Shown: piece after piece, positions 1-48,868 of the stretch | Layout: every line of letters begins with the position of its first letter | How positions within the stretch are numbered: the stretch's first letter is position 1 | NCBI GenBank assembly: GCA_022447555.1 | Contig: JAKVBF010000010.1 | Coordinates: 44,837 to 93,704 of the forward strand | Reading direction: 5' to 3' | Source: Mariniblastus sp. | GTDB taxonomy: Bacteria; Planctomycetota; Planctomycetia; Pirellulales; Pirellulaceae | Length of the DNA stretch: 48,868 nucleotides | Translations under genes and position numbers: made by a program | The notes under the pieces: generated by a model | Database searches by the model: none | Told to the model about the DNA's origin: nothing | Seen by the model: the letters and a program-made list of their open reading frames with translations, nothing else

Positions 1-1497
1 TCGAGGATCGACGGGCAACCGGCCAAGTTGGGCGCCCAGAGGTGAAAGTCGTCTCTGTGAATCGATGGCACCGATTTCGAACAACGTTTTGTAACCATCT
101 CGGATGGCGTCCGGGTGGGGCGGATCGATGAATGGAAATTCACTGATATTGCCCAGCTTGAGGACGAGAGTTTGCAGGATTACCGAAGCCAGATTGGTGC
201 GGCGGATTTCTGGCGTAGTGAATGCCGGTCGGGCAGTAAAGTCTTCCTCTGAATACAGCCTTAGGCAGATGCCAGGGCCTACTCGGCCGCAGCGACCTGC
301 CCGTTGGTTTGCGCTGGCCTGAGAGATGGCTTCAATCGGCAATCGTTGTACCTTGCTACGTGGCGAGTACCGACTGATTCTTGCCGTTCCGGTATCAATT
401 ACAAAGCGGATACCGGGAACGGTGATCGACGATTCCGCAACATTGGTTGCGAGTACGATTCTGCGATGAGGGTTCTCTTTGAAAATTAGGTTTTGCTGAT
501 CCGTGGAAAGTCGCGCGTAAAGCGGTAAGATGTCGGTTTGTCTGCCCGGGAGTGACGCCCCTTTCAGTTTTCGGCTTACGATTCGAATATCATTTTCTGT
601 CGGAAGGAAAATGAGCATGTCCCCAGAATCAATCCGTGAGAGTTCCTGAACCGCATCAATGACGGCATCGTTCTCATCGGTATCAGCCGAGATGTCGAGG
701 TAGCGGGTGTCTACAGGGAAGGTTCGGCCCTCCACATTGATGACGGGTGCCGGCCGGTCGAGGTGGAATGTGAAATGCTCGGCAAAGCGTTTCGTATCAA
801 TCGTGGCCGATGTGATGATAATCCGCAAATCGGGTCGTTTGGGAAGAATTCGACGTATGAAACCCAGTAAAAAATCGATGTTAAGCGATCGCTCGTGTGC
901 TTCATCAATAATGATCAGATCGTATTGGTCAAGGAATCGATCATTTTGCGTTTCGGCTAAAAGGATTCCATCGGTCATCAGTTTGATGTAGGTCTCACGA
1001 TTGGTCTTGTCGTCAAAACGAATTTTGAAACCGACCTGTTGACCGAGCGGGGTTTTTAGTTGTTGGGCAATACGAGCAGCCACACCACGAGCCGCAATCC
1101 GGCGTGGCTGCGTGTGACCAATCATACCACGGGTCCCGAAGCCAGCTGCCAGCCCAATGAGCGGCAGTTGCGTTGATTTCCCGCTCCCGGTTTCGCCACT
1201 GATAACGACCACCTGATGGTCTCGCATAGCTTGGGTGATTTCGTCGCGACGCTCAAAGATAGGGAGGGTTTCATCTAGCTTAGTGATTGGGGACTGAGCC
1301 ACTCGCGTTTGTCGTATCTGACAGGACTCGCTTAGCTGCAATTGTGTTTGGTTTAACAGTTTTTGGAATTCATCAGATTTTAGCGAGCGATTTTTCAATT
1401 TCCGGATCGCTTGTCCGATCCGGAACTGATCTCGTTGCATACCTCCACGCAATTGGTCCGCAAGTCGAGCGATTTGTTGGCGGTTTAAATCGGGCAT
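1..1497 (-). CDS. hrpA: ATP-dependent RNA helicase HrpA, N-terminal part (3' end outside window)
   Basis: This reading frame is open from an ATG at 1497 to the left window edge: 499 codons, with the C-terminus missing. It is a DEAH-box helicase. Visible are the Walker A motif GETGSGKST at residues 101-109, DEAH at 198-201 (906-895), an SAT motif after it, and the motif VI sequence QRAGRCGR near residue 400. The first 80 residues form a charged N-terminal extension typical of HrpA. The family unwinds RNA; in E. coli HrpA resolves stalled ribosomes and processes mRNA. The gene faces away from csrA, with 267 bases between them. HrpB is the main alternative, but the N-terminal extension and the sequence around GFKIRF fit HrpA better. 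Confidence 0.93.
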
Positions 1498-1713
1498 GGT
1501 TTTAATAAATGATTTTTTTTGTAAGCGTTGATTCGATAGAGCGTCCTCAGTCAAATCCTTGGGTACAAGATCGAAAATCATGTCCAGCGTAGTAAAGACT
1601 GTCGATTGTGCTAGCGAGGGAGATGTAAACTCAAGGACATTTCAGATTTTTTGTCTTTCTTTTGGTTGAGTGACCAGATGAGTCGGTCGACCCTCGAATA
1701 CTAGAAAGAACAA

Positions 1714-1758
1714 GGATGAGTTCCTGTTTGGATTACTGTCCCCCTAAGTCACCAGGAG
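1714..1758 (+). promoter_or_regulatory. Three GGA motifs including the Shine-Dalgarno, likely CsrA autoregulatory leader
   Basis: GGA triplets lie at 1714-1716, 1730-1732 and 1755-1757. The last is inside the AGGAG ribosome binding site (1754-1758), seven bases before the csrA start. CsrA proteins bind GGA in loops and block ribosome access, so this is the expected layout for csrA autoregulation. The motifs are seen; the regulation is inferred from the family. Confidence 0.4.
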
Positions 1759-1764
1759 AGAAGC

Positions 1765-1998
1765 ATGTTAGTTTTGTCACGCAAGAAAAACCAGTCAATC
1801 GTCCTCGATGGAAACATCTCTATTGAGATTCTCCAAATTAAGGGGAATATGATTCGCCTCGGAATTAACGCACCGAAGTCAGTACGTGTTTTGAGGGGCG
1901 AGCTGAAGCCGTTTGGAATGTCCGCCGAAGAGTCCGATGATGTGGTGAGCGATTATTCAATCGAAATCCACGACTCGGTTGTTTCAAAAGCGAGTTGA
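1765..1998 (+). CDS. csrA: Carbon storage regulator CsrA, paralogue 1 (77 aa)
   Basis: This is a small RNA-binding translational regulator. It begins with the family signature [14 protein letters not shown] and carries the beta-strand core IRLGINAPKSVRVLRGEL. Arg6 and the Arg following V-L near residue 44, the two main RNA contacts in the family, are present. The protein is 77 residues against about 61-65 for the usual length; the extra C-terminal tail is acidic and Ser-rich. The ATG follows a strong AGGAG at 7 bases. It stands alone, with no fliW or flagellar gene nearby. A second, more standard csrA lies at 28209-28406, so this copy may be the diverged one. Confidence 0.9.
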   Translation: MLVLSRKKNQSIVLDGNISIEILQIKGNMIRLGINAPKSVRVLRGELKPFGMSAEESDDVVSDYSIEIHDSVVSKAS

Positions 1999-2036
1999 AA
2001 CTCAAAAAATCTAGATTAGCGTAAAACTTAGCTTAA

Positions 2037-2060
2037 AACCGGTTGAATGAAAAACCGGTT
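2037..2060. repeat. AACCGGTT self-complementary repeat pair, possible hairpin between csrA and sucD
   Basis: The palindrome AACCGGTT occurs at 2037-2044 and again at 2053-2060. It can therefore form an 8-bp stem with an 8-base loop on either strand. It lies between the converging ends of csrA and sucD. No clear T-run follows, so it is at best a weak bidirectional terminator. Confidence 0.35.
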
Positions 2061-2267
2061 TGTCAGACCTTGGACGGTAATTATCCGTTCTGTGACTTCG
2101 AAAGATTGCCCATTGCTTAGTGCGCCAACTCGTTCAAATTAACGCTGATTTTGAGAACAAAAATGGAAACCAGAAGGGAAGCTCAAGGCTTTGACGAAGC
2201 TCTGGTTTAGCTCCGGATCTCAGCGAATGTAGCCTTTGACAACGTTTATCTCGTCTCGGAAGACAAA

Positions 2268-3152
2268 TTAGGCGCTGGTCGCTTTTTCAATGGCTCGCTT
2301 CATAGCAGCACCCATGTCGGCTGGGCTTTGAGCCACTTCGATTCCGGCGGCTTCCATCGCCGCCATTTTTTCAGCAGCCGTCCCTTTGCCACCACTGATG
2401 ATCGCACCGGCGTGTCCCATTCTTTTTCCGGGGGGGGCTGTACGGCCCGCAATGAATGCGGCGACCGGTTTGGTGACATATTCCGCCGCGTAGGCTGCAG
2501 CCTCTTCCTCGGCGGTCCCGCCAATTTCACCAATCATCAAGATTGCTTCGGTTTCATCGTCGGCTTCAAATAGTTTCAGGCAGTCAATAAAGGATGTGCC
2601 TACGATGGGGTCACCACCCAGCCCAACGCAAGTTGTTTGGCCGAGTCCGAGATTGGAGGTCTGCCAAACCGCCTCATACGTCAAGGTTCCACTCCGACTC
2701 ATGATTCCAACTTTTCCCTTTTGATGGATGTAGCCGGGCATGATTCCAATCTTGCATTCTTCGGCTGAGATCACGCCTGGGCAGTTAGGTCCGACTAACA
2801 CGCTATTCGAGGCCTGAACTCGCTCATTAACACGGACCATGTCCATGGCAGGGATTCCCTCGGTAATGGCGATGACGACTTCTATTCCTGCATCGATGGC
2901 TTCCAGAATGGCATCCGCAGCAAAGGGAGGCGGCACGAAAATCATGGTGGCATTGGCTCCAGTCGCTGCGACGGCCTCACCGCAGGTGTCGAAAACAGGA
3001 AGTCCTTCAATGGTTTGCCCACCTTTTCCAGGCGTGACACCGCCTACCATTTTGGTGCCATATTCAAGGCAGCCTTTAGTGTGGAATTCTCCAACACTTC
3101 CAGTAATGCCTTGGCAAATCACTTTTGTATCTGAATTAATTAGGATGCTCAT
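2268..3152 (-). CDS. sucD: Succinyl-CoA synthetase alpha subunit (294 aa)
   Basis: This subunit of the TCA-cycle enzyme converts succinyl-CoA, phosphate and NDP to succinate, CoA and NTP. It has the CoA-binding Rossmann start ([10 protein letters not shown]), the conserved GPNCPG and, in KRMGHAGAI, the active-site His at residue 247 that is phosphorylated. The length of 294 matches the family. I chose the ATG at 3152 ([10 protein letters not shown]) over an in-frame TTG 15 bases upstream because family members begin here. Neither start has a strong Shine-Dalgarno. The gene follows sucC by 60 bases on the same strand, so the two are probably one transcript from the promoter at 4490-4518. Confidence 0.96.
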
Positions 3153-3212
3153 AGCGGTATCAATCAAGGAATATAGTTGGCTGATTTAAAAACGTGATAT
3201 CAAGTGCGGCGC

Positions 3213-4406
3213 TCATGCCGGTTGTGAAAGTGTGGCGACTACTTTTTTAGCGGCATCACTCAGATCGGTTGCTGTGATTAATTGCACGTCCGAATCTTCT
3301 AAAATTTTTCGGCCTTTTTCGACTTCGGTTCCTTCAAGTCGAACGACCAAGGGCACTTCGAATCCTACTGATTTAGCCGCAGCGACGATTGCTTCGGCAA
3401 TGGTCGAGCATTTCATGATGCCACCAAAAATATTAACCAGCACCGCTTTAACGTGTTTGTCCGAAAGAATGATTCGAAAGGCCTCGGTAACTTGCTGTTC
3501 ATTGGCGCCCCCCCCCACGTCAAGGAAGTTTGCAGGCTCCCCGCCGTGAAGTTTGATGATATCCATGGTGCTCATGGCCAGTCCAGCACCGTTGACGAGA
3601 CAACCGATGTTGCCCTCCAGTTTGACGTAGCTTAGTCCGGCGTCCGAGGCCTTCACTTCTGACGCTTCTTCTTCGTTAAGATCCCGCATGCCGACAATAT
3701 CCGAGTGACGGAACATGGCGTTTTCATCAAAATTGATTTTTGAATCCAAGGCTACTAGATCGCCTTCATTCGTAACGACCAATGGGTTGATTTCCATCAA
3801 GCTGCAATCCAGTTCGACGAACATGCGACAGAGTGCTTTCATGAATTTATCAGCTGCTCGAACCGACTTGCCGGTTATGCCAAGTTGTTTACAGAGTTTC
3901 CGAACCTGAAAGCTTTCAATCCCTTGTGCCGGATCAAAATGCTCTTTGAAAATTTTCTCAGGTGTTTCATGGGCTACTTTTTCGATTTCGACGCCACCCT
4001 CTTGGCTGCACATCAATACAGGCATCGCAGCAGCGCGATCCAAAACGATTCCGAGGTAGAGTTCTCGGGCGATGTCGCAACCTGCTTCGATCAATACTTG
4101 ATTGACACGTTTTCCTTCGGGACCTGTTTGGATGGTGACGAGGTGATTCCCAAGCATTTGTTCGGCGACTTCCATCGCCTCTTTGGCTGATTTCACAAGC
4201 TGAACGCCATGTTGATCTGGATTTTCGATAAACGTGCCTTTACCTCGTCCACCGGCGTGGATTTGAGCCTTTACGACTGCCACGGGGCATCCGAGTTGTT
4301 CGAATGCTTCAGCAGCTTGATTGGTGTTGGTAACAACTTGGTTGTCGAGAACGGTAACACCAAATTTGGCAAATAACTGTTTCCCTTGAAACTCATGGAT
4401 TTTCAT
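3213..4406 (-). CDS. sucC: Succinyl-CoA synthetase beta subunit (397 aa)
   Basis: This is the ATP-grasp subunit of succinyl-CoA synthetase, which binds the nucleotide and succinate and pairs with SucD. It starts [17 protein letters not shown], has the ATP-grasp stretch [13 protein letters not shown] near residue 45, SLMEINPL in the metal and nucleotide site, and the C-terminal NIFGGIMKC motif. The length of 397 is close to the usual 388-400. It is the first gene of the sucCD operon. Whether it uses ATP or GTP cannot be read from the sequence by eye. Confidence 0.97.
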
Positions 4407-4726
4407 TGATCGTATCCGGTTCGATTCGCAAGTACTGTGAGAAAGGAGTGAGGAAGCCGACCTCGAAGGTGGCGTTTTTTACGGCGATGATTATCGTCCA
4501 GCTTTTTTAAGGGGTCAACCGTCATTTGAGCCGAACAACCGGTTATCCGTTAGAAGCTGCTAAACCCAATCACGCCACATTTGTAGCGGGGTCTCATGAG
4601 GAAAGGGGAAACGGGGGAAGTGGATTGGGCATCCTAGGAGCGGGCGGGCAACTAACACATTGCCCGTGATAGAGAGGTATTACGAAGAATCGCGATCATC
4701 TGTGTGAGGGATCAGGGACTCAGGAT
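4407..4726. other. Intergenic region upstream of sucC
   Basis: No convincing gene lies here. The stretch holds the sucCD promoter (4490-4518) and a leader of about 77 bases. From 4560 to 4726 I see only G-rich non-coding sequence before the 3' end of the next minus-strand gene. Confidence 0.5.
4490..4518 (-). promoter_or_regulatory. Sigma-70-type promoter for sucCD
   Basis: Read on the minus strand, a -35 box TTGACC (4518-4513) is followed by a 17-base spacer and a -10 box GATAAT (4495-4490). Each box matches the consensus at five of six positions. The predicted start is near 4483, about 77 bases before the sucC ATG. Confidence 0.6.
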
Positions 4727-5305
4727 TCACCGCGCGTATTTTTGTGGGAGCGAAGGCAAGCGGCGAAGGGGTAAAGGAGTTTCATCGACTTCATTAGGTG
4801 CCTTGAGGCCGTTGGCGGGCGAGACATTAGGCTGGACGGTTGCTGTTATTTCGTCGGTCATTAGACGAGGGATTGAGGGAATGCCAGCGATGGCGATTTC
4901 TACCTCGGGAGTTGTCATCTGTTGTTGGCTAGGATGAGATTGGATCAAATTGTGTTTCTGGATCGGTGCGAGATTTTCCAATTTAACCATCTTGCGTGGG
5001 GTGTTTTGCGGTAGCCGGGGCAATGATCTTATCTGAAGAAGACGGGTCTTGCTAAGGTGCGGGGCGACCTCCGAGTGGGGGGGCGCGAAAAAGTTATTGT
5101 GGGTTGGCTGAGGTGACGAATTGACCAAAGTTTCAGTAGCTGAGGAATGCGTGTTCCGACGGCCCCTGAGTTCTCCGGGAACCTTATCTGGAGTTCCTGA
5201 GTTGGAACGGGATGGCGGAAGAAATGCGAAAATGGTTGTAGCGACCATGGTCGTCAAAACGACGAGCTCTGGCCAAAACCAGTTGGTTTGCTTGATTCCT
5301 TGCAT
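4727..5305 (-). CDS. Unknown membrane-anchored Pro-rich protein (192 aa)
   Basis: I do not recognise a family. The protein starts MQGIKQTNWFWPE and then has one hydrophobic segment at about residues 13-30, which reads as a membrane anchor or uncleaved signal. The remaining 160 residues are low in hydrophobics and rich in Pro, Ser, Thr and Asn, with short repeated Leu/Pro patches (RSLPRLPQ, RRLPSLPQ). This suggests a disordered extracytoplasmic tail. There is no catalytic motif. It sits alone between sucC and a sulfatase on the same strand. The ATG is preceded only by a weak purine stretch. It may be a lineage-specific envelope protein, or less likely a spurious frame. Confidence 0.5.
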   Translation of the reverse strand: MQGIKQTNWFWPELVVLTTMVATTIFAFLPPSRSNSGTPDKVPGELRGRRNTHSSATETLVNSSPQPTHNNFFAPPHSEVAPHLSKTRLLQIRSLPRLPQNTPRKMVKLENLAPIQKHNLIQSHPSQQQMTTPEVEIAIAGIPSIPRLMTDEITATVQPNVSPANGLKAPNEVDETPLPLRRLPSLPQKYAR

Positions 5306-5623
5306 GTTGTCTCGGTGGGACGCGTTCTAAATCCTATGTAGCACCGAATGGGCGCGCATTTCCTATTAAAGTGATCGTGCCGAATGAGAGGGTCAGCGTA
5401 GTTTGGCTTTTCAAATGACAGTTACGTGATGCAAGCCAGTAAATTCGGTCGTACCGATTGTGCGGATTATGACGGCAGCCTAGAGGCTTACCCGAACGAT
5501 CAGTGGACCGGTTTAGGCTCGCTAATTCACGGTTACATCACCGCCCATGAAGTATTTTGGGAGACGGACGTCAGGGTGACTATGCAGGAGGGATCTTGCC
5601 CAATCCGCAAACTTTAACAGTTG
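5306..5623. other. Intergenic region, no recognised feature
   Basis: This 318-base stretch separates the unknown membrane protein from the sulfatase. A 63-codon frame on the plus strand (5426-5617) has no similarity I recognise and no good ribosome binding site. I see no clear hairpin or promoter. Confidence 0.4.
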
Positions 5624-7111
5624 CTATTTTCGTGTTAGGGGAGTTTCCATTAGCTCAATGGCTGCTTTTTCAGCCGCCGCATCAAACTCTGGGTTGGCCT
5701 TGCTGGGAATAGGGGCTTTGATTTCCGTTTGCCAATCTTTCAACCGATTCAATAGTTCTTTGGTTTTGCTGGGTGACGTCTGAGCAAGGTTTTTCGTTTC
5801 GCCAGGATCTTGTTTAAGATTGTACAATTCGAGACCGCCGTCCTCAAAATACTGGTGTAATTTCCAATTCCCGCGTCGGATCACACTGCAGGGGCGAGTT
5901 CGAAACAATGGATCTCGTTGTTCGTCATAGACCTGGGCGTAGGATTGCAGGTAGGCAGGAAAGTGCCAAAACAGTGATCGTGTTTCTTGGGGCCCAGGTT
6001 GACCTTGGAAAAGAGGGACAAGACTGATTCCATCTAGCGGTTGATTGACGGGCAGTGGAGCGCTGCCGATTTCACATAATGTAGGATAGAGATCCACGCC
6101 AGTGATAGGTTCCGAATTGGTCTGGCTCGGTTTTACAATGCCGGGCCAATTAACAAAAAAAGGGACCCGGATGCCTCCCTCGTAGTAGGTCCCTTTATAG
6201 CCTTTAAGGGGCGCCATATCGGTCGCCGGCCCATAACCTCCGTTGTCGGAATAGAAAAGCACAATGGTTTTGGATGTTAACTCCAGCTCGTCCAGTCGTT
6301 GCATGATTCGGCCAATGCCGTCGTCGACCGCTTGAATCATGGTGGCCATTTTTATGTTTTGGTGCAACGTGCCCGGTGCCTTGCTGGCGTACTTTGGGAC
6401 CAACTCTTTTTTGGGCTGGATCGGAGTATGGACTGCAAAGTGAGTCAGGTACAGGCACCAATGGCGTTCCTGATTAGACTCAATGAAGCGAATGGCTTCG
6501 TTAGAGAGGCGATCGGTTAAGTACTCATTGGCTGGAGCGTCTGCCAGACCCGGTGCGTTGCCGTGTGGCGGGTAGTAACCTTTGGGCGGGCCTCCAGACT
6601 GTGTGCCACCGATGTTGACATCAAAACCGTAAGGCAGGGGATTTTTACTGAGATGCCACTTTCCCATGGTCGCCGTTCGATAACCGACCGCCTGCAGTTG
6701 GTTGGCCCAAGTACGGATGTTTGGGGATAGGGTTTTTGTTCCCGCGATATGTTCGAGACGCCGATGTTTGGATTTTCCACGTGGAGTAATCCCGACGTTA
6801 AAGATCTCGTGTCGCGGCGTGTATTGGCCTGACAACAGAGAGGCTCGTGCTGGAGCGCAGTTCGCGGCGCAGGAATAAGCATTCGTGAAGACCATACCGC
6901 CTTTGGCGAGTCGATCAAGGTGCGGTGTTTCATAAAAGTCCGAGCCCATATAACCCGTGTCGCGCCAACCGAAATCATCCAGATAAATAAATAAAATATT
7001 GGGTTGCTCCGCCATGGTCTGGTTGCTCGCCCCGGCAATCATGGCCATTGCCATGAATAGTGCAGCTTCAGTCCACTTGGTTTTTAATGGCCTCGTTTTT
7101 AATAGTCTCAT
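5624..7111 (-). CDS. Secreted arylsulfatase-family sulfatase (495 aa)
   Basis: This is a type I sulfatase that would hydrolyse sulfate esters, probably on polysaccharides, after export. The ATG at 7111 gives a signal peptide (residues about 16-33, ending near TMAEQ). The enzyme core follows at once: NILFIYLDD supplies the metal-binding Asp pair (45-46), and CAPARASLLSG holds the Cys85 that a formylglycine-generating enzyme would convert. KWHLSK and the later SDNGG are further metal and sulfate-site motifs. An in-frame upstream ATG at 7201 would place 30 extra residues before the signal peptide, so I rejected it. The substrate is unknown. Large sulfatase sets are typical of marine planctomycetes. 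No maturase or glycosidase is adjacent. Confidence 0.93.
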   Translation of the reverse strand: MRLLKTRPLKTKWTEAALFMAMAMIAGASNQTMAEQPNILFIYLDDFGWRDTGYMGSDFYETPHLDRLAKGGMVFTNAYSCAANCAPARASLLSGQYTPRHEIFNVGITPRGKSKHRRLEHIAGTKTLSPNIRTWANQLQAVGYRTATMGKWHLSKNPLPYGFDVNIGGTQSGGPPKGYYPPHGNAPGLADAPANEYLTDRLSNEAIRFIESNQERHWCLYLTHFAVHTPIQPKKELVPKYASKAPGTLHQNIKMATMIQAVDDGIGRIMQRLDELELTSKTIVLFYSDNGGYGPATDMAPLKGYKGTYYEGGIRVPFFVNWPGIVKPSQTNSEPITGVDLYPTLCEIGSAPLPVNQPLDGISLVPLFQGQPGPQETRSLFWHFPAYLQSYAQVYDEQRDPLFRTRPCSVIRRGNWKLHQYFEDGGLELYNLKQDPGETKNLAQTSPSKTKELLNRLKDWQTEIKAPIPSKANPEFDAAAEKAAIELMETPLTRK

Positions 7112-7375
7112 TAGGCATCGGTCCCGATAATAAAATAGATTTTCATAATATTCTTGTCGCACGGTTGGCGGCCAGCATTTTAGCAAACACATTGATATCA
7201 TGTTCGGTGAAAGCCTGATTCCATTGCTTTACTGGGTTCCCCCGTGAAGCGGCGGATTTACCTCTCGGATACGTCCCTTGGTCCGCTGTTTCCCGTGTTT
7301 TAGGGTAATTACATTGAATGAAGGTTGCGAATGTTCGTGACATGCCGTTAGGTAAAATTGACAGGAGAACAAGAC

Positions 7376-9388
7376 TTGATCCCTCGAAAAACTCTGTTTG
7401 GTAATCCCGAACGCAGCTCCGCGCGGCTCAGTCCACAAGGGACTCACTTGGCCTATCTCGCGCCCAGCGATGGGGTCATGAACGTTTGGGTTATGAAAAT
7501 AACTAAATCGGGTGCGTCGTGCGACACTCTACCGGTTGCGGTGACTCACGATCGAACCACTGGGATTCGTGAGTTTTTTTGGTCCCACACGAGTCGGCAC
7601 ATTTTGTATTTACAGGACGAGAATGGAGATGAAGACTATCACCTTTATTCGGTGCCTCTGGAATCCTCGGCTAATGGGCAAATAGAATATGGTGAGGTGA
7701 TCGATCTGACACCCTTTAAGGGTATTGCCGCGCAGGTCGTCCACGTTAGCGCCCAATGCCCTACCGAAATACTGGTTGGTATCAATGATCGAGATCAGCA
7801 CTGGTTCCATGACGTTTACCGAATCAATGTTGAGACGGGCGCCCGAGCGATCGTCTATCAGAATAATCAATTCGTAGGCTTTGTCGCAGATGACGAGCTA
7901 AAGCTTCGTGTGGCTGTTGCGTTTACGCCTACGAGTGAAATGGTGTTGTGTCGTCCCGATGGTGATGAGGATTCCGGCTGGTCACCTTTGATGACCATTG
8001 GATCTGAGGATGTTTTGACGACTAGGCCCGTCGGTTTAGACAAGCATGGTGATTCGTTGTACCTGCTCGATAGTCGCGGTCGTAACACCGCAGCCTTGAA
8101 AAAAGTGGAGCTTGAAACCGGCGAAGAATCGCTAATTTTCGCCACGGACAAGGCGGATGTGGATGGAATCATGATTCATCCGACCGAGAAGACCATTCAG
8201 GCGGTTTCCTATACTTACGATCGTGAAAAACACGAATTTCTCGATCCGAGAATGAAGTCATCGTTTGACGCCCTGACCCTTTTTCAAGAGCGTGAAATTG
8301 GTCGGGAGGCAGAGATCGACGTGACCAGTCGCTCACTGGACGATACTCTTTGGACCGTAGCCTTTGCGTCCGACAATGGCCCCGTCCGTTATTACACTTA
8401 CGGAACCGAGGAGGGTGACCTTCAATTTCTATTCATGGATCGCCCCGAGCTGGATCAAGTCCCATTGGCTAGAATGCATCCAGTGATGATCCCATCGCGA
8501 GATGGTTTAGAGATGGTCAGTTATCTCAGCTTGCCTTTGAGTTCAGACCCGAAAGAAACGGGTCGCCCAACGCAACCCTTGCCGATGGTGCTGCTGGTTC
8601 ATGGAGGGCCGTGGGCTAGAGACTATTGGGGGTTTAATTCACTGCATCAATTATTGTCGGATCGAGGCTATGCCGTTCTCTCGGTAAACTACCGGGGCTC
8701 GACCGGCTTTGGAAAAGATTTTATCAATGCGGCCAACCTCGAGTGGGCTGGCAAAATGCATGATGATTTGCTGGATGCAACTGGCTGGGCAGTCGATCAG
8801 AATATCGCGATTGTTGATAAGATCGCCATCGTTGGAGGTAGTTACGGAGGTTATGCCTCTTTGGTTGGCCTAACGTTCACACCCGAGGCCTTTGCCTGTG
8901 GCGTGGATATTGTCGGCCCTAGTAATTTGATCAGCCTGATGGAGAATCCACCGCCCTACTGGATGCCCATCATGCCGTTAATGCAACAGCGTGTTGGTGA
9001 TTTCACGACTGCCGAGGGGCGAGAATTTTTGGAGTCTCGTTCGCCTCTGTTTCATATCGAGAAAATTTGTCGTCCGCTATTGATTGGACAAGGAGCTCAG
9101 GATCCGAGGGTCAAGCAGGCCGAATCAGATCAGGTCGTGGCCGCAATGCGAGAAAAAGAGATTCCGGTCACTTATTTGCTTTACCCCGACGAGGGTCACG
9201 GCTTTGACCGGCCCGCCAACAACCTCTCCTTTTTTGCCGTAAGCGAAGCATTTCTGGCGGAGCACTTGGGAGGATTGTATGAACCGATCGGGACCGATTT
9301 CGATGGGGCTAACTTTAGCGTTCAAGCTGGCATCAACGGGGTCCCAGGCCTAGAGCTGGGGATGCAAATCCAGAAGCTCAATTCCTAG
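7376..9388 (+). CDS. Prolyl oligopeptidase-family (S9) serine peptidase (670 aa)
   Basis: An N-terminal beta-propeller (residues about 10-370, with repeated blade strands such as RLSPQGTHLAYL) is followed by an alpha/beta hydrolase domain. The catalytic triad is visible: Ser489 in GGSYGGYA, Asp576 in GAQDPRV and His608 in DEGHGF. The family cleaves oligopeptides, often from the N-terminus (acylaminoacyl or dipeptidyl types). I chose the TTG at 7376 because AGGAG lies 7-8 bases before it and the product then begins LIPRKTLFGNP, as relatives do. A TTG at 7358 lies before that Shine-Dalgarno. There is no signal peptide, so it is probably cytoplasmic. Confidence 0.93.
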   Translation: MIPRKTLFGNPERSSARLSPQGTHLAYLAPSDGVMNVWVMKITKSGASCDTLPVAVTHDRTTGIREFFWSHTSRHILYLQDENGDEDYHLYSVPLESSANGQIEYGEVIDLTPFKGIAAQVVHVSAQCPTEILVGINDRDQHWFHDVYRINVETGARAIVYQNNQFVGFVADDELKLRVAVAFTPTSEMVLCRPDGDEDSGWSPLMTIGSEDVLTTRPVGLDKHGDSLYLLDSRGRNTAALKKVELETGEESLIFATDKADVDGIMIHPTEKTIQAVSYTYDREKHEFLDPRMKSSFDALTLFQEREIGREAEIDVTSRSLDDTLWTVAFASDNGPVRYYTYGTEEGDLQFLFMDRPELDQVPLARMHPVMIPSRDGLEMVSYLSLPLSSDPKETGRPTQPLPMVLLVHGGPWARDYWGFNSLHQLLSDRGYAVLSVNYRGSTGFGKDFINAANLEWAGKMHDDLLDATGWAVDQNIAIVDKIAIVGGSYGGYASLVGLTFTPEAFACGVDIVGPSNLISLMENPPPYWMPIMPLMQQRVGDFTTAEGREFLESRSPLFHIEKICRPLLIGQGAQDPRVKQAESDQVVAAMREKEIPVTYLLYPDEGHGFDRPANNLSFFAVSEAFLAEHLGGLYEPIGTDFDGANFSVQAGINGVPGLELGMQIQKLNS

Positions 9389-9441
9389 AAACGCCTCTTG
9401 GGACAAACCTTGCCGGTCGCCTTGGCGGTTACGCGAAATCA

Positions 9442-9786
9442 TTAAGAAGTTTCTTTGTTACCATCTCCTCCGGGCCAATCCGCTCCGCAGGCCCAACAGA
9501 TGGCAAACCCTTCGTCGACTTCTTCGCCGCAATGACATGTCCATGCAGGAACGGTTTCCTCTGTATCATCGGATTCAATGTTTTCCAGCAGTTCGCGAGC
9601 TTTTTCAAATAGGTCACGGCGAACAACTAATTGAAAGGCGGCGTCATTGCTTAGACCACCAAATCCGGCTGTTTCCGAACCGAGGACTTTCGCATCAACC
9701 CCACCTGCGTCGAGTACCGAACGTGCCAGATGAGCCTCGTCTTCGAACTCATAAACTTGAGCGATTACTAATTCTTCGGGATTCAT
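9442..9786 (-). CDS. DUF2007-type protein with C-terminal zinc ribbon (114 aa)
   Basis: The first 70 residues (VIAQVYEFEDEAHLARSVLD and on) look like the putative signal-transducing DUF2007 fold, in which an inter-strand helix follows the sentence-like pattern of residue spans seen in that family. The C-terminus has CHCGEEVDEG and CWACG, two CxC/CxxC knuckles that make a four-Cys zinc ribbon. The length fits a small cytoplasmic protein. The function of the family is unknown. It faces the end of the S9 peptidase gene and diverges from the M28 peptidase gene. The upstream Shine-Dalgarno is weak. Confidence 0.75.
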   Translation of the reverse strand: MNPEELVIAQVYEFEDEAHLARSVLDAGGVDAKVLGSETAGFGGLSNDAAFQLVVRRDLFEKARELLENIESDDTEETVPAWTCHCGEEVDEGFAICWACGADWPGGDGNKETS

Positions 9787-9928
9787 CTTGAAGGTTCCGT
9801 ACGGGGCTTTGAATTCAAGGCATCGACGATTGGGAATATCTTCGAACGTTTATTGCGGTTTTTCAACCAGCCGCACAAAGGGTCAATAACCATTACAATA
9901 CGAAGCGAAGAAAACAATAAAGTCAATA

Positions 9929-11347
9929 ATGGAACGATTCATGAACATAGCGACCTTATTTCGAATGGTTAATGTCATGGTGGCTTTGGCTATGGGCTGG
10001 GTCTCGGAAACGCGGGCTCAGCAGCGGCTGCCACCGGAACTGGCCCAAGCCGTAGCTCAAATAACTCAGAACGATGTGACGGCGACCGTAACCTTTTTGG
10101 CTTCGGATGAAATGGCAGGTCGAGACACACCCTCACCAGAACTGACCATCGCTTCCGCCTATGTGGCGGCTCGCTTTCGCGGCGCCGGCCTCAGTGGAGG
10201 AGCCAACGGTAGTTTTTATCAAAAACATCAATTGAAGACCGAGGCGATGCCCTCTGCAGGCATTGCATTTACGGTTGATGGCCAGCCGGCTGAGCATTTT
10301 GGAGTGTTGGCAGCCGACCTCGACGATTTCGTTTGGTTTGGCCGCGTGACCCAGTTGGAGGCAGTCGAATCTCAATCTGAAATTCAGGGTGCGGTACTGG
10401 TTGACGCCTCGGCGATTGAGTCGCCGAGAGATCTTTTTATATTTCGTCGGCAGTTGAGTCAGTTGGCCAATCGTGGTGCTAAATGCATATTGCTGCAGGT
10501 CGATGAGAGTAGTCCGGTGGTTGGGGTTGCCCGGCAGGCGGCGAAACCAAGACTCGTTAATCCACGGACAGGCAAGTCGCTGCCCACATTGCTCGTGGGT
10601 CCCTTCGATATGAATGAGCAGGTCATGGTTAAAATCCCCAAACGTAGAACGGGTCAAACTGAGGTCCGTAATGTGATTGGGGTACTGCCAGGAAGTGACC
10701 CCCAATTGAAAAACGAAGCGGTTTTGTTTACTGCCCATCTGGATCATGTTGGCACTCAAGAGGGACTGAAAGACCCTGTCTTTAATGGCGCGGATGACAA
10801 CGCAACGGGTGTCACGGCAGTGATTGAATTGGCCAAGGCGTTTGGATCTCTAGAAAAAGCCCCGAAGCGGACGACTCTCTTCATGACCTTTTGGGGTGAA
10901 GAGAGGGGGTTGTTGGGATCGCGGTATTTCGCAAATCAACCGACTTGGCCATTGGATCAATTGGTCGCCAATATCAATATTGAAATGGTGGGTCGTCCGG
11001 AGCCGGGGGCTGCGGGTAAAATCTGGATGACCGGTTGGCATCAGTCCGATCTAGGACCAATGCTGGCCGACGCAGCAAAGGCGATTGATGTTCGGATTTT
11101 TGAACATCCACAGCACAGCCAGCCTCTTTATCGAGCGAGTGATAATTATTCGTTTGTCGAAAAGGGAGTCGTGGCTCACAGCTTTTCGGCAGGTTCACTT
11201 CACGATGATTATCACCAACCCGGGGATGAGTGGGAGAAGTTAGAACTGCGTCATATGACCCAAGTGATTCAGGGGCTGTTTGTTGGAAGTATGCCATTGG
11301 CCAATGGCGAAGTGACTCCTCAGCCGTCGCCTCGAGCGGGGCGCTGA
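9929..11347 (+). CDS. Exported M28-family zinc metallopeptidase (472 aa)
   Basis: A signal peptide (residues about 10-31, ending near RAQQ) is followed by a PA-like insert and an M28 aminopeptidase domain. The two-zinc site is readable: AHLDHVG (His, Asp), GADDNATG (bridging Asp), EERGLLGS (general-base Glu and ligand), EMVGRPEP and, at the end, DDYHQPGDEW (His). The family removes N-terminal amino acids from peptides and would act in the periplasm. The ATG at 9929 is followed four codons later by another ATG (9941); both keep the signal peptide, and the Shine-Dalgarno is weak for both. Confidence 0.92.
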   Translation: MERFMNIATLFRMVNVMVALAMGWVSETRAQQRLPPELAQAVAQITQNDVTATVTFLASDEMAGRDTPSPELTIASAYVAARFRGAGLSGGANGSFYQKHQLKTEAMPSAGIAFTVDGQPAEHFGVLAADLDDFVWFGRVTQLEAVESQSEIQGAVLVDASAIESPRDLFIFRRQLSQLANRGAKCILLQVDESSPVVGVARQAAKPRLVNPRTGKSLPTLLVGPFDMNEQVMVKIPKRRTGQTEVRNVIGVLPGSDPQLKNEAVLFTAHLDHVGTQEGLKDPVFNGADDNATGVTAVIELAKAFGSLEKAPKRTTLFMTFWGEERGLLGSRYFANQPTWPLDQLVANINIEMVGRPEPGAAGKIWMTGWHQSDLGPMLADAAKAIDVRIFEHPQHSQPLYRASDNYSFVEKGVVAHSFSAGSLHDDYHQPGDEWEKLELRHMTQVIQGLFVGSMPLANGEVTPQPSPRAGR

Positions 11348-11414
11348 CTTTGGCCCTACGGCTGTGACTGCCGGTAATCGTTTCGGGGTTTCAAGGACGA
11401 GAATGACCGAATGG

Positions 11415-12365
11415 TTATTGCGTCATTGCCTGCTGAAGTCTTATCAGGTTTTGTTCCATTCCGATGATAAAATCAGTGGTTCGTTCGTTTCCTGGGGACT
11501 CGTTGCGAAATGCTTCAATCACCGTTACCTGATAACCGAGTTCCTTAAGACGATCGACAAGCCACGAAGGCGGCTGGATGTCAAATAGTACATGGTTTGC
11601 TTTGGTTTGGGCGGCCCGTTTAAGGAATTCGGGCTGTCCCGACTCAGACCATGTCGCTTCCTTTGGGAGTTCGAGCCAAAGTAAATGAGTGTCCTCTAGA
11701 TTTGCCGCTCGAGTCAGGAATTTTAAACGTGGTGAGGCGGTCATGATGGGGCCCGTAGGGATGTCTGATAGAAGCTCAGTCAGCGATTCGAGATCGCCTT
11801 CGAGCTCCCGTAAATTATCCTGGAACAGAGCGGCCTGATCGGGATAAGTTTTTACCAGGGCCGCGGCAATATGCGCAGCCTGTTTTTTCGATGCCTCCGG
11901 ATCCAACCAAGTTTCGGCAACCATAAATGGATGCGAATGCTCTCCTTCGGGACCATGCCGGTGAACCACCCGGTAGTCTTTGACAGAGATAAAATCATTC
12001 AAATCGAGGCCGTCGGTTGTATTGCATATCTTCGTCTCAGGCAGGGAGACTCGGTTGATCCATTGAGCGAACGGCGCTCCAGGTCCATTGGCGATAATCA
12101 GATCGGAGTTCTGCAACGTTCGGATTTGGGATGCATTGGGTGTGCTGTCTGAGGGAGGAATGACTCTTTCGACGTTTAATGCATTCCCGGCAATCCTCTG
12201 TGTCAGGTAGAACAGTGGATAGCTCACCGCCGAAACGGTTTTTGAAAGAGTGGGATTATTAAAAGTTGAGTCGTTTCCTTGATCACCGATATTCTTTTGA
12301 CATCCTGGGATCAAGCCGAGCGAGACGAATAAAACGAGAAGGGTGTTGAATTGGTTTCTAGACAT
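11415..12365 (-). CDS. ZnuA/TroA-like lipoprotein with altered metal ligands (316 aa)
   Basis: The protein has a lipoprotein signal ending LGLIPGC (lipid Cys22) and then a fold that tracks the metal-binding ABC substrate proteins (ZnuA/TroA): a YPLFYLTQRIAG start, IIANGPGAPFAQW, ETWLDPEASKKQAA and a long backbone helix. By eye alignment the usual His ligands are gone: the VPP..PH position reads PPSDSTPNAS, the H of HxWLDP reads E-T, and the SHDAF position reads SPRLKF. A His-rich loop, HRHGPEGEHSH, remains. Its start overlaps the permease end by 8 bases. It may sense or deliver a ligand for the LolD/FtsX pair rather than import zinc. Confidence 0.82.
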   Translation of the reverse strand: MSRNQFNTLLVLFVSLGLIPGCQKNIGDQGNDSTFNNPTLSKTVSAVSYPLFYLTQRIAGNALNVERVIPPSDSTPNASQIRTLQNSDLIIANGPGAPFAQWINRVSLPETKICNTTDGLDLNDFISVKDYRVVHRHGPEGEHSHPFMVAETWLDPEASKKQAAHIAAALVKTYPDQAALFQDNLRELEGDLESLTELLSDIPTGPIMTASPRLKFLTRAANLEDTHLLWLELPKEATWSESGQPEFLKRAAQTKANHVLFDIQPPSWLVDRLKELGYQVTVIEAFRNESPGNERTTDFIIGMEQNLIRLQQAMTQ

Positions 12366-13545
12366 GGCTTCCGATGAGTAAAGATTGAACTAGATTACCA
12401 GCCATGAACCAGACGATCCCAGCGGCCATGGCAACCAGCAGGGAACTGAACAAGAACAATATTGCGATCTCTGAACTTTGCAACAGGAACAGTGTGCCAC
12501 GGCTGCAGCCAAGTTTGAACATGGTTTGCATTTCACGCTGTCTCAATCGCTGAGACAAGATAAGCACCAGTAATAAGAGGAATGCGGTGGAAATTGCGAT
12601 CAGGATAGCATTCAAATCGAAAAACTTTTTGACTTGAAAAACAAGGGACATCAACTCAGTGATGACACCCAATGGGCTGACCATTTGAGTCCCATCATCG
12701 GCGACTTCAAAATAACCCATCAAAAGGGTTTCACTTTTCTGATCGGGAGGGACCGCAATCACCGCGGTCACCGGAAATTTACCGGTTTCACCATGGAAAT
12801 GAAATGAATCGATATTGGCGTCCGTGATTTCCATGAAAGGTAGCACGGCGGCTGTTGCCTGAAGGGTTCCGTCCGAACGAACTTCAACTTTTAGTTCGTC
12901 TTTTTCCTCTTCGAGATTTTGATGCCCGTGACCCAGGCCCTCAATCACCCAAGCGGTTTTGAGATCCACAAAAACGGCCCCGTCATCAGGTGTTGACGTC
13001 GGTTCCAATATTCCTCGAACGAGCATCTTGAGGGGGTATTGCCCGCCGAGGTCAAGAACATTATCAGGATCTGAAAGCAGTTGATCTCCCGGTTGGAGGT
13101 TAAGCTTATCAGCTACGGAGCTGCCCACTACGCAGTCCCCTAGTCTGCTTAATGGGGTTCCAGAAGCCAGCTTTAAATTGCGGTATCGAAAATAATCAAG
13201 CGTTGTACCAACGATGGTGAAGTCTCGAGCGGTGAACTTAGCATATAGAGGAATGGCCCGCGCCCAACCGGTTTTATGGATTTCGTTTCTCGTCGCATAA
13301 GGAATTGTCTCGGATCGCTTGGTGGTGAAATACAAAGCATTTAGCGTGAGATCCAAGCCGCTTCCTTTTGCCCCGACGACCAGAGGGGTGGTTTGAGCCC
13401 TAGAGACGATTTTCTCATTAAACTCACTCAATAGAATCAAGATCGTGATCGGTAGAAACGCCGTCATGAAAATACTGGCGATCAAGATCGATGTTTTCAG
13501 TTTGTGATATTGGAGGTAACGGACGACCAATTTTAGCCAAGTCAT
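12358..13545 (-). CDS. FtsX/MacB-type ABC transporter permease (395 aa)
   Basis: The topology is that of type VII ABC permeases: one membrane helix at residues about 17-38, a large extracytoplasmic domain to about 290, then three helices (about 300-330, 350-372 and 375-395). The external domain contains His-rich patches (GLGHGHQN and SFHFHGE). These transporters use ATP to move lipoproteins or peptides, or to work envelope proteins mechanically, rather than to import substrates. The start ATG overlaps the ATPase stop (ATGA) and has a strong GGGAGGG site, so the genes are translationally coupled. Coupling to a ZnuA-like lipoprotein is the odd part. Confidence 0.88.
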   Translation of the reverse strand: MTWLKLVVRYLQYHKLKTSILIASIFMTAFLPITILILLSEFNEKIVSRAQTTPLVVGAKGSGLDLTLNALYFTTKRSETIPYATRNEIHKTGWARAIPLYAKFTARDFTIVGTTLDYFRYRNLKLASGTPLSRLGDCVVGSSVADKLNLQPGDQLLSDPDNVLDLGGQYPLKMLVRGILEPTSTPDDGAVFVDLKTAWVIEGLGHGHQNLEEEKDELKVEVRSDGTLQATAAVLPFMEITDANIDSFHFHGETGKFPVTAVIAVPPDQKSETLLMGYFEVADDGTQMVSPLGVITELMSLVFQVKKFFDLNAILIAISTAFLLLLVLILSQRLRQREMQTMFKLGCSRGTLFLLQSSEIAILFLFSSLLVAMAAGIVWFMAGNLVQSLLIGSHV

Positions 13546-14255
13546 GATGCGATCCCTCCCAACCGGTCGTTTGATTCTAGCTTTGGATTTGAATCGACCG
13601 TGAAGTCTTGGAAGTCAATGACCTGTTCGAAACCATTCAGTATTTGCATATCATGGGTCACCACGATCAATGATTGTCCTTGTTGCTGGTTTACCTGAAA
13701 CAAGATGTCGAGGATTTTCTTTTTATTTCGTGGATCGAGGTTGCCCGTCGGCTCATCGGCAAAGATTAATTTAGGCTGGGTCACCAGTGCGCGGCAGATT
13801 GCTACGCGTTGTTGCTCGCCTTGTGATAAGCGACTGGGAAGTCGTTTTCGTTTATCGCCGAGGCCCATTTGCTCGGCTAATGAATCTGCATACTCTCGAA
13901 TCTCAGCAGACTGCTGCAGGGATTGGTTGATTGCAAATGGAAGCAGGATGTTCTCCATGGTTGTGAGATAGTCAACTAATTCAAACTGCTGAAAGACCAT
14001 TCCGATTTGAGAGATCCGAAAATTTCGTCGCTCCGCATCTGACATGTTGCAAAGGAGGGAGTCTCCAAGATTGATTTGGCCCTTGTCCGGGAGGTGTATT
14101 CCCGCCAAGAGGTTGAGCAGCGTTGTCTTCCCACTACCACTAGGGCCTACGATCGCCACTTTTTTCCCCGCTGGTATGGAGCATTGCTCGATGACCAAGC
14201 GAAAATCGGATCGCGGGTACTGAAACTCAAGTTGATTAAGAGAAATATCGATCAT
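13542..14255 (-). CDS. LolD/MacB-type ABC transporter ATP-binding protein (237 aa)
   Basis: This is a complete ABC ATPase: Walker A GPSGSGKTT near residue 38, Q-loop around FQQFELVDYL, signature LSQGEQQR, Walker B LIFADEPTGNLD and the switch His in VVTHD. The EPTGNLD form of Walker B is typical of the LolD, MacB and FtsE group, which matches the FtsX-type partner encoded next. The gene begins 28 bases after the small secretin-like gene and ends inside the start of the permease. The four genes probably form one transcript. Confidence 0.93.
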   Translation of the reverse strand: MIDISLNQLEFQYPRSDFRLVIEQCSIPAGKKVAIVGPSGSGKTTLLNLLAGIHLPDKGQINLGDSLLCNMSDAERRNFRISQIGMVFQQFELVDYLTTMENILLPFAINQSLQQSAEIREYADSLAEQMGLGDKRKRLPSRLSQGEQQRVAICRALVTQPKLIFADEPTGNLDPRNKKKILDILFQVNQQQGQSLIVVTHDMQILNGFEQVIDFQDFTVDSNPKLESNDRLGGIAS

Positions 14256-14283
14256 GTAACGGTTTTAGTTTGCGGCCTGCCTA

Positions 14284-14739
14284 TCAATTTTTGGTTCGAC
14301 CGATGTTGCGGGTGATGAAATCGGCCTGTTTTTGGGTCGTTTTATCCCCGTTTGGGTCTGACCGTTGGGCTCGGGCGGCGCGTCTCCGAGCCTCTCGCAT
14401 GATGTTCCCCTCCAGTTCGCTTTGGTCGAGAATTCTTACCCGGATTGTCGCTTCATTTGAAGAATTTGCCAAACCGATCGCCCGGTTTCTAAATCCACGC
14501 CCAATCAGTGGCAACCCACCTGGAACTCCCGTTGAACGGGTGGTGTAGCCGTAAGCTGAGCGTTGCACTCCGCCTAGTCGGAGTGTTCCCCCGTCCGGAA
14601 CCGCAACGATAGTTCGCAATTCAAAAATGTCGATGGTGGGTATTTGTAGGGTGATTTGAGATTGGGCCTGCGAGATCCAAGGACCGACAGAAATGGCAAG
14701 TAATATAGATAAAAAGGCGGTTTTTTGCGATGAAATCAT
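14284..14739 (-). CDS. Small exported secretin-like protein (151 aa)
   Basis: A signal peptide (residues about 8-26, ending near SQAQS) precedes IFELRTIVAVPDGGTLRLGG, then VPGGLPLIGRGFRNRA. The VPDGGT.LLGG and VPGLP.IG..F patterns are hallmarks of the beta-domain of bacterial secretins (GspD/PilQ), but here only about 60 residues of it exist and no N-domains. The C-terminus is basic (ARRRAARAQR). The start has a good AGGAG seven bases ahead. It cannot form a full secretin channel. It may be a structural fragment, or a lineage-specific protein that borrowed the motif. Its 28-base distance from the ABC ATPase gene suggests a shared operon. Confidence 0.75.
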   Translation of the reverse strand: MISSQKTAFLSILLAISVGPWISQAQSQITLQIPTIDIFELRTIVAVPDGGTLRLGGVQRSAYGYTTRSTGVPGGLPLIGRGFRNRAIGLANSSNEATIRVRILDQSELEGNIMREARRRAARAQRSDPNGDKTTQKQADFITRNIGRTKN

Positions 14740-14876
14740 GCTGGTCTCCTTGATTTCAGGCCTCTATCGCCGGTCCATTAGACGGTGCAACCGGTGATGA
14801 ACCTTGACGCTTGTAAAGTTTATCGGTTTACAAATTTTGAGCAAACCAATTATCAGGCAAAAGAAGTCTTTTGCGG

Positions 14877-14905
14877 TTGACGATAGCATCTTGAGGCCTT
14901 AAATT
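14877..14905 (+). promoter_or_regulatory. Candidate promoter of the S10 ribosomal operon
   Basis: A -35 box TTGACG (14877-14882, five of six matches) and a -10 box TAAATT (14900-14905, four of six) are separated by 17 bases. The predicted start is near 14912, leaving a leader of about 125 bases before rpsJ. The preceding gene is on the opposite strand, so the operon must start in this gap. Confidence 0.4.
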
Positions 14906-15038
14906 CATCGATTCCCTTGAGCGAAACCTCGAGGGCCACTTACATTGCGCCTCGGCAGTGACACGTGTTCACTGTGACTGGTTTTATAGCCATATTTACG
15001 GCGATTTGAGTATTTTTGGGACGTGGAGAGAGTATTTC

Positions 15039-15365
15039 GTGGCAAGTCCGATTCATGAAGTCATTCGAATTCGAATGGAGGCTTACGATCATTCGATCCT
15101 TGATCAGAGTGCTCAAGAGATCGTAGATACTGCCAAGCGAACTCACTCCGAAGTACACGGGCCAATCCCGTTGCCGACTCGGATCGAGCGTTACACGGTC
15201 TTGTCGAGTCCTTTTGTCAACAAAAAGGCTCGCCAGCAGTTCGAGATCCGCACACACAAGAGATTAATTGACATCGTTCAGGCTACGGCTAAGACGATTG
15301 AAGCATTGAACAAGTTGAGTTTGCCTGCGGGTGTTGAGATTAAAATCAAAGCGTCGGCAAAGTAG
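15039..15365 (+). CDS. rpsJ: 30S ribosomal protein S10 (108 aa)
   Basis: This is an S10-family protein of the 30S head. The sequence from [21 protein letters not shown] through [25 protein letters not shown] to the C-terminal [10 protein letters not shown] is canonical. I chose the GTG at 15039 (ASPIHEV after the start) because GGAG lies 10 bases before it and the length of 108 fits the family. The longer open frame upstream is not S10-like. It is the first gene of the S10 cluster here. There is no tuf, fusA or rpsL before it, unlike in many bacteria. Confidence 0.96.
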
Positions 15366-15508
15366 TAAATATAACAAGTTTGGATACTCCTTTATCAAGA
15401 TATGGCACGGAAGTTGTGCGGATAAGTTGACCACGTCAGAGGGCGGGTAACCTTCTGTTGTTGGCAACAATCCCTGCGGCAAGTCCAATTGAACACAAGG
15501 CGATAGTC

Positions 15509-16228
15509 ATGAGTAAAGGCATACTCGGCCGAAAGGTCGGGATGACGCAATTGTTTGATCCCGATACAGGGATAGTGACTCCGGTAACCGTCATTGAAGC
15601 GGGCCCGTGTCATGTGACGCAGTTGCGGACAGAAGAAAAAGACGGCTATTCGGCGGTGCAGTTGGGCTTTCTTGATAAGAAGAGACCTTCTAAAGAGCGT
15701 CGCTCACGGGGGGCTCAGGCGAGTCGCGCTGAGCGGGGGCACGTTGCATCTTTGAAGAGCAATCGCTCTCAAAAGCGATCTGAGGCTGGGATTGAATTGC
15801 TTCCCAAGCCTGGTTGCGAGCCAAAGAAGTTCGTTCGTGAACTGCGCGGTGACGCGTCAAGCTATGAGCTGGGTCAAGAGGTCAAGGTGGACTCGCTTGC
15901 GGAAGTGGGTCGCGTTGATGTGGTTGGAACCAGTAAAGGTCGTGGTTTTGCGGGTGTTATGAAGCGTCATAACTTTTCCGGTCAGCGAGCGACGCACGGT
16001 GTCAAGAAGTGTCACCGTCATGCTGGTGGTACGGGTATGAGTGCCACTCCTAGTCGTTTGTTTAAAGGTAAACGGATGGCGGGTCAGTATGGAGGTAAGC
16101 AGATTACTTCGCGGAATCTGAAGTTGGTTCAGGTGGATTTAGAGAATAACCTGTTGATGGTGGCGGGTGCTGTTCCTGGTCCCAACGGCGGATTTGTGGT
16201 TGTCAAGGAAACAAACAAAGTAGGTTGA
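15509..16228 (+). CDS. rplC: 50S ribosomal protein L3 (239 aa)
   Basis: This is an L3-family protein near the peptidyl transferase centre. [17 protein letters not shown] is the standard start, and the central [18 protein letters not shown] and [28 protein letters not shown] form the conserved core and loop. The ATG at 15509 has an AGG site 8 bases ahead; a longer upstream frame (from 15458) would add 17 non-conserved residues, so I rejected it. It follows rpsJ after 143 bases. The middle (residues about 70-100) is basic and Ser-rich, longer than in E. coli L3 (209 aa). Confidence 0.97.
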
Positions 16229-16232
16229 TTTA

Positions 16233-16862
16233 ATGGCCAGTTTGCCAGTTTACGACAAGACCGGAAAAGAGGTGGGGAAATATGAAATTGACCCCGCTGA
16301 CATTGCGTCGTCGATCAATAAGCAGTTGTTGCACGATGTGGTGGTGATGTACCAGGCAAATAGGCGCCAGGGTTCACATCAAACCAAGACACGGGCTGAA
16401 GTTGCAGGCTCCACGAAAAAATTGTACCGCCAGAAGGGTACGGGTAATGCTCGTGCTGGTTCCCGTCGTTCTAACATTCGGCGCGGTGGCGGCCATGGTT
16501 TCGCCAAGCGAAATCGAGATTACTCCTATCGCCTGCCTCGCAAGGCTGTGCAATTAGCAACCCGCATGGCGATGGCTGGGAAGATTAAGGACGAGCAAGT
16601 TTTTGTTTTGGATGACCTGTCTATGGAGTCTCCCCAAACCAGGGAGATTGCTGGCTTGCTTAAAGCGTTGGATTTGCATGGCAAGAGTGCATTGATCACG
16701 ACGGCTGAGAATGATACGGCCGTTTATAAGAGTGCCCGTAACATTCAGCGTGTAGAGGTGGCTCGCGTTTGTGACTTGAACGCCTTGGCTATTTTGCGAC
16801 CGTATCGTGTCCTGATTACCCGGGATGCGTTGGATGCGTTTAAAGAGAATGCGAATTCATAG
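16233..16862 (+). CDS. rplD: 50S ribosomal protein L4 (209 aa)
   Basis: This is an L4-family protein that lines the exit tunnel. The conserved loop region is clear: NRRQGSHQTKTRAEVAGSTKK, then RQKGTGNARAGSRRSNIRRGGG and GFAKRNRDYSYRLPRK. The C-terminal Rossmann-like domain ends in LNALAILRPYRVLIT. In E. coli L4 represses its own operon through the S10 leader; whether it does so here is unknown. It starts four bases after the rplC stop. Confidence 0.97.
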   Translation: MASLPVYDKTGKEVGKYEIDPADIASSINKQLLHDVVVMYQANRRQGSHQTKTRAEVAGSTKKLYRQKGTGNARAGSRRSNIRRGGGHGFAKRNRDYSYRLPRKAVQLATRMAMAGKIKDEQVFVLDDLSMESPQTREIAGLLKALDLHGKSALITTAENDTAVYKSARNIQRVEVARVCDLNALAILRPYRVLITRDALDAFKENANS

Positions 16863-16878
16863 GCTGTAGCTGGAGAAA

Positions 16879-17211
16879 ATGAACATGGCCAGAACGGCTA
16901 ATCGAGACATGTCGGGTGGAAAAGGGCTGAAGCTGGAAGCGCATCAGGTCATTCTCAAGCCGATGGTGACTGAAAAAGGGATGTTCCAGTCGGATACCTT
17001 GAATCAGTACACGTTTAAGGTGAACCCTGCAGCGACTAAGATTGACATCAAAAATGCGATTGAAAAGCTTTTTGAAGTCAAGGTTGACAAGGTTGCTACG
17101 CAGATGCGTAAGGGGAAGCCGCGACGATATAAATTCACGTATGGAAAAACGAAGTCTTGGAAAAAGGCGATTGTCAAACTTAAGGGTGATGGCAAGATCG
17201 ACTTCTTCTAG
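16879..17211 (+). CDS. rplW: 50S ribosomal protein L23 (110 aa)
   Basis: This is an L23-family protein at the tunnel exit, the docking site for trigger factor and [31 protein letters not shown] and the basic [22 protein letters not shown] match the family. A second ATG two codons in (16885) is an equally possible start. The N-terminal 20 residues ([16 protein letters not shown]) extend the usual L23 start, so the protein is slightly longer than E. coli L23 (100 aa). Confidence 0.96.
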
Positions 17212-17251
17212 AGCGTTTATACAGAAAGTAACCCTGGGACTTTGGATAGCC

Positions 17252-18112
17252 ATGGGAATTAGAAAATACAAACCGACTTCAGCTGGGCGTCGCAACGCCA
17301 GTGTCAGTGATTTTGCTGACCTAACCAAAGGTGCGAAGCCTGAGAAGTCTTTGATGCGCCCACTCAAGAAAAAGGGTGGCCGTAACAACCAAGGTAAGAT
17401 CACTTGCCGTCATCGCGGTGGTGGGCATAAGCGTATGTATCGCGTGATTGATTTCAAGCGTGACAAAGACGGTTGTGTTGCGAAAGTAAATTCCATTCAG
17501 TACGACCCCAATCGTTCTGCTCGGATTGCTTTGTTGTTTTATACAGATGGTGAGAAACGGTACATCATCGCGCCGGATTCGCTGAAGGCGGGGATGATGG
17601 TCGAGAGCGGCCCAGAGTCTCCCCCGTCGGTTGGTAACTGTCTCCCGATGAAAAACATTCCATTGGGCACAGTGATTCACAATATTGAAATGCGACCCGG
17701 GCAGGGAGCGGTTCTTTGCCGAAGCGCTGGCGCCAATGCAACCTTGATGGCCCGAGAAGCGGATTGGGCGCAGATTTCATTGCCCAGTGGCGAGATTCGT
17801 CGGATTCCATCGGCCTGTCGTGCGACGATTGGTAAGGTTGGAAACTCAGATCATATGAGTGTTCGTTTGGGTAAGGCTGGCCGGAAGCGTTGGTTGGGTC
17901 GACGCCCCCATGTTCGTGGTACTGCGATGAATCCGATCGATCACCCGCACGGTGGTGGTGAAGGTCGTACCAAGGGGGGTCGTCATCCGGTGAGTCCGTC
18001 TGGTGTGCCTGCTAAAGGTGGTGCAACTCGCCAAAGGCGGAAGCCGTCCAATTCGGCAATTGTGCGGCGTCGTCGGTCTAGGCGTTATGGCCAGTTAAAA
18101 GTTAAGAGCTAG
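17252..18112 (+). CDS. rplB: 50S ribosomal protein L2 (286 aa)
   Basis: This is an L2-family protein needed for peptidyl transfer and subunit joining. [19 protein letters not shown] opens it, [18 protein letters not shown] follows, and the C-terminal [19 protein letters not shown] carries the conserved His (GGG stretch) of the catalytic centre region. The length of 286 fits (E. coli 273). The longer open frame reaches back to 17042 inside rplW, but the conserved start is the ATG at 17252, 40 bases after the rplW stop. Confidence 0.97.
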
Positions 18113-18121
18113 GGATAAACA

Positions 18122-18391
18122 GTGAGCAGATCACAAAAAAAAGGTCCATACGTTGACGAGAAACTGTATCTGAAAGTTCAGAAGCAGGAGGCTGCCGGAT
18201 CCAAAGAACCGATTAAGACTTGGGCTCGGGCTTGTACCATTGTTCCTGAGTTTGTTGGTTACACATTTTTGATTCACGACGGGCGAAAGCACGTGAAGGT
18301 TCTGGTCACTGAAGATCTGGTGGGTCATAAGTTGGGTGAGTTTGCACCGACGCGAACGTTCCGGGGCCACGCCGGCTCCAAGAAGAAGTAA
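18122..18391 (+). CDS. rpsS: 30S ribosomal protein S19 (89 aa)
   Basis: This is an S19-family protein of the 30S head. It starts with GTG ([14 protein letters not shown]), and the core [30 protein letters not shown] and [15 protein letters not shown] is canonical. It begins nine bases after the rplB stop. The length of 89 is close to E. coli's 92. Confidence 0.97.
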
Positions 18392-18426
18392 CACGAAAAC
18401 AATTGCATAGATAAGAAATCGAAGCC

Positions 18427-18774
18427 ATGGCTTTTCAATCGACACACAAATACGCACGCATTAGCCCTCGGAAAGTACGTCCGTTGGCTGACATGGTCCG
18501 TGGCAAGTTTGTTGACGAAGCACTCGACATATTGCGTTATCAGCCACATCGTGGCGCTCGCATGTTGGAGAAAGTGATTCGTACAGCATTGGCCAACGCT
18601 CAGGATCCTGATCAGAATCCAGGGCGAATCGTAGGTGAAGGGGATCTGTTTATTTCCGAAGCCTGTATCGACGGTGGTCCAATGTTTAAGCGAATGCGTC
18701 CGCGAGCACGAGGGATGGCGTTTGTCATCAAAAAACGGATGTCTCACATTCGTGTGAAGATTGAAGAAGTTTAG
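18427..18774 (+). CDS. rplV: 50S ribosomal protein L22 (115 aa)
   Basis: This is an L22-family protein whose beta-hairpin reaches into the exit tunnel. HKYARISPRKVRPLADMVRG, then RGARMLEKVIRTALANAQ and, at the hairpin, MFKRMRPRARGMAFVIKKRMSH are conserved. The tip of that hairpin carries macrolide resistance changes in other bacteria; none is evident here. The length fits the family (110-120). Confidence 0.97.
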   Translation: MAFQSTHKYARISPRKVRPLADMVRGKFVDEALDILRYQPHRGARMLEKVIRTALANAQDPDQNPGRIVGEGDLFISEACIDGGPMFKRMRPRARGMAFVIKKRMSHIRVKIEEV

Positions 18775-18813
18775 GCTGGAAATTAACGGAAACAAGTAAA
18801 AGCGAGTTGATTC

Positions 18814-19521
18814 ATGGGTCAAAAAGTCAATCCAGTCGGATTTCGCGTCGGTGTTATGGAAGGCTGGAAAAGCCGTTGGTACGCACCGAAGGAAGAGTTT
18901 GCGACACTGCTGGTCGAAGACAAGAAGATTCGCGATTTTATCAAGAAGCACCCGACGAAAAATTATAAGGCTGCCGGGATCGATCGAATCGAGATTGAGC
19001 GAACGCGGGATGAAGTGAAAGTCATTTTGCATGTCGCCCGCCCTGGACTGATCATTGGTAAAAAGGGTCAGGAAGTCGAGCTTTTACAGGAAGAAATACA
19101 GAACTTGATTGGTCGTCGGGTTAACCTGAAGATCAATGAAATTTCGCGTCCCGAGCTTCAGGCTCAATTGGTGGCGGAGAAGATTGCCGAGCAGTTGTCC
19201 AAGCGGGCGAGTTTTCGGCGAACGATGAAACGTGCCCTCGAAGAGTCGATGGATGCTGGGGCAAAGGGGATTAAAGTTCAACTGGCGGGCCGGTTGGGCG
19301 GTGCTGAGATGGCACGAAGAGAGAAACAGATTTCAGGCTCGATTCCGTTGAGCACCTTGCGAGCGAAGATTGACTACGGTTTTACCGAAGCCATGACCCC
19401 GCAGGGCCACATCGGGGTGCAGGTTTGGATTAACCAAGGTAACTACGGAGACGAATCCGATGGCGCTGATGCCCAAACGGGTAAAACATCGAAAGGTCCA
19501 AAGAGGACGTATAAAAGGTAA
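18814..19521 (+). CDS. rpsC: 30S ribosomal protein S3 (235 aa)
   Basis: This is an S3-family protein at the mRNA entry site. MGQKVNPVGFRVGVMEGWKS starts it, the KH domain has IIGKKGQEVE, and the C-terminal half holds GAKGIKVQLAGRLGGAEMARRE. Its last 62 bases overlap the next gene, rplP, in a different frame. The overlapping tail (ADAQTGKTSKGPKRTYKR) is a basic extension of the usual S3 C-terminus. Confidence 0.97.
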   Translation: MGQKVNPVGFRVGVMEGWKSRWYAPKEEFATLLVEDKKIRDFIKKHPTKNYKAAGIDRIEIERTRDEVKVILHVARPGLIIGKKGQEVELLQEEIQNLIGRRVNLKINEISRPELQAQLVAEKIAEQLSKRASFRRTMKRALEESMDAGAKGIKVQLAGRLGGAEMARREKQISGSIPLSTLRAKIDYGFTEAMTPQGHIGVQVWINQGNYGDESDGADAQTGKTSKGPKRTYKR

Positions 19522-19876
19522 AGCCACTCGTGGTAATAAGGTTGTCTTTGGTGACTTTGGCTTGCAATCAGTTGAACCTGGTTGGCTCAAAGCCCAGACG
19601 ATCGAAGCCGGTCGTATTGCGGCTCAGCAGTATATCCGGGGCGAAGGTAAATTGTACATCCGTGTTTTTCCGCATCGCTCGATAACATCGACGCCGCTGG
19701 AAACGAGGATGGGTAAAGGTAAGGGAGAACCGGAATTTTGGGTGGCAACCATCCGTCCGGGGACGATTTTGTATGAACTGGCGGGTGTGACTGAAGAGCA
19801 GGCGAAAATCTGTTTTGCCCGCCTGGCTCACAAGATGCCTTTTCGAGTTCGAATGATCAAACGAAATGTTATGTAA
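19460..19876 (+). CDS. rplP: 50S ribosomal protein L16 (138 aa)
   Basis: This is an L16-family protein near the A site. MPKRVKHRKVQRGRIKGKA and RGNKVVFGDFGLQSVEPGWL are typical, as is the C-terminal LAHKMPFRVRMIKR. The ATG at 19460 gives MALMPKR; a second ATG at 19469 (MPKR) is also possible, and the family start MLMPKR fits either. In both cases the gene overlaps the end of rpsC by 53-62 bases. This suggests tight translational coupling between S3 and L16. Confidence 0.96.
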   Translation: MALMPKRVKHRKVQRGRIKGKATRGNKVVFGDFGLQSVEPGWLKAQTIEAGRIAAQQYIRGEGKLYIRVFPHRSITSTPLETRMGKGKGEPEFWVATIRPGTILYELAGVTEEQAKICFARLAHKMPFRVRMIKRNVM

Positions 19877-19917
19877 ACCGACTCCTGTGAGTCGGCCTGC
19901 AGATACGGGAAACAACA

Positions 19918-20148
19918 ATGGCCACGGCTAGTGAACTTAGAGAGATGAGTGATGAACAGTTGGCAGCAACTTTGAAAGAAGCTTGCACCAGCCTGTTTCG
20001 CTTGCGAGTGCAGGCTCAGACGGAGCGTCTTGACGTTCCAAGTGAGTTGCAGCGAAACCGCAAGCTAATTGCTCGAATTAAAACCGTGCAAAATGAACGT
20101 CAGCGTAAACAGGCGGATGAGGCTGCGGCTGAATCGTCAGCCGGTTAG
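19918..20148 (+). CDS. rpmC: 50S ribosomal protein L29 (76 aa)
   Basis: This is a small two-helix L29-family protein near the tunnel exit. ELREMSDEQLAATLKEACTSLFRLRVQAQT and the basic ELQRNRKLIARIKTVQNERQRK are typical. The C-terminal tail (QADEAAAESSAG) is an acidic addition to the usual 63-67 residues. Its place after rplP is standard. Confidence 0.94.
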   Translation: MATASELREMSDEQLAATLKEACTSLFRLRVQAQTERLDVPSELQRNRKLIARIKTVQNERQRKQADEAAAESSAG

Positions 20149-20206
20149 GGAACAGTGTAAAGGCGAATGATCGTCTGGCTCACTTTGGAAATAACGAGAA
20201 AACATA

Positions 20207-20560
20207 ATGCCCAAACGAGTAGCAGTAGGTCGAGTGACCAGTGATAAGATGGCAAAGACCCGTGTGGTAGAAATTCCACGGAAGGTTCGCCATCCGAAGT
20301 ACGGCAAATTCATCCGGCAGCGTACGGTTTGTTACGTGCATGACGAGAATAACGAATCCGGCCTCGGCGACACGGTCAAAATAGTCGAGTCGCATCCGGT
20401 TTCCAAGAAGAAGCGATGGATGCTGGTCGAAGTGGTTGAGAAGAGTAGGGAGGTCGACGTGGCTGCTATGCGAGCTGCTCGTAAGCAGTCGGGTGAAGAG
20501 GTTGAAGTAGAGGATGCTGGTGACACAACCGGGGCTGACACAGAACCAGCAGTAGAGTGA
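20207..20560 (+). CDS. rpsQ: 30S ribosomal protein S17 with acidic C-terminal tail (117 aa)
   Basis: This is an S17-family OB-fold protein of the 30S body. [28 protein letters not shown] and [27 protein letters not shown] are diagnostic. The domain ends near residue 88; then comes a tail of about 30 residues ([22 protein letters not shown]) that is strongly acidic and absent from E. coli S17 (84 aa). Tails like this occur on several ribosomal proteins in this phylum. Confidence 0.95.
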
Positions 20561-20626
20561 ATGTCCAGGCAGAGACTGAAGTTAGAGTTCGTCCGAATAC
20601 AGTAAATTGAATCCCGATATAGAACC

Positions 20627-20995
20627 ATGATTCAACAAGAAACAAGATTGCAAGTCGCAGACAACACGGGTGCCAAGGAAATTATGTGCATCAAAGTGTT
20701 GGGTGGATCACGCCGACGATTTGCTGGGCTGGGTGATGTGATCACCGCCAGCGTGAAAAGTGTTATACCTGGTAGCGACTTGAAAAAGAAGACGATCGTC
20801 AAAGCGGTCATTGTCCGAGTGAAACAGCCCACACGGCGTGCGGATGGTAGCTATATCAAGTTTGATGCCAATGCCGCGGTGATCATTGACAACGATAAGA
20901 ACCCGCGAGGCACTCGTATTTTTGGAGCTGTTGCTCGAGAGCTGAGAGATCGGAATTTTATGAAGATCGTCAGTTTGGCAAATGAAGTGATTTAA
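20627..20995 (+). CDS. rplN: 50S ribosomal protein L14 (122 aa)
   Basis: This is an L14-family protein at the subunit interface. [27 protein letters not shown] and [29 protein letters not shown] are almost invariant in bacteria. The length of 122 is exact for the family. In most bacteria rplX (L24) follows; here the next gene is rplE after only 106 bases, too few for L24. Confidence 0.97.
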
Positions 20996-21071
20996 GGCGT
21001 TTTTTGAACGATCGATTTTGAAACAGTAAAACATTCCATATTGGTTTTTTGTATCACCAAAAAACAGAATT

Positions 21072-21090
21072 CCTCGCTTGCGAGGAGGAG
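21072..21090 (+). promoter_or_regulatory. Hairpin touching the rplE Shine-Dalgarno
   Basis: CCTCG (21072-21076) pairs with CGAGG (21081-21085) across a CTTG tetraloop, and the 3' arm overlaps the Shine-Dalgarno GGAGGAG (21084-21090), 11 bases before the rplE ATG. Forming the hairpin would hide part of the ribosome site. In E. coli, S8 represses from near the L5 start; whether this is a related control is only a guess. Confidence 0.3.
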
Positions 21091-21101
21091 ATTAAAGGCA
21101 G

Positions 21102-21665
21102 ATGAAGCCGCGATTACAACAAAAGTACTTGGATGAAATACGGACAGCGATGGCCGAGCAATATGGCCATACTAACGTCCATTCCATCCCACGGCTTGAA
21201 AAAATTGTGATTAACATGGGTGTTGGATCGGCCGTTCAGGATAAGAAGGATTTGGATGATGCCAACGCCGCTTTGACACTGATCGCCGGTCAGAAACCAG
21301 TTCTCACGAAGGCTCGCAAATCGATCGCCAACTTCCGCTTGCGTGAAGGAGTGCCAATCGGATGTAAGGTCACACTGCGAGGGGCTCGGATGTATGAGTT
21401 TTTAGATCGACTCCTGACATTGGTCCTTCCCCGTGTTCGTGACTTTCGTGGGGTTAGCCGCAAAGCGTTTGATGGCCGCGGCAACTACAGCTTGGGGCTA
21501 AATGAGTATTTGGTTTTTCCCGAGTTGAATCCCGATAAATTTACCCGGACTCAAGGGTTGAACATCGTGTTTGTCTCTTCCGCGGCGACTGACGATGAGG
21601 GTCGAGAATTGTTGAAGATGTTTGGGATGCCATTTCGTGAAGAGAAAAAAGCGAGTGCAGACTAA
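21102..21665 (+). CDS. rplE: 50S ribosomal protein L5 (187 aa)
   Basis: This is an L5-family protein contacting 5S rRNA and P-site t[21 protein letters not shown], then [34 protein letters not shown] and [20 protein letters not shown] are conserved. The length of 187 is near the family's 179. rplX is missing before it. The 164 bases after it cannot hold rpsN (S14), whose usual place is here. Confidence 0.97.
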
Positions 21666-21829
21666 GTCCGGTTGAGAAGCCGAAAAGATAATTTATTACT
21701 GGTTAAAAGAGTTTATTCCAGGCGTACTTGAAGCTAGTTGGTAGAGAAGAATACAAGACCTCGTAAGTGGTGAGGCCATCAGAGGCCAATTCCAAACTGC
21801 GTGATTAATGTAAAGGGAAATGTACGACT

Positions 21830-22225
21830 ATGATGACTGACCCGATTGCCGACATGCTTACGCGTATTCGTAACGCTGTAAGTGTGGAGCGGCCACAAGT
21901 GGAAATGCCGGTTTCCAAGGTCAAACGGGGTGTAGCCGAAGTTCTCAAGAGGGAAGGCTATATCTGGGATTTTGAGTGTGAGGATGGCAGTCCTGTGGGC
22001 TGTTTGAAAATTGAGCTCAAGTACGGCCCGAGTGGCGAAAAAGTGATTCGCAAAATTCGGCGCATTAGCAAGCCAGGCTGTCGGGTTTATTCCCGAGCCA
22101 AAGACTTGCGTCCCGTTTTGAATGGGTTGGGGATTTCAATCCTCAGCACGAGTCGCGGTATGATGAGTGACCGGGAAGCTCGCCAACAAAAAGTGGGTGG
22201 TGAAGTTCTTTGTGAAATCTGGTAG
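21830..22225 (+). CDS. rpsH: 30S ribosomal protein S8 (131 aa)
   Basis: This is an S8-family protein that binds helix 21 of 16S rRNA and in E. coli represses spc operon translation. MTDPIADMLTRIRNAVSVERP, GISILSTSRGMMSDREARQQKVGGEVLCEIW are typical. A tandem ATG pair opens the frame; starting at the second codon is equally possible. The 164-base gap before it contains small inverted repeats (CCTC...GAGG near 21761-21777) that may belong to a leader. Confidence 0.97.
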   Translation: MMTDPIADMLTRIRNAVSVERPQVEMPVSKVKRGVAEVLKREGYIWDFECEDGSPVGCLKIELKYGPSGEKVIRKIRRISKPGCRVYSRAKDLRPVLNGLGISILSTSRGMMSDREARQQKVGGEVLCEIW

Positions 22226-22277
22226 GCGGAACTGCCGTTAGTCGTCTTAGGACATAGTGATTACAGGTTAAAGACAA

Positions 22278-22814
22278 ATGTCTCGTATTGGAAACAAACC
22301 GATTGCCATTCTCGACGGTGTGAAAGTCAACGTCGATGGACAGACCGTAGCGGTCGAAGGCCCGAAAGGCAAATTGAGTACCGATTTTCGCCCTGAGGTG
22401 AACATCGAAGTTGACGGGGACAATGTGAAAGTCTCTCGATACAAAGATGATAGTAACTCGAAAGCGTTGCATGGCTTAACGCGTGCGTTGATCAACAACA
22501 TGGTCATCGGCGTTAAGGACGGTTATGAAAAGAAGCTTGAATTGCAAGGTGTAGGTTACGTCGCTTCGGTTCAGGGGAATCAGCTTTCATTGCGGGTGGG
22601 TTATGCAAACGAATTGAAATGCCTCATTCCAACTGGTTTGGACGTGACTTGTCCCGATCAAACACATATTGATGTGAAGGGTTGTGATAAGCAACTTGTC
22701 GGGCAGTTTGCAGCGGAAGTGAGATCATTGAGAAAGCCGGAGCCTTACAAAGGTAAAGGGATTCGATACGTTGGAGAGTACGTGAAGATTAAACCTGGTA
22801 AAGCAGCGACGTAA
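22278..22814 (+). CDS. rplF: 50S ribosomal protein L6 (178 aa)
   Basis: This is an L6-family protein near the factor-binding site. MSRIGNKPIAILDGVKV, LTRALINNMVIGVKDGYEKKLELQGVGYVA and the C-terminal EPYKGKGIRYVGEYVKIKPGKA are standard. The length of 178 is exact for the family. It lies 52 bases after rpsH. Confidence 0.97.
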   Translation: MSRIGNKPIAILDGVKVNVDGQTVAVEGPKGKLSTDFRPEVNIEVDGDNVKVSRYKDDSNSKALHGLTRALINNMVIGVKDGYEKKLELQGVGYVASVQGNQLSLRVGYANELKCLIPTGLDVTCPDQTHIDVKGCDKQLVGQFAAEVRSLRKPEPYKGKGIRYVGEYVKIKPGKAAT

Positions 22815-22899
22815 ACCGTGGCGGTTTTGACCGGTGGCGAGCTATTCAAAGGGCTTGTCTGAACAGGAAACATCAGACTCATTTGAGTGAGACGATAAA

Positions 22900-23268
22900 G
22901 TGAAATATACAAAAGCACTTAATTTGCAGCGAGGGCGGCGTAAGAACCGCGTGCGCAAACGGGTTCAAGGAAATTCAGCAAAACCCCGTCTGAGCGTTTT
23001 TCGCAGTAACAAGCATTTGTACTGTCAATTAATAGACGATGAGAATGGCCTGACATTGGCTTCTGCCAGTACTCGAGATAAAGATTTGGCTGGTCAGATC
23101 AAGTATGGCGGCAATTGTGATGCAGCCAAACTTGTAGGTCAGTCGATTGCCGAAAAGGCAAAGTCGGCGGGTATCGATCAGGCGTGTTTTGACCGGGGGA
23201 GCTATAAGTTCCACGGTCGAGTTGCCGAGCTGGCCAATGCGGCCCGCGAAGGCGGATTGCAATTTTAG
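22900..23268 (+). CDS. rplR: 50S ribosomal protein L18 (122 aa)
   Basis: This is an L18-family protein that binds 5S r[39 protein letters not shown] and [26 protein letters not shown] are diagnostic. The frame begins with GTG. The length of 122 fits the family (117-122). An 85-base gap separates it from rplF. Confidence 0.96.
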
Positions 23269-23321
23269 AGCGAACATTTCAAGGACCTAGTCCTTAAAGA
23301 TTTACTACGAGGAAAAAAATC

Positions 23322-23804
23322 GTGGCAACTGACACAACAAGCTCGGGCTTGATTGAACGAACTGTCAAAATCAAACGATGTGCTGCTGTCGTAAAAGGCG
23401 GACGTCGTTTTAGTTTTGCAGCGATGGTCGTCGTGGGCGACGGCAACGGCAAAGTCGGCTGTGGCTATGGCAAAGCGAACGAAGTGCCGCCAAGCGTCGA
23501 AAAAGCGAATAAGCAGGCCACGCGAGCGATGGTCGAGATTCCGATTGTCGAGGGGTCAATTCCCCACGAGGTCAAAGGTCGGTTTGGCGCCGCTAAGGTG
23601 GTCTTGTTACCGGCCGGTCCTGGTACCGGTGTGATTGCTGGTTCTGCCGTACGTGCTGTTTGCGAAGCAGCTGGTATCAAAAATATCCTTACCAAGAGTT
23701 TCGGTAGCAATAATCCTGTGACCCTTGTGAAGGCCACGGTTGAAGCGCTGAAACAGTTGAGAACAGAAGAAGACATTCAACGATTACGAGGAGTGGAGCT
23801 GTGA
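23322..23804 (+). CDS. rpsE: 30S ribosomal protein S5 (160 aa)
   Basis: This is an S5-family protein involved in translational accuracy. The double-stranded RNA-binding part reads [29 protein letters not shown], and the second domain [35 protein letters not shown] is conserved. It starts GTG. Its stop overlaps the GTG of rplO by four bases. rpmD (L30), which sits between these two genes in many bacteria, is absent. Confidence 0.97.
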
Positions 23805-24292
23805 ATATCCACGATATCCACGAAGGAATTCAAAAATTCAAACGCCGTAAACGGCTAGGCCGAGGGCCCGGCTCGGGCCTTGGTAAGACGTCTGGTCGCG
23901 GTCACAACGGACAGCATTCGCGTGCGGGAGCTTCGCAGAATGTGAACTTTCAGGGTGGTGCGATGCCGATGTTCCGCCGGATTCCAAAGCGAGGATTCAA
24001 TAACAAGTTCGCGTTGATGGTGGGTACCGTCAACGTTAGCGACCTGGAAGATAATTTTGAGTCCGGCGAAGAAGTGACTCCTGACGCTTTGCGAGCAAAA
24101 GATTTAGCAAAATATCGTTACGATGTTCTGAAAATATTGGGAGACGGTGAGCTTTCGAAAAAATTGAAGGTTTCTGCTCACAAATTCAGCAAATCTGCTC
24201 GTGAGAAGATAGAGAAGGCAGGCGGGGAAGTCGTCGAATTGCCGGGCAAAAAGCCCGTTGTTAAGAATAAGATGAAGTCGGCTAAAAAGTAA
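23801..24292 (+). CDS. rplO: 50S ribosomal protein L15 (163 aa)
   Basis: This is an L15-family protein. [28 protein letters not shown] and [17 protein letters not shown] are the glycine-rich N-terminal hallmark. It starts with GTG inside the rpsE stop (GTGA), implying coupled translation. The C-terminus ([11 protein letters not shown]) adds a basic tail. SecY follows after 175 bases. Confidence 0.96.
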
Positions 24293-24467
24293 TACTCTTC
24301 AACGAACTTTGGGTTGGGGGTAGGCGAGATTGAGCCGGTGGGTTCAATTCCTATTGTCATTCATTGGGTTTCGACAGAGAATTGGTTCTTTGCCGCGGCG
24401 TTATTCGCCAGCCTGATCGAACAAGGATCAAGAGTGCGGTGCATTGTATTAAAAGGGAATTGACCCA

Positions 24468-25832
24468 ATGTTAGAAAAACTGCGAATCATCTTTACGATT
24501 CCAGAATTAAGGCGCAAAATCCTACTGACGTTGTTTTTGTTGGCCATCTATCGAGTTGGCTGGCAAATTCCGTTGCCAATCATCGATCAGGAAGCGATGA
24601 GTGAATTTGCCCGGAACATCGGTTCCAGCAACGTCGGTGACTTTCTTAAGAAGGTTTCCGTATTCAGCGCAAGTCAGTTGAACCAGGCGACGATTTTTGG
24701 TCTTGGAATCATGCCCTACATCTCGGCTGCCATTATTTTGCAGCTGATGGGTTCGGTCTACAAACCCTTGGAAGATCTCAAGAAAGAGGGCGAAGCGGGC
24801 CGGAAAAAAATCAACGAGTACACTCGATATCTGACAGTCGTTCTCTGCTTGATTCAGAGTGCCGGATTCCTTTGGATCTTTGTGATGGGCCAAAATCTGA
24901 CGGCGGCTCCATTCGAGGGGGCGAACGATCAACTAACGTTCGGCTGGCAGATTACGTCGATTTTAATCATGACCTGCGGTTCCGTCTTCTTGATGTGGCT
25001 AGGCGAGCAAATTGACGAATACGGAATTGGTAATGGGATCAGCCTTTTGATCATGGCCGGTATTGTTGCAGCCATGCCGGGTGCGCTGGCTGGCTTGTTA
25101 GCCAATGCTCGTTTTGAGTTGACTAGTTTGACCAGCGGTGAAGTAGGTCTGGAGAAAATGTTGGTCCTGATCATGGTCTTTGTAGGCGTGGTGGTCGGTG
25201 TCGTGTTCATTACGTTAGCACAACGTCGGATCCCAACCCAAAGTGCAAAGCACGTTCGTGGTCGCCGGGTTTACGGTGGCACGCGGCAATACATGCCGTT
25301 ACGAATCAATCAGGCTGGCGTGATGCCGATCATCTTTGCCAGTAGTTTGCTGATGCTGCCTCCTTTCCTACTTCAGTGGGTAGGTCCACAGCTTGGGAAT
25401 AATATCTTTGGAAACTCGATCACCAATTTTGGTAACGTTTTGCAAAACCCGTTATCGATGATATACAACCTGATTTACATTGGAATGATTTACTTCTTCT
25501 GTTACTTCTGGACGGCGATCACGTTTAACCCCAAAGAGATTGCGGAAAATTTAAAGGACAACGGAACCTTTATTCCGGGATATCGACCCGGGCGTAGAAC
25601 CGAGGACTATTTAGAGAAGGTGATCGAACGAATCACTTATGTCGGAGCTGGCTTCCTTGCCTTGGTAGCAGTGATTCCAACGATCATTTCACATTCCCTC
25701 AATGTCGATTTTATGGTCGCCAACTTCTATGGTGGTACGGGATTGCTGATTGCCGTATCGGTTGCGTTTGACCTCGTCCAGAAAATTGACAGTCACTTAG
25801 TAATGCGAAATTACAAGGGCTTGCTGGAGTGA
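24468..25832 (+). CDS. secY: Preprotein translocase subunit SecY (454 aa)
   Basis: This is the central channel of the Sec translocon, with about ten membrane helices visible as hydrophobic segments. It has an N-terminal IPELRRKILLTLFLLAIYRVG, the cytoplasmic GEAGRKKINEYTRYLT, SLLIMAGIV, and RINQAGVMPIIFASSLL, all family landmarks. The length of 454 is slightly longer than E. coli SecY (443). It is the last gene of the cluster: a terminator follows 24 bases after the stop. adk, map and infA, which often come next, are not here. Confidence 0.97.
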   Translation: MLEKLRIIFTIPELRRKILLTLFLLAIYRVGWQIPLPIIDQEAMSEFARNIGSSNVGDFLKKVSVFSASQLNQATIFGLGIMPYISAAIILQLMGSVYKPLEDLKKEGEAGRKKINEYTRYLTVVLCLIQSAGFLWIFVMGQNLTAAPFEGANDQLTFGWQITSILIMTCGSVFLMWLGEQIDEYGIGNGISLLIMAGIVAAMPGALAGLLANARFELTSLTSGEVGLEKMLVLIMVFVGVVVGVVFITLAQRRIPTQSAKHVRGRRVYGGTRQYMPLRINQAGVMPIIFASSLLMLPPFLLQWVGPQLGNNIFGNSITNFGNVLQNPLSMIYNLIYIGMIYFFCYFWTAITFNPKEIAENLKDNGTFIPGYRPGRRTEDYLEKVIERITYVGAGFLALVAVIPTIISHSLNVDFMVANFYGGTGLLIAVSVAFDLVQKIDSHLVMRNYKGLLE

Positions 25833-25855
25833 GCCATTACCTTGAAGAACGAATG

Positions 25856-25887
25856 AAGCCCGGTTTTTTCAAAGCCGGGCTTTTTTT
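25856..25887 (+). terminator. Rho-independent terminator after secY
   Basis: The stem AGCCCGG/CCGGGCT (arms from 25857 and to 25881) has an 11-base loop and runs into seven T residues. It would end the S10-spc transcript. Confidence 0.9.
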
Positions 25888-25925
25888 AATGCCCCTGCAG
25901 CGTAATCGTCCGTCGCAACACGGAA

Positions 25926-25966
25926 ATCTTGGTAAAGGAGATCTTGGTAAAGGAGATCTTGGTAAA
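25926..25966. repeat. 15-bp direct repeat, two full and one partial copy
   Basis: The unit ATCTTGGTAAAGGAG occurs at 25926-25940 and 25941-25955, with an 11-base third copy at 25956-25966. It lies between the secY terminator and the convergent methyltransferase gene. It is probably a slippage repeat. Confidence 0.75.
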
Positions 25967-26019
25967 CCCGACAAGGCCTTCGTTAACAATTTAGTAGGCC
26001 AAAACGATTCATGGAAGTA

Positions 26020-26847
26020 TTAGCGAACCGCGACGATGTAGCAAACCCAACTGGGGTTGCTCGGAACGTCTTCCCCTTTGACCCACTCCCCGGTGTCTTC
26101 TCCATCTTCGTCTTCCAATTCCCAATACACATAGCTATTACTGAATCCCGCTTCGTTCAATAATTCGCGAACTTCTGGAATAGTCCAAAAACGCCAATGG
26201 TACTCAAACGCGTGTTTCAACTTGCTGCCGTCTTTGAACTTGAAGCTGATATAAAAGTCGGCGTCATGAGTGATCGGATTGAAACGTCCCTGTTCCCAGT
26301 GGTAATTAAATCCTTTCTTCCCTTTTTTAATAACCCGTTTGTCGGTCTGGCCCTCGGAGTAGCAATCCCCTCCACCCATCATGTCCATAATCATGACACT
26401 CTCATCAGCCATGTTTGAGCGAGCGAATTGGAAATAATCCAGCAACTCAGCCCGTGTCTTAAATAACCAAAACGAAAAGTTTTGGGCCGCTAGGACGTCC
26501 ACCCTAGGGCGATTATTTTTGCGGACATCTTGTTCCAATATTTTGATGCGCGATTGCTGTCGTTCATTCAGCCTCGGGTAATTGTTTTCATGTCCCCACT
26601 GCAGCGGCTCAGGATCTAGATCGACTCCGGTAGCGGTCCGTTTACGACCTCGCTTCACCCATTCACAGCAGACGGCGAAAGTCCCACAGAAGTCCTCTCG
26701 AAGTGACTTGGGTTTGTGACCAAATTCTTCCTGAAAAGCTTGGTCGAAAAATTCAACCTCATGCTCTGGGGATTGGACCGATTTGAGATAGCATTTGTAC
26801 TTGTCTGCTTTTTCGGCTAACGTTTTTTTGCTCTTTTTACGGGGCAT
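26020..26847 (-). CDS. Class I SAM-dependent methyltransferase, specificity unknown (275 aa)
   Basis: A Rossmann-type methyltransferase is suggested by EDFCGTFAVCCEWVKRG (SAM loop), the acidic end of strand 2 in ATGVDLDPEPLQWG, and VDVLAAQNFSFWLF after it. The second half is Gly- and aromatic-rich (MIMDMMGGGDCYSEG, HYHWRFWTIPEVRELLNEAGF), and the final strand reads SWVCYIVAVR. I chose the ATG at 26847 (MPRKKSKKT) because the longer frame to 26961 overlaps the end of tatD and adds unlikely residues. The Shine-Dalgarno is weak. The substrate is unknown. It may be co-transcribed with tatD, 110 bases upstream. Confidence 0.8.
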   Translation of the reverse strand: MPRKKSKKTLAEKADKYKCYLKSVQSPEHEVEFFDQAFQEEFGHKPKSLREDFCGTFAVCCEWVKRGRKRTATGVDLDPEPLQWGHENNYPRLNERQQSRIKILEQDVRKNNRPRVDVLAAQNFSFWLFKTRAELLDYFQFARSNMADESVMIMDMMGGGDCYSEGQTDKRVIKKGKKGFNYHWEQGRFNPITHDADFYISFKFKDGSKLKHAFEYHWRFWTIPEVRELLNEAGFSNSYVYWELEDEDGEDTGEWVKGEDVPSNPSWVCYIVAVR

Positions 26848-26957
26848 CAAGGGTTCTCGCAGGTGCAGGTCAATCAGGTGGTTATTGATTGTAACAAGGA
26901 ACCCGCAGCTGTTGTATTGGCAAATTTTCGAGGCCCTTCTCCGGCATGGGCATTTCG

Positions 26958-27752
26958 TCACTCAGCCGATGGAGAGATTTGGAAAATCCGCTGAGCGTTG
27001 AGGGTTGTTTTTTTCTGGATTTCTTCAATCGACTCACCACGGCATTCAGCAAGACAGTCGGCGGTAAATCGAACCATAGCAGGTTCATTGGGCCGTTTTC
27101 CACGATGTGGATGGGGTGTTAGATAAGGGGCGTCCGTTTCTATTAACAGGCGATCGCTGGGTACCCGGGTGGCCACGTCTCTCAAATCGGCAGCATTTTT
27201 AAACGTGACCATTCCGGCGAAACTGATGTACATCCCGAATTCCAAGCATTCTTGGGCCGTTTCCCATGTGCCCGTAAAGGAATGCATGACGCCGAGGATC
27301 CGACCGTCCCGTTGATTCCGTCGAAATGACTGTAGGATGTCTGCTTCACAGTCTCGCATGTGAACAATCAGTGGTTTTTGAAGCTCGAACGAGAGTGCAA
27401 TGTGTTGATCAAACCATTCATTCTGAAGTTCGATCGGAGAGATATCCCAATGCCGATCCAAACCGGTTTCACCTATCGCAACGACTCTGGGATTTTGAGC
27501 GAGTTGTTGGATCGCTCCCCAGTCTGTCGCTTGGGCCAGGTGACAGTCATTGGGGTGAATTCCGACGGATGCAAAAACTTGGTTGTGACGTTCGGCCATT
27601 TTGAGACAAGCCAGACTTGAATTTACGTCGGTTGCGACAGCCACCATTCCAAGGACTCCCGCCTGGGTCGCCCGATCGAGTAAATCTGACTCAATTTCTA
27701 ATAATTGAGGGTCGGTCAGATGGGCATGGGTATCAAACACGCAATCTCCCAC
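26958..27752 (-). CDS. tatD: TatD-family metal-dependent deoxyribonuclease (264 aa)
   Basis: This is a TIM-barrel hydrolase of the TatD/YcfH group, which acts as a 3'-5' DNase or on D-aminoacyl-tRNA in different members. All metal-site motifs are present: FDTHAHL, GIHPND, GETGLD (Glu), VHMRD (His), MHSFTG (His) and ETDAPYLTP (Asp). The length of 264 is standard. Whether it is TatD, YcfH or YjjV cannot be fixed by eye, so the symbol is tentative. It starts on the same strand as the methyltransferase and diverges from csrA 2. Confidence 0.92.
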   Translation of the reverse strand: MGDCVFDTHAHLTDPQLLEIESDLLDRATQAGVLGMVAVATDVNSSLACLKMAERHNQVFASVGIHPNDCHLAQATDWGAIQQLAQNPRVVAIGETGLDRHWDISPIELQNEWFDQHIALSFELQKPLIVHMRDCEADILQSFRRNQRDGRILGVMHSFTGTWETAQECLEFGMYISFAGMVTFKNAADLRDVATRVPSDRLLIETDAPYLTPHPHRGKRPNEPAMVRFTADCLAECRGESIEEIQKKTTLNAQRIFQISPSAE

Positions 27753-27979
27753 AATTCGGGCTTAAGAGTTCATGAGCAGCGGTGAGGGGAATTAGAGACC
27801 TACCCAACCACTTCTGAGTTAATTTAACGTCTGCCGGCCTAAAAAGGGACGCCCCTGAATCAGGCTTTAAGCTAATGGATGGAAAGCTACCGGTGTTGCG
27901 GGTTTTTCCTCAAAGTGTCGTCTCCAAGTGTTTTAAATATCCCTTAATTGCTTCCGGTTGTAGTGATTTGCTCAATCGA

Positions 27980-28008
27980 TTGACTGTCTTTTGAAGCGTT
28001 AATATACG
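27980..28008 (+). promoter_or_regulatory. Candidate promoter 1 of csrA 2
   Basis: TTGACT (27980-27985) and TATACG (28003-28008) are separated by 17 bases. The transcript leader would be about 195 bases. Confidence 0.35.
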
Positions 28009-28080
28009 ACGAAAAATCTAATTGTGAGGCAAGTAGGATTGGAGGAGCCCAAAATTGTTCGGTTCATTTTTACGAATTCG

Positions 28081-28108
28081 TTGACTATCCCTTAGAAGGT
28101 CGTAGAGT
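28081..28108 (+). promoter_or_regulatory. Candidate promoter 2 of csrA 2
   Basis: TTGACT (28081-28086) and TAGAGT (28103-28108) have a 16-base spacer. The leader of about 95 bases would keep all three GGA motifs. Tandem promoters are common for csrA. Confidence 0.35.
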
Positions 28109-28208
28109 GAAATGTAAAGAATTAGGTTGAGACTTTATCAATCCTCTGCCTTCAATTTCTTGAGGAGATTGGAAAACGGCCATTTGTGCCATTTCAAAGG
28201 AATGTTAG

Positions 28209-28406
28209 ATGTTGGTTCTATCACGAAAGAAGAACGAAAGTATTGTTATCAATGACGACATAACCGTCGTCGTGGTGGAAATCCGTGGCGATAAGGTTCG
28301 CTTAGGAATTGAGGCCCCCAAAGAGGTGCCCGTCCATCGGCGCGAGGTCTATGATGCAATAAAACGGTCCGAATCTGAGCCTCAGTCCAATGAGGCGGAT
28401 TCCTAA
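28209..28406 (+). CDS. csrA: Carbon storage regulator CsrA, paralogue 2 (65 aa)
   Basis: This is a standard-length Csr[18 protein letters not shown] opens it, then [27 protein letters not shown] carries the conserved VHR (Arg44 equivalent). The C-terminal tail ([12 protein letters not shown]) is acidic. The family binds GGA in mRNA leaders as a homodimer to control carbon use, motility or biofilm. AAAGGA lies seven bases before the ATG. It differs from the 77-residue copy at 1765 mainly in the C-terminal half. There is no fliW or flagellar gene nearby. Confidence 0.93.
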
Positions 28407-28612
28407 GCCTCTGGCCTAGACTGGCGGAATTCGCCGAAAATAGGCTTCGTTCTCAGCCGATTTCTCCCAATCGCCCGAATGGTGATTTCCCAATTTTCGG
28501 ATCGCCTGAAAACCTTGGCGAAACTATCTGGTAGCTATTGACGACTTCCGTCCACCGAGATTAATCTGATTGACGGTAATTGCCGATTATTCAGCAATAC
28601 ACAGGATGTTTT

Positions 28613-28685
28613 GGCCCCTTCGTCTAGTGGTCTAGGACTCCGGCCTTTCACGCCGGCAACACGGGTTCGAGTCCCGTAGGGGTCA
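28613..28685 (+). tRNA. tRNA-Glu (anticodon TTC)
   Basis: A 73-base cloverleaf folds by eye: acceptor stem GGCCCCT/AGGGGTC with one G-T pair, D arm around TCTAGTGGTCTAGGA, anticodon stem CCGGC/GCCGG with loop CTTTCAC (TTC at 28647-28649), and T arm ACGGG-TTCGAGT-CCCGT. The discriminator is A at 28685 and CCA is not encoded. Confidence 0.95.
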
Positions 28686-28700
28686 TTTCCAAAACACGAA

Positions 28701-28731
28701 AGCCTCGTAGTTCTTTGCTGCGGGGTTTTTT
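28701..28731 (+). terminator. Terminator after tRNA-Glu
   Basis: AGCCTCGTAG (28701-28710) can pair with CTGCGGGGTT (28717-28726), three of the ten pairs being G-T, and is followed by T residues to 28731. It lies 15 bases after the tRNA. Confidence 0.7.
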
Positions 28732-28816
28732 ATTTGGGTCCTATACCAGCGAGACAGGGCTGATTCGCAAATTCACACGCGTGAAGTTAGCCATGAGCTA
28801 GGCTCTTATTCGAGGT

Positions 28817-30100
28817 TCACCCACCAATCTGCTTTCGACCGGACAGGTAGGGCTGAAGCGCCTCCGGCACATTGACTGAGCCATCTCGGTTTTGGTGATT
28901 CTCCAGCACAGAGATCAGGGCGCGACTCAGAGCAAAGGCGGTTCCGTTAAGAGTATGAACGAAATGAGTCCCCTTGGTTTCCTTTTGCTTATATCGGACA
29001 TTCAGCCGTCGGGCTTGGTAGTCCGTACAGTTGGAGGTGCTGGTGACCTCTCCCCATTCTCCCGCCTCGCCACGACCTGGCATCCAAGCTTCTAGATCGT
29101 ATTTGCGGTAGGCCGGGCCTCCTAGGTCTCCGGTGGCCGTATCGACGACGCGGAAGGGAACCTCGATTGCATCAAACAAGTCACATTCGATTTGTTTCAA
29201 TTCCTGATGCAGGGCGTCGCTTTGATCCGGCAGGCAAAATACAAACATCTCAATTTTGGTGAATTGGTGAACGCGATAGAGACCTTTCGAAGCACGGCCA
29301 GCGGCCCCGGCCTCTGTCCGAAAACAGTGACTAATGCCGCAAAGCTTCAGCGGAAGTGTCTCGGCATCAAACGTCTCGCCACTGTACAAACCGCCCAAAG
29401 TGATTTCAGCCGTGCCAATCAGAGACAGATTTGAATTCTCGATACTGTAGACCTGGGTTTCCGGCCCGCGAGGCATGAAGCCAATCCCTTCTAGGATTGA
29501 ATCCTGAGCTAAGTCGGGTGTTGTCATAGGAATGAATCCTCGGCGGACCAATTCACTGACTGCGTATTGCTGGATTGCCAAATCCAGTAGGACCAAGTCG
29601 CCCTTCAGGAAGTAGAATCCAGCTCCGCTGGTTCTTGCACCCCCTTCGAAATCAATCCAGTCCCACTGCTTCGCAATTTCAACGTGGTCTTGGGGTGGAA
29701 AGTCAAACTCTCTCGGGGCGTGCTTCCCTCGCCCCAGTTCAAGATTTGATTTGTCATCTTCACCAATGGGGGCCTCGGGATGGGCCATATTGGGCAGACG
29801 CAATTCGAGCTCTCGGATTTTCAAGTCTAGTTCGTCATGTTGCGTTTGGGCAGCATCTTTTTGGGCCCGTAAATCTCGGCCGTTGGCTTTTCGCTCTTCG
29901 CGTTCTTGCTCGTCCTTTGCCTGGCCGATCGTTTTTGAGACAGCATTGGCTTGACGGTTTAGTTCCTCAACTTGCCTAAGCATATCCCTGCGCTGAGTTT
30001 CTAGCTCCAATAGCTGATCCACTTCGTGAGGGACATTCCGGTTTTCACAATTGGCCTTAACGGCCGAGGCGTTTGCGACAATGTATTTACGGTCTAGCAT
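28817..30100 (-). CDS. serS: Seryl-tRNA synthetase (427 aa)
   Basis: This is a class II synthetase that charges tRNA-Ser. An N-terminal coiled-coil arm (residues about 28-105, Glu/Gln/Arg-rich heptads) precedes the core with motif 2 ISHCFRTEAGAAGRASKG, then TSTSNCTDYQARRLNVRYK and motif 3 LNGTAFALSRALISVLENHQ. The ATG at 30100 gives MLDRKYIVANASAVKANCENR, the usual start. The longer frame from a GTG at 30169 would overlap the end of the M20 gene. There is no strong Shine-Dalgarno. It lies 38 bases after that gene and may be co-transcribed. Confidence 0.97.
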   Translation of the reverse strand: MLDRKYIVANASAVKANCENRNVPHEVDQLLELETQRRDMLRQVEELNRQANAVSKTIGQAKDEQEREERKANGRDLRAQKDAAQTQHDELDLKIRELELRLPNMAHPEAPIGEDDKSNLELGRGKHAPREFDFPPQDHVEIAKQWDWIDFEGGARTSGAGFYFLKGDLVLLDLAIQQYAVSELVRRGFIPMTTPDLAQDSILEGIGFMPRGPETQVYSIENSNLSLIGTAEITLGGLYSGETFDAETLPLKLCGISHCFRTEAGAAGRASKGLYRVHQFTKIEMFVFCLPDQSDALHQELKQIECDLFDAIEVPFRVVDTATGDLGGPAYRKYDLEAWMPGRGEAGEWGEVTSTSNCTDYQARRLNVRYKQKETKGTHFVHTLNGTAFALSRALISVLENHQNRDGSVNVPEALQPYLSGRKQIGG

Positions 30101-30138
30101 GACTGGGAAGGTTTCTAATTGAATTGAAAGGTGGTTGA

Positions 30139-31530
30139 CTAAATCGAGATCTTTCCGATTTCCTGCCACAGGTAAGCACTCGATTTGATTCCACGATGGA
30201 AGTCGTCAAGCGAGAATTTTTCATTCGGGCTATGTGGGTTGTCGTCATCCTGTCCCCATCCAAGTAGGAGTGTGTCGATATTTAGTTTATTGCCGAATGA
30301 GTTGACGACCGGAATGCTTCCACCGCTGCGAATGTGTACCGGTTTCTGACCGAAACCTTGATTGATGGCTTCTGACGCTGCTTGCATGAACGGATTTCCC
30401 AGAGGCAAGACAAATCCGGGTGCGCCGTGATGTTCGACCAGTTCCATCGTGATCCCGGGGGGGCAAATTTTTTGAAGCATGTCACGCAAGCTCGCTGTGA
30501 TCTTGTCGACATTTTGATTGGGGACCAAGCGAAAGCTGAATTTAGCCCCGGCATGTGCGGGGAGGACGGTTTTGGCACCCTCTCCCTGATAGCCACTCCA
30601 AAGTCCATTGACGTCAAATGTGGGCCTCGCCCAACGGCGTTCCAAGGTAGAGTACCCCGTCTCGCCGCTGAGGTCATTGACACCGAGTTGTTTCATGTAT
30701 GCATCATTGTCAAAGTCAAGTTCTGCAAACTGTTTTTTTTCGGCTTCGGTAAGTGGGAGCACATCGTCATAGAACCCAGGTATCTGAATTTTCCCATCGC
30801 TGTCAATGATGCTTGCAAGCATTTGGGATAACGCATTGGCTGGGTTGGTCACCGAGCCACCAAAAGCCCCAGAGTGCAGATCTTGGGAGGGACCATGAAG
30901 GAGCAGTTCAAAATAACAGATCCCTCGCAATCCATAGGTAATTGCTGGCATCCCTGGCCCGTATTGTGAGCAATCGCTGATAACGGCAATGTCGGCAGCC
31001 AACTTTTCCGTAACGACTTGGCCGTGGTCGTATTTACCATCTAAGAATTCATGTAGACCGCCGCTCCCGCACTCTTCTTCCCCTTCGATAAGGAATTTGA
31101 TTTGAATCGGTAAATCCCCAATCGTCGCTTGCCAGGCTTCGACGCTGAAGACGTGGGTGATCATCTGTCCTTTGTCGTCGGTTGCCCCTCTAGCAAACAC
31201 ATTACCGTCACGGATGCTGGGCTCGAAAGGTGGTGTCAGCCATTCATCCAATGGATCGGGTGGTTGAACGTCATAGTGACCATAGACCAGAACGGTGGGA
31301 GCATTCGGAATCGGGGGAGATTCGGCGTAAATAATCGGATGACCGCAAGTTTCAATCATCTCGGTTTTAAAACCTAAGCTGTCAATGCGGTCGTGCAACC
31401 AGTCTGCCGCTTGACGTACTTGCCCCGTGTAAGCACTGTCCGTGCTGATGCTAGCCATGGTAAGCCAGTGGCAAAGGTCCTGTTCGAATCGTTTCCGGTT
31501 GTCGGTCAAATAGGATTCAAACGCAGCCAT
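30139..31530 (-). CDS. M20-family dipeptidase (463 aa)
   Basis: This is a two-zinc peptidase of the M20 group, close to CNDP-like dipeptidases. Zinc ligands and catalytic residues show in VYGHYDVQPP (His, Asp), GATDDKGQM (bridging Asp), EGEEECGSGG (general base and ligand) and GGSIPVV. The dimerisation insert contains HSGAFGG. There is no signal peptide, so it should act in the cytoplasm on di- or tripeptides. A clear CAGGAG lies seven bases before the ATG at 31530. It directly precedes serS on the same strand. Confidence 0.93.
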   Translation of the reverse strand: MAAFESYLTDNRKRFEQDLCHWLTMASISTDSAYTGQVRQAADWLHDRIDSLGFKTEMIETCGHPIIYAESPPIPNAPTVLVYGHYDVQPPDPLDEWLTPPFEPSIRDGNVFARGATDDKGQMITHVFSVEAWQATIGDLPIQIKFLIEGEEECGSGGLHEFLDGKYDHGQVVTEKLAADIAVISDCSQYGPGMPAITYGLRGICYFELLLHGPSQDLHSGAFGGSVTNPANALSQMLASIIDSDGKIQIPGFYDDVLPLTEAEKKQFAELDFDNDAYMKQLGVNDLSGETGYSTLERRWARPTFDVNGLWSGYQGEGAKTVLPAHAGAKFSFRLVPNQNVDKITASLRDMLQKICPPGITMELVEHHGAPGFVLPLGNPFMQAASEAINQGFGQKPVHIRSGGSIPVVNSFGNKLNIDTLLLGWGQDDDNPHSPNEKFSLDDFHRGIKSSAYLWQEIGKISI

Positions 31531-31836
31531 TTTACGCTCCTGTTTTACGAGCTCGACCAGTCAGTCGGGCCACTTTTGATTGTTATAAAGTCAAATAAAA
31601 CCAATGGTTTTTTAAGCCCTTTGTCAGGGCTGCACGGGTGAGAGTGTCTCGTGTTTGTTGCAAGAGCTAGGACCGACATGTTTTCGTTTATGGCAAGTCA
31701 GCTGAGACATAACACTCTCCTTAACACTATAACGGTCATCGCTGATTTCCACCACAATGCGTTAATTTGTGAACGAGGACGATTTTTAGAACTTGATTGT
31801 GCGTGAAAAGTGGTTCAAATAACTAGTACTGGATTC
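31531..31836. other. Divergent intergenic region between M20 peptidase and clpS
   Basis: I see no gene here. The start of the clpS frame at a GTG (31810) may lie inside it. No convincing promoter pair or terminator stands out. Confidence 0.4.
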
Positions 31837-32217
31837 ATGGAAACATTAGGGATGATGAAGATGAATGAGGATGGATGTGACACCGTGACCGTTGAGCCGG
31901 GTTCTAAGAGAGCTCCCGAACGAGTGACTCAAGCCAAACGGCAACCACGCTACCACGTGATTTTGTGGGATGACGATGATCATTCATATGATTATGTCAT
32001 CCTCATGATGCGGCAGTTGTTTGGTCATAACTTCGACAGCGGATTTACGATTGCCAAGAGTGTGGACAAGTCAGGACGCGCCGTCTGTCTGACGACGACA
32101 AGAGAGCATGCCGAGCTCAAACGCGATCAAATCCATGCTTTTGGTAAGGATCTGTTGATTGATCGTTGTGGTGGATCGATGTCTTGCACGATCGAGCCCG
32201 AAGCGGTGGACGCTTAA
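31837..32217 (+). CDS. clpS: ClpS-like ATP-dependent protease adaptor (126 aa)
   Basis: The C-terminal 80 residues match ClpS, which hands N-degron substrates to ClpAP. YHVILWDDDDHSYDYVILMMRQLFGH holds the substrate-pocket strand and helix, and GRAVCLTTTREHAELKRDQIHAFG the ClpA-facing part. A usual ClpS has N-D-D-x-T; here W-D-D-D-D-H fills that site. The N-terminal 40 residues are an unconserved tail. The start is uncertain: GTG 31810, ATG 31837 and ATG 31852-31861 are all in frame. No clpA or clpP lies nearby. Confidence 0.85.
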   Translation: METLGMMKMNEDGCDTVTVEPGSKRAPERVTQAKRQPRYHVILWDDDDHSYDYVILMMRQLFGHNFDSGFTIAKSVDKSGRAVCLTTTREHAELKRDQIHAFGKDLLIDRCGGSMSCTIEPEAVDA

Positions 32218-32413
32218 TCGGTTTGATTTGGATTGACGCCGATTTGGTGAGCGGACCATTGGGCTTGTATCGAGTCTCAAAAAAGGGGGCAGTCGAAGCG
32301 ATTTTAGCCTGCTGATCTACTCTGTCATTCGATACAATGCTGGGCTGTCAATTTTTTAAATCAGCTATTGGTCTCGGGCCGTTTAGGTGCCCGTAATCGT
32401 TTAAGAACTAGCC

Positions 32414-33688
32414 GTGAGCGCAAAACTAAAAACCGTCACGCTTGGCTGTAAGGTCAATCAATACGAGACGCAACTGGTACAAGAGGGACTGGTTGGCGCT
32501 GGTTTTGTGGATGCCAATGAGCAATCCGAATCAGCGGACCTGTGTATCGTTAATACCTGCACGATCACCTCAGAGGGGGATTCTAAAAGCCGCCAGGTGA
32601 TTCGCAAGATGAATCGTGATAATCCCGATGCTCGAATTGTTGTGATGGGGTGTTACGCAACGCGAGCGCCGGATGAGGTAGCGGCCTTGCCAGGTGTTGC
32701 GGAGGTGGTGACGGATAAACGAGAGCTGCCTGATTTGATGGGCCGTTTTGGCGTGATTGATATACCCAGCGGTATTTCAGGCCTAACTAACCGGCACCGG
32801 GCTTACGTTAAGGTTCAAGATGGCTGTCTCTTGCGGTGTAGCTATTGCATTATTCCTACAGTGCGTCCACAGATGTACAGCCGACCGATGAAGGAAGTGT
32901 TGGATGAAGTTCGCCGCTTGGTCGATCACGGCTACCGAGAGGTGGTTTTGACCGGAATTCATCTTGGCCACTACGGAGTCGATTTCAATAAAGGGAAATC
33001 AAAATCTGAGTGGACACGGCTGTCGCATTTGGTCCGCGAGATATGTGAGATTCCTGGTGACTTTCGTGTTCGGCTTTCGAGTATCGAAGCGACTGAAGTG
33101 ACACGTGAGTTGATTCAGGTGATGCAGGATTATCGAGAACAGGTTTGCCCTCATTTGCATGTCTGTTTGCAGAGTGGCAGCGATCGCATTTTGCGGCGAA
33201 TGAAACGCCGCTGGACCGCGCGGCACATCGTAGATCGTTGCCAGATGGTAGCCGCTGAGTTAACGCTGCCGGCGTTCACAACGGATTTAATTGTCGGATT
33301 CCCGGGAGAGAGTCAGGAAGATTTTGACTTGTCTCTTGAGGCCTGCCGGAAAATTGGATTTTCCAAGATCCACATGTTCCCCTTTAGCCCTCGACTTGGC
33401 ACGCCGGCTGCCGAGATGAAGGGGCAGATTTCACGTCAAGTTAAGCGAGAACGGGGAAAAGTGGTCGCAGAAATCGAACGTCAATTGCGGGCCGATTATT
33501 TGAATAAATTAACGGGGACAGTGCTGCAGTTATTGGTGGAGAAGGTAGGCACTGATGGAATGGCCACGGGGACCACCTGTCGTTATGTTCCAGCCCGCGT
33601 CCGAGATGAACGAGCTCAAAAAGGGGAGCTTCTAACAGTACTGGCTGAGGGGAATGATGGCGAAGCGTTGATGGTCCGGAGTATTTAA
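32414..33688 (+). CDS. mtaB: tRNA t6A37 methylthiotransferase MtaB (424 aa)
   Basis: This is a radical-SAM methylthiotransferase that converts t6A to ms2t6A at position 37 of ANN-decoding tRNAs. The N-terminal domain has TLGCKVNQYET, CIVNTCTIT and MGCYATR, whose Cys residues bind the second cluster. The radical-SAM motif is GCLLRCSYCIIP (CxxxCxxC). A C-terminal TRAM-like segment follows (residues about 355-424). The TLGCKVNQYE signature separates MtaB from MiaB and RimO. The start is GTG at 32414; the frame gives 424 residues, typical for the family. Confidence 0.95.
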   Translation: MSAKLKTVTLGCKVNQYETQLVQEGLVGAGFVDANEQSESADLCIVNTCTITSEGDSKSRQVIRKMNRDNPDARIVVMGCYATRAPDEVAALPGVAEVVTDKRELPDLMGRFGVIDIPSGISGLTNRHRAYVKVQDGCLLRCSYCIIPTVRPQMYSRPMKEVLDEVRRLVDHGYREVVLTGIHLGHYGVDFNKGKSKSEWTRLSHLVREICEIPGDFRVRLSSIEATEVTRELIQVMQDYREQVCPHLHVCLQSGSDRILRRMKRRWTARHIVDRCQMVAAELTLPAFTTDLIVGFPGESQEDFDLSLEACRKIGFSKIHMFPFSPRLGTPAAEMKGQISRQVKRERGKVVAEIERQLRADYLNKLTGTVLQLLVEKVGTDGMATGTTCRYVPARVRDERAQKGELLTVLAEGNDGEALMVRSI

Positions 33689-33767
33689 GAGGATTTGAGA
33701 TCTCAGGCAACTCGCTGGACCGCCAAGCTCACTCGATCGGGCGGAGGAATGACAACTGCTGTCAAAA

Positions 33768-35180
33768 CTACAGGGTAACCATGTTTGGATTATCCAATCC
33801 TAGCCGTTTCATCTTTTTGTAAAGCGTTGTGCGATTAACACCTAGTTGGTCAGCCGTTTCGTTTCGATTCCAGTTGTTTTCTCTCAGCACTTGTAAAATG
33901 ATTTGCCGTTCGGGACCCTCCATCGCCTCTTTTAGCGTCTGCTTGCCTCGCGGAGACACAATGGCCTCTGCCGGAGACAAATTACTGGTAATGTTGGAGG
34001 GCAGGTCTTCGACAGAGATTTTGGAAGACTTCCCGAGTAAAACAGCTCGTTCAATAACATTCTGTAATTCGCGTACGTTACCTGGCCACGCGTATTGTTC
34101 AATCGCTTGAGCAGCAGCCATCTCGAACCCGTAAATCTGACGGCCTACTTCGCTATTAAATTGGGTTAAAAAGTGTTCTGCCAAAGTTAGTATGTCATTC
34201 CGGCGTTGACGCAGAGCCGGTAGCTCTAGGTTGATCACATTGATTCGATAGAACAGGTCTTCGCGGAATCGCCCTTCAGCGACCGCTATTTCTAAATCTT
34301 CGTTGGTCGCCAAGACGACTCGGGTGTTAACCTTGTGAGTTTCAGAACCACCGACTTGTTCGAATTCAAATGTCTGTAGTACTCGCAGAAGTTTTACCTG
34401 TAAGCTGGGGGATGCAGTCGCGATTTCATCCAAAAAAATTGTGCCACCGTCGGCAAGTTTGAATTTTCCTTGCTTGTTTCCGGTCGCGCCAGTGAAGGCC
34501 CCAGCGACATGCCCAAACAATTCACTCTCCAAGAGGTTTTCTGGGAGTGCCCCACAGGTAATTTCTACGAAAGGAGCATCGCGGCGGTTGGATCGTTGGT
34601 GAATGGCCCGTGCAATCAATGATTTTCCAGTTCCACTCTCACCCGTCAGCAGCACGGAAGCTTTGGTGTCAGCAACACTGTCGATGACGTCAAAAGCTTT
34701 TTTCATGCTGAGATTGTTACCTACAATATTGTCCATGCCGAACCGACGATCCAGCTGCACTTTTAGTTGATGATTCTCTTGAATCACCTGTTGTTGCGAC
34801 AGGACTCGATTGATGGCCATTAATAACTCTTCATCAATCAGCGGTTTGGTTAATAGATCGAAGGCCCCTGCCCTAATGGATTCAATTCCGGTATCGATCG
34901 TGGCATAACCTGTCATCAAGAGAACAGCGGTATTCGGATAATGCTGTTTGCAGTGGCTGAGAATATCGAAACCATCCTCAGCCCCGAGTCTCAGATCGAC
35001 TAAAGCCACGTCAAACGCTTGGCTAGAGAGTCGGTTAGAGGCCGTTTCAAAATTGTGCGCTAGGGAGATATCGAACCCCTGCTCTTGCAGCCAAGTGCCC
35101 ATGGATTCCAGTAAATGCTGGTCATCATCGACGAGTAAAATTTTGGCATCACGTTGTATTTCTGGCGGATTCATAGTCAT
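33768..35180 (-). CDS. NtrC-family sigma-54-dependent response regulator (470 aa)
   Basis: Three domains are present. The receiver (residues about 10-125) has the acidic pair DDD, phospho-acceptor Asp62 in VALVDLRLG, MTGYAT and LTKPL. The AAA+ domain has Walker A GESGTGKS, the sigma-54 contact GAFTGAT, Walker B GGTIFLDEI, and an Arg finger region FREDLFYRI. The C-terminus is a Fis-type helix-turn-helix (NWNRNETADQLGVNRTTLYKKMKRLGL). It would activate sigma-54 promoters on phosphorylation. I chose ATG 35180 (MTMNPPEI) over 35210. No partner kinase is adjacent; a NarL-type regulator is divergent. Confidence 0.94.
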   Translation of the reverse strand: MTMNPPEIQRDAKILLVDDDQHLLESMGTWLQEQGFDISLAHNFETASNRLSSQAFDVALVDLRLGAEDGFDILSHCKQHYPNTAVLLMTGYATIDTGIESIRAGAFDLLTKPLIDEELLMAINRVLSQQQVIQENHQLKVQLDRRFGMDNIVGNNLSMKKAFDVIDSVADTKASVLLTGESGTGKSLIARAIHQRSNRRDAPFVEITCGALPENLLESELFGHVAGAFTGATGNKQGKFKLADGGTIFLDEIATASPSLQVKLLRVLQTFEFEQVGGSETHKVNTRVVLATNEDLEIAVAEGRFREDLFYRINVINLELPALRQRRNDILTLAEHFLTQFNSEVGRQIYGFEMAAAQAIEQYAWPGNVRELQNVIERAVLLGKSSKISVEDLPSNITSNLSPAEAIVSPRGKQTLKEAMEGPERQIILQVLRENNWNRNETADQLGVNRTTLYKKMKRLGLDNPNMVTL

Positions 35181-35210
35181 TGAGTCACTGGATCTTTTGA
35201 TAAAACGCAA

Positions 35211-35546
35211 CTGTCACACAGGTTTCTAGGTCACGATTCGAGGCGGGTCAAAATTTTTCAACATAGGATTTACAGCACGATTCCTACCATTTTCCGTCTG
35301 TTTTGCCCTGAAATTAGGAACCAAGGACTCGTCTTGCCATTTCCGTTTGTGTAGATTTCAAAGGGTGAAGAGTTCCTGTTAGACCGGAAGTTTCGGTTCT
35401 CCTATCAACGTTTCCTATCAAATCGACGGGGTTTGAATCTCGTTCCTACCCGTTAAAGCCAGTGATTACGTTTGTTGGCCCGTGCATTTTCCACCCAAGG
35501 TGCAGGTTTCAACAATTGATGAAAGATCACCGGCAGGAAAGAAGCT
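35211..35546. other. Divergent intergenic region between two response regulators
   Basis: No gene is apparent in this stretch of about 336 bases. It should contain promoters for both flanking regulator genes. A GCAGGAAAG site precedes the plus-strand start at 35547. I could not identify a sigma-54 (GG-N10-GC) site with confidence. Confidence 0.4.
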
Positions 35547-36182
35547 ATGAAAATTAAAGTTGTGGTTGCCGATGACCATCCTGTGGTGGCAGACGGTTTG
35601 CGATTTGCCGAAGTTTCCGACGTTACTGTCGAAATCGTTTCACAGGTTGAAACGGTTGATAAATTAGAACCAGCGCTGCGAGAGTTCTGTCCCGATGTTC
35701 TAGTTATGGAAGTTAGGCTAGGAGGCCGAGACGCACTCAAAAAACTAGAAGAGCTTAACGGTGAATTCTCAGATATCAACGTGGTCGCATTTTCGGGGCA
35801 AGAAAATCCGACTCACATCGCAAGAGCGGCTGCTGTGGGGTGCTATGATTATGTCTCCAAGACTTCTTCTTGTCGTCAGTTGATTCAGTCGCTAAGGTCG
35901 GCAACGCTCGGTGAGCCAGCCCCCAATGACAGCTTGATGGTCGAGACCCAGGCTCGGATGCGACGACCTCGTCAAACGGTAGATCATGACGTCCCTTTAA
36001 CAAACCGGGAAATGCAAGTGCTGCGACACATAGCAATGGGTTTAAGTAATCGGGAAATCGGTAAATCGTTGGGGATCAGCGTTGAAACGGTGAAAGAGCA
36101 CGTACAAAATATTCTGCGGAAACTTGATGTGAATGATAGGACTCAAGCGGCCGTATGGGCTGTCAAGCGAGAGTTGGTTTGA
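35547..36182 (+). CDS. NarL/LuxR-family response regulator with Glu at the phosphorylation site (211 aa)
   Basis: The receiver domain (1-120) is complete: acidic pair D9-D10 (VADDHPVV), Ser83 (AFSG) and Lys105 (YVSK). However, the phospho-acceptor position in DVLVMEVRL is Glu55 (codon GAA at 35709-35711) instead of Asp. A LuxR-type HTH fills residues about 145-205 (LTNREMQVLRHIAMGLSNREIGK and SVETVKEHVQNILRKL). Glu can mimic phospho-Asp, so the protein may act without a kinase; this is inferred. The ATG is preceded by AGGAAAG. It is divergent from the NtrC-like gene. Confidence 0.92.
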   Translation: MKIKVVVADDHPVVADGLRFAEVSDVTVEIVSQVETVDKLEPALREFCPDVLVMEVRLGGRDALKKLEELNGEFSDINVVAFSGQENPTHIARAAAVGCYDYVSKTSSCRQLIQSLRSATLGEPAPNDSLMVETQARMRRPRQTVDHDVPLTNREMQVLRHIAMGLSNREIGKSLGISVETVKEHVQNILRKLDVNDRTQAAVWAVKRELV

Positions 36183-36473
36183 TTTAGTAGCCGACTGGGT
36201 CGTTCGAGGATTGAATCCAGTGCACTCAATTCGGCTTGTTTCATTTCAAGGTTGAAAGATAGCTGAAGGTGTCTTTGCAGCTTGGTGTCGTCATTCACCG
36301 ATCACAAGAACGAGCACGGAGTTAGCCGGCTTTTTGAGCGACCTTCGCCATTCGATTTTGGGAATAGGAAAAGGCCAGGGAATCCGACGTATCTTAGGCG
36401 CAAGTGATTACAGTCGTTAAAATGAATCTTGATGTATTGAGGATTCATTTCGGGCTGAGCGGAGAGGCGAACG

Positions 36474-37778
36474 GTGAGCACTATTTTTCAATCTCGAGGA
36501 GTTGGCTGGGGCTTATTTGTAGTTCTAATGCTCGGCTTACTCGTACCCGTCTCGGTTGGCCAGCAGGACGAGATGGAGAGCATCGAGCGAACGCTCCAAT
36601 TACTAGAACAGTTGAAGGCTTCCGAGGTTTCTGAGCGGGATAAAGCCCAGGCCGAATTGCTTCGAATGGGCCCCTTAGTTCTGGATCAAATTGAAATCGA
36701 TGAAGACGCCACAAAGGATTTGCGTAATCGACTGGCGGTTATTCGTCGGCAGCTGGAAGACGAGGCGGTTGCCGCCGTTTCCGAGGCAAGCCAAGTAACT
36801 CTTGTCGGTGAGATGACGATAGACGAGGCATTGGCTGCTATCAAATTTCAAACGGGCAATCAGGTAGAGTTAGATTCCGGCGCAGGCGATAAGAAGATAA
36901 CGCTTGAGCTCAGGGAGCAGACCTTTTGGAAGAGTTTGAGAAGGATTATGAATGAGGGTAATCTGGCGATCGACAAATATGGCGCGGCTCCGGGAATGCT
37001 CAAACTCGCGATTGTCGAAGATCCTAATCCCGCACCGGGAAAAGTTTTTCCGCAACCGGTGAATGAAGCCAGAATTTTCGATGTTGAGGTGGCTCGTGTT
37101 GCGTCCTCAATGAATTTACAGTGGCCCAATCAGAACTATACCACTGTCACCCTCGTCGTTCGCTGGGAACCGCGTTTGCGACCGATCTCGATCAACCTGC
37201 CGCTTTCGAAGGTATCGATCCAAGACGAGTTTGATGCCCCTGCTAAGGTAGCTGATGTGAATTCAGTCATCTACGGGACGATTCAACCAGAGATCCCCGA
37301 GCTTGAATTTCCCCTTTCAATAGTGCGGATTGATCGCCAGATTGAATCATTGAAATCGATCAAAGCGACGATTGACGCGGTTCTGCCGGGTCGTATCGAA
37401 GCGTTCCGCTTTCGAAATATCAAGGATCAACGGGTGGGGCGAACGATACAGAGGGCGGGCGCGACTGTTACCTATGGCGGTATTCAAAAGAACGAGGATG
37501 TCTACATGGTTACCTTGTCATTGAGTTTTGAAAAGGAAAATAATGCGTTAGAGTCTCACCAGGGATGGGTTTTCGATAACGAAATTTTCCTTCAAGATGC
37601 TAATGGCAAACGTGAAGAGTCGATCGGTTTCGAAACCATTCAACAAGACAATGCCAAAGTGACCGTTCGGTATTTGTTCCTTGAAGATCCGGGAGACAGG
37701 ATGTTGGTTTACAAGACACCCGCAGCGATTGTGAAAATGCCTGTAAATATTGAATTAAAGAAGATCCCGCTGCCATGA
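36474..37778 (+). CDS. Exported unknown protein with STN-like domain (434 aa)
   Basis: I do not recognise a named family. A signal peptide (residues about 10-30, ending near SVGQQ) precedes a HEAT-like helical stretch (about 33-100; SERDKAQAELLRMGPLVL). Residues about 114-168 (MTIDEALAAIKFQTGNQVEL through LRRIMNEGNLAID) resemble the STN or secretin N-domain fold. The rest is beta-rich without catalytic motifs. The start is GTG at 36474. The stop overlaps the ATG of the next gene (ATGA), so it is coupled to a periplasmic foldase. It may be an envelope assembly or adaptor protein. Confidence 0.75.
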   Translation: MSTIFQSRGVGWGLFVVLMLGLLVPVSVGQQDEMESIERTLQLLEQLKASEVSERDKAQAELLRMGPLVLDQIEIDEDATKDLRNRLAVIRRQLEDEAVAAVSEASQVTLVGEMTIDEALAAIKFQTGNQVELDSGAGDKKITLELREQTFWKSLRRIMNEGNLAIDKYGAAPGMLKLAIVEDPNPAPGKVFPQPVNEARIFDVEVARVASSMNLQWPNQNYTTVTLVVRWEPRLRPISINLPLSKVSIQDEFDAPAKVADVNSVIYGTIQPEIPELEFPLSIVRIDRQIESLKSIKATIDAVLPGRIEAFRFRNIKDQRVGRTIQRAGATVTYGGIQKNEDVYMVTLSLSFEKENNALESHQGWVFDNEIFLQDANGKREESIGFETIQQDNAKVTVRYLFLEDPGDRMLVYKTPAAIVKMPVNIELKKIPLP

Positions 37779-38701
37779 CCCTCCTTCAGCTGCCCCTTGT
37801 TGTTTTATTATCCGCGTTGGCGCAAGATTCGGAATCGAAGAGAAATCACAATGCTCTTTCAGCAACGGTGAACGGTTGGGTCATCACTGCGACACGAGTC
37901 GACCGTTTCATCGAAGATAAAATGACAGGTCGTACGTTGGGCTCGGAAGTAAGGCAGCGGTTGCACCAAGAGGCCTTGGAGCATTTGGTCCGGCGCCAAA
38001 TCGTTCTGGAATACTTGAAGACGACCCGCTTCTTCCGACTCAATCGGAATGCAGTGGATAAGCGAATTGAGGGATTGCGGCAGGAATTACGGAAGTTGGG
38101 CCGGACGTTGAAGGAGCACCTGGTGGAACGCCAGATCAGTCAACGCGAGTTTGAAAACGAAATCAGTTGGGAAATTGTCTGGGGCAACTTCTTAAAAAGC
38201 CATTTGAGCGATGAGCGTTTAGAGGAATTCTACAATGAACGACGGCGCGAGTTTGATGGCACTCGTCTGAAAGTCGCCCATCTTTTACTCAGGCCCATTG
38301 GAGAGGAAACCAGCCAAGAAGTGGTTAACCGCGCCATGGCGCTGCGACAGCAAATTGTCTTGGGTTCAACAACTTGGGGGAAGGCGGTGCGAGATTTTTC
38401 TGTTGCCAAGACGTCCGTTGATAAGCAAGGGCTCTTAGGTTGGATCGAGTTTTCAGGCCCGATGCCAGATGAATTCAATCGGCTAGCTTTTCAGTTAGAT
38501 CCGGGGCAAACAAGTCTGCCGGTGAAGACAGGCATTGGCGTCCATTTGATTCGCTGTTTGGAGGTTGAACCGGGAAATCGCGGTCCCAAAGACGTCGATG
38601 CTTCTTTACGAATGGCGGCGAAGCGTTGGATTTTTGATCAGTTGGCCGATCAAAAACGTTCGAACGTTGAGATTCAGTATGCTTACCCCAACGAACATTA
38701 A
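37775..38701 (+). CDS. Exported parvulin-type peptidyl-prolyl isomerase, SurA/PrsA-like (308 aa)
   Basis: A short hydrophobic N-terminus (LLQLPLVVLLSALAQ) could be a signal peptide. Then a SurA-like N-domain (residues about 25-160: VNGWVITATRVDRFIED and helices) leads to one parvulin domain (about 165-275): LKVAHLLLRPI, WGKAVRDFSVAKTSVDKQGLLGWIEFSG, LPVKTGIGVHLIRCLE. The H-x-L-L and G-x-G-W patterns are parvulin hallmarks. It would help fold exported proteins. The start overlaps the stop of the upstream gene by four bases, so the two gene products probably work together. Confidence 0.88.
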   Translation: MTLLQLPLVVLLSALAQDSESKRNHNALSATVNGWVITATRVDRFIEDKMTGRTLGSEVRQRLHQEALEHLVRRQIVLEYLKTTRFFRLNRNAVDKRIEGLRQELRKLGRTLKEHLVERQISQREFENEISWEIVWGNFLKSHLSDERLEEFYNERRREFDGTRLKVAHLLLRPIGEETSQEVVNRAMALRQQIVLGSTTWGKAVRDFSVAKTSVDKQGLLGWIEFSGPMPDEFNRLAFQLDPGQTSLPVKTGIGVHLIRCLEVEPGNRGPKDVDASLRMAAKRWIFDQLADQKRSNVEIQYAYPNEH

Positions 38702-39699
38702 GGTTTTTTTTGGTTGATTGTTTTAAGGATCGATTCAGCTTGGGCTTTGATGATTGGGGACGGATTGGATTCGATAAAGTTCACCAGTTTTTCCTGATAC
38801 CTTAATTTCTGGGACGCCGATTTTGCACCGGCTGCCATGTCTAATAATTTGATACTCTCGTACAAGGGTTTCAGCTGCTTGTCGGTCCTAATACTGGACT
38901 GGATTCTTGAAAGGCTGGATTTGACGGATTTTAAATCAGCGTATTGGTCACGCAATCCCATGAATTTTTGGAGAATGCGAATTTGCTCTGCCTCGGTCTT
39001 GCCCGCGGCTTCTGTGAGTGATTGGGAAACCCGATTGATTGATTTGATTGCATTTTCGTTCAAGCCTCGGATTTCTTGATTTAACGACAGCGCGACCTGA
39101 GCATAGCTGTTGACCAATCCCGCTTTGTTGAGATAACGCTTGGCCTGTCTCAATGTTTTAATCGCAGATTTAAGGTCGCCGGCGTCCTTGAAATCAGTGA
39201 AACGACGGGTCACTTCGACCAGGGTTTGAGCGTCTTTTTCATTAAGGACCATTCCAGCGTCATTCCGAGCGGCCGCCATGAGTTGAATCAACTGCTCATT
39301 GGTCAGGGTGCCTGATTTAGCGTATAACGTTTCTCCATCTGCTCGCACGACGTAGACGATTGGGATGCCGTTACCCTCTGCCTTATGTTGTTGCGTCCAT
39401 TCTTGCCAATCGCTGCTGGAGGTGTCGATTTTGATAGGCACAACCTGTGCCACGTACGGTGCCAATTCGCGATGGGTGGTTAATCGCTTAAGTAAATCGG
39501 CACAAGGAGGTCATGTTGATTTACCAGCAACGGCAAAAATAGGTCGCCCCGTAATGGCCGCTATAGCATTAGCGTATTGCACGGGGGTGGTGACTTCTGA
39601 CGGTTGGACCTGCCCACGGATTTCCAAGACAGGGAAACAGAATAGTATCGATACCGCAACCGAGAACCCGATTGTCAGGGGTCGATTCGTAAATAACAT
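38698..39699 (-). CDS. Exported thioredoxin-like protein with in-frame TGA at the CxxC site: candidate selenoprotein (333 aa)
   Basis: From ATG 39699 (AGG seven bases ahead) a signal peptide (residues about 10-30) leads to YANAIAAITGRPIFAVAGKST. A TGA (39513-39511) follows, and the same frame continues P-P-C-ADLLKRL through a thioredoxin-like domain (IPIVYVVRADG has the cis-Pro) and a helical C-terminal half to 38698. The TGA sits where the first Cys of a CxxC motif is expected, giving UxxC if read as selenocysteine. No other stop breaks 333 codons. The downstream frame alone could start only at a TTG (39465) without a ribosome site. The alternative is a nonsense mutation, making this a pseudogene. 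Confidence 0.6.
39459..39503 (-). promoter_or_regulatory. Hairpin just downstream of the in-frame TGA, possible SECIS-like element
   Basis: On the minus strand GTGCCGATTT (39503-39494) pairs with GAATTGGCAC (39468-39459) over ten positions, including two G-T pairs. Within it GCGAT (39487-39483) pairs with ATCGC (39473-39469) around a nine-base loop, TAACCACCC. The loop begins 28 bases after the TGA, inside the range reported for bacterial SECIS. It lacks the G usually found at the start of the loop. Confidence 0.35.
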
Positions 39700-39871
39700 A
39701 ATCTACCTGCGGGGTGTGAAGAGAAAATACCATGCCAGGGTCGACGATTCACGTCCCCCAAGCAATGTTTTTTTGGGGAAATCCACGAGAGGAAACCATC
39801 TCAAGCAACGTGCTTTATTATAGCGTCCAATTCACAAAGAGTCTTGCCATTTAAACAGCGGATCGGAAAAC

Positions 39872-39901
39872 AAAAAAAGCCGGACGTGAGAGATCCGGCT
39901 T
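39872..39901 (-). terminator. Rho-independent terminator after hppD
   Basis: AAGCCGGA and TCCGGCTT pair around a nine-base loop and, on the minus strand, run into seven T residues (plus-strand A run at 39872-39878). It lies 19 bases after the stop codon of the hppD gene. Confidence 0.88.
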
Positions 39902-39919
39902 AGTGATGGGTGATTGAGG

Positions 39920-41098
39920 TTACAGGTTACCGCGGCGTTCTTGTTCCAATTCGAGAGACTCAAAGAGCGCTTTAAAGTTTCCTTTTCCAAAGGACTCACT
40001 CCCGCGACGACAGATAATCTCAAAAAATAAGGTAGGCCGATCCTGAAGTGGTTTGGTAAAGATTTGCAGCAGATAGCCTTTGTCATCACGGTCAATCAGG
40101 ATTTTTAAGTCTTTGACCTCTTTGTTGTTTTCACGAATCTCGCCGACCCGATCCCAGACAATGTCGTAATAGGATTCGGGGATTTCGAGGAAATCGACAC
40201 CACGTCGACGCAACTGTCCGACGGTGTTCAGCTCGTCCTTGGTCAATAACGCCAAGTGTTGAATTCCTGGTGTTTGATTGTGCCAGTCAAGGTACTCTTC
40301 GATTTGACTTTTCCGTTTTCCTTCAGCTGGTTCATTGATTGGGATCTTAATCAATTCGCGACCGGAGTCCATGACTTTGGACATTAGTGCCGAATACTCT
40401 GTTGAAATATCCTTGTCGTCAAAATGTTTGAACAGTTTAAAGCCGAGAATTTCTTCATACCACTTCACCCAGGTATCCATCTTCCCGAGTTCGACATTGC
40501 CGACGCAGTGGTCGACGTAAAACAGTCCGGTTGGGTTTTGGCGATTGTATTCATTGATCGCCAGCCCTTCCATTTTTCGGAACCGCGGCAAGAAATCACC
40601 GCGGTTTTTCACGTTTTCCAAAGCGTATTTATCTGTCCGAGATACGAAAGAGTGGATCACTCGCCCAAAGGTTTTGATGCCGGATATCACTACGGTTCCA
40701 TTTTCATCCGACGTCACAACCGGTTCGTATGCGGATTCCGCGCCGTTTCGTAGCGATTGCTCATAGGCCTTGATGGAATCATCTACGGTGAAGGCAATAT
40801 CTTTGATGCCGTCACCATACAAGCCGACCTCTTGTTGGGCGGGGTGGTCTTGAGTTAATCCGGTGGTCAATAAAAACCTGATATTACCCTGGGTCAAAAG
40901 GTAGCTGGCCGATTCACGTTCGCCCGTCGTTAAATCGGAGATCTGTTCAATTTCGAAGCCAAACGCCTGAGCATAAAAATAGGCGGCCTGTTTTGCATTG
41001 CCAACATAGAATTGAACGTAGTCAACATCAATCAATCTGAGCGGGTCATTCGACTGGGAGGTCGAGCCGCTGGTCAGGGGGGAACTGGTAGTACTCAT
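39920..41098 (-). CDS. hppD: 4-Hydroxyphenylpyruvate dioxygenase (392 aa)
   Basis: This Fe(II) dioxygenase converts 4-hydroxyphenylpyruvate to homogentisate in tyrosine breakdown. It has two vicinal-oxygen-chelate domains. The iron ligands are visible as His in VDHCVGNV, His in GIQHLAL and Glu in FFEIICRRG. The C-terminal GKGNFKALFESLELEQERRG is a family hallmark. The N-terminal 17 residues (Ser/Thr-rich) extend the usual start; a hairpin at 41133-41173 lies in the probable leader. A terminator follows. No other homogentisate-pathway gene is in the window. Confidence 0.96.
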   Translation of the reverse strand: MSTTSSPLTSGSTSQSNDPLRLIDVDYVQFYVGNAKQAAYFYAQAFGFEIEQISDLTTGERESASYLLTQGNIRFLLTTGLTQDHPAQQEVGLYGDGIKDIAFTVDDSIKAYEQSLRNGAESAYEPVVTSDENGTVVISGIKTFGRVIHSFVSRTDKYALENVKNRGDFLPRFRKMEGLAINEYNRQNPTGLFYVDHCVGNVELGKMDTWVKWYEEILGFKLFKHFDDKDISTEYSALMSKVMDSGRELIKIPINEPAEGKRKSQIEEYLDWHNQTPGIQHLALLTKDELNTVGQLRRRGVDFLEIPESYYDIVWDRVGEIRENNKEVKDLKILIDRDDKGYLLQIFTKPLQDRPTLFFEIICRRGSESFGKGNFKALFESLELEQERRGNL

Positions 41099-41401
41099 TA
41101 TTAGCTCAAATTAGTTATTGGATGATTAAACGCGCTGGGGCGAATGTCCCAAGTTACAACGTGCCCCAAAGCGACACGCCCTATGAGAACCCTCTGCGAG
41201 TCCTTGAATTCTAACAGAAACCTCAAAAAGATTCAGAGTTTTTAGATTGCCGGTCGAGAAACACGCGTTTTACAGTGTTGGACGTTTAGCTTGGGTCAAG
41301 TTGGTCGACCCCTGCGGGAGAACACGAGCGAGGGTAGTCTTGTGGGGATCGTTTGGCCCAATGGTCGTCCACATCGCCGTTTTTGCTCATCTTTGAAAGG
41401 T
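41099..41401. other. Intergenic region upstream of hppD
   Basis: No gene is visible in these 303 bases. An imperfect inverted repeat, CGCTGGGGC (41133-41141) with GCCCCAAAGCG (41163-41173, two-base bulge), lies about 35 bases before the hppD start and could be an operator or leader hairpin. No strong promoter boxes were found. Confidence 0.35.
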
Positions 41402-42391
41402 TCAGGCAATGTCTATCGGGAACGCGATGACTTCCCGTAGTGAGCTTTTACCAAGAGCGAGCATGACTAAACGATCGACGCCTAACGCGACACCGCAGCT
41501 TGGTGGTAGCCCGGATTCCATCGCATTCAGCAGACGACTTTCTACCGGAAGTGGAGGGTGACCATCCTGCTCACGTAATTGGTTGATCTGCTTATTTCGC
41601 CGCCGAAGTTCGATAGGATCGCACAGTTCGTGGTACCCATTAGCGAGCTCCACTCCATCCACGTACAACTCAAACCGTTCCGCTACGGGCGGTTGTTCTT
41701 CGCGGACTTGGGCCAGCGCTGACTGAGAAGCTGGCCAGTCGTAAATAATGACTGGATTACCAAAGCCCAGTTTTGGTTCAACGACGTGGGTTAAAAGTAG
41801 ATTACGCCAGAAATCAATGTCGTCCTCCGCACTGATTCCCTCTATCTGAAATCCGTTCTGGTGTGCAGCCTGCTGGAGTTGGGCCAGTTCAGCCTGCAAA
41901 GGATCGACGCCCGCATGATCTTGAAAAATCTGTCGATAGGTCAAGCAGTGAAATTCATCGCGTCCCAGCATGGTAGTGGCCAATTCCCCGAGTCGCTGCA
42001 TCGCCGATTCCAGAGTGTCTCCGGTGCGGTACCATTCTAGCATCGTGAATTCGGGATTGTGTAAACGCCCCGACTCGCCCGAGCGATACGCATGTGCGAT
42101 TTGATAGATCGCATCAGCGCCCGCGGCCACAAGACGTTTCATCGCAAACTCAGGCGAAGTCTGCATCCAAAGAAACTCTTCAGATTGACCGATTCGAGAT
42201 GTCGACTGAGTCGCAACCACGGCTTTTCGCGGAACGGATATTGGCTCCAAATACCGATCAATGACAATGTCACCGGAGAGGACGGGCGTGTCCACTTCAA
42301 AAAAACCGCGGTCTTCAAAAAACCGCCGGAGATTTGAAATTAGGCCCGCTCGCCGGCGGAGGGTTTCAATATCGGCCGTGGGTTGGAACAT
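41402..42391 (-). CDS. epmA: EF-P lysine ligase EpmA / GenX-like (329 aa)
   Basis: This is a class II lysyl-tRNA-synthetase-like catalytic domain without the anticodon-binding domain. [25 protein letters not shown] (motif 2 region), [20 protein letters not shown] and the C-terminal motif 3 [15 protein letters not shown] match EpmA (PoxA/YjeA/GenX), which adds beta-lysine to a Lys of EF-P. I chose ATG 42391 ([15 protein letters not shown]) over an in-frame TTG at 42418. The length of 329 is right for EpmA and far shorter than LysS (about 500). Neither efp nor epmB lies nearby. Confidence 0.92.
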
Positions 42392-42523
42392 ATGTTTACC
42401 GTCGCAAATAAACGGCAATGCGTCAATTCAGGGTAATAGGTTTCTAGAATGGTGGCTCCCTAACGGAGCCGGCCAAAGTACAATGCCGGGGGGTTTTCAG
42501 GAGTCATGATGGCAGGTCTCGCT

Positions 42524-43198
42524 GTGTGTGGTCGGTTTACATTAAGAAGTCCAACAGAAACGATTGCGTCACTGTTTGAAGGTCTGAGAGCTCCCCCAAT
42601 GGAACCCCGCTTCAACATTGCTCCCACGCAACCAGTAGCCTGCATTCGAAGTTTAAAGGGGCAGCCCTATCTCAGCCACTTACGTTGGGGTTTGGTCCCA
42701 TCTTGGGCACAGGATGTTGGAGTGGGTGCGCAGTTAATTAATGCGCGGGCGGAGACGGTTGCGTCAAAGCCTTCGTTTTGCGAATCGCTCAAGCGACGCA
42801 GGTGTCTGGTGATTGCAGATGGTTTTTACGAGTGGAAAAAAATAGGCCGAAAGAAATTCCCGTTTTACGTGACACGACCGGATTCAAAGCCCTTTTGCAT
42901 GGCCGGTTTATGGGATCATTGGAAGCAGGGAGAACCGTCAGTCGAAACGTGCGCGATCATCACAACCGTAGCGAATGGGGCGATGCAGTCACTGCATGAC
43001 CGAATGCCTGTGATTTTGGAGCCTTCAGATTACTTGGCTTGGATCGATTCCGGCTCGGGCGGCGCAGAGACGCTCCAGCGTCGACTCGCGAACAATGTCG
43101 AAGAAGAGTTACGGATTCAAGAGGTTTCTCGTTTTGTGAACAAGGTTGGAAACGATACGCCCGCCTGTATCGAGCCCGAATGCACCCTGTTTGATTAA
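42524..43198 (+). CDS. SRAP-domain protein (HMCES/YedK family, 224 aa)
   Basis: This is an SRAP-family protein that forms a thiazolidine crosslink with abasic sites in single-stranded DNA through Cys2. I chose the GTG at 42524 because it puts the catalytic Cys second (M-C-GRFTL), as the family needs; an AGG lies ahead of it, and the ATGs at 42506 and 42509 would bury the Cys. RFNIAPTQ, LRWGLVPSWA, NARAETV (Asn, Glu), RRCLVIADGFYEW and HDRMPVIL (His) are the family motifs. It would protect the genome during replication or the SOS response. No lexA-type operator was recognised. Confidence 0.93.
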   Translation: MCGRFTLRSPTETIASLFEGLRAPPMEPRFNIAPTQPVACIRSLKGQPYLSHLRWGLVPSWAQDVGVGAQLINARAETVASKPSFCESLKRRRCLVIADGFYEWKKIGRKKFPFYVTRPDSKPFCMAGLWDHWKQGEPSVETCAIITTVANGAMQSLHDRMPVILEPSDYLAWIDSGSGGAETLQRRLANNVEEELRIQEVSRFVNKVGNDTPACIEPECTLFD

Positions 43199-43398
43199 GT
43201 GGTAGGGGAAAGAGAAGATCGATGGAACGCCTTTGCAGGCAGTGAGATACCCACTGAGATTCATTTCGGGCTAGGCTAGTTCGGCAAGATTCGTCGAACC
43301 GAACGCTCGATCCTTCACGAATCCCTATGGGACGTTAATATTATGGAAATCTTGGAACAGTGTTGTAATGCAAACCACACTCCAAAATGGAATGATTG

Positions 43399-45567
43399 AT
43401 GATGAAAAAACAAACTGTTTGGTTTTGTTTGGCAGCGGTTGCAATCGCTTTATTTGCTGCTTCGTTTAACGGGCTGTGCGGACAGGATGGAGAATCGAAG
43501 GTGATGGATTCCAATGTTTTGATACGTGGCTGGGATGGTCCTTATGGCGGGGTGCCTCCCTGGAAGTCAATTCAGACGGATGATTTCATTGGTGCCTTTG
43601 ACCGTGCCATTGAAATGTCCAGTGACGAGATTCAGCAGATTGCAAATAATCCGGAGCCTCCAACGTTTGAGAATACGATTGTAGCGTTGGAACGGGCAGG
43701 TAAGACGCTGCAGCGAGTCAGTAATATTTTTGGGGTCTTTTCCTCTAATTTAAATCTAGGTGCAATTCCTGATATCGAAGCGGTGGTGATGCCAAAACTT
43801 TCCAAGCATAACGACTCAATTATGCAAAATGACAAGTTGTTTCAGCGCGTTGCTGCCATTCACGGTAGCGATGAGATGAAACGGCTGAACTTGGCACAAC
43901 GACGCTTAGTCGACGATCGCTTTAAGAGCTTTGTTCGGCAAGGCGCAAAACTGGACTCGAAGTCCAAGACTCGTTTGTCCCAGATTAATGCTCAGCTTGC
44001 CGGGTTGTTTACTGAGTTTAGCCAGAACGTATTAAACGATGAGCAGTTGGTGACGATCATTACTGACCCATCGCAATTGCAGGGTCTGCCCGAAAGTGTT
44101 GTGGATGCGATGGGTGCCGCAGCCAAGCAATATGCGGCGGATAAGGATTTGCAAGCGGAAGCGTCTCCCGAATGGGTGGTCAATAATACGCGGTCGTCGA
44201 TGGAGCCCGTTTTGACATATGCTGACAACCGGCCTTTGCGAGAGAAAGTATGGAAGACCTATTATAGTCGGGGAGATAATGGTGATGAGAGCGACAACAA
44301 ACAGATCATCACTGCGATTTTAAAACTGCGGGCTGAGCGCGCGAAACTGTTGGGATATGAAACCCACGCCCACTGGCGTTTGGAGCCACAGATGGCGAAA
44401 AAACCTGATAACGCGATGCGTTTAATGATGCAGGTTTGGCCTAAAGCGGTCGCTCGCGTAAAGGAAGAGGTTGCTGACATGCAGGCCGTTGCCAACGAAA
44501 GCAACGCGAATATCACGATCGAGCCATGGGACTATCGTTTCTACGCGGAAAAGGTTCGCAAAGCTAAGTATGATTTGGATTTTAATGAAGTGAAGCCTTA
44601 TCTCCAGTTGGAGAAATTGCGTGAAGGAATGATGTGGGCTGCCGAGCAAATCTACGGGTTTGAATTCAAGCCAGTCACCGATGTGCCCGTATTCCATCCG
44701 GATGTGCGAGTTTGGGAGGTTTTAAGAAACGGAACGCCGGTTGGGCTTTGGTATTTTGATCCCTATGCGCGACGGGGTAAGCGAAGTGGGGCCTGGATGA
44801 CGGACTATCGAGCTCAGGAAAATATCGAGCGTCCCATCACCACGCTCGTTTCCAATAATTCGAACTTTGTGAAAGGTAAGCCGGGCGAGCCGATATTGAT
44901 TTCTTGGGACGATGCGATCACGTTATTCCATGAATTTGGCCACGCATTGCACGGCTTATGCAGTGAGTGTCAATATCCATCTCAATCGGGCACCTCAGTC
45001 GCTAGAGATTACGTTGAATTCCCGAGTCAGTTAAACGAGCATTGGCTATCCAGCCCGGAAGTCCTCGAGAAGTTTGCAGTGCATTATGAAACGGGTGAAC
45101 CGATGCCGGCTGAACTGTTGGAGAAAATTGAAAACGCCTCCACCTTCAATCAAGGGTTTTCTACCGTGGAATATCTGGCCAGTGCGTTGGTTGACATGGA
45201 GTTGCATTTAGCGGGAGATGTGGTGATCGATCCAGACCAGTTTGAACGTGAGACACTTGAAAAACTAGGGATGCCTCAAGAGATTGTGATGCGTCACCGA
45301 ACGCCTCAGTTTAGCCATGTTTTTGCCAGTGATGGGTATTCAGCCGGTTACTATAGTTATTTGTGGTCGGATGCCCTGACAGCCGATGCGGCTCAAGTCT
45401 TTGAAGACAAAGGCTCTTACTACGACAAGGAGACCGCCCAAAGCTTATATGACAATATCATGTCGGTGGGAGACACGATGGATCCAGCCGACGGGTTCCG
45501 AAAGTTTCGAGGCAGAGACGTGGATACCCGCGCTCTGCTAAGGAAGCGTGGTTTTCCGGTTAACTGA
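43399..45567 (+). CDS. Exported M3-family oligopeptidase, Dcp-like (722 aa)
   Basis: This is a thimet-oligopeptidase/peptidyl-dipeptidase family member with a signal peptide (residues about 6-25), so it should act in the periplasm; E. coli Dcp lacks such a peptide or is cytoplasmic. The zinc motif HEFGHALH starts at His511, with the third ligand Glu in VEFPSQLNEHW. DGYSAGYYSYLWSD is the substrate-binding loop with its Tyr and Gly residues. The ATG at 43399 follows GGA by seven bases; an in-frame TTG just before it was rejected. The length of 722 is near the family's 680-710 plus the signal peptide. Confidence 0.94.
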   Translation: MMKKQTVWFCLAAVAIALFAASFNGLCGQDGESKVMDSNVLIRGWDGPYGGVPPWKSIQTDDFIGAFDRAIEMSSDEIQQIANNPEPPTFENTIVALERAGKTLQRVSNIFGVFSSNLNLGAIPDIEAVVMPKLSKHNDSIMQNDKLFQRVAAIHGSDEMKRLNLAQRRLVDDRFKSFVRQGAKLDSKSKTRLSQINAQLAGLFTEFSQNVLNDEQLVTIITDPSQLQGLPESVVDAMGAAAKQYAADKDLQAEASPEWVVNNTRSSMEPVLTYADNRPLREKVWKTYYSRGDNGDESDNKQIITAILKLRAERAKLLGYETHAHWRLEPQMAKKPDNAMRLMMQVWPKAVARVKEEVADMQAVANESNANITIEPWDYRFYAEKVRKAKYDLDFNEVKPYLQLEKLREGMMWAAEQIYGFEFKPVTDVPVFHPDVRVWEVLRNGTPVGLWYFDPYARRGKRSGAWMTDYRAQENIERPITTLVSNNSNFVKGKPGEPILISWDDAITLFHEFGHALHGLCSECQYPSQSGTSVARDYVEFPSQLNEHWLSSPEVLEKFAVHYETGEPMPAELLEKIENASTFNQGFSTVEYLASALVDMELHLAGDVVIDPDQFERETLEKLGMPQEIVMRHRTPQFSHVFASDGYSAGYYSYLWSDALTADAAQVFEDKGSYYDKETAQSLYDNIMSVGDTMDPADGFRKFRGRDVDTRALLRKRGFPVN

Positions 45568-45640
45568 TCGGGACACAGCCTTGCGCTCTAGATTAAATGG
45601 GTCACTTGTCGCGTTTGGAGTCATAAAAAGATTGATGAAA

Positions 45641-45666
45641 TACGCCCTCGTGTTAACGAGGGCGTA
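45641..45666. terminator. Bidirectional hairpin between convergent genes
   Basis: TACGCCCTCGT (45641-45651) and ACGAGGGCGTA (45656-45666) form a perfect 11-bp stem with a GTTA loop. There is no T-run on the plus strand, but T-rich sequence follows on the minus strand. It lies between the stops of the M3 peptidase and BatD-like genes. Confidence 0.7.
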
Positions 45667-45693
45667 GTTCATTTCAACTCCGTTCAACGAAAG

Positions 45694-48408
45694 TCAGACC
45701 ACTTCCAAGTTATCTGACTCAACCCACCCCTCGGCACCATCGGAAGAGCGGATCTGTAACCAGTTGCCACGCTTCTGAATCACTTTGACGGACATACCCT
45801 GCGACAATCCATTTCCAGGCAGTGCCGCGAACGACTTTGCGTTGCCCATATACATGGCAACATCGTCAGCGATGATGACGGCGACGGCCGTTTTTTCCGC
45901 TTTGTAATGGTGTGCAACCATCGACCCACACAGAATCAATAAAGCGAAAGTGACGGCGGTCATGAGCGTCTTCATTTTCCAGATTGGGTAAAAAAGGGCA
46001 CTGGCCATAAGGCTCCAAAAACAGAACCATGCCAACGTCAAAGCGGTGCCTGAAATCGAATGTAAACCACTTGAAAAAGTGGCCGAGGTCTCTTGGAACC
46101 AAGCGTATTCGCTGCTTTTTATTTCTCCACTTTCATTCTGAACCATGGTTTGTGCCCGGTGCAGATTTTGTCGAGATTGAAAATCAAAGGGGTTTAAATT
46201 GATCGCTCGGTGGTAGTTTGCAATGGCGCGGCCCACGGAGTCGCTCTGTAGGCAAGCATTTCCAAGATTGAAGAAGACCTTCGAGTTTTGGATTCCTGAG
46301 TCGACCAAAGTTTGGTACTTAAGGGTTGCTTCGGCAAATGCTTGCTTTGCTTCTGCTGCATCCTGCGTCGCGAGCTTTTGTCCCTGTTGGTACGCGCGGG
46401 TGGCTTCCAACAGCAACGACTTTTGCTGAGAATGGGTGATGTGGATCGTTTTGGGGTCATTCTGGGTTGCATTCAGGATCTCATCGCTACTTGCTAATCC
46501 GGCGGCATAAGCCACGAGTGCCATCAGGGCGACGCAGCCTGTGACCGCAGCGCACATCCGGACGGGGCGCTCTAGGTTTGGCATTTTCCATGTTTTCGTC
46601 CTCTCCATTCTCACTTTGGATAAAGAATGAACGATTGCTCGGGCCTCTGCCTTGAGGGACTTGAGCGAGTTGGCGCTACCTCCTGCGAATGCCAAGTCGT
46701 TACAATCTGCCGAGAGTTTGTCCAAAGTGGTTTCGAACTCATGCGGTTGGTTTCCGAGTTTCTCGTTGGCAAAATCTTGGACCGCCTCGGCAATGGTTCC
46801 CGCGTTGCTGGCTGTTTGGATTCGGCGATGGGCTCGTCGTATGTCGTCGTGTCTCCAGCTGCCTGCGCGGCGCCCTACGACCCAAAGCGTCACGAATAAC
46901 AAAGGTGGAACACCGAGGAGCCAAAGCCATCCGCCGGAGGGAGTGCTGAAAGCGGCGGATGTTAGGACGGATGCATCGGTATGATTGTCTAGATTGATTT
47001 TAGATTCACGGGACTTACCTGTGTTCTTCGGTGACTTTGACAATCCGCCGGTGCCGACGATCGAATCCATCGACAACTCCTCGGCTTTGTTGACCTTGAT
47101 CTCGATCGGGTTGCTGTAAACGGTAATGAATTGTTCTAGGTCCGGGTCAAAAAAGCTGAACGGGATTGCGGGGATCTGGATGACATCCTGGTTTCGTGGA
47201 CGGAGAGTGGTCGAAAAAACCTTAACATCATTCTGGACCACACCCGCGAGCGGTTCATTGGTTACTTTAAAATCGCTAGCGAGCGAGCTGAGCTGCCCTA
47301 AAGGGGGAGCCTGTACGAGTTCCATAGGGCCGGTCCCTCGGATTCCCATATCCAAAGAGATTGGATCCCCAGCCTTTACCGTCGTTGGTGAAGCCTGAGT
47401 GGCAATGACATATTGCCCCACAGCTCCGCGGTAATCCGGGGGACAGCCTTCCGTGGGGATGGCGGTCACCTCGATCGAAGAAACATCGGGTTGGGCCAAG
47501 ATGGGTCGGGTGGCGGTCACGGAAAGGGACGCACCGAACGGGGAGAAACCGCGGCGACCGAAAAAGTCATCATTCGAAAAAGGTGAATTCCCAAAAAACG
47601 ATTCAAACGGATCTCGTGATTTACCTAATGCCGTCGGGTATTGTGCCACGATTTGTATGTCTTCGCCTGGAAGGGATCCAGCCGCTTTGGGGTAGAGAGT
47701 GGCGTCCAGCTCGTACAGATAGTAGCTCTGCTCAACTCCGTTTTGATCGGATCTCAAAGTTTCCCTGACACGTACGTTTTCAGGATTCTTTGCCAAGTTT
47801 TCGATGGTTTCCGTGAATCCACCCCATTGGGTCTGTTGGTCGGAGATGGTTTGCCACATGTTTTGAGCAGATAATTTGATTTCACGTTTCTCATCAACAT
47901 ATGGTTTTATCCAGATCTTCAGTGTGAGTTCGATGGGCTGGCCGACAAATGTTTTTTTCTGTTGCCCCGTAACTTCGGCAAACATTAGGTCACCGGTTTC
48001 ACTGGTGATTGCTGAGAACGTTAAAGGACGAGTTTTTTCAGTCAGGTTTCCCGTCCGGATTTCAAGCGAGGGGATCTGGAAGGTGCCGGCGCGTCGGGGA
48101 GTAACTTGGTAGGCGTAGGTTACCGAACTGTTTTCAGTGCGACGGCCATTAATGATCGATACCTGCGAGCTCCGATTGGGCGCACCTCTTTGCTCAATTT
48201 GCAGACCGTCAATCTGCGGGATCGCGGGTGGTTCTATATTTCCCTTACCGGCAACCTGGATGTAAAGCGTTAAGGGCATACCAACATAGGAGTCTTGTGA
48301 CGAGAGCTGTGCCCGTACGTCCCCATCCACGCTCGTTGTGAAGCTGGCAGAGATCATGCAAGCGAGTAAGAAAGGGATTGTAGCGGCAAGTCGTTTATAT
48401 GTTTTCAT
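45694..48408 (-). CDS. BatD-like protein fused to TPR and SH3 domains (904 aa)
   Basis: The first half is BatD-like: signal peptide (residues about 8-28), several beta-sandwich repeats with VGMPLTLYIQV and VGQPIELTLKIWIKP, and a membrane helix at 494-512. The second half adds a helix at about 619-640, TPR-type repeats (about 668-779: FFNLGNACLQSDSVGRAIANYHRAINLNP), two more helices (about 794-838) and a C-terminal bacterial SH3 domain (839-904, KRGNWLQIRSSDGAEGWV). This combines BatD and BatE functions in one chain. Bat proteins work with MoxR ATPases in envelope stress. A BatB/BatC-like gene lies directly upstream. Confidence 0.88.
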   Translation of the reverse strand: MKTYKRLAATIPFLLACMISASFTTSVDGDVRAQLSSQDSYVGMPLTLYIQVAGKGNIEPPAIPQIDGLQIEQRGAPNRSSQVSIINGRRTENSSVTYAYQVTPRRAGTFQIPSLEIRTGNLTEKTRPLTFSAITSETGDLMFAEVTGQQKKTFVGQPIELTLKIWIKPYVDEKREIKLSAQNMWQTISDQQTQWGGFTETIENLAKNPENVRVRETLRSDQNGVEQSYYLYELDATLYPKAAGSLPGEDIQIVAQYPTALGKSRDPFESFFGNSPFSNDDFFGRRGFSPFGASLSVTATRPILAQPDVSSIEVTAIPTEGCPPDYRGAVGQYVIATQASPTTVKAGDPISLDMGIRGTGPMELVQAPPLGQLSSLASDFKVTNEPLAGVVQNDVKVFSTTLRPRNQDVIQIPAIPFSFFDPDLEQFITVYSNPIEIKVNKAEELSMDSIVGTGGLSKSPKNTGKSRESKINLDNHTDASVLTSAAFSTPSGGWLWLLGVPPLLFVTLWVVGRRAGSWRHDDIRRAHRRIQTASNAGTIAEAVQDFANEKLGNQPHEFETTLDKLSADCNDLAFAGGSANSLKSLKAEARAIVHSLSKVRMERTKTWKMPNLERPVRMCAAVTGCVALMALVAYAAGLASSDEILNATQNDPKTIHITHSQQKSLLLEATRAYQQGQKLATQDAAEAKQAFAEATLKYQTLVDSGIQNSKVFFNLGNACLQSDSVGRAIANYHRAINLNPFDFQSRQNLHRAQTMVQNESGEIKSSEYAWFQETSATFSSGLHSISGTALTLAWFCFWSLMASALFYPIWKMKTLMTAVTFALLILCGSMVAHHYKAEKTAVAVIIADDVAMYMGNAKSFAALPGNGLSQGMSVKVIQKRGNWLQIRSSDGAEGWVESDNLEVV

Positions 48409-48459
48409 TGGATTGCTCCATCGATTTTAATTAGCTGTACAAGGTTGTGATTCGTTTGA

Positions 48460-48868
48460 TTACCAGTCTTTTTCGACCGGGATATGGCGACTGCGTGTCT
48501 CTTGTAGTTTTTGCATCCGCCGCAGCATGTCGCGGTCGCGAATTGCCTGTAGCATTTTCATGGCTTCCTGTTGATCTAGGTCACCATCGGTTTGTCCCGC
48601 ATGACTGGTTCCATAGCCTGTTGTCGCACCTTCAGGTTGGGCCGCAGGTAGATCTTTCTGGGATTGATCACTGGCTGAGTCGGCATAACTTGGTTGGGAG
48701 GGTTTTTTTTCCTGTTCTTCTTGAAGAGCCTCTTTTTCCGATGCGTTCTGCTGTCGTTGATCTTGCTCCTGTTGATCCTGGTTCTGTTGATCCTGATCCT
48801 GTTGATCCTGATCCTGTTGTTCCTGGTCCTGTTGTTCCTGGTTCTGTTGTTCCTGGTTCTGTTGTTCT
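48460..48868 (-). CDS. BatB/BatC-like protein, C-terminal part (5' end outside window)
   Basis: The frame is open from the right edge to a TAA at 48460-48462, giving 135 residues. It starts in a Gln/Asp/Asn-rich repeat, passes through a Ser/Gly-rich linker and ends DMLRRMQKLQETRSRHIPVEKDW. The terminal V-E/D-K-D-W is the conserved end of BatC/BatB proteins, and the BatD-like gene begins 51 bases later, which supports the call. The VWA and TPR domains would lie outside the window. Confidence 0.75.
   Translation of the reverse strand, partial: EQQNQEQQNQEQQDQEQQDQDQQDQDQQNQDQQEQDQRQQNASEKEALQEEQEKKPSQPSYADSASDQSQKDLPAAQPEGATTGYGTSHAGQTDGDLDQQEAMKMLQAIRDRDMLRRMQKLQETRSRHIPVEKDW
48748..48867 (-). 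repeat. 15-base tandem repeat coding for EQQNQ-type pentapeptides
   Basis: Eight in-frame 15-base units code for E/D-Q-Q-x-Q pentapeptides in the BatB/BatC-like gene. The copies near the edge are nearly identical (GAACAACAGAACCAG), and they diverge to DQQDQ and DQRQQ inward. The array continues past the window edge. Copy number may vary between strains. Confidence 0.85.

What the first reader, a model, noticed from the sequence alone, without database searches (positions are those of the whole stretch)
39459..39699. In-frame TGA at the first Cys of a thioredoxin CxxC: candidate selenocysteine UxxC protein
Seen: ATG 39699 with an AGG site, a signal peptide, then ...AGKST-TGA-PPC-ADLL in the same frame, with 270 open codons after the TGA. 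TGA replaces exactly the first Cys of a thioredoxin-fold motif, and single-base change from TGT/TGC or Sec readthrough both explain it. The downstream part has only a TTG (39465) without a Shine-Dalgarno. A 45-base hairpin starts 7 bases after the TGA, with a 9-base loop 28 bases away; an 8-bp inverted repeat (39525-39518 with 39498-39491) also flanks the TGA. Known: Cys-to-Sec exchange in UxxC motifs is the classic form of bacterial selenoproteins. Against: the loop lacks the usual early G.
Basis: partly seen in the sequence, partly recalled or inferred. Interest (0 to 1): 0.85.

Follow-up and report, generated by a model that had tools for sequence, protein, structure and literature searches.

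The report
New planctomycete thioredoxin-like selenoprotein family
A gene that looks broken by a stop codon is almost certainly intact: the stop is very probably read as the rare amino acid selenocysteine at the active site of a thioredoxin-like protein, and dozens of related planctomycete genomes carry the same arrangement.

Summary
The finding holds. The ORF from ATG 39699 (-) runs through TGA 39513-39511 to TAA 38700-38698: 333 residues with a UPPC motif. The same genome encodes tRNA-Sec, SelA, SelB and SelD. In 37 distinct planctomycete loci the homologue has TGA at exactly this column; other homologues have TGT/TGC there. Among 296 genomes of the order the TGA form occurs in 14, 13 of them with tRNA-Sec (73 of 296 overall). 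The exception also lacks guaA, the neighbour of tRNA-Sec in its congeners, which points to an assembly gap. The RNA after the TGA folds more stably than synonymous recodings in the TGA genes but not in six Cys homologues, and shows reduced synonymous change in the two groups tested.

The product is predicted to be exported: a thioredoxin domain plus a TPR-like helical domain, with a C-terminal SHD1 domain in 7 of 20 aligned members. No NCBIfam model or named entry of the 2026 selenoprotein inventory fits it. It is a new family of a well-known kind, a UxxC thiol/selenol oxidoreductase. Selenium in the protein is not shown.

The parts
38698..39699 (-). Selenoprotein gene, 333 codons incl. Sec, plus stop TAA (ATG 39699, TGA=Sec codon 63)
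   Evidence: homologues with TGA at the same column in 37 distinct loci
39511..39513 (-). In-frame TGA read as selenocysteine (U63 of U63-P-P-C66)
   Evidence: same column TGA in 14 of 27 order homologues examined, Cys codon in the other 13; 31 of 31 loci TGA
39459..39503 (-). SECIS-like hairpin, 45 nt, starts 7 nt after the TGA
   Evidence: synonymous-recoding test; covariation in 9 close genes; a competing upstream fold
39474..39482 (-). Apical loop TAACCACCC, 28 nt after the TGA; [quoted passage not shown]
39705..39708 (-). Shine-Dalgarno-like AGGT; AGG ends 6 nt before the ATG
   Evidence: sequence
39610..39699 (-). Predicted N-terminal signal peptide (about residues 1-30, judged by eye; residues 10-29 pLDDT under 50)
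   Evidence: sequence, alignment, model
39256..39591 (-). Thioredoxin-fold domain, residues 37-148; U63, C66 and P113 (cis-Pro type) invariant in the 20-row alignment
38710..39240 (-). C-terminal all-helical, TPR-like domain, residues 154-330
   Evidence: model; TPR_6/YfiO/YbgF-type matches in some relatives
39877..39901 (-). Intrinsic-terminator-like hairpin after the upstream glyoxalase/HPPD-like gene; suggests that the selenoprotein gene is its own transcription unit
   Evidence: 4 such sites found, 1.8 expected in shuffles

Best explanation
The gene encodes an exported selenoprotein. SelB, bound to the hairpin just downstream of the UGA, delivers Sec-tRNA-Sec there, so the ribosome inserts Sec as the first residue of a thioredoxin-type UxxC active site instead of stopping (inferred from complete machinery, hairpin and conservation). 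The precursor is exported by its signal peptide (inferred). Its thioredoxin domain acts as a thiol/selenol-disulfide oxidoreductase: the Sec63 selenolate attacks a substrate disulfide, Cys66 resolves the mixed selenosulfide, and P113 shapes the substrate site (inferred from the fold). The Ile before P113 is thioredoxin-like (recalled rule), which favours a reductase. The helical TPR-like domain, and the SHD1 domain of some relatives, presumably picks the substrate or partner (inferred). Shown here: conserved TGA/Cys exchange, Sec genes, RNA-level constraint after the TGA and predicted fold. Not shown: selenium in the protein, export, activity, substrate.
For: Sec genes in the same genome: tRNA-Sec 68.6 bits with UCA anticodon, SelA 569 bits, SelB 357.9 bits, SelD 273 bits. 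TGA at the same column: 14 of 27 homologous loci examined from the order search, the other 13 having a Cys codon; 31 of 31 loci in public MAGs; 37 distinct loci together. 13 of 14 TGA-form genomes have tRNA-Sec against 60 of the other 282. Stability after the TGA: mean z -2.04 against synonymous recodings in 14 TGA genes, control windows -0.22; 6 Cys genes +0.14; 36 of 37 TGA loci have z below 0. Reduced synonymous change over the hairpin. Covariation of the hairpin in 9 close genes. Purifying selection on both sides of the TGA. Of 34 mechanical ORFs of 150 aa or more in the window, 16 end in TGA, so TGA is also a stop here. Thioredoxin fold at high confidence.
Against: No selenium, protein or read-level evidence was available. 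The window's own loop breaks one rule of the consensus bacterial SECIS model. Folded together with 17 nt before the TGA, the free RNA prefers another structure. Loop position alone is weak evidence: in the 14 genes 25-72% of synonymous recodings also put the loop 26-32 nt away, and four of six Cys genes have loops at 31-34 nt. In L151 the best loop lies at 19 nt, and L150 has z +0.81. RNAalifold found no common fold across the 14 diverged genes; Rfam finds nothing there. G288 has the TGA form but no tRNA-Sec at E 1e-11, no SelA over the cut-off and no SelB at E 1e-50; it also lacks guaA at E 1e-80, the neighbour of tRNA-Sec in its congeners, so a gap is the likely cause. A same-genus genome with Sec genes, G267, has no copy. 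No conserved gene neighbours point to a function.
Confidence: 0.93

Rival explanations
1. Recent nonsense mutation or sequencing error: the gene is a Cys protein broken (or misread) at one base.
For: TGA differs from TGC/TGT by one base; Cys homologues exist.
Against: 37 distinct loci carry TGA at the same codon. The closest relatives found, L151 and L149 (67% and 57% identical), have it too. dN is far below dS on both sides of it. tRNA-Sec co-occurs.
Confidence: 0.02
2. Two genes: a short peptide ending at the TGA and a separately started C-terminal protein (TTG 39465).
For: An open frame of 255 aa from TTG 39465 exists.
Against: No Shine-Dalgarno before it. The start is not conserved (2 of 14). 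The downstream piece would lack half the active site. The segment before the TGA holds nearly invariant residues of the family (G51, P53, G59).
Confidence: 0.01
3. UGA is read through by another amino acid (Trp, Cys or Gly by code change or near-cognate read-through), not Sec.
For: Read-through of some kind is needed; code variants with UGA as sense are known (recalled).
Against: TGA ends 16 of 34 long mechanical ORFs in the window. The TGA sits where homologues have the catalytic Cys. 13 of 14 genomes with the TGA form carry tRNA-Sec, and the remaining one seems to have a gap there.
Confidence: 0.03
4. It is a selenoprotein, but an oxidase/isomerase (DsbA/DsbC-like) or a holdase/chaperedoxin like YbbN/CnoX rather than a reductase.
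Against: TM-scores to YbbN are low (0.25/0.29); the matches carry no activity data for this protein; the thioredoxin-like UxPC motif and Ile-Pro turn favour a reductase (recalled rule).
Confidence: 0.3

Closest known systems
Selenoprotein 'Thiol:disulfide interchange protein', PF13098, UxxC (inventory of PMC13188914)
   Same: Thioredoxin fold with Sec as the first residue of UxxC
   Different: P0001 scores 18.9 bits, below the Pfam cut-off of 27 for PF13098; it carries a long helical C-terminal domain. The representative could not be fetched or compared.
Trx7/PDZ domain-containing (seleno)protein, NF041199
   Same: Thioredoxin_7 class; weak match (best E 1e-4) in 3 of 20 family members
   Different: Its Sec motif is CxxU (PMC13188914), here UxxC; P0001 itself does not match it
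Sec-containing thioredoxin (PF00085, UxxC)
   Same: UGPC/UPPC motif, thioredoxin fold, Ile-Pro turn
   Different: No PF00085 match at E 1 or better; signal peptide and a helical domain of about 180 residues added
E. coli YbbN (CnoX), PDB 3qou
   Same: Best full-length Foldseek match; thioredoxin domain followed by TPR-like helices (recalled)
   Different: Low TM-score; cytoplasmic and without CxxC in E. coli (recalled)
Planctomycete selenoproteins of isolates P1 and P2 (PMC4807772)
   Same: Same phylum, Sec genes present; P2 is a Rhodopirellula, a genus name borne by three loci of this family (L133, L137, L140)
   Different: The main-text passages seen discuss FdhA and FmdB; its candidate list, S9 Table, was not readable here, so this family may be in it

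Membership tests
Bacterial selenoprotein (Sec at UGA) | In-frame UGA aligned with Cys of homologues | tested here: met
   14 TGA and 13 Cys codons at the column among 27 loci examined of 28 matched; 31 of 31 TGA
Bacterial selenoprotein (Sec at UGA) | UGA form conserved in other organisms | tested here: met
   37 distinct loci
Bacterial selenoprotein (Sec at UGA) | selA, selB, selC, selD in the genome | tested here: met
   all four above curated cut-offs
Bacterial selenoprotein (Sec at UGA) | Selenium in the full-length protein | not testable with these tools
   needs 75Se or mass spectrometry
Consensus bSECIS model (as in PMC13188914, Fig 2A legend) | Loop 3-9 nt, 16-37 nt from UGA, MFE -7.5 or lower | tested here: met
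   own gene: 9 nt, 28 nt, -15.1 to -15.9; 37 of 37 loci; sequence from the UGA on only (with upstream bases)
Consensus bSECIS model (as in PMC13188914, Fig 2A legend) | G in one of the first two loop positions | tested here: not met
   own loop TAACCACCC; 11 of 37 loci meet it, 28 of 37 if the closing pair is opened. The review says a subset of selenoprotein genes fails the model
Thioredoxin fold | Predicted fold matches thioredoxins | tested here: met
Pfam Thioredoxin_7 (PF13899) | Score over the gathering cut-off | tested here: not met
   P0001 24.4 bits against 27; 20 of 20 members match at E 0.001 or better, best 2.7e-11
Trx7/PDZ selenoprotein (NF041199) | CxxU motif and model match | tested here: not met
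   motif is UxxC; P0001 not matched, 3 of 20 members weakly
YbbN/CnoX chaperedoxin | Thioredoxin plus TPR arrangement | tested here: inconclusive
   best Foldseek hit, but TM 0.25/0.29; not among the 50 rows

The most novel reading that the evidence does not exclude
An undescribed, planctomycete-centred selenoprotein family: an exported Sec-thioredoxin coupled to a TPR-like and sometimes an SHD1 domain. It is the visible member of a wider set of Sec-thioredoxins in the phylum (TGA also at the aligned Cys in L055, L056, L060, L067 and in the paralogues L105, L106, L108), served by SECIS hairpins whose apical loop has drifted from the consensus G, so that planctomycete SelB should read a different loop.
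Probability: 0.4. Interest if true: 0.62.

Novelty: new member of a known kind. Interest (0 to 1): 0.5.

Why it matters
Standard gene finding truncates such genes (the ORF list here gave only the piece after the TGA), so a conserved redox protein, probably of the cell envelope, in a large and unusual phylum is likely to be mis-annotated. It would add a family to the known selenoproteins and give a set of 37 natural hairpins with which SelB-SECIS recognition can be tested in a little-studied phylum. It also suggests repeated Sec/Cys exchange among relatives (at least 5 changes forced by well supported branches of a 42-row tree).

Tried and rejected
Rejected: decay or sequencing error, two genes, and a code change (see rivals). 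The 8-bp repeat flanking the TGA forms in the window's free RNA when upstream bases are included, but all its pairs are possible in 2 of 37 loci only; I do not count it as part of the signal. RNAalifold on the 14 diverged genes gave no common structure; per-gene folding shows stems in different registers, so I used comparison with synonymous recodings. Rfam at a relaxed threshold found nothing at the hairpin. Gene neighbourhood of 14 related loci plus the window: beyond the gene itself the largest shared group is 5 of 15 loci, an oxidoreductase by eye, not at a constant place. A single-protein scan of genome contigs found no relative; an alignment of 7 TGA-form members did, so that set is biased towards the TGA form. 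A viral-contig scan found none. Papers: I looked for this family with searches. Of PMC13188914 I read section 6, parts 1-2 of section 7 (Table 1) and passages. Of PMC9312934, PMC1088965, PMC1794560, PMC4807772, PMC5330540 and PMC1242214 I saw passages only. Row dropped before a count: L039 (tblastn E 9.2). The control windows overlap and are pooled, so its p-value is optimistic; the Fisher p ignores kinship. SelB was sought in only 12 of the related genomes. Of the phylum matches only the 30 fetched loci were examined; other listed matches with a TGA inside were not.

Full report
What is there. On the - strand, ATG 39699 (AGG at 39708-39706) opens a frame that meets TGA at codon 63 (39513-39511) and continues for 270 codons to TAA 38700-38698. 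Read with TGA as Sec, the product is 333 residues long and holds AGKST-U-PPC-ADLL. The upstream gene (glyoxalase/HPPD-like) ends at 39920 and is followed by a terminator-like hairpin (39901-39877), so the gene probably has its own transcript. Downstream it meets a convergent SurA/PpiC-like gene (37775-38701).

The Sec machinery. The window's genome (4.19 Mb, 62 contigs, 97.5% complete) has one tRNA-Sec over the cut-off (68.6 bits; ARAGORN calls it SeC with anticodon tca), SelB (357.9 bits), SelA (569 bits) and SelD (273 bits), all above curated cut-offs. By eye, SelD is a Cys form behind an NADH-dehydrogenase-like domain (733 residues).

Homologues. A search of 296 genomes of the order gave matches in 27 genomes (28 loci). 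I dropped one (L039). Of the 27 examined, 14 (the window included) have TGA at the column of U63 and 13 have TGT or TGC; the more distant of these are general thioredoxin-like proteins, and L040 has no second Cys. A profile search of the same 296 genomes gave 23 with E 1e-15 or better. The same 14 genomes carry the TGA form, and three of them (G008, G022, G026) have a second, diverged copy that also has TGA there. A scan of public genome contigs with 7 TGA-form members gave 31 loci, all titled as planctomycete MAGs (Pirellulaceae, Rhodopirellula, Rubripirellula, Mariniblastus and others), and 31 of 31 have TGA at the column. Judged by equal contig lengths, eight of these are loci of the order search, so there are 37 distinct TGA loci (the set). 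One of the eight, from G285 of the window's own genus, is titled an uncultured Pirellulaceae bacterium (L146). The nearest to the window among the 31 are two Mariniblastus MAGs, 67% and 57% identical (L151, L149). In a search of 392 genomes of the phylum, 137 had a match at E 1e-6; 30 loci were fetched. Near-full-length relatives in another family of the same class have Cys (L052-L054), and four much more distant thioredoxin-like proteins again have TGA at the aligned Cys (L055, L056, L060, L067).

Co-occurrence with Sec decoding. tRNA-Sec at E 1e-11 or better is present in 73 of the 296 genomes. Of the 14 genomes with the TGA form, 13 have it; of the other 282, 60 (Fisher p 5.9e-8, not corrected for kinship). 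SelA over its cut-off is present in 11 of the 13 non-window TGA genomes (missing in G026 and G288); G026 does have SelB and tRNA-Sec. The exception is G288, 91% complete, with no tRNA-Sec at that threshold, no SelA over the cut-off and no SelB at E 1e-50. In its congener G240, selA, selB, proC, guaA (gene names other than selB by eye) and tRNA-Sec lie within 20 kb. G288 has no guaA match at E 1e-80, while G234, another congener, has a 92% identical guaA beside tRNA-Sec on a contig that begins where selAB would lie; SelB was not found in G234 either. A missing GMP synthase gene points to a missing stretch of assembly rather than a loss of Sec decoding, but does not prove it.

Selection. Between the window gene and L151 or L149, dN is far below dS both in the 25 codons before the TGA (0.14 against 0.97; 0.26 against 1.40) and after it (0.21 against 2.42; 0.32 against saturated). 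A stop that ended translation would not leave both sides constrained. Start codon TTG 39465 is found in 2 of 14 TGA genes.

The hairpin. From the TGA on, the window's stretch of 66 nt has MFE -16.3, z -2.0 against dinucleotide shuffles. Against recodings that keep the protein and use the gene's own codons, the 57 nt after the TGA are more stable than expected in the 14 TGA genes (mean z -2.04; other windows of the same genes -0.22; window gene -2.11), while in 6 Cys genes they are not (+0.14). Of all 37 TGA loci 36 have z below 0 (L150 has +0.81), 36 have the apical loop 26-32 nt after the TGA (L151 has 19), and 37 lie in the 16-37 nt range. The loop position alone is weak evidence, since 25-72% of synonymous recodings of the 14 genes also put it at 26-32 nt; it is the stability that recodings seldom reach (0-5% in 12 of 14 genes, 10% and 25% in L029 and L033). 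In 9 close genes the outer stem (columns 11-15 with 51-55) pairs in every sequence, with a double change at one pair. The upper stem of the window gene has two double changes but pairs in only 53% of cells, the other genes using another register. The structure counted was derived from the window gene, which favours it. Synonymous change over the 19 codons after the TGA is 0.25 per site against a gene mean of 0.59 in 7 Mariniblastus-like genes; the only 8 lower windows of 294 all overlap it. It is 0.58 against 0.81 in 8 Rhodo/Rubripirellula genes, where it ranks 23 of 380 and low windows also begin upstream of the TGA. This is broadly what a SECIS inside a coding region should show. The consensus model asks for G in the first two loop positions (PMC13188914, passages). 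The window's loop TAACCACCC has none; 11 of 37 loci meet the rule, 28 of 37 if the closing pair is opened. The review states that a subset of selenoprotein genes fails the model. That repeat is fully pairable in 2 of 37 loci, and in the two closest relatives the downstream hairpin stays. A ribosome arriving at the TGA covers the upstream arm (established knowledge), so the hairpin can form when it is needed; this is inference.

Sec and Cys forms on the tree. On a 42-row tree the U/C label needs 9 changes, of which well supported branches force at least 5; several rows are short, and many branches are weak. Some Cys forms fall among the TGA forms, for example L028 with moderate support (81/85); its genome G279 has no tRNA-Sec at E 1e-11 and no SelB at E 1e-50, though a SelA match of 354 bits. 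Two Cys-form genomes, G021 and G178, still have tRNA-Sec.

Known or new. Sec in UxxC thioredoxin-fold proteins is an established kind; the 2026 inventory says it holds 119 families or subfamilies. No entry of its Table 1 is described as this one, and NCBIfam has no model whose cut-off P0001 meets. The nearest entries by domain are the PF13098 UxxC protein and Trx7/PDZ (CxxU), neither of which fits on the features tested. The candidate table of the Porphyra planctomycete paper (PMC4807772, S9 Table) could not be read and may hold a member. I therefore call it a new family of a known kind, with Sec incorporation very likely and the biological role open.

Noticed in passing
window 38698-38701: The selenoprotein gene (-) and a SurA/PpiC-like peptidyl-prolyl isomerase gene (+, 37775-38701) converge, their stop codons overlapping within the four bases TTAA.
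   Followed up: partly
L055, L056, L060, L067: Much more distant thioredoxin-like genes in other groups of the phylum have TGA at the aligned first Cys (UGYC, UGNC, UPGC, UGAC): further candidate selenoproteins. Their genomes were not searched for Sec genes.
   Followed up: partly
L105, L106, L108: Second, diverged copies of the family in G022, G026 and G008, each again with TGA at the Cys position.
   Followed up: partly
L048:1393-3594: In the window's genome SelD looks like a Cys form fused behind an NADH-dehydrogenase-like domain (733 aa, by eye).
   Followed up: no
L031 / L098 / L107 (G134): The G134 copy changes frame downstream of the thioredoxin domain (two profile matches in different frames): a frameshift or assembly error.
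   Followed up: no
L023-L026, L029, L030, L034 C-termini: 7 of the 20 aligned members match SHD1 (SLA1 homology 1); by eye these are the named loci. The window's protein ends before that part.
   Followed up: no
L123: In genus g24 the Sec genes lie in a housekeeping cluster guaB-selA-selB-proC-efp-like-ABCF-guaA-surE-tRNA-Sec-ksgA (names by eye from the sequences).
   Followed up: partly
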